From NCBI GenBank assembly GCA_000431535.1, contig HF991803.1:59026-95162 (forward strand): DNA of 36,137 nucleotides, written 5' to 3'. A program made the translations under genes and the position numbers. This DNA is from Clostridium sp. CAG:678 (GTDB taxonomy: Bacteria; Bacillota; Clostridia; Oscillospirales; Acutalibacteraceae). Below the pieces are notes generated by a model that had not been told where the DNA came from, ran no database searches, and worked only from the letters and a program-made list of their open reading frames with translations. Below, piece after piece: positions 1 to 36,137 of the stretch; positions within the stretch are counted from its first letter, which is position 1; each line of letters opens with the position of its first letter.

Positions 1-3000
1 AACGCATATGATAACACTTATGCCCAAATAACAGAGCAGACTTCTGAACTTCTCAGCAATTTGCTTGGCGACACTTCATTCAGCAATGCAACCGGAGCAT
101 ACGCGCTTTATATTTCCGGCACTGATGAATTGTATCAACAGGCATACGCTCCGATGAAAGAGTTTGGTTTCCCCGCTATTCCCGCTTCTCATGAAAATGT
201 AGGCGATATAGTACTTGTTGACGGAACTACTACGCTGCAGCAACTTTCAGACAAAATTGATGCTAACGGCTATGTTTATGATCAGTCTGACAGCGATCCG
301 TCAAATGACATTGATTTGAATCCGTTTATCAACTATGTTTCTTATTATGCTCAAAGGAACAGTATAATAAGTGCGGATGAAAAATTATCGTTTATAGACG
401 CTATCTATTACTTCTATAACCATCAGATTACCACCAACAGGCATTCTATTGCAAACGCTCTGATTTCAAGTTCAGGGGTTGATTGCAGTTTTACATTTAC
501 GCAAACAACTGCAGTAAATTTACTCCACTGCCCTGAATTTTCGGTTACGTATGCTAACGGTACTTATTGGCATGATTCTGCATATGATCAGGAGACCGGA
601 TTCTCATATGATATATTTGCCCAGTATGCATTGCCTTTATTAGGGTACAGTGATTCGACCATTGCCACAACTGCCCGATATTACATGCAGGGCTTCTATG
701 AAAACCTAAGTCTTCTTGAGGATTTCTTCAGAGACGGACCTTTCCCGAATAATCTCGATGACTCTGTAAACGAGTGGTACGCATTTTCGATTGAGCAAAT
801 GCTTGTTGATAACGGGGACTTTGAGAACATTCAGCAAGTGCAGGCTGTAAGGCAGGATTACATCCTTGATGAAGACGAGTTAACCGAAATGAAAGCCATT
901 GCCGAAAGAACCGGCTTGGCAGACGTTGATGGTTTTGTTAACGAATTAATTAATACAACCGGCAATGAAGTGCTGAAATATTATGCGGAAAACAACAAAA
1001 ACGCGATTGGAAACAATATATATATTACTACTAATACTGTTTCCGAACTTCTGAGTTGGGAACCCGGTGATGAAATAAACGAAACTGATTTCCGTTATCT
1101 TAACAATTTAAAGAATCGAATTGACAACTATTTCGGATATGCAATGATGCAGGTCTATGAACTGGGTGATTCAAATAACTACCTTGAATACGCAGGTCAG
1201 GTCATGGACATCATAGCTGTTTCGGGTTCGGTAACAGAAAGATATAATTACGAAGATTATGCAATTCCGGCAAGTATTGCGGTTGATCTTGTAAATACGC
1301 TTTTAAACAATTTGATCAACCAGTATCTTGATCCGGAGGCTCCCGGTCTTGTTCCCGGTACTATAGACAATAACATTAACGATATTCTTCAAAATCTTCT
1401 TACAACAAATGTTCCGTTTGCGGATATCCTGCAGGATGTTTACAAGAGACTTGCGGAAAATCCTGTTAAAACGCTGTTTGAACTTATTCCCGCGTTAGTA
1501 GTTCTTATTGACGAAGTTGTTATTCCGCTGGCATTCAACGAAGTTGGAGACGCCGGATACGGTCCGCTCAATTTGCTTCTTCCTCTTCTGCTCGGCGATT
1601 TAACACAGAGCAGCGGAAGCGCAACAGGTGTCGGCCAGCTCGGCTGGGATCTGAATACTGTTGTTCCAACTCTGCTTCACTGGCTGCTTGGCGACAATGA
1701 TTATACTTATACCTATTATAATCGCACCGATAACGGCGACGGAACTTTCACTTATGGCGCTACCGAAACCGGCGCATACGGCACAAAGTATGACGATGAA
1801 GGCGAGCTTACCGGCAGAGTTCCTGTAATTCTTAATATTTACGCTGCAGACGCAGCCATTGCAAACGCTGCAGTAAGCGATCTCGGCATCGCAGGTGAAG
1901 GCGAAGATCCGCAGACGGCACAGGCTGTCGGCGAACTCGTTACAGAACTTGCTACCTTTGCAACGGAAGTTGTGGATGATTATGTTGCGGAGCACGGCGA
2001 TGACGTAAAGAGTTATAACGAATCCGGAACGCCGTCAAACCGCGGTCTGAATAACCTGCTGGTTGCGCTTCCGTCCATCATCAACGATCTCGGTCAGAAA
2101 TTCCTTGAAAAATATGAGGTTGAATCCGACTGGTCCTTTGGTGAATTTGATGAAGACAGCGACGGCTGCAGATATAATGTAAGCGTTCAGCAGTTTAAAG
2201 ATCTTGTAGGAACAGACGACGCTTCTGAAGTTTTAAGTACCTTTGTTGATCTGTTCATCAACAACTGGTTCAACGCGATTACAGATATTCTGAACGATGT
2301 GGTTTCCGATACGGAAAACAAGATCACTTCAGAAATACCGATCGTTACATCCCTGCTCAACACTTTGGATCTGTTTGGCGAAACCAGCGTTCTTACCAAT
2401 GTTTTGGACGGTCTTTTCCTGATCGGTAAAGATGACGGTTATGACAAAGACGCTCTGTCCTTTAAATTTGAAACACAGGAAAACGGCTATGTAGGTCTGG
2501 ATACCTTAAACGCTTATTTCCTGCTGATCAATCTGAATAAGATTATTGATGTTATAACCAATATTGTTGAAGCAAATCAGACCACCCCGGAAGAACCCGG
2601 TGAAACACCCGAAGAACCATCAACCGGCGGCGGATTTGACATTACTTCTATTTCGAATCTGATAATCGATTCACTTTCAAACAATCTTCCCGCAATTGAA
2701 AACAATAGTGAAAACATTGAAGGCGCGGCAGGACTGATTGATGCTCTTGATTCCCTTCTTTCAACTCTCCTTTCTAATTCATATCTGAACGGTTACCAGC
2801 TTGATCAAGTTGACGGAGCACTTTCCGGAATCGTAACGGTTCTTACAAACGCATTCGGCGAGAACGAAGCTGATCAGGCTTGGTATATCATTTCCAAAAT
2901 TCTTACCACATTAAATGCAGGCAGCGCAAATGCAGACGGTTCTGCAAACGCAAACGCAAACGGCCCGGTTGATGCAGATGAAGTATACACCACGGAAAAT

Positions 3001-6000
3001 CTTTCCGATATCGTTACCCAAACTTATGCGCTTGTTGAATCCCTGATCGAGGACCATCTGGTTATCGCCGGTGATGAACACAAGTTGATCAACAGCGCGA
3101 TCGACGGAATCTTCTCCCCGAGCGCTGTAGTAACCCATTCTAATGACGCGATCGATGATGGCGTTGCGGATTACTTCAGTTGGAGAGATGTAGCGCTGTC
3201 CAATTATGCTACGGACCTTGGCTACAGTTTCAGAGACGGCAATAAAGAAGCCTTCTATGAAAATCTGATCAATTCGCTCGGCGTTATTCCTTCTATCCTG
3301 GGTGTTCTGCTTGTTGACGCAGGCCTGTACAACGATGTGCTTGCACCGCTGTTCGGCATCATCTGCGATACAATGGGCGTTGAATACACCGCTTCCCTTG
3401 ACAGTGATGCTACAGGTACAGAGGCAACGCTTGCCGTTATAGAAATTGTTTCTAATGTACTTGGCGAATTACTGAATGCACCGATCTCAAGCATATTGGA
3501 ACTTGTAAGAGCAATTGTTCAGATCGCTCCGGACAATGTAATCGGCACATATTTAAATAATGCCGTTAATGTCATTTACGGAGAACTGGACGGACTTAAA
3601 AACATCCTTGCAAATCTTTCGCCGACCCTTCCGACAGTAATAGATAATTTACTGATTAATCCGCTGAAGGCAACAATTAGTGAGTATATTCCAAGCAGTA
3701 ACGTATTACTTACACTGATTGGTAAGATCGCGGGCACAGATCTCAGCTTGCTTAGTCAGGTTCTTTCGGAACTTACTCCGCATACAACTTCAAACGAAAA
3801 GTTACTGCTCGCCCTTTATACTGTTCTTGTTGATCTGCTTACGGATGAATCTGTGTTTGGTCAGCTTGTAGGCAATCAGTATCCATGGCTTACGGATCTT
3901 GTTACAAAATATGATTCGGCAAGCCTGCTCAATCTGATTAAAGATCTTGTAAATTCTATTCAGAGTCCTAAAGAACTCAAATGGATCTATGACAACTATA
4001 AGAAAGAATCCAACAACTTTGAATATCCTGTTGGCGTAACTGCCCAGGAAGCGGAAGACGCGGTTGACAGCTTGGATGATCTTGTTGCAAACCTCTTCCC
4101 GCTTCTTCAGGAATTCGGCGTTGTGGATCAGAATAATCTTGCGGATCTTCTGAACGGATTCATCTTTACAAACGCGAATATCACAGCGCTTGCAAAGGCG
4201 GTTTACGGCGGTATCGAATCCGCTTCACAAAATGACGCGGACGGAATCTTCGTATTCTCACCGTCTCAGTTTGCAGATTACCTGATGGACAGCAGTTACG
4301 GCACAACCTTCTCCTCCGCAGCATCCACACTTAGAAGATGCAGCACATGGAGCCAGGTGGGCACGGTAAACTGGGGCTTCACAGACGGCTCTGCCAGCGC
4401 GCAGACAGGATTTGTAAAAGCGCTCGCCGCACTTACAAGACCTGCTAACGACGTTCTTGCCGCGTTCCTTGCGGAAGGCAATGTAAACCTTGCTTCCGTA
4501 GCAGCACAGTTGCTTAAAGATTTTGATGTAAACACCACAGTTACAAACGGCGACTTTAATGTTCAGATCATTCTCAGCAACAGCACACTGACGATCAACT
4601 TTACAAATAATGCTAACCCGGGCAGCAAGACATCATCCGTTGTGGTTGATCTTGTTCCGGTTATCGAACAGCTCAGCATGCTCACGATCGCAGGCGGCAA
4701 CGGCTATGAAAGCGCAGTTATTCCGCTTCTGAATGCGTTTAATGTTGAATGCAAGAGTTACGACCAGTATCTCAAAGACTACAGAAACGCTAAGGATAAC
4801 CTGATTATCAATATCCTGAATCCGATCGTTGACTTCCTGAATGACGTAACAGCCGCTCCGTTTGACACGCTTACGGCAGCGCTTCCGAAACTTGCTGAAT
4901 TCCTTGACAACAACGGACTCGGCAAAGTAGTAAACAACCTGCTTTCCCCGATCACGGCTCTGATTGATGTGCTGAATGAAAACGGCATCAATGTGGATTC
5001 CCTCATTGAGCAGATCACAGGCAAATCCCTGAAAGACCTGCTTGAAGGCCTGATCGGAATGGATCTCGGCAATGTTAAACTTGAACTGACCAATCTGGAC
5101 GAAAGCCTGAACATTCAGGATATTCTGATTCCGCTTGTAAACGGCCTTCTGAAAGACAACGGCATCAACATCAAGCTTGACAACATTGACTGGGGTAAAC
5201 TTGCAAGTCTCAGCAATCAGGGTCAGGTACTTGTTACCGTTCTTCGTTACATTGAAAATGTTCTGATCAAAAACGCAGCCGCGATCAATTCACTGCTCAG
5301 CGGCATAGACGCGATCAAGAGCAATAAGACGATTCTTAATATTCTGGATTCCATCTTCGGCCAGATCGCAACGGCTAAGAGAGACGATATCGTTCTTGCG
5401 GTCTTCTATCTCCTGCTTTGCGAGCCGACAAACGTATTCTTTGATTACTCAAGCTTTGAATACAAGAGTTACGATTTCTCCTATCCGACAACAGTGGATA
5501 TAGACTTCTTAACCATCCTTGGCCCAATGCTTGACGGTTTGATCGGCGGCCTTATTGAAGGCGGACTTTCCGGCCTTGTAACACAGAATGTTTATAAAGA
5601 CAGCATTATCAGTTCCATCGCAACCGGCCTTTACGGCGCAATAGAGGGCGTTAAGATCAACGATTCCATGAATCTTACCGAACTCCTTGCGATGACGGAT
5701 ATTGACTTCTCCACAGGCGCTGTTGCCGATCTCCTTGAAAACAAGGATTACGGCCAGACCTACTCCAGCGCGGCACGTACGATCAGAAACGCAGGTTCCT
5801 GGAGCCGCGTAAATGCAAACAGCCTGTCCTGGGGCGTAACAGACAGAGATTCGTTCGTACATGCGCTTTGCGCGGTACTTCGTCCTCTGTATGGTGTACT
5901 GGATGTACTCCTGAATGACGGTTCGCTCGGACTGTTCAATCTGATCTACCTTCCGGGTTCAGACGGTTATACTTCAACCATCGTTCCTCTTCTTGAGGCG

Positions 6001-6774
6001 TTTGGCTGCTACAACATTAAAACACAATATCAGTACAGGCAGGATATGTCTAAAGAATATGACTATATTCTGATTGACATTCTTAACCCGCTGCTTGATA
6101 AAGTGGAAGACCTTCTCAACGCGCCGATCCAGACGCTTGCTGATATGCTTCCGAACCTTGCGCTCTTCTTCGCAAATGACGGATTGCTTCAGATCATTGA
6201 GAACCTGCTTACACCGATCAACGCGCTGCTGGATGCGCTTCAGCCGATTGCGGATGTAAACGATATTCTGGCAACTGCCGGACTTGATATTGAAGGCGAA
6301 CTCAGAAAGCTTGGCCTTGTTGGCAGCAACTACAACTTTGACATTTATGATCTTGCCGCTTCGCTCAGACCGCTTATCGGAAAAGACAATATTGTTTCCC
6401 TTCTGAATAAGGTGCTTGGTATGATCGAAGTAAACGGCGCACCGCTTGGAATCGAGCTTATGCCGATCGACTGGTATCAGCTTGCTTCACATGGTGAGGT
6501 TATCGTTGACGAGGCTTCACAGGCGTCCACGCACGGCAAGAGAATCTATGTTGACGCTGACCCGAACGAAGTTCTGATCGCAGTTCTTCGTTACCTGGTT
6601 GAAACAATCAACTATAAGGATAACTACAATATTATCAGCAACCTTATAGGCGGATTGATCGGCGGCGCAGATGATTCGATCTCAGATGTAATTGACACTG
6701 TACTCGGACTTCTTACCGGCGAAACAGATCAGGTAATCTCCGACCTGTGCGGACTTCTTCAAACCCTTGCTTAA
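1..6774 (+). CDS. Giant repetitive helix-rich surface-type protein, 5' partial
   Basis: The reading frame is already open at base 1, so the N-terminus lies outside the window; about 2,257 residues are visible. I do not recognise a catalytic domain. The protein is made of short amphipathic, Leu/Ile/Asn-rich helices. At least three related long modules can be seen by eye, at about nt 3150-4010, 4015-5450 and 5455-6774. Each has an SSAA(S/R)T(L/I)R..(S/T)WS(Q/R)V / W-G-(F/V)-TD core (weak in the first module), then a IPLL-AF block, then an ILNP(I/L)..-L.N-AP / L-P(K/N)LA-F block. Two low-complexity linkers, Thr/Pro/Glu-rich near nt 2581-2635 and Ala/Asn-rich near nt 2920-2980, suggest an extracellular modular protein. 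No LPXTG motif, dockerin or C-terminal membrane anchor is present, so any anchoring must be N-terminal or non-covalent. Codon use in the first 1.5 kb looks more AT-rich than in the repeats. A strong terminator follows. Confidence 0.85.
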   Translation, partial: NAYDNTYAQITEQTSELLSNLLGDTSFSNATGAYALYISGTDELYQQAYAPMKEFGFPAIPASHENVGDIVLVDGTTTLQQLSDKIDANGYVYDQSDSDPSNDIDLNPFINYVSYYAQRNSIISADEKLSFIDAIYYFYNHQITTNRHSIANALISSSGVDCSFTFTQTTAVNLLHCPEFSVTYANGTYWHDSAYDQETGFSYDIFAQYALPLLGYSDSTIATTARYYMQGFYENLSLLEDFFRDGPFPNNLDDSVNEWYAFSIEQMLVDNGDFENIQQVQAVRQDYILDEDELTEMKAIAERTGLADVDGFVNELINTTGNEVLKYYAENNKNAIGNNIYITTNTVSELLSWEPGDEINETDFRYLNNLKNRIDNYFGYAMMQVYELGDSNNYLEYAGQVMDIIAVSGSVTERYNYEDYAIPASIAVDLVNTLLNNLINQYLDPEAPGLVPGTIDNNINDILQNLLTTNVPFADILQDVYKRLAENPVKTLFELIPALVVLIDEVVIPLAFNEVGDAGYGPLNLLLPLLLGDLTQSSGSATGVGQLGWDLNTVVPTLLHWLLGDNDYTYTYYNRTDNGDGTFTYGATETGAYGTKYDDEGELTGRVPVILNIYAADAAIANAAVSDLGIAGEGEDPQTAQAVGELVTELATFATEVVDDYVAEHGDDVKSYNESGTPSNRGLNNLLVALPSIINDLGQKFLEKYEVESDWSFGEFDEDSDGCRYNVSVQQFKDLVGTDDASEVLSTFVDLFINNWFNAITDILNDVVSDTENKITSEIPIVTSLLNTLDLFGETSVLTNVLDGLFLIGKDDGYDKDALSFKFETQENGYVGLDTLNAYFLLINLNKIIDVITNIVEANQTTPEEPGETPEEPSTGGGFDITSISNLIIDSLSNNLPAIENNSENIEGAAGLIDALDSLLSTLLSNSYLNGYQLDQVDGALSGIVTVLTNAFGENEADQAWYIISKILTTLNAGSANADGSANANANGPVDADEVYTTENLSDIVTQTYALVESLIEDHLVIAGDEHKLINSAIDGIFSPSAVVTHSNDAIDDGVADYFSWRDVALSNYATDLGYSFRDGNKEAFYENLINSLGVIPSILGVLLVDAGLYNDVLAPLFGIICDTMGVEYTASLDSDATGTEATLAVIEIVSNVLGELLNAPISSILELVRAIVQIAPDNVIGTYLNNAVNVIYGELDGLKNILANLSPTLPTVIDNLLINPLKATISEYIPSSNVLLTLIGKIAGTDLSLLSQVLSELTPHTTSNEKLLLALYTVLVDLLTDESVFGQLVGNQYPWLTDLVTKYDSASLLNLIKDLVNSIQSPKELKWIYDNYKKESNNFEYPVGVTAQEAEDAVDSLDDLVANLFPLLQEFGVVDQNNLADLLNGFIFTNANITALAKAVYGGIESASQNDADGIFVFSPSQFADYLMDSSYGTTFSSAASTLRRCSTWSQVGTVNWGFTDGSASAQTGFVKALAALTRPANDVLAAFLAEGNVNLASVAAQLLKDFDVNTTVTNGDFNVQIILSNSTLTINFTNNANPGSKTSSVVVDLVPVIEQLSMLTIAGGNGYESAVIPLLNAFNVECKSYDQYLKDYRNAKDNLIINILNPIVDFLNDVTAAPFDTLTAALPKLAEFLDNNGLGKVVNNLLSPITALIDVLNENGINVDSLIEQITGKSLKDLLEGLIGMDLGNVKLELTNLDESLNIQDILIPLVNGLLKDNGINIKLDNIDWGKLASLSNQGQVLVTVLRYIENVLIKNAAAINSLLSGIDAIKSNKTILNILDSIFGQIATAKRDDIVLAVFYLLLCEPTNVFFDYSSFEYKSYDFSYPTTVDIDFLTILGPMLDGLIGGLIEGGLSGLVTQNVYKDSIISSIATGLYGAIEGVKINDSMNLTELLAMTDIDFSTGAVADLLENKDYGQTYSSAARTIRNAGSWSRVNANSLSWGVTDRDSFVHALCAVLRPLYGVLDVLLNDGSLGLFNLIYLPGSDGYTSTIVPLLEAFGCYNIKTQYQYRQDMSKEYDYILIDILNPLLDKVEDLLNAPIQTLADMLPNLALFFANDGLLQIIENLLTPINALLDALQPIADVNDILATAGLDIEGELRKLGLVGSNYNFDIYDLAASLRPLIGKDNIVSLLNKVLGMIEVNGAPLGIELMPIDWYQLASHGEVIVDEASQASTHGKRIYVDADPNEVLIAVLRYLVETINYKDNYNIISNLIGGLIGGADDSISDVIDTVLGLLTGETDQVISDLCGLLQTLA

Positions 6775-6801
6775 TTAAAAATTAAACAGGATGAATTTAC
6801 G

Positions 6802-6829
6802 GGGCGCCCCCGAAAGGGCGCCCTTTTTT
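6802..6829 (+). terminator. Intrinsic terminator of the giant protein gene
   Basis: GGGCGCCC at 6802-6809 pairs with GGGCGCCC at 6816-6823 around a six-base loop, followed by six T residues. It lies 28 bases after the stop codon. Confidence 0.93.
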
Positions 6830-6853
6830 ATTCTCACTCAGGATGGATACCGG

Positions 6854-6883
6854 TTGCTTTCCTGTGAGGTTTTGTTGTATAAT
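6854..6883 (+). promoter_or_regulatory. Promoter of the M20 peptidase unit
   Basis: TTGCTT at 6854-6859 and TATAAT at 6878-6883 are separated by 18 bases. They lie about 75 bases upstream of the chosen ATG at 6957, after the preceding terminator. Confidence 0.6.
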
Positions 6884-6956
6884 TTAAAAAGGAATATCAT
6901 ATTTAATTCATTTGCCGCAGCAGCATCGCGCATCATGCGGCAGAAAGGATGTTGTT

Positions 6957-8426
6957 ATGAAAAAAAGAATCCTTATCCCGGTGATAGCAGCCGGCTGCAT
7001 TGCCGGCACGGCGGTAAAAGCCGCGCTGTTTAAAGAAAAACGCACACCGGGTCCTGAACTCCCATCGGAAAAGGCAGATGCGGACCGCGCGGCACTGCAT
7101 CTGAGTGAGGCGATCCGCATTAAAACCATATCCCGTGATGACCCCCAACAGGTGGACTGGTCGCAATTTGAGAAATTCCATGATTTTCTTGAAAAAGCGT
7201 ATCCGCTCATTACGAAAAATCTGACCCGCGAGAAGATCAGCCGCGCCAGTCTGCTGTATAAATGGCAGGGTAAAAATGACACACTGAAACCGATTGCCTT
7301 TTTATCCCACATGGATGTGGTTCCTGTATCAGACGGCACACTGGATGATTGGGAACATCCCCCGTTTGACGGCTTTAATGACGGTGAATTTATTTGGGGC
7401 CGCGGAGCACTGGATATGAAAAACCATCTGATTTGTGTGATGGAAAGCATTGAAACACTGCTGGAGGAAGGATTTGAGCCGGAGCGCAGCATTTATCTTT
7501 GCTTTGGGCACAATGAGGAGATTGTTGCTGCTGAAGAATCCGGCGCGGGCGCCATTATGGAAACGCTGAGAGCCCGCGGGGTGGAGTTGGACAGTATAAT
7601 CGACGAAGGCGGCGCTATGCTGCCTGCAAACGTAAAAGGCATTCTTGAGGGCAATCTTGCGGGAATCGGCATTGCAGAAAAAGGATACGCTGATTTTAGG
7701 CTGACGCTGAAAGCCAAAGGCGGGCATTCGTCGCAACCGCCCAAACACACTGCGATCGGAGAGCTTTCCAAAGCCGTTCTCCGCCTCGAAAACCATCAGT
7801 TTAAGGCGAAACTGCCGGATTATGTGAACGATATGTTTATCAGCATCGGAAAACGCTGTTCCTATGCCGGACGACTTGTGATGTGCAACTATCCGATTTT
7901 GAAGCCCGCAGTAAAATACGCTATGACAAAGATCCCTCCGGCTGCGTCACTGATCAGAACCACCATCGGCGTTACCATGAGCAGCGGATCGCCCGCGGCG
8001 AATGTGCTGCCGCAAAGTGCAAGCGTAACAGTGAACTGTAGGATCATGCCGGGAGAAAGCATAGCTTCCACAAAAGAACATATCAGGAAAGCCATTAAAA
8101 ACGATAAAATAGAAATCGAACTGATCAAAGGAAAAGAGCCGTCCTGCATCTCCCCTACGGATTCAAAATCTTTCCGGACTTTGAAAAAACTTTCCGTAGC
8201 GGCAAATCAAAACAACATTGTTACGCCGTATTTGGTTATGGGCGGAACGGATGCCTACCACTATGAGCCTATCTGCAAAAATATATACAGATTTGCGCCG
8301 TTCACGGTCAGCACATCCCTGCTGCTTACCACGCATTCCACAAACGAACGCTGTCCCATAGAACAGCTCGGTGCCGGCATCACATTTTTTAAACGATATA
8401 TTCGCGAAATGGCAGGAAAGGAATAA
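6957..8426 (+). CDS. M20 family metallopeptidase, membrane-anchored (CPS1/PM20D1-like)
   Basis: This is a 489-residue M20 zinc peptidase of the carboxypeptidase S / PM20D1 type, a family that cleaves or forms amide bonds of small peptides or N-acyl amino acids. Visible metal and catalytic motifs are SHMD (H118, D120), GRGALDMK (D153, the bridging Asp) and GHNEE (catalytic E187, metal ligand E188). A lid domain with GGHSSQPP follows. A C-terminal metal-ligand region is likely near THSTNER. The start at 6957 has AAAGGA seven bases upstream; an earlier TTG at 6912 lacks a good site. Residues 5-24 form a hydrophobic N-terminal segment, so the enzyme is probably anchored outside the membrane or secreted. 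The next two genes encode membrane proteins and follow at 2 and 1 bases, suggesting one transcript and a joint job such as handling the released product. The substrate is unknown. Confidence 0.92.
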   Translation: MKKRILIPVIAAGCIAGTAVKAALFKEKRTPGPELPSEKADADRAALHLSEAIRIKTISRDDPQQVDWSQFEKFHDFLEKAYPLITKNLTREKISRASLLYKWQGKNDTLKPIAFLSHMDVVPVSDGTLDDWEHPPFDGFNDGEFIWGRGALDMKNHLICVMESIETLLEEGFEPERSIYLCFGHNEEIVAAEESGAGAIMETLRARGVELDSIIDEGGAMLPANVKGILEGNLAGIGIAEKGYADFRLTLKAKGGHSSQPPKHTAIGELSKAVLRLENHQFKAKLPDYVNDMFISIGKRCSYAGRLVMCNYPILKPAVKYAMTKIPPAASLIRTTIGVTMSSGSPAANVLPQSASVTVNCRIMPGESIASTKEHIRKAIKNDKIEIELIKGKEPSCISPTDSKSFRTLKKLSVAANQNNIVTPYLVMGGTDAYHYEPICKNIYRFAPFTVSTSLLLTTHSTNERCPIEQLGAGITFFKRYIREMAGKE

Positions 8427-8428
8427 TT

Positions 8429-9199
8429 ATGGATTTTAAAGAAAGTACCTTTATGTATATACTGGGCGGCGCAGTGGTTGCCTTTGTACTTGCGCAAAGC
8501 CTGTTCTTTTTGATCCGCGCATACCGCCAGGGCAAAAAGATAGGGCTTTCAACCGCCGCCATGAAAAACACCATTGTTTCCAGTTCGCTCTTTTCAATCG
8601 CGCCGTCCATTTCTATTCTTGCAACCGTTCTTACACTTTCCGGCGCGCTCGGGCTTGTTTTGCCTTGGATTCGGCTTACGGTGATCGGCGCTATATCTTA
8701 CGAAGTGCCGGCTGCCGAAAGCGCAATCGACGTGATGGGACATACCGGCGGACTCTCCTACGAAATTACCGATCCCGTTGAATTTTCGGCTGTAGCGTGG
8801 GTCATGACACTCGGATCCGTTATGCCGCTGATTCTTGTGCCGTTTCTTTTAAAGTTCATTCAAAAGAAAATCGGCGGCGCAGTCAGCAAAAACGGTGCGT
8901 GGGCAAACGCTATGAGCGCCGCCGCTTTTATAGGCTTGATCAGCGCATTTATCGGACGGGCTGTTCTCGGATCCGGTGAACCGGATCAAATCGGAGACGG
9001 AGCCGGTATCATGAGTGTTGCCGCGTTAGTGATTTCCATGGCAGCCATGTTCCTGTTTATGCAAATACAAAAAAAGAAACAGATAAGCTGGCTGGAACCG
9101 CTTGCCATGCCGCTGAGTATGTTTATTGCGCTCGGCGCAGTCATTGCCCTGCATTTTCTATTACCGGGCGAGATTGCCATTCTGGAATGGAGGGGCTGA
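8429..9199 (+). CDS. DUF5058-type integral membrane protein
   Basis: This 256-residue polytopic protein starts MDFKES..MYILGG and matches what I recall of the DUF5058 family, which has no assigned function. About six hydrophobic segments are visible, starting with residues 7-29. A loop near residues 85-115 (ISYEVPAAESAIDVMGHTGG) lies between two hydrophobic blocks and could be functional. The start is 2 bases after the peptidase stop, and the ribosome site AGGAAAGGA lies inside the peptidase gene. The next gene encodes another small membrane protein and starts one base after this stop. The pairing suggests a two-subunit membrane complex, possibly a transporter for the peptidase product; that role is inferred from context only. 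Confidence 0.85.
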   Translation: MDFKESTFMYILGGAVVAFVLAQSLFFLIRAYRQGKKIGLSTAAMKNTIVSSSLFSIAPSISILATVLTLSGALGLVLPWIRLTVIGAISYEVPAAESAIDVMGHTGGLSYEITDPVEFSAVAWVMTLGSVMPLILVPFLLKFIQKKIGGAVSKNGAWANAMSAAAFIGLISAFIGRAVLGSGEPDQIGDGAGIMSVAALVISMAAMFLFMQIQKKKQISWLEPLAMPLSMFIALGAVIALHFLLPGEIAILEWRG

Positions 9200-9200
9200 T

Positions 9201-9857
9201 ATGGATAAATACAATGCCAAAACGCATTTATACGGCAGGTTCTGGGTAATTACCGCACTTGTTTTTTTCATTATGATACCCGTTGCCATATCGGCAAAAT
9301 ACAATGCCTTTCCCGGCGCGGATATTGTATTTAAAGGGCTCGCCCCGATTGCTCTGCTGTTTTACCCCACTGCCGTTATTGAGGTTTTTACTTACACGCC
9401 CCTGCTCGGCTCCGGAGCAACCTATCTTGCTTTTGTAACCGGCAATATCAACAACCTGAAACTGCCGTGCGCGCTCTCCGCAATGGACAGTGCCAAGGTA
9501 AGCGCCAATTCGGATGAAGGAGAGATTCTTTCTACAATTGCCGTTGCCTCCTCTTCCATTGTTACAACGCTGATCATTGCCGTAGGCGTTATTGCTTTTG
9601 CGCCGTTTCTGCCATATCTCACTGCGGATGATTCCGTGCTTGCCCCGGCGTTTCAACAGGTTGTGCCGGCATTATTCGGCGCGCTGGGCATGTCTTATAT
9701 TGCAAAACACTTCAAAATCAGCATTGTGCCGATTGCCGTGATCTGCCTGATGTTACTGGTAAAAGGTGATCTTGCCGTTGGTGTGCTGATTCCCGTGGGC
9801 GTAATCGTATCCCTGCTTTCCACGCATATCATGTTTAAAAAAGGCTGGATAAAATAA
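9201..9857 (+). CDS. Integral membrane protein, partner of the DUF5058 protein
   Basis: This is a 218-residue protein with about six hydrophobic segments; I do not recognise its family. The ATG at 9201 is preceded by GGAGGGG at 9189-9195 and fits better than the upstream in-frame ATG at 9126, which would overlap the DUF5058 gene. A polar stretch around residues 70-100, with GSGATYLAF followed by GNINNLKLPCALSA, lies between membrane segments. Its Gly/Ser/Asn content is like that of ligand- or ion-binding loops in secondary transporters. The one-base spacing implies translational coupling with the DUF5058 gene. A heteromeric transporter is a reasonable hypothesis, not shown by the sequence. 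Confidence 0.85.
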   Translation: MDKYNAKTHLYGRFWVITALVFFIMIPVAISAKYNAFPGADIVFKGLAPIALLFYPTAVIEVFTYTPLLGSGATYLAFVTGNINNLKLPCALSAMDSAKVSANSDEGEILSTIAVASSSIVTTLIIAVGVIAFAPFLPYLTADDSVLAPAFQQVVPALFGALGMSYIAKHFKISIVPIAVICLMLLVKGDLAVGVLIPVGVIVSLLSTHIMFKKGWIK

Positions 9858-9908
9858 CCCTTTTCCATAGCATTGGATCTGAAGCGTGCGCGAAGCGCAA
9901 ACTCCTGT

Positions 9909-9945
9909 AAACACAGTTTAAGCAAATGTTTAGACTGTGTTTTAT
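9909..9945 (+). terminator. Probable intrinsic terminator of the M20 unit
   Basis: AAACACAGTTTAA at 9909-9921 pairs with TTTAGACTGTGTTT at 9929-9942, with one G-U pair and a seven-base loop. The T-run is short. It lies about 50 bases after the stop. Confidence 0.65.
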
Positions 9946-10025
9946 ATTGCCCTTTAGCAAAAGCAAACGCCGTTCTTTTCCATTAAACAGCTTGCCGTAC
10001 TTTTTTCTTTTACTGCAATTTATGC

Positions 10026-10054
10026 TTGTATATTTATATATAATTTAGTATAAT
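10026..10054 (+). promoter_or_regulatory. Promoter of the Nudix-GH27-GNAT unit
   Basis: TTGTAT at 10026-10031 and a consensus TATAAT at 10049-10054 are 17 bases apart. The expected transcription start is near 10061, about 30 bases before the ATG at 10090. Confidence 0.75.
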
Positions 10055-10089
10055 GAATCTGTATGTAACTTGTGTACGGTGGTGAAAAA

Positions 10090-10809
10090 ATGCTCGGAAA
10101 ATATGTCCGGATCCGTATAGATCATCCTATCGGTTCGGTAAACGAAAAAACGGGCTATACTTATCCGCTGAATTACGGAGCAGTTTATGGTTCCGACAAT
10201 CTGAATTCCTTTGTTATGGGGATAGACCATCCCGTTCGTAATTTTGACGGACGAGTTATAGCAACGCTCAATCCCAAGGCGGGAGGGCGGCAGATACTGA
10301 TAACCGCGCCTAAAAGCACGCGTTTCATTATCAACGATATAAGTAAATATATAAACGTAAAAAAAGACTTTCCGAAATATAAACTGGAATGCCTGTATGA
10401 AAGCAGCTGCGGCGCTGTGGTTTACAGGGATATCAAAGGGGAAGTGCGTTATCTTCTGATCAAAAACAAACGCTCTGCACACTGGGGATTCCCGAAGGGG
10501 CATATTGAGCCCGGGGAAACAAAACAGCAAACTGCAGTTCGGGAGGTTCTGGAGGAGACGGGGATCCATGTGAAACTGATTAACGGCTTTGAAAGCGTTT
10601 CCAAATACAAGATCCAAAACAAGATCGAAAAAGTGGTTTCCATATTTGTTGGCACAACAAACGACACCTCCACCTGCATTCAGCCGGAGGAGATTGAAGA
10701 TTACATATGGCTTACGTATGACAGGGCTTTGAGCATTCTTAAGTTTGAAAACGACAAAGCAATCATCACAGAGGCAAATCATTTCCTGAACGAAAACAAC
10801 TATATATAA
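10090..10809 (+). CDS. Nudix hydrolase with an N-terminal inorganic-pyrophosphatase-like domain
   Basis: This 239-residue protein has two parts. Residues about 106-235 form a Nudix hydrolase with a perfect box at residues 137-159: G-H-I-E-P-G-E then REVLEETGI, matching GX5EX7REUXEEXGU. Nudix enzymes split nucleoside diphosphates linked to another group; the AHWGFPKGHIE context resembles diadenosine polyphosphate hydrolases. Residues 1-95 (GKYVRIRIDHPIGS, YPLNYG, FVMGIDHPV, GRVIA) resemble the short pyrophosphatase-like domain of clostridia. The acidic metal-binding stretch expected between NYG and the next strand reads GSDNLNSF, so most catalytic Asp residues appear lost and this part may only bind phosphate. 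The ATG at 10090 has GGTGGTG upstream; a GTG at 10072 is a weaker alternative. It is the first gene of a four-gene unit. Confidence 0.88.
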   Translation: MLGKYVRIRIDHPIGSVNEKTGYTYPLNYGAVYGSDNLNSFVMGIDHPVRNFDGRVIATLNPKAGGRQILITAPKSTRFIINDISKYINVKKDFPKYKLECLYESSCGAVVYRDIKGEVRYLLIKNKRSAHWGFPKGHIEPGETKQQTAVREVLEETGIHVKLINGFESVSKYKIQNKIEKVVSIFVGTTNDTSTCIQPEEIEDYIWLTYDRALSILKFENDKAIITEANHFLNENNYI

Positions 10810-10819
10810 AGTGATCGGA

Positions 10820-11998
10820 ATGAACAAAGAACAGGAATACCTTATCAAACTATCTGCAGCGTATCTGCACGGCGAAAAAATACGCCTGAAAGAAGAGATC
10901 AACTATCCCGAACTGATCAAAGAATCGCTCAGGCAGGATCTTTTCGGCGTTGCCTTTTGCGCGATAGCGGATTCCGCAAACAAAAACGAGGTTATAGATA
11001 AAGCGGCGCTTGCTCGGTATCAGGCGCTTTTTACGGAAAGCCTTTACAATTCCAATTTGCTGATGAAAGTTTACGGAGACCTGAAAGCCGCCCTCACAGG
11101 CGCTCAGATCCGTTTTGTGCCCGTTAAGGGCGTTGTGCTCAGGAATTACTATCCTGTTGCGGAAACGCGCTCTATGGGCGACGCAGACGTTTTAATTGAC
11201 GCAGGCAACCGAAACGCCGCCAAAGCCGCGCTGATCCAAGCCGGTTTTACATGCGAAAGTGATAACGGGCCGGAATGGGCTTACAGAAAAAACGGAATCC
11301 GAATGGAAGTGCACACCTCCATATTGAACGCCAGCACGGGAAAAAACAACGCAAAACAGTATTTTGCAGACGCGATAGACCATGCAAACTTCAGCGGATT
11401 TGAAGGCCGCTTTGACGATACCTACCATTTTGAATTTCTTTTAACGCATCTTGCGCAGCATTTTTGCTATTACGGCGCCGGGATACGCATGATTCTTGAC
11501 CTTGCCGTTATGCTGAAAGCCTGCGATATAGATTTGGAAAGGGTCTTAAAGGATCTTGATTCCGCCGGGCTCGGAAAATTTGCCAAAACGATGCTGAGCG
11601 TTTGCTGGAAATGGTATGGCTGCGGCTGTGATCTTGGCGAAGAAACGGCAAAAGCAGAGGATTTTCTTGCCTCGCACGGCACATTTGGGTTCACCAACCG
11701 AAATATATCCGCCGTTGTGGAACGCAAAGATCTGGAGGTTGGCAAAACGGGCGGCACGTTTTTAAAACGCCTGCGGCTCCTGTTTCCCTCTTATCAAAGG
11801 ATGAAAGAGATCCCCTATATTAAATTTATTGAAAACAGGCCTTATCTGACGCCTTTTGCTTGGGTATACAGATTTTTTTATAATTTAAAACATAAAAAAG
11901 CATTTATGATGGGCGCCGTAAAAGGCCTTGCGGATAAAGATTCCGAAAAAGAGGCGCAGAAAGAACTTGAATTTTTCAGGGAAATCGGCCTCAGTTAA
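10820..11998 (+). CDS. Nucleotidyltransferase family protein (NTP_transf_5 type)
   Basis: This is a 392-residue protein of the uncharacterised nucleotidyltransferase family. The core is VPVKGVVLRNYYP followed by ETRSMGDADVLI, where the GDADVLI Asp pair after RSMGD is the expected metal-binding motif. A third acidic strand, RMEVHTSI, follows. The C-terminal half is alpha-helical with a His-rich stretch (LLTHLAQHF). Members occur next to cell-surface or natural-product genes, but substrates are mostly unknown. The ATG at 10820 has AAGTGATC just upstream, which fits the 16S tail; a GTG at 10811 is possible and would add three residues. It lies 10 bases after the Nudix gene, so the two are probably co-transcribed. 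Confidence 0.82.
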   Translation: MNKEQEYLIKLSAAYLHGEKIRLKEEINYPELIKESLRQDLFGVAFCAIADSANKNEVIDKAALARYQALFTESLYNSNLLMKVYGDLKAALTGAQIRFVPVKGVVLRNYYPVAETRSMGDADVLIDAGNRNAAKAALIQAGFTCESDNGPEWAYRKNGIRMEVHTSILNASTGKNNAKQYFADAIDHANFSGFEGRFDDTYHFEFLLTHLAQHFCYYGAGIRMILDLAVMLKACDIDLERVLKDLDSAGLGKFAKTMLSVCWKWYGCGCDLGEETAKAEDFLASHGTFGFTNRNISAVVERKDLEVGKTGGTFLKRLRLLFPSYQRMKEIPYIKFIENRPYLTPFAWVYRFFYNLKHKKAFMMGAVKGLADKDSEKEAQKELEFFREIGLS

Positions 11999-12043
11999 CA
12001 GAAAGCACAAAGAAAGATTACATGAAATCACACGGAGGTACCT

Positions 12044-13774
12044 ATGGGATTTTTGATTGCAATACTCGTAATTCTGATTCTGCTTGTAATCGCGTTTGTA
12101 ATTTGGTTCATAACGTATAAAAACAGCGGCAAATGCCCGCTTTGCGCGCTGGAAAAAATCATCAAACCCACAAAGGTTACGATGGACGTTGCAAATGAGG
12201 AATTGTATGCAAACGGCACGGCGCTCACCCCGCCTATGGGCTGGAGCAGCTGGAACACATTCCGCCAGAATATCAGCGAGGATCTTTTGCTTGGCACCGC
12301 GCAGGCGGTTAAAGACAGCGGCCTGCTGGACGCGGGATATCAGTATATCAATCTGGACGACTGCTGGCACAGTTCCATGCGGGATAAAGACGGAAAATTG
12401 CAGGGCGATCTGGAAAAATTCCCGAACGGCATTCAGCACCTGATCTCTCAGATAAACAGAATGGGCATGAAAGTTGGGCTGTATTCCTCCAACGGCACAC
12501 TCACCTGTGAGGATCTGCCCGCAAGCCTCGGCAGAGAAGAGCTGGACGCGCAAACGATCTCTGACTGGGGATGTGAATTTTTTAAATACGATTTCTGCCA
12601 CCATAAGATCATCAGCGGCGAAGCGCCCGTAATTGAGGCGCTGGAAATCAGCGAACCGAGCAAAAGCGCCGGGCTTACCCTCTATCCCGAAGACGCGGAA
12701 CTTTCCGGCAGGGCAAGAGTTTTGAACATAAAGAAACTGCCAAGCGGCAAAGGCATTGGCATGCTCAACCACGCCGCAGGCAAAGCAACGTTCCGCCCAA
12801 CAGTCAACAAAGCCGGCACCTATGTGCTCACGCTGCTTATCTATAAGCAGCTGACGGTAAGGGAGCAGTATCTTCAGGTCATTGTTAACGGCAAAATAAA
12901 CGAAGTATTCACACCGACCGCCAAGGGCTTTACCCCTACCGGCAGAGTGCAGACGATGATAGACCTGAAAGAGGGCGCCAATGAAATCATCCTGACCAAC
13001 CCGGTCGTTACCGCTGCGGACAGTTCTTTTATACAGTACAGGCGTATGGGAAACGCACTGAAAGCCGCGGCGCACAAAACAGCGGTTGAAAAAGGCACAA
13101 GGGAAAAACCGATTCTCTTTTCCATATGCGAATGGGGCATGGCATTCCCGTGGCACTGGGGTTCCCGCGCCGGCAACATGTGGCGCACCACCCCGGATAT
13201 CAACGCAAGCTGGAAAAGCATTCACCTGATCTATAACCATAATATCAAGCTTTACAAATATGCCTGCCCGGGCGCATGGAATGATCCCGATATGCTGGAA
13301 GTGGGCAACGGCAAACTGACGGATAACGAAAACAAAACGCATTTCAGCCTTTGGTGCATGATGGCGGCGCCGCTGATACTCGGCAACGATGTGCGTCTGC
13401 TTGTGGGATCAGACGGCGCGCCCATTGAGAACCACCCTGTTCTCAAAACCGTTACAAACAGAAACCTGATCGCAATTGATCAGGACGAACTGGGCAAGCC
13501 GGCAAAAAGGCTGAAAAAAATACACGGCATAGATATTATCGGGCGCCCCCTTGCAAACGGTGATATTGCGGTCTGCCTGTATAACCCCGGCAGCAGAGTA
13601 AAAGGCATATCGCTTGATCTGAGTGAAATACTGACGGATGAATACCTTGAATTTCCGCAGGCGCAGACCTATCAGCTGCATGAGCTCTGGAGCGATGAAC
13701 GTTTCAACGCAAGAACGGTATCCGCTTCCCTGCAAAAGCATGAATGCCGTGTTTACAGAATCAGCAGGCAGTAA
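12044..13774 (+). CDS. GH27 family glycosidase (alpha-galactosidase-like), membrane-anchored, with inserted beta-domain
   Basis: This 576-residue protein matches glycoside hydrolase family 27, whose usual activity is removal of alpha-linked galactose. Motifs in order: PPMGWSSWNTF (65-73), INLDDCW (102-108), FFKYDFC (179-185, nucleophile D183), then WRTTPDI (380-386, probable acid/base D385) and WNDPDML. About 135 residues (roughly 195-330) interrupt the barrel between the nucleophile and the acid/base. This insert looks like a beta-sandwich carbohydrate-binding module. Residues 2-24 form a membrane anchor followed by a CPLC pair, so the enzyme probably sits on the outer face. The ribosome site is GGAGG at 12034-12038. 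Spacing to the genes on both sides is short. Galactosidase is the best guess; other GH27 activities, such as on N-acetylgalactosamine, remain possible. Confidence 0.9.
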   Translation: MGFLIAILVILILLVIAFVIWFITYKNSGKCPLCALEKIIKPTKVTMDVANEELYANGTALTPPMGWSSWNTFRQNISEDLLLGTAQAVKDSGLLDAGYQYINLDDCWHSSMRDKDGKLQGDLEKFPNGIQHLISQINRMGMKVGLYSSNGTLTCEDLPASLGREELDAQTISDWGCEFFKYDFCHHKIISGEAPVIEALEISEPSKSAGLTLYPEDAELSGRARVLNIKKLPSGKGIGMLNHAAGKATFRPTVNKAGTYVLTLLIYKQLTVREQYLQVIVNGKINEVFTPTAKGFTPTGRVQTMIDLKEGANEIILTNPVVTAADSSFIQYRRMGNALKAAAHKTAVEKGTREKPILFSICEWGMAFPWHWGSRAGNMWRTTPDINASWKSIHLIYNHNIKLYKYACPGAWNDPDMLEVGNGKLTDNENKTHFSLWCMMAAPLILGNDVRLLVGSDGAPIENHPVLKTVTNRNLIAIDQDELGKPAKRLKKIHGIDIIGRPLANGDIAVCLYNPGSRVKGISLDLSEILTDEYLEFPQAQTYQLHELWSDERFNARTVSASLQKHECRVYRISRQ

Positions 13775-13777
13775 ATT

Positions 13778-14299
13778 ATGGAACTGATCAGACTGTATAA
13801 AAGCGATTTTGGCGCGCTTTACAAAATTATGGAAGAGAGTTTTCCGAAAGATGAAATCCGCGCTTACAGCGACCAGGCTGCTTTATTTGATAGGAGCGAA
13901 TTTTTTGCTTACGGAGTCAAAGACGAAAGCGGGAAACTTAAGGCTTTTATCACATTTTGGCATCTGAACGGCTTTACGTTCGGCGAGCATTTTGCAGTGG
14001 ACCCAAACGAACGCGGCGCAGGTCTCGGCGCAAAGATCCTTGCAGAAGTTTTAAAAACAGACGGCAGAAGATTCTGCCTGGAAGTGGAACTGCCGGAAAC
14101 TGAAACGGCAAAACGCAGGATTGGCTTTTATGAGCGGATGGGCTTTACGCTGAATGATTTTGAATACTGCCAGCCGCCGCTGGGTAAAGACCGAAAAGCA
14201 GTTGCGCTAAAGATCATGTCCACCGGCGGAAAACTGACCCAAGCCGAATTTGAAAAAGTTAAGGCAGAAATCTATAAAAATGTATACGGCGTTTTATAA
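13778..14299 (+). CDS. GNAT family N-acetyltransferase
   Basis: This 173-residue protein has a GNAT fold. The acetyl-CoA loop is at NERGAGLGAKIL, matching the R-x-x-G-x-G/A pattern, followed by LEVELPETETAKRRIGFYERMGF, the usual beta-bulge and helix of the family. The substrate cannot be told from sequence. The ATG is three bases after the GH27 stop and has only a weak ribosome site, suggesting translational coupling. It is the last gene of the unit that begins with the Nudix fusion; a strong terminator follows 13 bases later. Confidence 0.88.
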   Translation: MELIRLYKSDFGALYKIMEESFPKDEIRAYSDQAALFDRSEFFAYGVKDESGKLKAFITFWHLNGFTFGEHFAVDPNERGAGLGAKILAEVLKTDGRRFCLEVELPETETAKRRIGFYERMGFTLNDFEYCQPPLGKDRKAVALKIMSTGGKLTQAEFEKVKAEIYKNVYGVL

Positions 14300-14312
14300 A
14301 CGGTGAAACCAT

Positions 14313-14360
14313 AAGCCGCGGCGGAGAAAAATCCCGCCGCGGCTTTTCGGTTTTTCTTTT
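14313..14360 (+). terminator. Intrinsic terminator after the GNAT gene
   Basis: AAGCCGCGGCGG at 14313-14324 pairs with CCGCCGCGGCTT at 14334-14345, followed by a T-rich tail to 14360. Confidence 0.92.
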
Positions 14361-14372
14361 TTATTCTTATAT

Positions 14373-14399
14373 AAAAAACAGGCACGGTAAACCGTGCCT
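14373..14399 (-). terminator. Left copy of the locus terminator hairpin (works leftward, for ilvC)
   Basis: Read on the minus strand, AGGCACGG pairs with CCGTGCCT (14380-14399) and is followed by six T residues (14373-14378). This is the only ilvC-side hairpin with a T-run, yet it is 330 bases from the ilvC stop. The repeat element and a second copy of the same hairpin lie in between. Confidence 0.75.
14379..14399. repeat. Flanking direct repeat, left copy (element A)
   Basis: This 21-base palindromic sequence recurs at 14686-14706. The first 16 bases are identical, and the right copy then lacks one T. It forms the terminator hairpin with core GGCACGGTAAACCGTGCC. Confidence 0.85.
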
Positions 14400-14685
14400 C
14401 AGCGTGTAGAAAAAGGTATAAATATAGAAAAAAAGCAGTCCTACACGCTGATTAGGCTGCGAGAAATCGAGCAGGATCTTGCATTTGGCGGTTTGTAGGC
14501 GTACATAGGTACGTTAAAACCGACAAAGGCAAGAAACGCGAATGCCGCACAACTGTGCGGCATTCTTTCTTTTTATCGATTATATAAGCATATTTGACTA
14601 TAAAAATTCTTTTATTCAGCGAGGAATATTGTAATATAAATAAAATTATCACCGCGCGTTCCTGCCGACTTTATCGACAGCCTGA
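14400..14685 (+). mobile_element. Non-coding MITE-like element, copy A
   Basis: This 286-base element lies between the convergent GNAT and ilvC genes. Its ends are imperfect inverted repeats: TCAGCGTGTAGAAAAAG reading in from the left (14399-14415), and TCAGGCTGTCGATAAAG reading in from the right on the minus strand (14669-14685). They agree at 13 of 17 positions. A copy of the local terminator hairpin sits on each side. A related element occurs at 30608-30902, sharing the left 15 bases, the internal fold, an ATTCTTTTAT..AGCGAG block (14607-14622) and the right 20 or so bases. No open reading frame of note lies inside, so movement would need an enzyme encoded elsewhere. The mobile nature is inferred from structure. 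Confidence 0.65.
14401..14575 (+). ncRNA. Candidate structured RNA, copy A
   Basis: The + strand folds as follows. Stem 1 is AGCGTGTAG (14401-14409) with CTACACGCT (14441-14449). A pseudoknot joins GCAGTC (14435-14440, in the loop of stem 1) to GGCTGC (14455-14460). A GAAA tetraloop hairpin CGA/TCG lies at 14460-14469. A long interrupted stem runs from CTTGC (14478) to GCAAG (14533), capped by CGTAC-ATAG-GTACG (14500-14513). A terminator-like hairpin AATGCCGCAC/GTGCGGCATT (14541-14564) is followed by a T-rich tail. Copy B keeps every helix with different bases in several. The G-U pair in the pseudoknot would be an A-C mismatch on the other strand. No clear promoter is visible upstream, so transcription is unproven. 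Confidence 0.55.
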
Positions 14686-14706
14686 CAGGCACGGTAAACC
14701 GGCCTG
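14686..14706. repeat. Flanking direct repeat, right copy (element A)
   Basis: This is the second copy of the terminator hairpin at 14379-14399, with one base missing in the 3' arm. It is followed on the + strand by CATGTTTTT, so it can end rightward transcripts. It has no T-run on the minus strand. Confidence 0.8.
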
Positions 14707-14728
14707 CATGTTTTTATGTATAAACAAA

Positions 14729-15766
<1,038 letters not shown>

Positions 15767-15789
15767 CTAAAATTTAATAACATTTATTC

Positions 15790-15813
15790 GGCAGATGCAT
15801 TTTTTATATCTGC
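15790..15813 (-). promoter_or_regulatory. Hairpin in the ilvC leader
   Basis: On the minus strand GGCAGAT and ATCTGCC pair around a ten-base AT-rich loop between the promoter and the ribosome site. There is no T-run, so it is not a terminator. I see no T-box or leader peptide. Confidence 0.4.
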
Positions 15814-15824
15814 CATTGATTTAA

Positions 15825-15853
15825 ATTATAGTCCCTCAAAAATCGTTCGTCAA
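15825..15853 (-). promoter_or_regulatory. ilvC promoter
   Basis: On the minus strand TTGACG (15848-15853) and TATAAT (15825-15830) are 17 bases apart. The leader is about 65 bases long. Confidence 0.85.
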
Positions 15854-15979
15854 GGCTTTTTTGCCGATAATTACTTGTAATATTAACAAAAAAGTAGTAA
15901 TATAACAATAAATAATTATTCACTTTTTACCCTATTTTAACTGTTGCGGTAAATCTGTTAAAAAAGAGGATGAAAACCT

Positions 15980-17212
15980 ATGAACAAAGCACAGAAATTA
16001 AGATTTTACATAGAGGCGCTCTGCGTATACGATTTAAAAAAAGACGAAGTTGTTTCCGGGCTGCTGCGGCTTTTGCAGAGCGTGGGAAGCGAAGACGTTT
16101 TGGAAAGGCAGAGCGAGTTTTTCAGAATGGTAACAAGCCACAATTCCTTCAAGGAATATCTCTCCCGGCTGATCCTTACAGACGACAACGCCTTTACAAA
16201 AGCGGCGGCAGCCGACAGGGCAGACAGATTACCTGCCGCGGTTCTGAACGGCGTAAAGAGCGATCTGAAAAAACTGGAGGCGATTGCAAACGTTGCCCCG
16301 CGAGACATTTATGAATCCGTGGAAAACACAGATCTTCGCCAGGTGCTGAAAACGCTGCCCGGCTGGCAGACGGGCGAACCTGCCGCGCCGCTCAAAACAA
16401 ACTGGGAAGAGCAGATCGGCGATCTGATTGAATACCATAAAAAGAACGGCTACGGCATGTTTTCCAAATACAACGCGTTTACATGGCGCGAGCACAGCCT
16501 TTGGCCGCTTTCCGGCACGGACCCGATCCGACTTTCAGACCTTAAGAATTACGAAGAGCAAAGGCAGAAAGTAATAGATAATACAGAGAGCTTTGTAAAG
16601 GGTTATCCCTCAAACAACGTGCTGCTTTACGGCGACCGCGGCACGGGAAAAAGTTCCACCGTGCATGCCGTATTAAACGCCTATGCCCCGGAGGGTCTGC
16701 GGATGATCGAGATCTCCAAAAGCGATATTCCGGATCTTACCATGATACGGGAAATGCTGGCGGGCAGCCCCATGAAATTCATTATCTTTATTGATGATCT
16801 TTGCTTTGATTCCCACGATGATTCCTTTGGTGAACTGAAAGCGGCGCTGGAGGGCAGCCTTTCCGGCAGAAAGCACAACACAATAATCTATGCCACTTCC
16901 AACCGGCGCCATTTGATTAAAGAGAGCTTTTCAGACCGCGAGAATGATATAAACAGAAACGACATCATGCAGGAGCAATTAAGCCTTTCGGATCGGTTTG
17001 GGCTTTCGATCACCTTTGTGAACCCAGACAAAAAAGAATACCTTGATATCGTTGAAAAGATAGCGGACGACAGAAACCTTGCCGTAGATAAGGAACGCCT
17101 GTTCAGCGCGGCAGAAAGGTGGGCAACGCGCAGGGGCGGAAGATCGCCAAGATGCGCAAGGCAGTTTATAGACTTTGTGGAAAGCGCGGAAAAACGCGGC
17201 AAAGCATGGTAA
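15980..17212 (+). CDS. DUF815-family AAA+ ATPase
   Basis: This 410-residue protein belongs to the DUF815 ATPase family, a conserved but poorly characterised AAA+ group. The N-terminal 200 residues are helical and lack known motifs. The ATPase core starts after YPSNNVLLYG, with Walker A GDRGTGKSS at 218-226 and Walker B KFIIFIDDL at 266-274. These are followed by the family's typical stretch SFGELKAALEG and a sensor-like YATSNRRHL. The Arg-rich C-terminal RRGGRSPRCARQFIDF is also typical. AGAGGA at 15965-15970 supports the ATG at 15980. The gene stands alone on its strand after ilvC; a promoter is not clear. The partner or client is unknown. Confidence 0.9.
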   Translation: MNKAQKLRFYIEALCVYDLKKDEVVSGLLRLLQSVGSEDVLERQSEFFRMVTSHNSFKEYLSRLILTDDNAFTKAAAADRADRLPAAVLNGVKSDLKKLEAIANVAPRDIYESVENTDLRQVLKTLPGWQTGEPAAPLKTNWEEQIGDLIEYHKKNGYGMFSKYNAFTWREHSLWPLSGTDPIRLSDLKNYEEQRQKVIDNTESFVKGYPSNNVLLYGDRGTGKSSTVHAVLNAYAPEGLRMIEISKSDIPDLTMIREMLAGSPMKFIIFIDDLCFDSHDDSFGELKAALEGSLSGRKHNTIIYATSNRRHLIKESFSDRENDINRNDIMQEQLSLSDRFGLSITFVNPDKKEYLDIVEKIADDRNLAVDKERLFSAAERWATRRGGRSPRCARQFIDFVESAEKRGKAW

Positions 17213-17241
17213 AATAAGTATAACATTTCATTAAAAAACAT

Positions 17242-17265
17242 TTAACAAATTTCACCATTTGTTAA
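17242..17265. promoter_or_regulatory. Inverted repeat upstream of the response-regulator operon
   Basis: TTAACAAAT (17242-17250) and ATTTGTTAA (17257-17265) form a perfect 9-base inverted repeat with a six-base spacer. Upstream, TAACAT, TAAAAA and TAACAA recur every 11 bases (17221, 17232, 17243), a spacing like the direct repeats bound by OmpR/PhoB-type regulators. A possible promoter is TTCACC (17251) plus TAAAAT (17274) with 17 bases between. Autoregulation is an inference. Confidence 0.45.
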
Positions 17266-17332
17266 TGGCAAAATAAAATTATGAACAAAAACGGATGCTA
17301 TGATTTTTCCAAAAGGAAGGAGAATACCTCAT

Positions 17333-18028
17333 ATGAGCAATAAGATTCTTGTTGTGGACGACGACCTCAACATCTGCGAGCTTTTAAAACTGTATCTGGA
17401 AAACGAGGGCTACACGGCTTACGTTGCGAATGACGGCCAGGCCGCCGTAGATATGTTCAACGAAAAATCGCCGGATCTTGTTTTGCTGGACATCATGCTG
17501 CCCAAGATGGACGGCTGGCAGGTGTGCAGAGAGATACGCAAGACCTCTTCCGTGCCGATCATCATGCTTACGGCAAAGGGGGAGACGTTTGACAAGGTGC
17601 TTGGCCTTGAGCTTGGCGCGGACGACTATGTGACCAAGCCGTTTGATTCCAAAGAAGTTATGGCAAGGATCAAAGCGGTGCTCCGCCGCGCAAAGGGCGA
17701 GAGCGAAAATTCCGCCAGTGAAAAAAAGATCGTGAAATATGACAAACTGGAGATCAACATTGAAAACTATGAACTGAAAGTGGACGGCAAGGTGATAGAC
17801 ACCCCACCGAAAGAACTGGAACTGATCTATCATTTTGCCTCTAACCCCAACCGGGTATATACCAGGGACCAGCTTTTAGATGAAGTTTGGGGATTTGACT
17901 ATTACGGCGATTCCCGAACGGTGGATGTGCACGTAAAACGACTGCGTGAAAAGCTGGAGGGCGTTTCGGATAAATGGTCGCTCAAAACCGTTTGGGGCGT
18001 GGGCTATAAATTTGAAACAAAGGAATAA
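17333..18028 (+). CDS. OmpR/PhoB-family response regulator
   Basis: This 231-residue two-component response regulator has a receiver domain with the acidic pair DDD near residues 9-11, phospho-acceptor D53 in LVLLDIMLP, the Thr in IIMLTAKG and the Lys in DDYVTKPF. The C-terminal winged helix ends DSRTVDVHVKRLREKLE..RTVWGVGYKF in the usual pattern. AAGGAAGGAG at 17313-17322 selects ATG 17333 over an in-frame start at 17300. The histidine kinase begins three bases after this stop, and an HtrA protease follows it, which suggests control of cell-envelope or phosphate stress. Similar pairs are PhoPR and WalKR; I cannot choose between them. Confidence 0.96.
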   Translation: MSNKILVVDDDLNICELLKLYLENEGYTAYVANDGQAAVDMFNEKSPDLVLLDIMLPKMDGWQVCREIRKTSSVPIIMLTAKGETFDKVLGLELGADDYVTKPFDSKEVMARIKAVLRRAKGESENSASEKKIVKYDKLEINIENYELKVDGKVIDTPPKELELIYHFASNPNRVYTRDQLLDEVWGFDYYGDSRTVDVHVKRLREKLEGVSDKWSLKTVWGVGYKFETKE

Positions 18029-18031
18029 AAC

Positions 18032-19600
18032 ATGGCAGCGCATGCAAAGGCAAAAGAAAAGGTTGATTTAGGCAAAAAAATTGAAAACAGAATACTGAAA
18101 CTGGCGTCTTTTCTGCATATAAAGCCAAGCATATTTACAAAGTATTTTTTAACGTTTGCGGCAATCTTTCTCACCGTAATGGTGGCGCTTGGCGTTGCGC
18201 TGATCCTGCTTGTAAACAACTACACCGTAAATGAGCGCACAAGCATGCTGAAAGAAAACGTGTATTCCATTGCAAACACAATAGAGGGCACGCTTTCCAC
18301 CAGCGAAATGAACGAGAGATATACACTTGGAAAAGAACTGCTGTGTGAGACGCTGGCAACGGTATCCCAATCTATTGACGCCGATGTTTTCGTGTGCGAC
18401 ACAGAGGGAAACATCATTCTTTGCAGAGATAAGGCAGGCTCCCTGCCCACGCTGGGCTATTTCCCAAGCTGCTCCGTTCATGATCAGATCACCATAAACA
18501 GCAACATTCTTGCCGCTGTTTACCAGGAAGGCCAGATCATAGAAAAGGCAAATATCGGCGGCACAAAATGCTATGTAGTCGGCAGGCCGGTCTATGACGG
18601 CGGCAATATCATAGGCACGGTTTTCGCGCTTTCCAACACGGGCATGCAGAATCTTTCGCTGATTGTGCTGAGGCTGTTTTTGATATCCGCATTTTTCTGC
18701 CTTATTTTTGCCTTTATTTGTATATACTACTTAACAAAGAAAATGCTGTCTCCGCTTCAGCAAATGAGCAAAGCGGCAAAGCAGTTTGCAGCCGGCGATT
18801 TCTCATACCGTGTTAAAATAGACGGCTCCGATGAGCTTGCAGAACTCGGGCGCGCATTTAACGATATGGCGGAGGCGCTTGCCGTGCTGGAAGGTTCGCG
18901 GCGAAGTTTCGTTTCAAACGTTTCGCACGAACTGAAAACGCCGATGACCTCCATTGCCGGGTTTATTGACGGAATTTTGGACGGCACGATTCCCAAGGAA
19001 AAAGAGGACTACTATCTTGGAATCGTAAGCGGCGAAGTGAAGCGGCTTTCCCGCCTGGTTGTTTCCATGCTGAATATGAGCAAGATTGAGAGCGGCGATC
19101 TGGAGATGAAACCATCCCGGTATGATATCTCCGATCAGATCATACACATTCTTTTGACTTTTGAGCAAAAAATAGAAAATAAAAACATAGATATCAGAGG
19201 GCTGGACGAATTTAAGCCCACCTTTGTTGTGGCAGACCCGGATATGATCTACCAGGCGATCTACAATTTGGTGGACAATGCCGTAAAATTCACAAACGAA
19301 GGCGGCTACATTGCGGTAAGGCTTAAGGAAACGGCAACCCAGATAGAATTAAGCATTAAAAACAGCGGCACGGGGATCAAAGCGGAGGATCTTTCCAGAG
19401 TGTTTGAAAGATTCTATAAGGCAGACAAGAGCCGCAGCCTGGATGCAAAAGGCGCGGGGCTTGGTTTATACCTTGTGAAACTTATGATCGAAATGCACGG
19501 CGGCAGAGTCAGCGCCAAGAGCGAAAGCGAGGACACTGCGGAATTCTCGTTTACTCTGCCAAAGCAATTCAGCCCTGTTTATTTAAAGGAGACGAGATAA
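18032..19600 (+). CDS. Sensor histidine kinase, HAMP type
   Basis: This 522-residue membrane sensor kinase is the partner of the upstream regulator. Membrane segments lie at about 38-62 and 208-233 and enclose an extracellular sensor region of some 145 residues that includes a PAS-like FVCDTEGNIILCRD strand pair. A HAMP domain follows (about 232-285). The dimerisation domain has the phospho-acceptor H299 in SNVSHELKTP. The ATP-binding domain shows the N box NLVDNAVKFT, RVFERFYKAD and the G box KGAGLGLYLVK. The N-terminal 30 residues are basic and cytoplasmic, longer than usual. The start overlaps the AAAGGA ribosome site around the regulator's stop codon. The signal sensed is unknown. Confidence 0.96.
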   Translation: MAAHAKAKEKVDLGKKIENRILKLASFLHIKPSIFTKYFLTFAAIFLTVMVALGVALILLVNNYTVNERTSMLKENVYSIANTIEGTLSTSEMNERYTLGKELLCETLATVSQSIDADVFVCDTEGNIILCRDKAGSLPTLGYFPSCSVHDQITINSNILAAVYQEGQIIEKANIGGTKCYVVGRPVYDGGNIIGTVFALSNTGMQNLSLIVLRLFLISAFFCLIFAFICIYYLTKKMLSPLQQMSKAAKQFAAGDFSYRVKIDGSDELAELGRAFNDMAEALAVLEGSRRSFVSNVSHELKTPMTSIAGFIDGILDGTIPKEKEDYYLGIVSGEVKRLSRLVVSMLNMSKIESGDLEMKPSRYDISDQIIHILLTFEQKIENKNIDIRGLDEFKPTFVVADPDMIYQAIYNLVDNAVKFTNEGGYIAVRLKETATQIELSIKNSGTGIKAEDLSRVFERFYKADKSRSLDAKGAGLGLYLVKLMIEMHGGRVSAKSESEDTAEFSFTLPKQFSPVYLKETR

Positions 19601-21121
19601 ATGAGCAACGAGTATGAAAACGGTTTCACGCCGGAAGAAAACAAAAATGCGGAAAACCAAAACCCGAATTACGGCGTGAACAGCGGCACCAATGCAGGCG
19701 GCACTGCCCCGAATTACGGCACAGGCACCGCCCCGAACGACAACGGCACAACCTATCACTATGCCTACAGCAGCGCGGGGCAGAACAACACAAATTATTA
19801 CAAGGCGCCAGAACAGCCGCCGACGCAGCCGGAGAAAAAGCATAAAAAGCCGAAAAAGCAAAAAGCGGTGGAATATGACGCAAACGGCAACCCAATTAAG
19901 CCCAAAAAGAACAAAACCGCCATCGCCATCATTGTGATCATTGCGGTATGCGTGATCGCGGCGGTTGTAGGGATTATCGTATCTGTTGCGGGCAACGGTT
20001 CCGGAACGGACAGCGGCGCACAGGAAGACACAACATCTTCTTCCGGCGTACAGCTGCAGGACAGCAACGGCAATGTTGCCTCCACGGATAACGACGGCAA
20101 TTATACCGTTGCCGGCATTGCGCAAAACTGCATTGATTCCTGCGTTGGCATCACCGTTTATACGCAGTCCAGCCCCTACAGTTACTTTTACGGTTACGGC
20201 AGCGGAAATTCTGATTCCTCCGGTGAGCAGACTGTTTCCGGCGAAGGATCCGGCATCATTATGCTGGAGGACGGCAACTACACGTATATCCTGACATGTG
20301 CGCATGTGATCAGCGACGGGTCCAGCTTTACCGTTACGCTCAACAACGGCGATGAATATGACGCCACCATGGTTGGCTATGACAACCAAACGGATATCGG
20401 CGTTTTAAGAATTACCGCAACCGGGCTGAAAGTGGCGCAGTTTGCGGATTCCGATTCCGCGGTTGTGGGCGAACAGGTTGTTGCAATCGGCTGCCCCGGC
20501 GGTCTTGAATTTATGAACAGCGTTACCAGCGGTTATATCTCCGCAGTGGCAAGACCGGTTTCCTCCAGCATCGGATACGATCAGGAATGTATCCAGACCG
20601 ATGCTGCAATCAACCCCGGCAACAGCGGCGGCGCTTTGTTTAATATGCAGGGCCAGATCATTGGCGTAAACTCCTCAAAGATCGCTTCCACGGAATATGA
20701 GGGCATGGGATTCGCAGTTCCAAGCAATACGGCAATCGCAACGGCAAACAGCCTGATCAAAGTGGGCTATGTTGCCGGCAGAGCGCAGATCGGCATCACA
20801 TACACCAGCATTGATAACTACTCCAACGCATCCGCTATTCTGAGCGCGCTGGAAGAACTTGGTTACGCTGACGCAAACGGCACTATGGTAATCAATGAAG
20901 TCAATGCCGATTCAGACCTTGCAAACAAAGACGTGCACGAATATGATATGATCGTTGCCGTGAACGGCACAACACTTACCAGCAGTGATATCATGACCTC
21001 TACCCTTGCGGATTCAAACCCCGGCGATACGATTAAACTGACGATTGCAAGAATTGAAAATAACAGGATCACCACGTTTGATGTTGATTGTGTTCTTTCC
21101 GAATCGAAGGGCAACAACTAA
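19601..21121 (+). CDS. HtrA/DegP-like serine protease with PDZ domain
   Basis: This 506-residue membrane-anchored serine protease has a long Asn/Gly/Pro-rich cytoplasmic tail with a Lys-rich stretch (residues 1-104) and one membrane segment (about 105-128). A trypsin-like domain follows, with the triad H235 (TCAHV), D265 (QTDIGVL) and S342 (GNSGGALF). The C-terminal PDZ domain (about 400-500) contains MVINEVNADSDLA and DMIVAVNGTTL. HtrA proteins degrade damaged exported proteins. The ATG directly follows the kinase stop codon, with GGAG-type pairing inside the kinase gene, so the three genes form one operon. The usual model is that the two-component system induces this protease under envelope stress; here that is inferred from gene order. 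Confidence 0.95.
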   Translation: MSNEYENGFTPEENKNAENQNPNYGVNSGTNAGGTAPNYGTGTAPNDNGTTYHYAYSSAGQNNTNYYKAPEQPPTQPEKKHKKPKKQKAVEYDANGNPIKPKKNKTAIAIIVIIAVCVIAAVVGIIVSVAGNGSGTDSGAQEDTTSSSGVQLQDSNGNVASTDNDGNYTVAGIAQNCIDSCVGITVYTQSSPYSYFYGYGSGNSDSSGEQTVSGEGSGIIMLEDGNYTYILTCAHVISDGSSFTVTLNNGDEYDATMVGYDNQTDIGVLRITATGLKVAQFADSDSAVVGEQVVAIGCPGGLEFMNSVTSGYISAVARPVSSSIGYDQECIQTDAAINPGNSGGALFNMQGQIIGVNSSKIASTEYEGMGFAVPSNTAIATANSLIKVGYVAGRAQIGITYTSIDNYSNASAILSALEELGYADANGTMVINEVNADSDLANKDVHEYDMIVAVNGTTLTSSDIMTSTLADSNPGDTIKLTIARIENNRITTFDVDCVLSESKGNN

Positions 21122-21137
21122 AAACAAGCCTAATTTG

Positions 21138-21172
21138 AAATACGCCTGAAATGATTTCAGGCGTATTTTTTT
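21138..21172 (+). terminator. Terminator of the two-component/HtrA operon
   Basis: AAATACGCCTGAAAT (21138-21152) pairs with ATTTCAGGCGTATTT (21154-21168), followed by a T-run to 21172. The innermost pairs must open to form a loop. Confidence 0.93.
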
Positions 21173-21242
21173 GCCTGTAAACAGATTGCGCACCGAAAAA
21201 CAGACCGGGTGAAAAAATTTTTAAATTTATACTATAAAACAC

Positions 21243-21272
21243 TTGCTTTATACAAGAAAAATATTGTATGCT
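21243..21272 (+). promoter_or_regulatory. Promoter of the phosphoesterase gene, inside a long inverted repeat
   Basis: TTGCTT (21243-21248) and TATGCT (21267-21272) have an 18-base spacer. AAAAACAGACCG at 21196-21207 and its reverse complement at 21314-21325 enclose this promoter. A smaller hairpin, TTTGAAA/TTTCAAA (21291-21297 and 21305-21311), lies in the leader. Confidence 0.5.
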
Positions 21273-21352
21273 GTAATCAGAACGGCGATATTTGAAATGG
21301 CTTGTTTCAAAATCGGTCTGTTTTTTAAAGCATTGCTTAGAGGAGTGGGAAA

Positions 21353-23476
21353 ATGTCTAAAAAATCGATCATCATTATCACAGTCCTGATTGTTATCATT
21401 GCTATAGTGGGGGTTGTCTCAGGGTATTTTATTCTGACGAATGACGGCCCGTTCACCGGCATTGTAACCTCCGCAGAAACCGGCGAACCCATGGAGAACG
21501 TGAGTGTTACAGACGGCAGAAATGTTGCAAAGACGGACAGCAACGGAAGATTTAAACTGAACGGCTGGCGCAAGGCAAAATTCATTACGGTGACGGCACC
21601 GGCAGGTTACTGGACCGAGGATTACTATATCCCCGTGGACGGAAATTCGATCTCCTACGACTTTACGCTGGAAAAATCAGATATCGCGGCTGGCAGTGCG
21701 CATTCGTTTTTACAGATTTCAGACACGGAGATCGGGGAAAACGGCGTGGGCGAATGGATAGACCACGTTAAGAAACTTGCCGCGGAGCAAAAGCCCGCTT
21801 TTCTGATTCACACAGGCGATATCTGCTATGAGGCGGGGCTGAAACGCCACCTTTCCGATATGAATACAGAAAACATGGGCCTGCCTGTGCGCTATATCAT
21901 GGGCAACCATGATTATGTTGACGGCGATTACGGCGAGCAGTTATTTGAAAGTATCTACGGCCCGGAGTGGTATTCCTTTGAAGTGGGCAATGTGCACTAC
22001 ATTGTTACGCCTTTCCAAAGCGGCGGAGACTATAAATCCGGTTACAGCAAAAATGACCGCTGGCGCTGGCTGGAAAACGACCTTGAAAACACGGATCCGG
22101 ATATGAAGATTATCATGTTTAACCATGATAAACCCGTATCTGACAACTATGTGATTGAATTTGACCGCAAGGAACTTGATCTTACCAAGCACAATCTGAT
22201 TGCTTGGGTATTCGGCCACTATCACTACAATTATGTGGAATACAACAGTTTGCAGACACAGGACACCGGCGACGACGTTCTGAACATCTGCACCGGCAGA
22301 CCGGACTGCGGCGGCATCGATGAATCGCCGAGTTCCAGCCGTATCATCAGCATAGATGAAAACGGAGCCGTTAGCACGCAGCTTTATTATTACGATGACG
22401 CCCGTTTTACGCAGCCTGACACGCAAAATGTTGCCGCGCTTGCATCCCTGCCCGGCAATATCCTGTTTTGCGACCCGATCTATGACAACGGCCGCATTTA
22501 TGTGGGCACTTCAGACGACGACTGGCCGCGCGAATGCGGGGTCTACTGCGTAGACGCCCAAACCGGCGCAATTCTTTGGGAAAAAGAAACAGAAAATTCC
22601 ATTAAAAACAACATTTTGCTTGTAAACGGCCGGATCATTGCGCAGGACTGCGACGGCAATCTTTATTGCATAAATGCCGAGGACGGCTCGGAGATCTGGA
22701 ATATAGCCTCTACCTGGGATATGCCGCTGAACACAAGCACGGGCATCTGCACGGACGGCAAAACCGTTTTTGCAGGCGGCGCGCGGGATATTCAGGCGTT
22801 TGATCTGGAAACCGCAGAGGCGGTTTGGAGAACAGACCGCGGCAAAGGCGAATCCTCCGCTGCCGAATTTGTGATTTGCGGTGATAAACTGATCGTAAGC
22901 TCCCACTGGGACGCGCTTGCGGCGCTGGATAAAAACACCGGCAAAAAACTTTGGGAGATCAAAGACGAGGATATCCGGTTCCGAAGTTCCACCCCCGCCG
23001 TGATCGACGAAAATACCCTGCTTGTTGCAGACAGTGACGCCATTATGATGGTGGACGCCGAGAGCGGAAAGATTACAAACAAAACGGATAACACCGGCTA
23101 TAATTTTGCAACGGCGTCACAGCCGCTCATTCAAGGAAACATCGCCTATATCACCACGGCGGACAAAGGCGTGGTGGCGTATGACCTTTCAACAAAGCAG
23201 ATCCTATGGAACACGCCAACCGGCAAAAGCATGGTCTATACTGCCTGCTACACAAGCGGTGACTCGCAGACTGTAGACGGCAGGATTCTGGAAAGCAACG
23301 GTGCGCTTCTGTTTGGCGCGTCGGACGGCAATGCATATAAACTGGATCCGCAAAGCGGAACCGTGCTCAATACGATCACCGTTGGCGTACCTATACTCGG
23401 CACGCTTGCATCTGACGGCACGGCGCTGTATGCCGCTGGATTCACAGGCGGCATTTACCGCGTAAGCAATCTTTAA
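21353..23476 (+). CDS. Secreted calcineurin-like phosphoesterase with PQQ-type beta-propeller
   Basis: This 707-residue three-part extracellular protein begins with a membrane anchor (residues about 4-27). A small carboxypeptidase-regulatory-like beta-domain follows (FTGIVTSAETGEPMENV), typical of calcineurin N-terminal modules. The metallophosphoesterase (about 115-345) has SDTEIGENG, HTGDICYE, MGNHDY, FNHDKP and FGHYHYN. The first motif has Glu where many family members have His (D-x-H), which I believe is normal for this subgroup. From about residue 365 a propeller of PQQ-like repeats runs to the end: repeated VY/LYCID-G..LW patterns such as GVYCVDAQTGAILWEK and GNLYCINAEDGSEIWN. The substrate may be a phosphodiester or surface phosphate. 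GAGGAG supports the start. It has its own promoter after the HtrA terminator. Confidence 0.92.
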   Translation: MSKKSIIIITVLIVIIAIVGVVSGYFILTNDGPFTGIVTSAETGEPMENVSVTDGRNVAKTDSNGRFKLNGWRKAKFITVTAPAGYWTEDYYIPVDGNSISYDFTLEKSDIAAGSAHSFLQISDTEIGENGVGEWIDHVKKLAAEQKPAFLIHTGDICYEAGLKRHLSDMNTENMGLPVRYIMGNHDYVDGDYGEQLFESIYGPEWYSFEVGNVHYIVTPFQSGGDYKSGYSKNDRWRWLENDLENTDPDMKIIMFNHDKPVSDNYVIEFDRKELDLTKHNLIAWVFGHYHYNYVEYNSLQTQDTGDDVLNICTGRPDCGGIDESPSSSRIISIDENGAVSTQLYYYDDARFTQPDTQNVAALASLPGNILFCDPIYDNGRIYVGTSDDDWPRECGVYCVDAQTGAILWEKETENSIKNNILLVNGRIIAQDCDGNLYCINAEDGSEIWNIASTWDMPLNTSTGICTDGKTVFAGGARDIQAFDLETAEAVWRTDRGKGESSAAEFVICGDKLIVSSHWDALAALDKNTGKKLWEIKDEDIRFRSSTPAVIDENTLLVADSDAIMMVDAESGKITNKTDNTGYNFATASQPLIQGNIAYITTADKGVVAYDLSTKQILWNTPTGKSMVYTACYTSGDSQTVDGRILESNGALLFGASDGNAYKLDPQSGTVLNTITVGVPILGTLASDGTALYAAGFTGGIYRVSNL

Positions 23477-23481
23477 TAAAC

Positions 23482-23528
23482 AAAAAAGCCGCCGGAACGC
23501 AATTCAAAGCATTCCGGCGGTATTTTTT
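23482..23528. terminator. Bidirectional terminator between the phosphoesterase gene and ridA
   Basis: CCGCCGGAA (23489-23497) pairs with TTCCGGCGG (23512-23520). An A-run on the left and a T-run on the right make it usable from both sides of the convergent genes. Confidence 0.9.
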
Positions 23529-23539
23529 ATGTCTATAAA

Positions 23540-23911
23540 TTACAGTTCTGCAATCAGTTCCACTTCGCAAAGCACATTTTTCGGCAACGCCTTTACGGCA
23601 ACGCAGCTTCTTGCGGGTTTGTTTGTAAAATAGTTGCCGTACACTTCATTGAACGCGGCAAAATCATTTATATCCGCAAGAAAGCAGACTGTTTTGATCG
23701 CCTTATCAAGGCTTGTGCCTGCTGCGGCGCACACGGCTTTCAGGTTTTCGCAGACCTGTTTTGTCTGCTCCTCTATCGTTTTTGCCTCCACATTTCCCGT
23801 TTTGGGATCAATGGCGATCTGACCGCTTGTGAAAAGCAGCCCGTTTGCCTTTACCGCCTGGCTGTAAGGGCCGATTGCATCCGGCGCATTTTTTGTTGCT
23901 ACAAATTCCAT
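23540..23911 (-). CDS. ridA: RidA family reactive intermediate deaminase
   Basis: This 123-residue trimer-forming protein hydrolyses reactive enamine/imine products such as 2-aminoacrylate and 2-iminobutanoate. The conserved substrate-binding Arg in PARSCVAV and the Glu in CEVELIAEL are present, as is the IGPYSQAVKANGLLFTSGQ signature. The coding strand reads AAAGGGTG about six bases before the ATG at 23911; a GTG nine bases earlier would touch the ribosome site and is unlikely. It lies 32 bases downstream of ilvA on the same strand. Threonine dehydratase makes exactly these imines, so the pairing fits a shared pathway. Confidence 0.96.
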   Translation of the reverse strand: MEFVATKNAPDAIGPYSQAVKANGLLFTSGQIAIDPKTGNVEAKTIEEQTKQVCENLKAVCAAAGTSLDKAIKTVCFLADINDFAAFNEVYGNYFTNKPARSCVAVKALPKNVLCEVELIAEL

Positions 23912-23943
23912 AGTAAACACCCTTTCGTAATTTTCATTCTTAA

Positions 23944-25143
23944 TCAGTCGCAGACTTCAAAACCAGCATCTTTAAGCGCAGCCTTGATTGCCACAACATG
24001 TGCGTAATCTCTGGTCTCCACACCGATTCTGAGATAGCAGTCCGTAATGTTCATATCCAGATCCGTGCTGTCATAATTTACACTGGTAACATTGGCGCCG
24101 GTCTGGGAAATGATCTTGGAAACATCTGCAAGCTGGCCCGGCTTATCCGAAAGCGCAATCGTGATATTTGCCGTTCTGCCGCTCATTTTAAGGCCTCTTT
24201 CAATCACCCTTGAAAGAATGGTAACATCAATATTACCGCCGGAAACAAGGCAGCAGACATTTTTGCCTTCGATATCCGGAATCTTGCCGGCAAGCACAGC
24301 CGCAACCGGCACAGCGCCCGCGCCCTCAGAAATCAGCTTCTGCTGCTCCAGCAAGGTAAGAATCGCCAAAGCGATCTCATCATCCGAAACCGTATAAATC
24401 CCATCCACATACTGGCTGACCATATCATAGGTGATATCGCCGGGAGTCTTAACGGCAATGCCGTCTGCAATCGTCTGCACTTTGGGCAGGGTCTCTATTT
24501 TGCCGTCTGAAACCGATTTCTGCATGCTCGGCGCGCCCTGCGCCTGCACGCCGTATACCTTGCACTTGGGATTGATCTGCTTTATGGTATATGCCACGCC
24601 GGAGATCAACCCGCCGCCGCCGATCGGAACGATCACGGCGTCTGCATTCGGCAGCTGCTCCATAATTTCAAGACCGATCGTGCCCTGACCGGCAATCACA
24701 TCCTCATCATCAAACGGATGAATAAACGTATAGCCCTTTTCATCCCTTAATTCGATGGCTTTATTATAAGCGTCGTCATAAACGCCCTTTACCATGCAGA
24801 CTTGAGCGCCAAAGCGCTTGGTTGCCTCTACCTTAGAGATCGGCGCGCCGTCCGGCAGGCAGATTATGCTTTTGATTCCGCTTCTTGTTGCGGCAAGCGC
24901 CACGCCCTGCGCGTGGTTGCCCGCGGAACAAGCGATCACGCCGTGCTTTTTTTCCTCATCCGAAAGCTGGCTTATCTTAAAATAGGAGCCTCTGATTTTG
25001 AAAGAACCCGTAACCTGCAGATTTTCCGTTTTAAGATATATCTGGGCATTTTTGCTGATATTGGGCGCATAAATCATATCCGTTTCCCGGATGATCTCTT
25101 TCAGCACCCGTGCCGCAGTATAAACTCTGTCTAAAGTTAGCAT
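23944..25143 (-). CDS. ilvA: Threonine ammonia-lyase with C-terminal ACT domain
   Basis: This is a PLP enzyme of 399 residues that turns threonine into 2-oxobutanoate and ammonia, the first step toward isoleucine. K49 in TGSFKIRGS binds PLP, SAGNHAQG forms the substrate/cofactor loop, and PIGGGGLISG holds the phosphate. The C-terminal 75 residues (ITIALSDKPGQLADVSKII) form one ACT domain, which in this family carries amino-acid feedback. The length fits the single-ACT type rather than the long biosynthetic form of E. coli with two regulatory repeats. GGAGATC precedes the ATG. ilvC is elsewhere in the window, so the pathway is scattered. A catabolic role cannot be excluded. Confidence 0.95.
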   Translation of the reverse strand: MLTLDRVYTAARVLKEIIRETDMIYAPNISKNAQIYLKTENLQVTGSFKIRGSYFKISQLSDEEKKHGVIACSAGNHAQGVALAATRSGIKSIICLPDGAPISKVEATKRFGAQVCMVKGVYDDAYNKAIELRDEKGYTFIHPFDDEDVIAGQGTIGLEIMEQLPNADAVIVPIGGGGLISGVAYTIKQINPKCKVYGVQAQGAPSMQKSVSDGKIETLPKVQTIADGIAVKTPGDITYDMVSQYVDGIYTVSDDEIALAILTLLEQQKLISEGAGAVPVAAVLAGKIPDIEGKNVCCLVSGGNIDVTILSRVIERGLKMSGRTANITIALSDKPGQLADVSKIISQTGANVTSVNYDSTDLDMNITDCYLRIGVETRDYAHVVAIKAALKDAGFEVCD

Positions 25144-25175
25144 AACACGATCTCCGTTCTGTTTGTTTTGATGAT

Positions 25176-25204
25176 ATTGTAATACGATCCAGTAAATTTG
25201 TCAA
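25176..25204 (-). promoter_or_regulatory. ilvA-ridA promoter
   Basis: On the minus strand consensus TTGACA (25199-25204) and TACAAT (25176-25181) are exactly 17 bases apart. The leader is short, with no T-box or attenuator. Confidence 0.87.
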
Positions 25205-25266
25205 ATGCACAATTTTTTATTGCAATTTTTGTGTATTATGCACATAGCGTTTTTTATCTTTGAAAT

Positions 25267-25284
25267 AAGCAGCGCGCGCTGCTT
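25267..25284. promoter_or_regulatory. 18-base perfect palindrome upstream of the binding-protein promoter
   Basis: AAGCAGCGCGCGCTGCTT is a perfect palindrome ending nine bases before the -35 box at 25293. There is no T-run after it. An operator for an activator or repressor is likely, but its binder is unknown. Confidence 0.5.
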
Positions 25285-25292
25285 GATTTATA

Positions 25293-25321
25293 TTGACTTT
25301 AAAACGATTTTGATTTAAAAT
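25293..25321 (+). promoter_or_regulatory. Promoter of the solute-binding lipoprotein
   Basis: TTGACT (25293-25298) and TAAAAT (25316-25321) are separated by 17 bases, about 35 bases before the TTG start codon. Confidence 0.8.
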
Positions 25322-25355
25322 TACATTGTTAAATTCTCTTTGAGGGGGATAAAGA

Positions 25356-26213
25356 TTGAAAAAATATGTTAAGATCTTAAGCGTTATTTTATCCGTGGTG
25401 CTCATTGGCGCCTCTTTTGCGGGCTGCGCTTCCGAAAGCGAGGAAGCCGGAGCGATCACCGATTCCACCATGCTGATCGCCTATACAGAAGAAGCGGAGC
25501 CGTTTCTTTATACGGATGAAAACGGCAATCTGACCGGCTTTGACGCGGAACTTGTTGCGGCTACTTTTGATTCTTTTAAGGGTGATTTTACGGATTACCA
25601 GTTTGTAAAAGTAGACGAAGGCTACCGCCTTGGCGAGGACACCGCTTATACGGATGACGAAGGCAACGAATACCACGCGATCATCTACTGCGCCTCTCAC
25701 AAAGACAAAGGCACTATGAATGAGGATTATAACTGGAGCAGCGATATCATTCAAAACGATGTGGTTACCGTTGTGCCGGCATCCAGCACCATAAAGAATT
25801 ATAACGACCTTGCAGGCGCCAGAGCAGGCATTGTTTCCGAGGCTGCTGCAAACGCGCTTTCGGAAAATACTTCTGTTTTGAATTCACTGGCTTCCGCGCA
25901 TCAGTACGCGTCTGCCGACGAGGCGTTTGCCGCGCTGAACGCCGGCAGTATAGACGCCGTTGTCATAGACGATTTCAGCCTTTATAAATTTGACGGCTAT
26001 GCAAATTACACCGTTTTAAACGGCGCGCTGGACACCATTGAATACGGCTTTGCATTTGCAAAATCAAACGACTATTCCTCCGGCTTTAATGAGGCTGTGC
26101 TGGAGATCAGTTCTACGGATTACAGCGATGAGGACACCCTGACCCCGCTTGTTGAAAAATATTTCGGCAGCGCGGATGTGCTTGTTTTCGATTACCAGCC
26201 TGAAGAACAGTAA
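25356..26213 (+). CDS. Amino-acid-type ABC transporter substrate-binding lipoprotein (orphan)
   Basis: This is a 285-residue lipoprotein with signal peptide MKKYVKILSVILSVVL and lipobox SFAGC, so it is tethered outside the membrane by the Cys at about residue 24. The rest is a family 3 periplasmic-binding fold: EPFLYTDENGNLTGFDAELV at the start, and AALNAGSIDAVVIDDFS near the hinge. The Arg that usually grips the amino acid carboxylate after the first lobe is not evident; that region reads CASHKDKGTMNEDYNWS, so the ligand may differ. It starts at TTG with a strong GAGGGGG site at 25342-25348; no ATG is in frame nearby. No permease or ATPase gene is adjacent, so it may serve a transporter encoded elsewhere or act as a sensor. 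Confidence 0.9.
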   Translation: MKKYVKILSVILSVVLIGASFAGCASESEEAGAITDSTMLIAYTEEAEPFLYTDENGNLTGFDAELVAATFDSFKGDFTDYQFVKVDEGYRLGEDTAYTDDEGNEYHAIIYCASHKDKGTMNEDYNWSSDIIQNDVVTVVPASSTIKNYNDLAGARAGIVSEAAANALSENTSVLNSLASAHQYASADEAFAALNAGSIDAVVIDDFSLYKFDGYANYTVLNGALDTIEYGFAFAKSNDYSSGFNEAVLEISSTDYSDEDTLTPLVEKYFGSADVLVFDYQPEEQ

Positions 26214-26227
26214 ACGAATAACGCAAC

Positions 26228-26259
26228 AAAGCGGCACGGTTATAAACCGTGCCGCTTTT
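26228..26259. terminator. Terminator between the binding protein and the LUD gene
   Basis: AAAGCGGCACGGTT (26228-26241) pairs with AACCGTGCCGCTTTT (26245-26259), then an AT-rich tail follows. Its GGCACGGT..ACCGTGCC core resembles the hairpin duplicated around element A, but here it is single and uninterrupted. Confidence 0.9.
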
Positions 26260-26313
26260 ATAATATATCTGTAATTCAAATTAGAAATGCAGCCGCCTTA
26301 TTCTTGCTTTGAA

Positions 26314-26958
26314 TCAATATCCCAGATCTTCGTTTACGAGGATCACTTTGATTCTGCCCTTGTGGCGCTGGTAGGCGGAGACCACAAAATTACAGCAGAT
26401 ACGCTCCGGGGTGCGGCACCCTGCGCAGAGTTCCGGCGAACTTCCGCCGAGGCTGATACACTGCCCTGTTGCGGCACACGGCGTATTTTTATGCAGCCTG
26501 ACTGTATTGCTCGGCGCCGCCTGCTGCTTAACACGGTTTACAGCGCTTGCAAGATCCGGCACGATCTTGTTTTTGCCCGCTACCATAATAACCTGTTTTG
26601 GCCCGTAAACAATGCAGGCAACGCGGTTGGAATTGCCGTCCACATTATAAAGTTCGCCGTTTTCGGTGATCGCATTGGAAGAGCAGAAATACGCGTCACA
26701 TCCAAAAGCCCGCACATAACATGCACGCAGCTCCTCGCCTTCCAGACCGCGCCTGTCATAAAACACATAATCGCCGCCGGAAAGCAGATCCATAACACCT
26801 GTTTGCGCAAGCGTTTCACTGCCGCCGTTAGAAACCGTGCTGCCCGCCGGCACAAGGCTTTTTATAATGCCGGCAACCTCTTCCCTGCTTTCCGCATAAA
26901 AAGCGGAAATATTATTTTTTTCAAGATTTTTCATCGTTTTTTCTATGATCCGGTCCAT
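26314..26958 (-). CDS. LUD-domain (lactate utilization-type) protein
   Basis: This 214-residue protein of the LUD/DUF162 group is related to LutC/LutB-associated domains. The core has STVSNGGSETL, FYDRRGLEGEE, SSNAITENGELYNVDGNSNRVA and VIMVAGKNKIV, all characteristic. The C-terminal Cys cluster (CAATGQC, then CAGCRTPERICCN) could bind metal or an Fe-S centre. It contains a few residues more between the first and second Cys groups than the short C..TG.C..C form I remember. GGAGGAACG precedes ATG 26958, so the earlier TTG at 26976 is not the start. It follows comM by 24 bases on the same strand. The true role in this clade is unknown. Confidence 0.9.
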   Translation of the reverse strand: MDRIIEKTMKNLEKNNISAFYAESREEVAGIIKSLVPAGSTVSNGGSETLAQTGVMDLLSGGDYVFYDRRGLEGEELRACYVRAFGCDAYFCSSNAITENGELYNVDGNSNRVACIVYGPKQVIMVAGKNKIVPDLASAVNRVKQQAAPSNTVRLHKNTPCAATGQCISLGGSSPELCAGCRTPERICCNFVVSAYQRHKGRIKVILVNEDLGY

Positions 26959-26982
26959 TTTCGTTCCTCCAAACAAAAAGTT

Positions 26983-28509
26983 TTATTCCGTCCAGTATTT
27001 TCTGTCTAAACTTCTGTACTGCACCGCCTGGGCAATATGGGGTGCCTCTATGGTCTCACACGCCTCCAGATCCGCGATCGTGCGTGAGATTCGAAGTATC
27101 TTATCATACGCGCGCGCAGAAAGCCCCAGTTTTTCAAAACTGAGTTTCAGCAGTTGTTCCGCCTCTGCGGAAAGCCGGCAGAATTCCCGCGTCATCCTCG
27201 GCGTCATTTTGGCGTTGCAGGTAATGCCTGTGCCTGCAAACCGTTTGCGCTGGATCTCCCTTGCGCGGTTCACCCGTTTGCGGATCTCTGCGGAGCTCTC
27301 TTCCTTTTGCTTTGAGGCAAGGCGGTCATAATCCACAGGTTCCACCTCTATATGAATATCGATCCTGTCCAAAATCGGGCCGCTGACCTTATCGCGATAT
27401 CTGCGCTTTGCGGCATCCGTGCAGACGCATTCCTTTGTTGGGTGGCCAAGATACCCGCACGGGCACGGATTCATTGCCGCCACCAGCATAATATTTGACG
27501 GGTAAGAAACCGTGCCCGCACTGCGCGCGATGGTTACTTTGCCGTCCTCCAGCGGCTGGCGCAGAGATTCTTTGGCGCGCCTGTCAAACTCCGGGAACTC
27601 ATCCATAAACAGCACACCGTTGTGCGCAAGACTGATCTCTCCGGGTCTCGGCGTCTGTCCGCCGCCCGTAAGCCCCTGGGCAGAGATCGTGTGGTGCGGG
27701 CTTCTGAACGGGCGGCTCGTGATCAACTGCACATCCGCCGGAAGTTCCCCCGCTATGGAATAGATCTTCGTCGTTTCCAGTTCTTCTTCAAAACTCATCT
27801 GCGGCAGGATAGACGGTATACGCTTTGCAAGCATGGATTTGCCCGTGCCGGGCGGGCCGACCATAATGCAGTTATGGCCGCCTGCCGCGGCGATCTCCAG
27901 CGCGCGTTTCGCATCCCCCTGCCCTTTAACATCGGCAAAATCCAGCGTGTCATCATACGTGGCAAGTTTGGAAAGCGGTGTAAAGCACGGCGGCAGTTTT
28001 TCCTCGCCGCTGATATGACGTATTACCTCGCCTATATTCTTTGCGGCAAACACATCTATGCCGTTTACGGCGCCTGCCTCCGTTTTGTTGCCGTACGGAA
28101 TGAAAACAGCGGGTATTCCCTGCTCCCTTGCCTTTAACAGCATGGGCAAAACGCCTGTGCAGGGGCGTATCTCCCCGTCAAGCGAAAGCTCGCCCACAAA
28201 GGCGTAATCCGCAATCGATGCTTTGATCTGCCCTGTTGCGGCAAGCACGGCAATCAGAATGGGCAGGTCATAAAGCGGACCTTCTTTTTTGATATCCGCG
28301 GGCGCTATATTTACCGTTATGCGCGAAACGGGAAAATCGTATTTACAGTTTTTAATGCTGGCGCGCACACGTTCACGGCTCTCTTTCACGGCGGCGTCCG
28401 GCAAACCGACGATATCAAACCGCGGCAGACCCCCGCTGAGATCCGCCTCCACAACAACCGAAAAAGCATCCATACCGTAAATACCAAGGCTTTTTGCCTT
28501 AGCAAACAT
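26983..28509 (-). CDS. comM: YifB/ComM family Mg-chelatase-like AAA+ ATPase
   Basis: This 508-residue protein matches the ComM/YifB family. In naturally transformable bacteria ComM is a helicase that widens the recombination joint. In order it has an N-terminal Lon/ChlI-like domain (SLGIYGMDAFSV, GLPDAAVKESRERV), an AAA+ core with Walker A GPPGTGKSML and FMDEFPEF, a four-Cys zinc-like group (MNPCPCGYLG, ECVC) and a helical C-terminal lid. The ATG at 28509 has GCGGGTG upstream; a GTG nine bases earlier would overlap it. It is co-oriented with the LUD gene. No other competence gene is in the window. Confidence 0.95.
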   Translation of the reverse strand: MFAKAKSLGIYGMDAFSVVVEADLSGGLPRFDIVGLPDAAVKESRERVRASIKNCKYDFPVSRITVNIAPADIKKEGPLYDLPILIAVLAATGQIKASIADYAFVGELSLDGEIRPCTGVLPMLLKAREQGIPAVFIPYGNKTEAGAVNGIDVFAAKNIGEVIRHISGEEKLPPCFTPLSKLATYDDTLDFADVKGQGDAKRALEIAAAGGHNCIMVGPPGTGKSMLAKRIPSILPQMSFEEELETTKIYSIAGELPADVQLITSRPFRSPHHTISAQGLTGGGQTPRPGEISLAHNGVLFMDEFPEFDRRAKESLRQPLEDGKVTIARSAGTVSYPSNIMLVAAMNPCPCGYLGHPTKECVCTDAAKRRYRDKVSGPILDRIDIHIEVEPVDYDRLASKQKEESSAEIRKRVNRAREIQRKRFAGTGITCNAKMTPRMTREFCRLSAEAEQLLKLSFEKLGLSARAYDKILRISRTIADLEACETIEAPHIAQAVQYRSLDRKYWTE

Positions 28510-28572
28510 AATAAACACCCGCTTTCCATTGAATCCGCAATTTTACGCAAAGATCCACATCAAACTAATAAC

Positions 28573-28601
28573 AGTATACTAAATAAGACTTTTGCCTGCA
28601 A
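28573..28601 (-). promoter_or_regulatory. comM promoter
   Basis: On the minus strand TTGCAG (28596-28601) and TATACT (28573-28578) are 17 bases apart. Confidence 0.65.
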
Positions 28602-28649
28602 GTCATATTTGGCAATACGGAATTAATAAAATGTTTAAAGAGCATATTA

Positions 28650-28678
28650 TTGACAATGCTTTTTAATAAGTTTACAAT
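28650..28678 (+). promoter_or_regulatory. Phosphoglucomutase promoter
   Basis: Consensus TTGACA (28650-28655) and TACAAT (28673-28678) are separated by 17 bases, about 45 bases before the ATG. Confidence 0.85.
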
Positions 28679-28724
28679 ATGTACGGGCAAAAGCAGACGC
28701 CTAAAATAATAAGGGAGCGATCTT

Positions 28725-30449
28725 ATGGAAATCAAAGAACTTTACCAACAGTGGATCAAAAACGCTGACGCGGATCCGGACTTAATTGCCGAGCTGAAAG
28801 CAATAGACGGCAACGAAGATGAGATCAGCGACAGATTTTATACAGAACTTGAATTCGGCACGGCAGGCCTGCGCGGTGTGATCGGCGCCGGCACCAACCG
28901 TATGAATTATTACACCGTATGCAGGGCAACACAGGGGCTTGCGGATTTTTTGAACGCGCATTATGACCACCCCAGCTGCGCGATCGGCTATGATTCCAGA
29001 ATCAAGAGCGATTATTTCTCTAAAGAAGCGGCAAAAACGCTTGCCGCAAACGGGATCAAAGTGTATATTTTTGAAGAACTGGAGCCGACCCCGTGCCTTT
29101 CCTACGCGATCCGGAAATTCGGCGCGCAGGGCGGTATCATTCTGACCGCTTCCCACAACCCGGCAAAATACAACGGCTACAAATGCTATGATTACAACGG
29201 CTATCAGATGACGGATGAAGAGGCCACCGAAACCTATGAATATATCAAAAAGGTGGATTATTTCACCGGCATCAAAACCATGGACTTTGATGATGCCGTA
29301 AACCAAGGCATGATAGAATACATGGGGCAGGATGTGATTGAAAGTTTCCTGGACGAAGTACAGAAACAGTGTGTAAACCCCGGTATTTGCGAAAAAGCGG
29401 ATCTAAAGGTGATCTATACGCCCCTGAACGGCACGGGAAATAAGCCTGTGCGCAAAATACTGAGCAGAATAGGCGTTAAGGATATATACGTTGTGCCCGA
29501 GCAGGAAAATCCAAACGGCAATTTCCCCACCTGCCCTTACCCCAATCCGGAGATCCGGCAGGCGTTTGAACTGGCGCTTAAAGCGGCGCAGAAACACAAC
29601 GCGGATATTCTGCTTGCAACCGACCCGGACTGCGACAGAGTTGGCATTGCCGTAAACGACGGCAGCGGAAACTATGAACTGATGAGCGGAAACGAAGTGG
29701 GCGCCATGCTGCTCCACTATCTGCTTTCACAGAAAAAGGCAAACGGCACGCTGCCGGAACACGCCGTTGCGGCAAAATCGTTTGTTTCCACCGACCTTGC
29801 GGAGGAGATTGCAAAAAGATTCGGCTGTGAATTCAAAAACCTGCTTACAGGATTCAAATATATCGGCGAACTGATCACCAAACTGGAGGCGCAGGGCAGA
29901 GGCGGCGATTTCATCATGGGATTTGAGGAATCCTACGGCTACCTTGCCGGAACGCATGCCAGGGATAAAGACGCCGTGGTAGGCTCCATGCTGATCTGCG
30001 AAATGGCGGCTTATTATAAAGCACAGGGCAAGACCCTGCTTGAAGTGATGAATGATATCTATTCGGAATACGGCTATTACTGCAACACCGTTAAAAGTTA
30101 TGAATTTGACGGCGCTGCGGGCATGAAAAAGATGCAGCAGATCATGGATGACCTGCGTAAAGACCCGCCGAAAGACCTTGCAGGCGCAAAGATCATCTAC
30201 ACGGCAGATTATGAAAGCGGCACGCAAAAAGATCTTGCCGCCGGAACGGAAAGCAAAACGGAACTGCCAAAATCCAACGTGCTTGCATACAAGGCAGAGG
30301 GCGGCAGCGGACTGATCGTTCGCCCCAGCGGCACAGAACCGAAGATCAAGGCGTATATTACCGCCATTGGTGCAAGTAAAGCCGATGCCCATGCAAAGGC
30401 AGAACAGCTGATTGCCGAGGCAAACGCCATTATGAACACGGAGGCATAA
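28725..30449 (+). CDS. Phosphoglucomutase/phosphomannomutase (alpha-D-phosphohexomutase)
   Basis: This 574-residue enzyme interconverts hexose 1- and 6-phosphates and feeds sugar-nucleotide and glycogen synthesis. The phosphoserine loop is TASHNP with active S143. The magnesium site is DPDCDRVG, the sugar-specificity loop is GFEESYGY and the phosphate-binding loop is RPSGTEPKIKAY. The N-terminal FGTAGLRG motif is also typical. Length and motifs match the PgcA/PgmB2-like bacterial group. AAGGGAG supports the start. A very small membrane peptide gene follows four bases later and is probably co-transcribed. Confidence 0.96.
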   Translation: MEIKELYQQWIKNADADPDLIAELKAIDGNEDEISDRFYTELEFGTAGLRGVIGAGTNRMNYYTVCRATQGLADFLNAHYDHPSCAIGYDSRIKSDYFSKEAAKTLAANGIKVYIFEELEPTPCLSYAIRKFGAQGGIILTASHNPAKYNGYKCYDYNGYQMTDEEATETYEYIKKVDYFTGIKTMDFDDAVNQGMIEYMGQDVIESFLDEVQKQCVNPGICEKADLKVIYTPLNGTGNKPVRKILSRIGVKDIYVVPEQENPNGNFPTCPYPNPEIRQAFELALKAAQKHNADILLATDPDCDRVGIAVNDGSGNYELMSGNEVGAMLLHYLLSQKKANGTLPEHAVAAKSFVSTDLAEEIAKRFGCEFKNLLTGFKYIGELITKLEAQGRGGDFIMGFEESYGYLAGTHARDKDAVVGSMLICEMAAYYKAQGKTLLEVMNDIYSEYGYYCNTVKSYEFDGAAGMKKMQQIMDDLRKDPPKDLAGAKIIYTADYESGTQKDLAAGTESKTELPKSNVLAYKAEGGSGLIVRPSGTEPKIKAYITAIGASKADAHAKAEQLIAEANAIMNTEA

Positions 30450-30453
30450 ACCG

Positions 30454-30555
30454 ATGTATAATAGAAAATGGGTAAAGATCACAGCGATCGTGCTTGCCGT
30501 TTTAATGGCCGGCAGCGGACTGGGCGTTGGCATCTGGGCGCTGTTTGCCATGTAA
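30454..30555 (+). CDS. Small single-span membrane peptide, 33 residues
   Basis: ATG at 30454 opens a 33-codon frame with a good GGAGG site at 30440-30444, nine bases ahead and inside the end of the phosphoglucomutase gene. The peptide starts MYNRKWVKITAIVLAVLMAG: a basic N-terminus then one hydrophobic helix. The stop is at 30553. The ribosome site, the positive-inside pattern and the four-base gap argue for a real gene. I recall similar short single-span proteins in clostridia but no function. It could be a small regulatory subunit or a scaffold peptide. Confidence 0.6.
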   Translation: MYNRKWVKITAIVLAVLMAGSGLGVGIWALFAM

Positions 30556-30581
30556 AACATAACCCGTTAAACAATAAAGTA

Positions 30582-30610
30582 AAACCGTTTGAACTGAGTT
30601 CAAACGGTTT
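30582..30610 (-). terminator. Left copy of the locus terminator hairpin (works leftward, for amt)
   Basis: AAACCGTTTGAAC pairs with GTTCAAACGGTTT around TGA or a small loop. On the minus strand it is followed by TTTTACTTTATT. It lies about 400 bases beyond the amt stop, on the far side of element B. Confidence 0.7.
30585..30607. repeat. Flanking direct repeat, left copy (element B)
   Basis: A 23-base palindromic sequence that recurs exactly at 30903-30925. It is the terminator stem of this locus and differs completely from the one flanking element A. Confidence 0.9.
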
Positions 30611-30902
30611 AGCGTGTAGAAAAAGTTGCTCCTTTAGAAAAAATGCAGTTCTACACGCTGAGGAGACTGCGAGAAATCGAGCCGAATTTCGTTTTCTTGC
30701 GAGCGGGCGCCGTACAACGGTACTGCCCCCGAGCAAAAAACGAAAAGCGCAATGCCGCATAAACGTTGGTTTATGCGGCATTTAACTGTTTATACGCGTA
30801 TTCTTTTATGAGCGAGCTGCTTTTCGGCGGTGTGTTACAATTTTTGATTTTTGCTTAAAGTATAAGTCGGCGCGGTTCAGCCGACTTTATCGACAGTCTG
30901 AG
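30608..30902 (+). mobile_element. Non-coding MITE-like element, copy B
   Basis: This 295-base relative of the element at 14400-14685 lies between the convergent phosphoglucomutase unit and amt. The left end TTAGCGTGTAGAAAAAG (30609-30625) and the right end CTTTATCGACAGTCTGA (30885-30901) are imperfect inverted repeats. Shared with copy A are the first 15 bases, the CTACACGCTGA..CTGCGAGAAATCGAGC core, the AATGCCGCA hairpin base, an ATTCTTTTAT..AGCGAG block at 30800-30815 and the last 20 or so bases. Middle parts differ in sequence. It is flanked by two exact 23-base copies of the local terminator stem. No coding capacity is visible, and mobility is inferred. Confidence 0.65.
30611..30785 (+). 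ncRNA. Candidate structured RNA, copy B
   Basis: The fold matches copy A. Stem 1 is AGCGTGTAG (30611-30619) with CTACACGCT (30651-30659). The pseudoknot pairs GCAGTT (30645-30650) with GACTGC (30665-30670). A GAAA hairpin lies at 30670-30679. The long stem TTTCGTTTT-TTGC (30687-30700) pairs with GCAA-AAAACGAAA (30733-30745), then GGGC with GCCC, capped by GTAC-AACG-GTAC (30712-30723). The last hairpin is 14 bp, AATGCCGCATAAAC with GTTTATGCGGCATT (30751-30782). The long stem has quite different bases from copy A but the same layout. The tail after the last hairpin is less T-rich than in A. No promoter is evident. Confidence 0.55.
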
Positions 30903-30931
30903 CCGTTTGAACTGAGTTCAAACGGCTTTTT
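30902..30931 (+). terminator. Right copy of the locus terminator hairpin, with T-run
   Basis: GCCGTTTGAAC and GTTCAAACGGC (30902-30926) form the stem, followed by TTTTTGT. It terminates rightward transcripts from the phosphoglucomutase side and contains the right flanking repeat (30903-30925). Confidence 0.88.
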
Positions 30932-31016
30932 GTATAAGATCGTTTTGTTCTTTTGCGATCCGTAATGTTTTATGCGAAAACGGGATTCATCTTAATAGGT
31001 TTACTCCATAAAAAGC

Positions 31017-32750
31017 TTATAGTTCTTCGTCCTGCAGCGCGTCAAAGCCGCGTTCGCCCGTTCGTATCTTAACAACGTCCTCCACATCGTAAATAAACAC
31101 TTTACCGTCTCCTATATTTCCGGTATAAAGCGTTTCCTGCATGGTTTTAACAAGGGTTTCAACCGGTATCTTGCAGATGACGATATCAATTTTGATCTTA
31201 GGCAACAGGCGTGAGCCGACCGGATTTCCCCTGAAATAAATGCCGTGCCCTTTCTGCGCGCCGTAGCCGAACACATTGGTAACAGTTATACCCGTTATGC
31301 CCAGTTCTTCCAAAGCATCTTCCAATTCGCTGAATTTATTCTGATTCGTAAGGATCGTTACTTTGGTGATCTTTGCACCCGGCGTTTCATTGTGAACAAC
31401 TTTTACCGCTTCATCACGCGAAACAGCGGGTTCGGCAGTTTCAGGCGCTGCCTTAACGGCGGCAACTGCGCCATCTGCGAATTCCTCTGTTACGGGAACA
31501 AAATCCGGATATGCAACATTGCCGTGCTCGCCAATATCCAGACCCTGAATCTCTTCCTCACGAGATACCCTGATACCAACGGCCTTTTTAAGCACAAACC
31601 ATACCAGACCGGTCGTGATGAACACAAATGCGCCAACGGCAACAACACCAATCAGCTGCGTGCCAAGAAGGCTGAAACCGCCGCCGTAAAACAAACCGTT
31701 TCTTGTGGAAAGCGTTGTAACGCCCTCTTTTGCAAAAAGCCCCACACAAATTGTGCCGAAAACGCCGCAGCCAAGATGAACCGAAGTAGCGCCGACGGGA
31801 TCATCGATCTTCAGTTTATCAAAGAACATAACGGCAAATACAACCAGCACGCCGGCAAGCGCGCCAATCAGAATAGACGCCTCAATGGTGAAGTATGCGC
31901 AGCCGCCCGTAATGGCAACAAGGCCGGCAAGGCAGCCGTTTATAGTCATGCCCAGATCCGGTTTGCCCATGGTGATCCACGAAGTGACCGTAGAGGTGAG
32001 CACCGCCGCAATGGCGGACGTATTCGTTGTCATAAGGATATGCATAATGTCTGACGGATTTTCAAAACTCATCGTTGAGCCGGGGTTGAATCCGAACCAG
32101 CCGAGCCAGAGAACAAACAGGCCGATAACGGCAAGGGACATATTGTGCCCCGGAATTGCCTTCGGTTTTCCGTCTTTTCCGTATTTTCCGATCCGCGGGC
32201 CAAGAATCATTGCGCCTGCAAGCGCTGCCCAGCCGCCAACGGAATGCACAACGGTATCGCCCGCGAAATCCATGAATCCAAGATCCGCAAGCCAGCCGCC
32301 GCCCCATACCCAGTGGCCGACTATGGGGTAGATAACCAGCGTTAAAATGAAAGAAAAAATAATAAATGAAATATATTTTACTCTTTCCGCCACGGCGCCG
32401 GAAACAATGGTTGCGGCAGTGCCGCAGAAAACAAGCTGGAAAAAGAATTTTCCCCAGAAAGGAACGGTGGAAGTCAGCGTGTTATCATAAAACGCATTAT
32501 CCGCGCCGCCAAGGATAAACAGATGCTCCGTTCCGATAAACGGATGATCGCCGCCAAACATCAATCCCCAGCCCAGCAAAAGAAAGCCGAGCGAGGAAAC
32601 GGCAAAAACAATAAAGTTTTTGGAAAGAATATTTACCGTGTTCTTTGCCCTTGCAAAACCTGCTTCTACGCTTGCAAAGCCGAGATTCATAAAGAACACC
32701 AGAATTGCCGCAAGAAACACCCAAAGGGTGTCCGTTATGGAAAAAGCCAT
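31017..32750 (-). CDS. amt: Ammonium transporter fused to a PII signalling domain
   Basis: This 577-residue fusion starts with an Amt channel (residues about 1-410, eleven membrane segments). Its twin pore His are expected in VVHSVGGWAALAG and SVHLGCGVFG. A linker rich in Ala/Val/Glu follows. From about residue 460 a full PII/GlnK domain runs to the end, with GYGAQKGHGIY at the T-loop and GDGKVFIYDVEDVVKIRTGERG as the C-terminal signature. PII normally plugs Amt when nitrogen is plentiful; the fusion makes that contact permanent in stoichiometry. The T-loop reads FRGNPVGSRLLPKIK, with no Tyr at the uridylylation site, so control by uridylylation is unlikely and nucleotide/2-oxoglutarate binding would be the signal. 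AGGAGGT precedes the start. Its transcript begins with a terminator hairpin. Confidence 0.96.
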   Translation of the reverse strand: MAFSITDTLWVFLAAILVFFMNLGFASVEAGFARAKNTVNILSKNFIVFAVSSLGFLLLGWGLMFGGDHPFIGTEHLFILGGADNAFYDNTLTSTVPFWGKFFFQLVFCGTAATIVSGAVAERVKYISFIIFSFILTLVIYPIVGHWVWGGGWLADLGFMDFAGDTVVHSVGGWAALAGAMILGPRIGKYGKDGKPKAIPGHNMSLAVIGLFVLWLGWFGFNPGSTMSFENPSDIMHILMTTNTSAIAAVLTSTVTSWITMGKPDLGMTINGCLAGLVAITGGCAYFTIEASILIGALAGVLVVFAVMFFDKLKIDDPVGATSVHLGCGVFGTICVGLFAKEGVTTLSTRNGLFYGGGFSLLGTQLIGVVAVGAFVFITTGLVWFVLKKAVGIRVSREEEIQGLDIGEHGNVAYPDFVPVTEEFADGAVAAVKAAPETAEPAVSRDEAVKVVHNETPGAKITKVTILTNQNKFSELEDALEELGITGITVTNVFGYGAQKGHGIYFRGNPVGSRLLPKIKIDIVICKIPVETLVKTMQETLYTGNIGDGKVFIYDVEDVVKIRTGERGFDALQDEEL

Positions 32751-32816
32751 AAGTACCTCCTGTAATCATTTCCGCGCGATTGCCGCTGCGGAATCAAATA
32801 AAACGGTATGAACCGA

Positions 32817-32862
32817 TAAAAAAAGAGGACAAAGACGTTTCCCGGGAACGTCTTTGTCCTCT
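32817..32862 (-). terminator. Terminator hairpin at the 5' end of the amt transcript
   Basis: On the minus strand a perfect 16-bp stem (arms 32847-32862 and 32824-32839, starting AGAGGACAAAGACGTT) encloses a seven-base loop containing CCCGGG. Seven T residues follow (32817-32823). The stem begins about two bases after the predicted transcription start, so nearly all transcripts would stop unless the hairpin is prevented. Confidence 0.85.
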
Positions 32863-32870
32863 ATACTATT

Positions 32871-32899
32871 AGAATACACTTGATTTAACAATCTGTCAA
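32871..32899 (-). promoter_or_regulatory. amt promoter
   Basis: On the minus strand consensus TTGACA (32894-32899) and TATTCT (32871-32876) are 17 bases apart, immediately upstream of the attenuator hairpin. Confidence 0.85.
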
Positions 32900-33038
32900 C
32901 AATTCATTAAAATTTCGTTCATTTACACAAGGAAAAACGAAATCAGCGCTTGAACTTTGGTAAAAACAATTAATATCTATGATCACAGCCTGCCCTGCCA
33001 ACAGCAAAAAAGCGCAATATTTTTATGGCATTTCCGGT

Positions 33039-33251
33039 TTATTTCATAAGCTCTTTTATATCGCTTCTGCCAACAAGATAATCCAGTGAAACGCCGTAAT
33101 AATCGGCGATTTTGATCAGCATATCCACAGGCACATTGATCCGGCCGTTTTCATAATCCGAATACGTGCTTTGATCCACAGAAAGATATGCCGCAAGTTC
33201 TTTTTGTTTTAAATCGTGATCTTCCCTTAAATCTCTGATTCTCGCAAACAA
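33039..33251 (-). CDS. XRE-family HTH regulator, 70 residues
   Basis: This small DNA-binding protein consists of little more than one Cro/CI helix-turn-helix: QKELAAYLSVDQSTYSDYENGR, then a helix ending DYLVGRSD, which is common in clostridial XRE proteins. It starts at TTG with GGGTGA six bases upstream; the next in-frame ATG would delete the HTH. A 37-base palindrome covers its promoter region, which suggests self-repression. The ABC ATPase gene is divergent across a 278-base gap, so it may also be a target. Confidence 0.9.
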   Translation of the reverse strand: MFARIRDLREDHDLKQKELAAYLSVDQSTYSDYENGRINVPVDMLIKIADYYGVSLDYLVGRSDIKELMK

Positions 33252-33268
33252 ATAAAATCACCCGCATA

Positions 33269-33305
33269 AATTATATTATATGGGTATTACCCATATAATA
33301 TAATT
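33269..33305. promoter_or_regulatory. 37-base perfect palindrome in the XRE promoter region
   Basis: Arms of 18 bases (33269-33286 and 33288-33305) centre on a single T at 33287, with GGGTATTACCC in the middle. TATAAT-like boxes occur on both strands inside the arms, so a bound dimer could block transcription both ways. There is no T-run. The remaining stretch to 33450 shows no gene. Confidence 0.75.
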
Positions 33306-33453
33306 AGAATTTCCTTTTGTGCGGACATAAACCGGCTCCTAAACGTCTTAAGAAATAGAATCTGCGGCGCCGCCAATCCGCTATCCCCCGCCTCCGTTCA
33401 GGCATATTCTGTTCACAAGCAAGTTGCTTTAAAACAAAAATTTGTAAAATGGA

Positions 33454-33482
33454 TTGACATAATGCATAAACAAAGATATTGT
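33454..33482 (+). promoter_or_regulatory. Possible promoter of the ABC ATPase gene
   Basis: TTGACA (33454-33459) and TATTGT (33477-33482) are 17 bases apart, about 48 bases before the ATG at 33530. Confidence 0.6.
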
Positions 33483-33529
33483 AAAATTACAAACCTTTCC
33501 GACCCGCGTTTATCTTCTGAGGTAGCGTT

Positions 33530-34234
33530 ATGAAAAGCAAGACACTGGAAAACATATCCTTTCAAATCAAAAAGGGTGAGAATATTGCCATCGTCGGCGA
33601 GAACGGCGCCGGAAAAACAACGCTGATCAAACTGCTTTGCGGTCTGTACACGGCAGGCGAGGGGCAGATCCTGATCAACGGCGAAAACGCGGCGGATTAT
33701 AAAAACGAGGAATACTTCGATCTGTTTTCCCCTGTTTTTCAGGACTATTCGTTTTTGCCGCTGAGCATTGCGCAGAATGTTGCCGCGAAAACGGAATATG
33801 ACAAAAGCAGAGTTGCCGCCGCCCTGAAAGACGCCGGCATATACGATAAAATACAATCCTTTGCACACGGCATGGATACCAAACTGATCAAGGAAGTCAA
33901 CCGTGACGCGCAGGATCTTTCCGGCGGTGAAAAGCAGAAACTTCTGCTTGCCAAAGCGATCTACAAAAACGCGCCCGTAGTGGTACTGGATGAACCGACC
34001 GCGGCGCTGGATCCGGTTGCGGAAAATGAAGTCTATCAACGCTTCAACACATTTGTAAAAGGCAAAACCGCGATCTACATCTCGCACCGGCTTTCCAGCT
34101 GCGTGTTCTGCAACCGCATCGCGGTATTCCACGATGCACAGCTTGTGCAGACCGGAACACACAAGGAACTGCTTGCCAGCGGCGGCAAATACGCGCAGCT
34201 CTGGCATGCGCAGGCAGAATACTACCTGAATTAA
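33530..34234 (+). CDS. ABC ATPase domain of exporter type, without membrane domain
   Basis: This 234-residue nucleotide-binding domain has all working motifs: Walker A GENGAGKTT, Q-loop PVFQDYSF, signature LSGGEKQK, Walker B VVVLDEPTAALD and H-loop ISHRLSS. It resembles the C-terminal half of fused exporters (MsbA/lantibiotic type). However, it starts at KSKTLENISFQI, about 15-20 residues after the usual first strand, and the upstream DNA encodes no membrane helices in any frame I could follow. GAGG is seven bases before the ATG and a promoter exists, so it may be expressed. Either it is a remnant of a larger exporter or a stand-alone ATPase whose partner lies elsewhere. The XRE regulator is divergent from it. 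Confidence 0.85.
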   Translation: MKSKTLENISFQIKKGENIAIVGENGAGKTTLIKLLCGLYTAGEGQILINGENAADYKNEEYFDLFSPVFQDYSFLPLSIAQNVAAKTEYDKSRVAAALKDAGIYDKIQSFAHGMDTKLIKEVNRDAQDLSGGEKQKLLLAKAIYKNAPVVVLDEPTAALDPVAENEVYQRFNTFVKGKTAIYISHRLSSCVFCNRIAVFHDAQLVQTGTHKELLASGGKYAQLWHAQAEYYLN

Positions 34235-34241
34235 AACAATA

Positions 34242-34270
34242 TAGACAAAGATCCCCTTTTGGTTTATAAT
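34242..34270 (+). promoter_or_regulatory. Promoter inside the terminator hairpin of the ABC gene
   Basis: TAGACA (34242-34247) and consensus TATAAT (34265-34270) are 17 bases apart and lie within the hairpin at 34247-34295. Confidence 0.65.
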
Positions 34271-34295
34271 GAAACTATAAACACAGGGGATCTTT
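34247..34295 (+). terminator. Terminator of the ABC ATPase gene
   Basis: AAAGATCCCC (34247-34256) pairs with GGGGATCTTT (34286-34295). An inner GTTTATA/TATAAAC pair lies in the loop and a T-rich tail follows. Confidence 0.75.
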
Positions 34296-34382
34296 ATTTG
34301 TATGTTATCTTCAGTTACAATAAAGAATTTCCGGCAATCTTAATGCAAAATAAACTGGCGAATCGGAAAGGTCTTGAGAAAA

Positions 34383-35204
34383 ATGGAAAAAAACAAAAAG
34401 ATAACGGTTTCCATTGTATCGGTCATCCTTGTAATTGCTGTTGCGGCCGGGATCATCGGAATCATTCTGCATCAGCAGACCACACGGTATAATACGCTGA
34501 TGGCGGAAGTTGCAAGTATAAACGAGATCACCAGCGCAGAATACGCAAGCAATATAGACCGGGAACAGTTAAACGAACTGCTGGACAGGCGGGTTACAAA
34601 CGGAAAATACGGGGAAGTAGAAAACGCCTTTAAAAATTATATGGCAGATCTTTACCAGATTGTTTACGATGCCGCTGACGCGTCTTCGGACGAATCATTT
34701 GCAACCTTTCTTTCGCCGGACAACATAGCACAGGACGGCCCCGCCTTTGAAAATTCAAGAACCACGATCGAGGAACTGATGACGCGCCTGGAAACGGACA
34801 AAGAAAATTATTTGCAGATGACCGGCGGCAATGCCATTGGTTCTTACGCCGACAGAGCAGACTTAAGCGGGAGATACAGGGAAATGTATGATACAATCCT
34901 GAGCGCCCACAAAGCCATAGGCGAAGCCGGCGGCGACGAATTTACGCAAGCCATTGATGCTGCGATTGCAAAACTTGCCGCAACGGACGATGTTTTTGAA
35001 TTTCTGAACGAAAACCAAAACGGCTGGTATATGGAGGACGGAACTCTGAAATTCCGCACAGAAGCCCTCTATAACGACTATTCAAAATTAATGGAAAGCA
35101 TTTCCTTAAACACAATATCCGGCAATAAATTATCAGATCATATATACGCCGGGAATGAAAAAATTGAACAGTATCACACCCATAACGCAGTTCAAATATT
35201 ATAA
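34383..35204 (+). CDS. Membrane-anchored helical protein of unknown function
   Basis: This 273-residue protein is one I do not recognise. A basic N-terminus (MEKNKK) leads into one hydrophobic helix (residues about 8-28), then about 245 mostly helical, acidic residues with no Cys and no conserved catalytic pattern. The topology predicts an anchored extracellular domain, possibly coiled coil in part. GAAAGG lies 11 bases before ATG 34383; a TTG at 34374 is closer but almost touches that site. Its promoter overlaps the previous gene's terminator, and its own terminator follows directly. Confidence 0.8.
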   Translation: MEKNKKITVSIVSVILVIAVAAGIIGIILHQQTTRYNTLMAEVASINEITSAEYASNIDREQLNELLDRRVTNGKYGEVENAFKNYMADLYQIVYDAADASSDESFATFLSPDNIAQDGPAFENSRTTIEELMTRLETDKENYLQMTGGNAIGSYADRADLSGRYREMYDTILSAHKAIGEAGGDEFTQAIDAAIAKLAATDDVFEFLNENQNGWYMEDGTLKFRTEALYNDYSKLMESISLNTISGNKLSDHIYAGNEKIEQYHTHNAVQIL

Positions 35205-35242
35205 CGCGTCTCAAAAACTAAAATTTTTGAGACGCGTTTTTT
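35203..35242 (+). terminator. Terminator between convergent genes
   Basis: AACGCGTCTCAAAAA (35203-35217) pairs with TTTTTGAGACGCGTT (35224-35238), then Ts to 35242. It overlaps the stop codon of the upstream gene. Confidence 0.9.
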
Positions 35243-35274
35243 ACTGCCTCTTTTCTGCTGCCCGTTATGGGGTG

Positions 35275-36099
35275 TCATTTTTTAGGCGGCATATTTTGAG
35301 GCGGTATATTCTGATGACGATACTGCGGCGGTACATTCTGTTGCGAATGATTCGCGCCGCCCTGCGCGGGCTGATTATTTAAGATCTGGGTATCTTCATC
35401 ATGCGGCGGTGCGTAATAGTTGCCCTGCGGAGGGATGTGGTAATTACCTTGATACGGGGAGTGTTGCTGTGCATAGCCGTTAAAACTGTTGACCGGCTTA
35501 CCGTTCCCCATATAATCATGATTCATCTTGTAATTCGGCGGACAAGGAGCAGAAAAATTCTGCATATACGCCACTGCCTTTTTCCTGCGATTCCAATCAA
35601 CGATACCCAATACAATCACGGCAGGGCCGAAAACGAGCATTAAAATCCCCATAATCAACATTGTGGTATCCGAACTTTGCACGGTTTTATCAAACTGTGC
35701 ATCACCTTCGCAAAAGAAATTAAGAGTCAGTCCGGAATATTCTAAATCCGGCACATAGGATTGCGCCAGATGTACGGCTTCCTGATAAAAGCTGAAAACA
35801 TCAGATGGCAGTTGAGAGGCCGTTGCGCAAAGATCAACATACACAGCGTTTTCAGAAGTATATAAATCAGAAAAAAGCAAATCTAACCTGTCATAAACAG
35901 AATCATTTGCATCAACGGTAAGAGACGCTAATTGATTGTATCCGTCCATCTCATTCCCAATCGCAATCAAATAATAATTACAGACAATGTCTTCATCGCT
36001 GTTATCTGTTGTTTCAGCATCTTCTTCCTCATAATAACCGTAAGCGTACTTACCAAGCACGATAACCTTGCCAAAATCATATATATCTTCTGTATTCAT
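35275..36099 (-). CDS. Single-span membrane protein with Pro/Gln/Tyr-rich tail
   Basis: This 274-residue protein resembles what I remember of the DUF6709 group (TEDIYDFGKVIVLG..YYLIAIGNE), which has no known function. The N-terminal domain of about 145 residues is acidic and Tyr-rich. One membrane helix follows (TTMLIMGILMLVFGPAVIVLGIV), then a basic stop-transfer RRKK, then a disordered tail rich in Pro, Gln, Asn and Tyr (about 95 residues). The ATG at 36099 has no clear ribosome site, and a stop codon lies four codons upstream, so there is no room for an N-terminal helix. If the family normally starts with a membrane segment, this copy could be shortened or frameshifted, but the window ends too soon to tell. 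Confidence 0.75.
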   Translation of the reverse strand: MNTEDIYDFGKVIVLGKYAYGYYEEEDAETTDNSDEDIVCNYYLIAIGNEMDGYNQLASLTVDANDSVYDRLDLLFSDLYTSENAVYVDLCATASQLPSDVFSFYQEAVHLAQSYVPDLEYSGLTLNFFCEGDAQFDKTVQSSDTTMLIMGILMLVFGPAVIVLGIVDWNRRKKAVAYMQNFSAPCPPNYKMNHDYMGNGKPVNSFNGYAQQHSPYQGNYHIPPQGNYYAPPHDEDTQILNNQPAQGGANHSQQNVPPQYRHQNIPPQNMPPKK

Positions 36100-36137
36100 C
36101 TGCGTTGATTAGGTAGATAACAAATTGTAAAACTTAG

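What the first reader, a model, noticed from the sequence alone, without database searches (positions are those of the whole stretch)
14379..14706. Element A: non-coding element inserted in a bidirectional terminator, with the whole hairpin duplicated
The sequence shows two near-identical 21-base palindromes (14379-14399 and 14686-14706) on either side of a 286-base element with imperfect inverted ends (TCAGnnTGTnGAnAAAG). The left palindrome carries the A-run (T-run for ilvC) and the right palindrome carries the T-rich tail, as if one bidirectional terminator was split and its stem copied. Small elements usually duplicate a few bases; copying a full hairpin would keep termination working for both convergent genes. 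Mobility is an inference.
Basis: partly seen in the sequence, partly recalled or inferred. Interest (0 to 1): 0.8.

Follow-up and report, generated by a model that had tools for sequence, protein, structure and literature searches.

The report
Transposon that duplicates whole terminator hairpins
A small non-coding jumping element, apparently moved by IS1182-type transposases, lands on the hairpin that stops transcription of a gene and leaves a full copy of that hairpin on each side of itself, so the stop signals survive the insertion.

Summary
The element at 14399-14685 (287 bp, ends TCAGnnTGTnGAnAAAG) has 7 other complete copies in its genome, and its end motif occurs 296 times in 60 genus genomes (reversed-pattern control: 5). 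Most complete copies are flanked by a direct duplication of their own locus-specific hairpin: 8 of 8 here and 59 of 71 in relatives. IS1182-family insertion sequences with the same end type do the same: 8 of 14 chromosomal copies with two credible ends, and 13 of 17 plasmid copies from Firmicutes, Fusobacteria and Proteobacteria. Over 88 duplications (17-36 bp) the repeat equals the palindrome's span exactly in 64 (shuffled mean 7.3). Filled/empty pairs show one hairpin before and two after; two plasmid pairs are near-identical outside the insertion. Best reading: a non-autonomous IS1182-type element (MITE) whose DDE transposase joins at the two 5' feet of an extruded palindrome, so target structure, not a fixed stagger, sets the duplication. 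Published IS1272 work (same family) reports hairpin deletion and only hypothesises this outcome. Limits: no strict empty site at ilvC, no IS1182 transposase found in this genome, and MITE and IS share only their ends.

The parts
14379..14398 (.). left copy of the duplicated terminator palindrome (target-site duplication), preceded by an A-run at 14373-14378 that is the T-run for ilvC transcripts
14399..14685 (+). non-autonomous element (IS1182-type MITE), 287 bp
14399..14415 (+). left terminal inverted repeat TCAGCGTGTAGAAAAAG
14400..14450 (+). left-end hairpin: CAGCGTGTAG (14400-14409) pairs with CTACACGCTG (14441-14450)
14540..14565 (+). internal hairpin, 12-base perfect arms, followed by TTTCTTTTT on the + strand; terminator-like
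14669..14685 (-). right terminal inverted repeat (TCAGGCTGTCGATAAAG read on the - strand)
14686..14706 (.). right copy of the duplicated palindrome (one base lost), followed by a T-rich tail
13778..14299 (+). GNAT acetyltransferase gene, converging on the element; a GC-rich hairpin (14315-14324 with 14334-14343) and T-run follow it
14729..15754 (-). ilvC (ketol-acid reductoisomerase), converging on the element from the right
30585..30607 (.). second copy in the window: left palindrome CCGTTTGAACTGAGTTCAAACGG
30609..30901 (+). second copy in the window: element of 293 bp of the same family
30903..30925 (.). second copy in the window: right palindrome, identical to the left one

Best explanation
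The element is a miniature, non-autonomous DNA transposon whose ends match those of IS1182-family insertion sequences. It inserts at palindromes, mostly terminator-like hairpins between A- and T-runs, and the whole palindrome is duplicated flush against both ends. Shown: shared ends, locus-specific duplicated palindromes, duplication length equal to palindrome length, and single-palindrome empty sites. Inferred: the IS1182 DDE transposase acts in trans on the MITE, and it recognises the palindrome as an extruded cruciform or hairpin. It would join the two 3' ends of the element at the 5' foot of the hairpin on each strand. Both joining points lie at the four-way junction whatever the stem length, so gap repair copies the whole palindrome. 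The outcome keeps a hairpin plus T-run for each converging gene at the far side of the element, which would make terminators a harmless landing place.
For: Own genome: 8 of 8 copies with both ends have a matching locus-specific hairpin on both sides. Relatives: 60 of 71 exceed the 99th percentile of mismatched flank pairs. Of 117 elements measured, 88 have duplications of 17-36 bp (flank examined: 36 bases), 64 of 88 equal the palindrome span exactly and 82 of 88 within 2 bp; length-shuffled mean 7.3, maximum 18 in 2000 shuffles; Spearman 0.94. An autonomous element with these ends (G028:C7, 1601 bp) is flanked by duplicated AGGATGCGGTTTTCACCGCATCCT; its transposase frame scores 410.8 bits against NF033551 IS1182 (cut-off 270) and hits PF13751. 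In plasmids, 13 of 17 IS1182 copies with TCAG-type ends show whole-palindrome duplication. Filled/empty pairs: L248/L253, 18 bp duplicated, flanks 200 of 200 and 230 of 230 identical; L252/L254, 25 bp, 200 of 200 and 229 of 230; MITE pair L062/L212, flanks 80% and 94% identical. In a tree of 34 transposases the 29 from elements with TCAG-type ends are split by a 100/99-supported branch from 5 with other or undetermined ends.
Against: No IS1182 transposase was found in this genome. A relative of the L077 transposase (E <= 1e-20) occurs in only 6 of 80 genus genomes, PF13751 in 4 of 60, while the end motif occurs in 37 of 60, so most MITE-bearing genomes show no partner. Interiors of 76 MITEs and 15 IS copies share nothing at E <= 0.001: the link rests on ends and target behaviour. 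12 of 71 relatives' copies lack a scorable duplication; 6 of 14 chromosomal IS copies have a different palindrome at each end, and 4 of 17 plasmid copies have two different palindromes or none on one side. Cruciform extrusion and strand chemistry were not observed. Most genus genomes are drafts in many contigs. Other recombinase families were not searched for.
Confidence: 0.84

Rival explanations
1. The two hairpins are a fixed part of the element and travel with it.
For: Hairpins lie at both ends of most copies.
Against: Each locus has its own hairpin sequence; flank pairs between loci do not match, pairs within a locus do. Empty sites already hold the hairpin.
Confidence: 0.02
2. A terminator was first duplicated in tandem by slippage and an unrelated element then fell between the two copies.
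For: Palindromes are prone to replication slippage (recalled).
Against: It would have to happen independently at 88 sites, flush to both element ends in 75 of them; the three insertions with an empty counterpart show one hairpin there, not two.
Confidence: 0.02
3. A different recombinase (tyrosine integrase, integron-like hairpin recombination, or a group II-like retroelement) moves the MITE, and the similarity of ends to IS1182 is coincidental.
For: No IS1182 transposase in this genome; no shared interior; integron attC sites and class C introns also use hairpins (recalled). The element folds strongly as RNA on either strand (z -11.0 and -10.1).
Against: The only transposase genes I found between such ends are IS1182 ones, and those elements duplicate palindromes in the same way. 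No Rfam family reaches its threshold in the window. Other recombinases were not searched for.
Confidence: 0.09
4. Target choice is by transcription or supercoiling at gene ends, not by DNA structure; duplication ends at palindrome feet because the transposase cuts at the A/T-rich edges of terminators.
For: Many targets are terminator-like, with A- and T-runs right outside the stem (by eye).
Against: Duplication length follows the stem, exactly in 64 of 88, and palindromes without a clear A-run and T-run are used too (for example L091 and L109).
Confidence: 0.1

Closest known systems
IS1182 family insertion sequences (NF033551; PF13751)
   Same: Autonomous elements with the same end type encode an IS1182 transposase well over the curated cut-off and sit at palindromes.
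   Different: The window element has no transposase gene. Another branch of IS1182 (ISCfr1, ISGdi16 and a Sinorhizobium copy) has other ends and no palindrome duplication in the three copies measured.
IS1272 / TnSha1 of staphylococci (IS1182 family; PMC5678879, PMC4923244)
   Same: Targets are stem-loops, several of them terminators, with no sequence consensus.
   Different: Those papers report deletion or replacement of the stem-loop and no target duplication; here the whole stem-loop is duplicated. PMC5678879 draws the duplicating outcome only as hypothetical pathway b.
MITEPye1 of Paracoccus yeei (PMC11578231)
   Same: MITE with TIRs resembling IS1182-family ends, no ORF, intergenic, folds as RNA.
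   Different: Flanked by 4-bp direct repeats rather than whole palindromes.
REP-targeting insertion sequences such as ISPsy8 and ISRm22 (PMC1525189)
   Same: Insertion into palindromic DNA.
   Different: They break the palindrome inside and make repeats of 2-6 bases or none.
IS1634 / IS1549 (recalled, not looked up)
   Same: As I recall, these DDE elements also make long target duplications of variable length.
   Different: As far as I recall, the length there is not tied to a palindrome.

Membership tests
IS1182 family (autonomous relatives) | Transposase above the curated score of NF033551 | tested here: met
   410.8, 401.3 and 395.0 bits against cut-off 270 for the three transposases tested
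IS1182 family (autonomous relatives) | Terminal inverted repeats around the transposase gene | tested here: met
   14 chromosomal copies and 17 plasmid copies
IS1182-derived MITE (window element) | TIRs matching an autonomous partner | tested here: met
   Motif TCAGnnTGTnGAnAAAG shared; 296 matches against 5 for the reversed pattern in 60 genomes; IS ends
IS1182-derived MITE (window element) | No transposase gene, short, multi-copy | tested here: met
   287 bp; 8 copies with both ends and 6 one-ended ones in this genome; no IS1182 transposase found in the genome
IS1182-derived MITE (window element) | Same target and duplication type as the partner | tested here: met
IS1182-derived MITE (window element) | Interior sequence derived from the partner | tested here: not met
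   No match at E <= 0.001 between interiors of 76 MITEs and 15 IS copies; not required of every MITE, but it leaves descent unproven
IS1182-derived MITE (window element) | Mobilised in trans by the transposase | not testable with these tools
   needs a transposition assay
IS1272 stem-loop replacement mode | Target stem-loop deleted, no target duplication | tested here: not met
   Stem-loop duplicated in filled/empty pairs
Known structured RNA family (Rfam) | Match at gathering threshold | tested here: not met
   0 matches in the window; best sub-threshold match Leu_leader 33.2 bits, threshold 50

The most novel reading that the evidence does not exclude
A clade of IS1182 DDE transposases, seen here in Firmicutes, Fusobacteria and Proteobacteria, has no fixed stagger. 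It recognises the four-way junction of an extruded palindrome and duplicates exactly what is extruded. The target's own fold acts as the ruler of the duplication, and terminators become self-preserving landing sites for the IS and its MITEs.
Probability: 0.6. Interest if true: 0.82.

Novelty: new variant of a known kind. Interest (0 to 1): 0.66.

Why it matters
Target-site duplications of DDE transposons are usually short and of fixed length (recalled; long variable ones are known as exceptions). Here the length varies over 17-36 bp and follows the target palindrome, which is strong natural evidence for structure-guided strand transfer. It explains how these elements can fill terminators without breaking gene punctuation, gives a simple signature (an IS or MITE bracketed by twin hairpins) for annotation, and makes the hypothetical 'pathway b' of the IS1272 model directly testable with plain palindromic targets.

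Tried and rejected
RNA-family reading: no Rfam match at gathering. The sub-threshold Leu_leader and Phe_leader matches were set aside as chance on a hairpin-rich stretch, although the element folds far better than shuffles; a plain inverted-repeat element would do so too. I did not test covariation.

Strict empty site at ilvC: the GNAT neighbour is not within the fetched flanks (up to 1500 bases) of any of 29 ilvC loci from relatives (tblastn at 1e-3 without hits; these are the 29 best of 61 relatives' matches). By eye, several relatives have one hairpin with an A-run and T-run right after ilvC (L186, L195, L198, L201), but the neighbour differs, so this counts only as weak support.

Search for the partner in this genome: PF13751 and the L077 transposase gave nothing in G000. 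A third MITE locus (L069, G019) tested against its sister genome G022 gave only one flank, so no empty site could be read there.

The 12 relatives' copies without a scorable duplication (L052, L057, L086, L088, L133, L137, L152, L159, L171, L172, L173, L179): some have a wrongly paired end (L052, L133), some a diverged pair (L088, L152, L179), one an inverted loop (L159), one two different hairpins (L173), the rest no matching hairpin on one or both sides; this sorting is by eye. Rows dropped before the counts: 20 of 92 relatives' loci, 11 of 30 autonomous loci and 1 of 9 own loci had no pair of ends; 1 autonomous locus had no left flank; 1 relatives' locus repeated another. Four autonomous loci (L105, L111, L076, L079) had one false end; they are outside the '8 of 14' but inside the 18 and the 117. 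The 92 relatives' loci were not a random draw: 29 came, 60 I picked from the matches listed (the list was cut short; some contig-edge matches were left out), 3 came.

Plasmid survey: 22 loci chosen by me for spread, 11 of 60 rows listed and 11 of 60; 17 had TCAG-type ends, 3 other ends, 2 no ends found. Not a random sample.

One search printed its results and then ended with an error while writing a scratch file; the counts used here come.

Literature: eight searches. None of the papers opened reports whole-palindrome duplication by IS1182 elements; of the listed papers I opened seven and read passages (of PMC5678879 also the abstract and the first part of the Discussion); PMC4438569 and PMC10969869 held nothing on it. 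The other listed papers were seen only as listings. Only open papers are held, and ISfinder could not be consulted; I recall that ISfinder lists long, variable direct repeats for some IS1182 members, so single cases may be on record there.

Full report
What is there. Between a GNAT gene (13778-14299, +) and ilvC (14729-15754, -) lies a 287-bp element at 14399-14685 with imperfect terminal inverted repeats TCAGCGTGTAGAAAAAG and TCAGGCTGTCGATAAAG. It is bracketed by two direct copies of one palindrome, CAGGCACGGTAAACCGTGCC at 14379-14398 and CAGGCACGGTAAACCGGCCTG at 14686-14706; the right copy has lost a base. The A-run lies outside the left copy and the T-rich tail outside the right copy.

It is a repeat family. 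One search found further copies in the same 2.39-Mb genome. Eight copies, this one included, have both ends, and at each of them the same hairpin stands on both sides while hairpins differ from locus to locus. A second copy lies in the window at 30609-30901, between identical palindromes at 30585-30607 and 30903-30925. Six one-ended copies (L035, L036, L037, L038, L039, L041) also abut a palindrome, read by eye. Several contigs break inside copies: the palindrome at the end of C23 recurs at the element end in C25, and the one at the start of C23 at the element end in C26.

Relatives. A DNA search with another copy (L004) matched 33 of 60 genus genomes, own included, some of them only through a nested stretch. 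The end motif matched 37 of 60, 296 times in all, against 5 matches for the reversed pattern. I fetched 92 loci from relatives; 72 had both ends, 71 of them distinct. The match of left to right flank was compared with flanks paired across loci: 8 of 8 own copies and 60 of 71 relatives' copies exceed the 99th percentile of the mismatched pairs; by a fixed score of 12 it is 8 of 8 and 59 of 71. Hairpins pass the score used on both sides in 7 of 8 own and 60 of 71 relatives' copies; the own exception is the window element, whose right hairpin has lost a base.

The autonomous partner. PF13751 (a DDE domain found in IS1182 transposases) hit 4 of 60 genus genomes, one of them (G024:C22) next to an end motif already found. 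G028:C7 holds an element of 1601 bp with ends TCAGACTGTCGAAAAAG and TCAGACTGTAGAAAAAC and duplicated AGGATGCGGTTTTCACCGCATCCT. Its transposase frame is 533 aa and runs some 88 bases past the right end, so about 504 aa lie inside. It is IS1182 by NF033551 (410.8 bits, cut-off 270). A scan of genome contigs gave 25 loci of relatives. Of the 14 chromosomal copies with two credible ends, 8 have the palindrome duplicated, and 6 have a different palindrome at each end, abutting the ends in both cases. The latter fits recombination between copies or assembly switching, but a circular, complete plasmid record (L230 with L241) shows it as well, so assembly cannot be the only cause. MITE and IS interiors share nothing detectable (0 matches between 76 and 15 sequences at E <= 0.001), so the link rests on ends and target behaviour.

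Beyond the genus. In plasmid records I examined 22 IS1182 loci. Of 17 with TCAG-type ends, 13 have whole-palindrome duplications of 18-33 bp, in Enterococcus, Sutcliffiella, Cytobacillus, Staphylococcus, Cetobacterium, Rhizobium, Aminobacter, Salinivibrio, Klebsiella and Providencia; 3 (L230, L232, L242) have two different palindromes, and L251 none on the left. Three copies with other ends (L236, L239, L240) have no palindrome duplication; L236 has a 5-base repeat. In a tree of 34 transposases the 29 from elements with TCAG-type ends are separated from the 5 others by a 100/99-supported branch; copies with two different palindromes are scattered among duplicating ones, as expected if they are secondary. 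The tree program warns that the 5 others have long branches, so their exact place is unsure; L245 and L251 are not in the tree.

The ruler. Over all sets, 117 elements were measured and 88 have a duplication. Its length runs from 17 to 36 bp (36 being the flank length examined). It equals the span of the palindrome, measured on the left flank alone, in 64 of 88, and is within 2 bp in 82 of 88; it is flush with both element ends in 75 of 88. Shuffling the lengths among sites gives 7.3 matches on average and 18 at most in 2000 trials; the rank correlation is 0.94. A DDE transposase on ordinary double-stranded DNA would be expected to have a fixed stagger (recalled, with exceptions such as IS1634). 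If the palindrome is extruded as a cruciform, the two joining points lie at one junction whatever the stem length. This is an inference, but it accounts for variable and matching lengths.

Empty sites. The MITE at G022:C3 is absent at the orthologous place in G019:C7 (flanks 80% and 94% identical), which has one hairpin with A-run and T-run, AAAAAAACGGCCTTAAAAGGTCGTTTTTT; its stem is similar but not identical to the filled site's. A K. pneumoniae plasmid copy (L248) against a V. alginolyticus plasmid (L253): 18 bp duplicated, 200 of 200 and 230 of 230 flanking bases identical. An E. faecium DO plasmid copy (L252) against L254 and L255: 25 bp duplicated, 200 and 199 of 200, and 229 of 230, identical. 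At one site, G054 and G047 carry the element in opposite orientation between the same kind of palindrome. In 4 relatives' copies the loop of one hairpin looks inverted relative to the other, in one of them by a single base. Both fit recombination or template switching between palindrome arms after insertion (inference).

What it does to the genes (reasoned from the sequence, not tested). With a duplicated hairpin, transcription from the left meets hairpin, element, hairpin plus T-run, and likewise from the right. Each converging gene keeps a complete terminator, on the far side of the element. Insertion at one foot without duplication would separate hairpin and T-run for one direction. The GNAT gene also has its own hairpin and T-run at 14315-14347, so here the stakes are mainly with ilvC.

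Comparison with what is known. IS1272 and TnSha1, of the same family, insert into stem-loops, several of them terminators, but delete them and make no duplication (PMC5678879: abstract, passages and the first part of the Discussion; PMC4923244: passages). [quoted passage not shown] the present family looks like that case. PMC12056078 (passages) says that IS1182 transposases act with or without duplication or deletion and may recognise a sequence or a structure. An IS1182-type MITE is known in Paracoccus yeei, with 4-bp repeats (PMC11578231, passages). REP-targeting insertion sequences break palindromes internally with 0-6-bp repeats (PMC1525189, passages). Hence: a new MITE family of a known IS family, with a duplication mode not described in the papers I opened.

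Weak points. This genome has no transposase of the family that I could find, so mobilisation in trans is inferred. Most genus genomes are drafts. The samples were chosen, not drawn at random. Cruciform recognition rests on lengths, not on biochemistry.

Noticed in passing
L031 (G000:C25) 1-1651 and G000:C23 10791-10842: A copy whose two contig-separated ends share the palindrome ACGCAGCCTTTAGGCTGCGT seems to carry three genes on the C25 side (a SAP-domain protein over the Pfam cut-off; a protein with a sub-threshold MGMT DNA-binding match; a small protein with a weak LIC10604-family match): possible cargo-bearing non-autonomous version. The middle is not assembled.
   Followed up: partly
L003 and L004 interiors (G000:C37:116349-116734, G000:C40:254691-255078): About 100 extra bases with a CCCCAAAAAGTTTTACAACTTTTTGGGG hairpin; in other genus genomes the stretch around it matches on its own, so it may be a separate repeat nested in the element.
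   Followed up: no
L046, L058, L139, L159: The hairpin loop on one side looks inverted relative to the other side while stems agree (in L058 by a single base), suggesting loop flipping by template switching or recombination at palindromes.
   Followed up: partly
L058 (G054:C1) and L218 (G047:C3): Orthologous site with the element in opposite orientation between closely similar palindromes.
   Followed up: partly
L077 ends, L080, L081, L089: Autonomous copies carry a terminator-like hairpin just inside the TIRs (by eye), perhaps shielding the transposase from outside transcription.
   Followed up: no
L077 2250-2999, just outside the right palindrome of the G028 element: A tyrosine-recombinase-like reading frame lies next to the IS on the other strand (recognised by eye from the translation, not searched).
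   Followed up: no
L077 707-2308: The transposase frame has no stop inside the element and reads through the right end and palindrome.
   Followed up: no
L230 with L241 (plasmid pTVN), L242: IS1182 copies whose two ends abut two different palindromes in plasmids recorded as complete; origin (adjacent deletion, inversion or recombination between copies) unresolved.
   Followed up: partly
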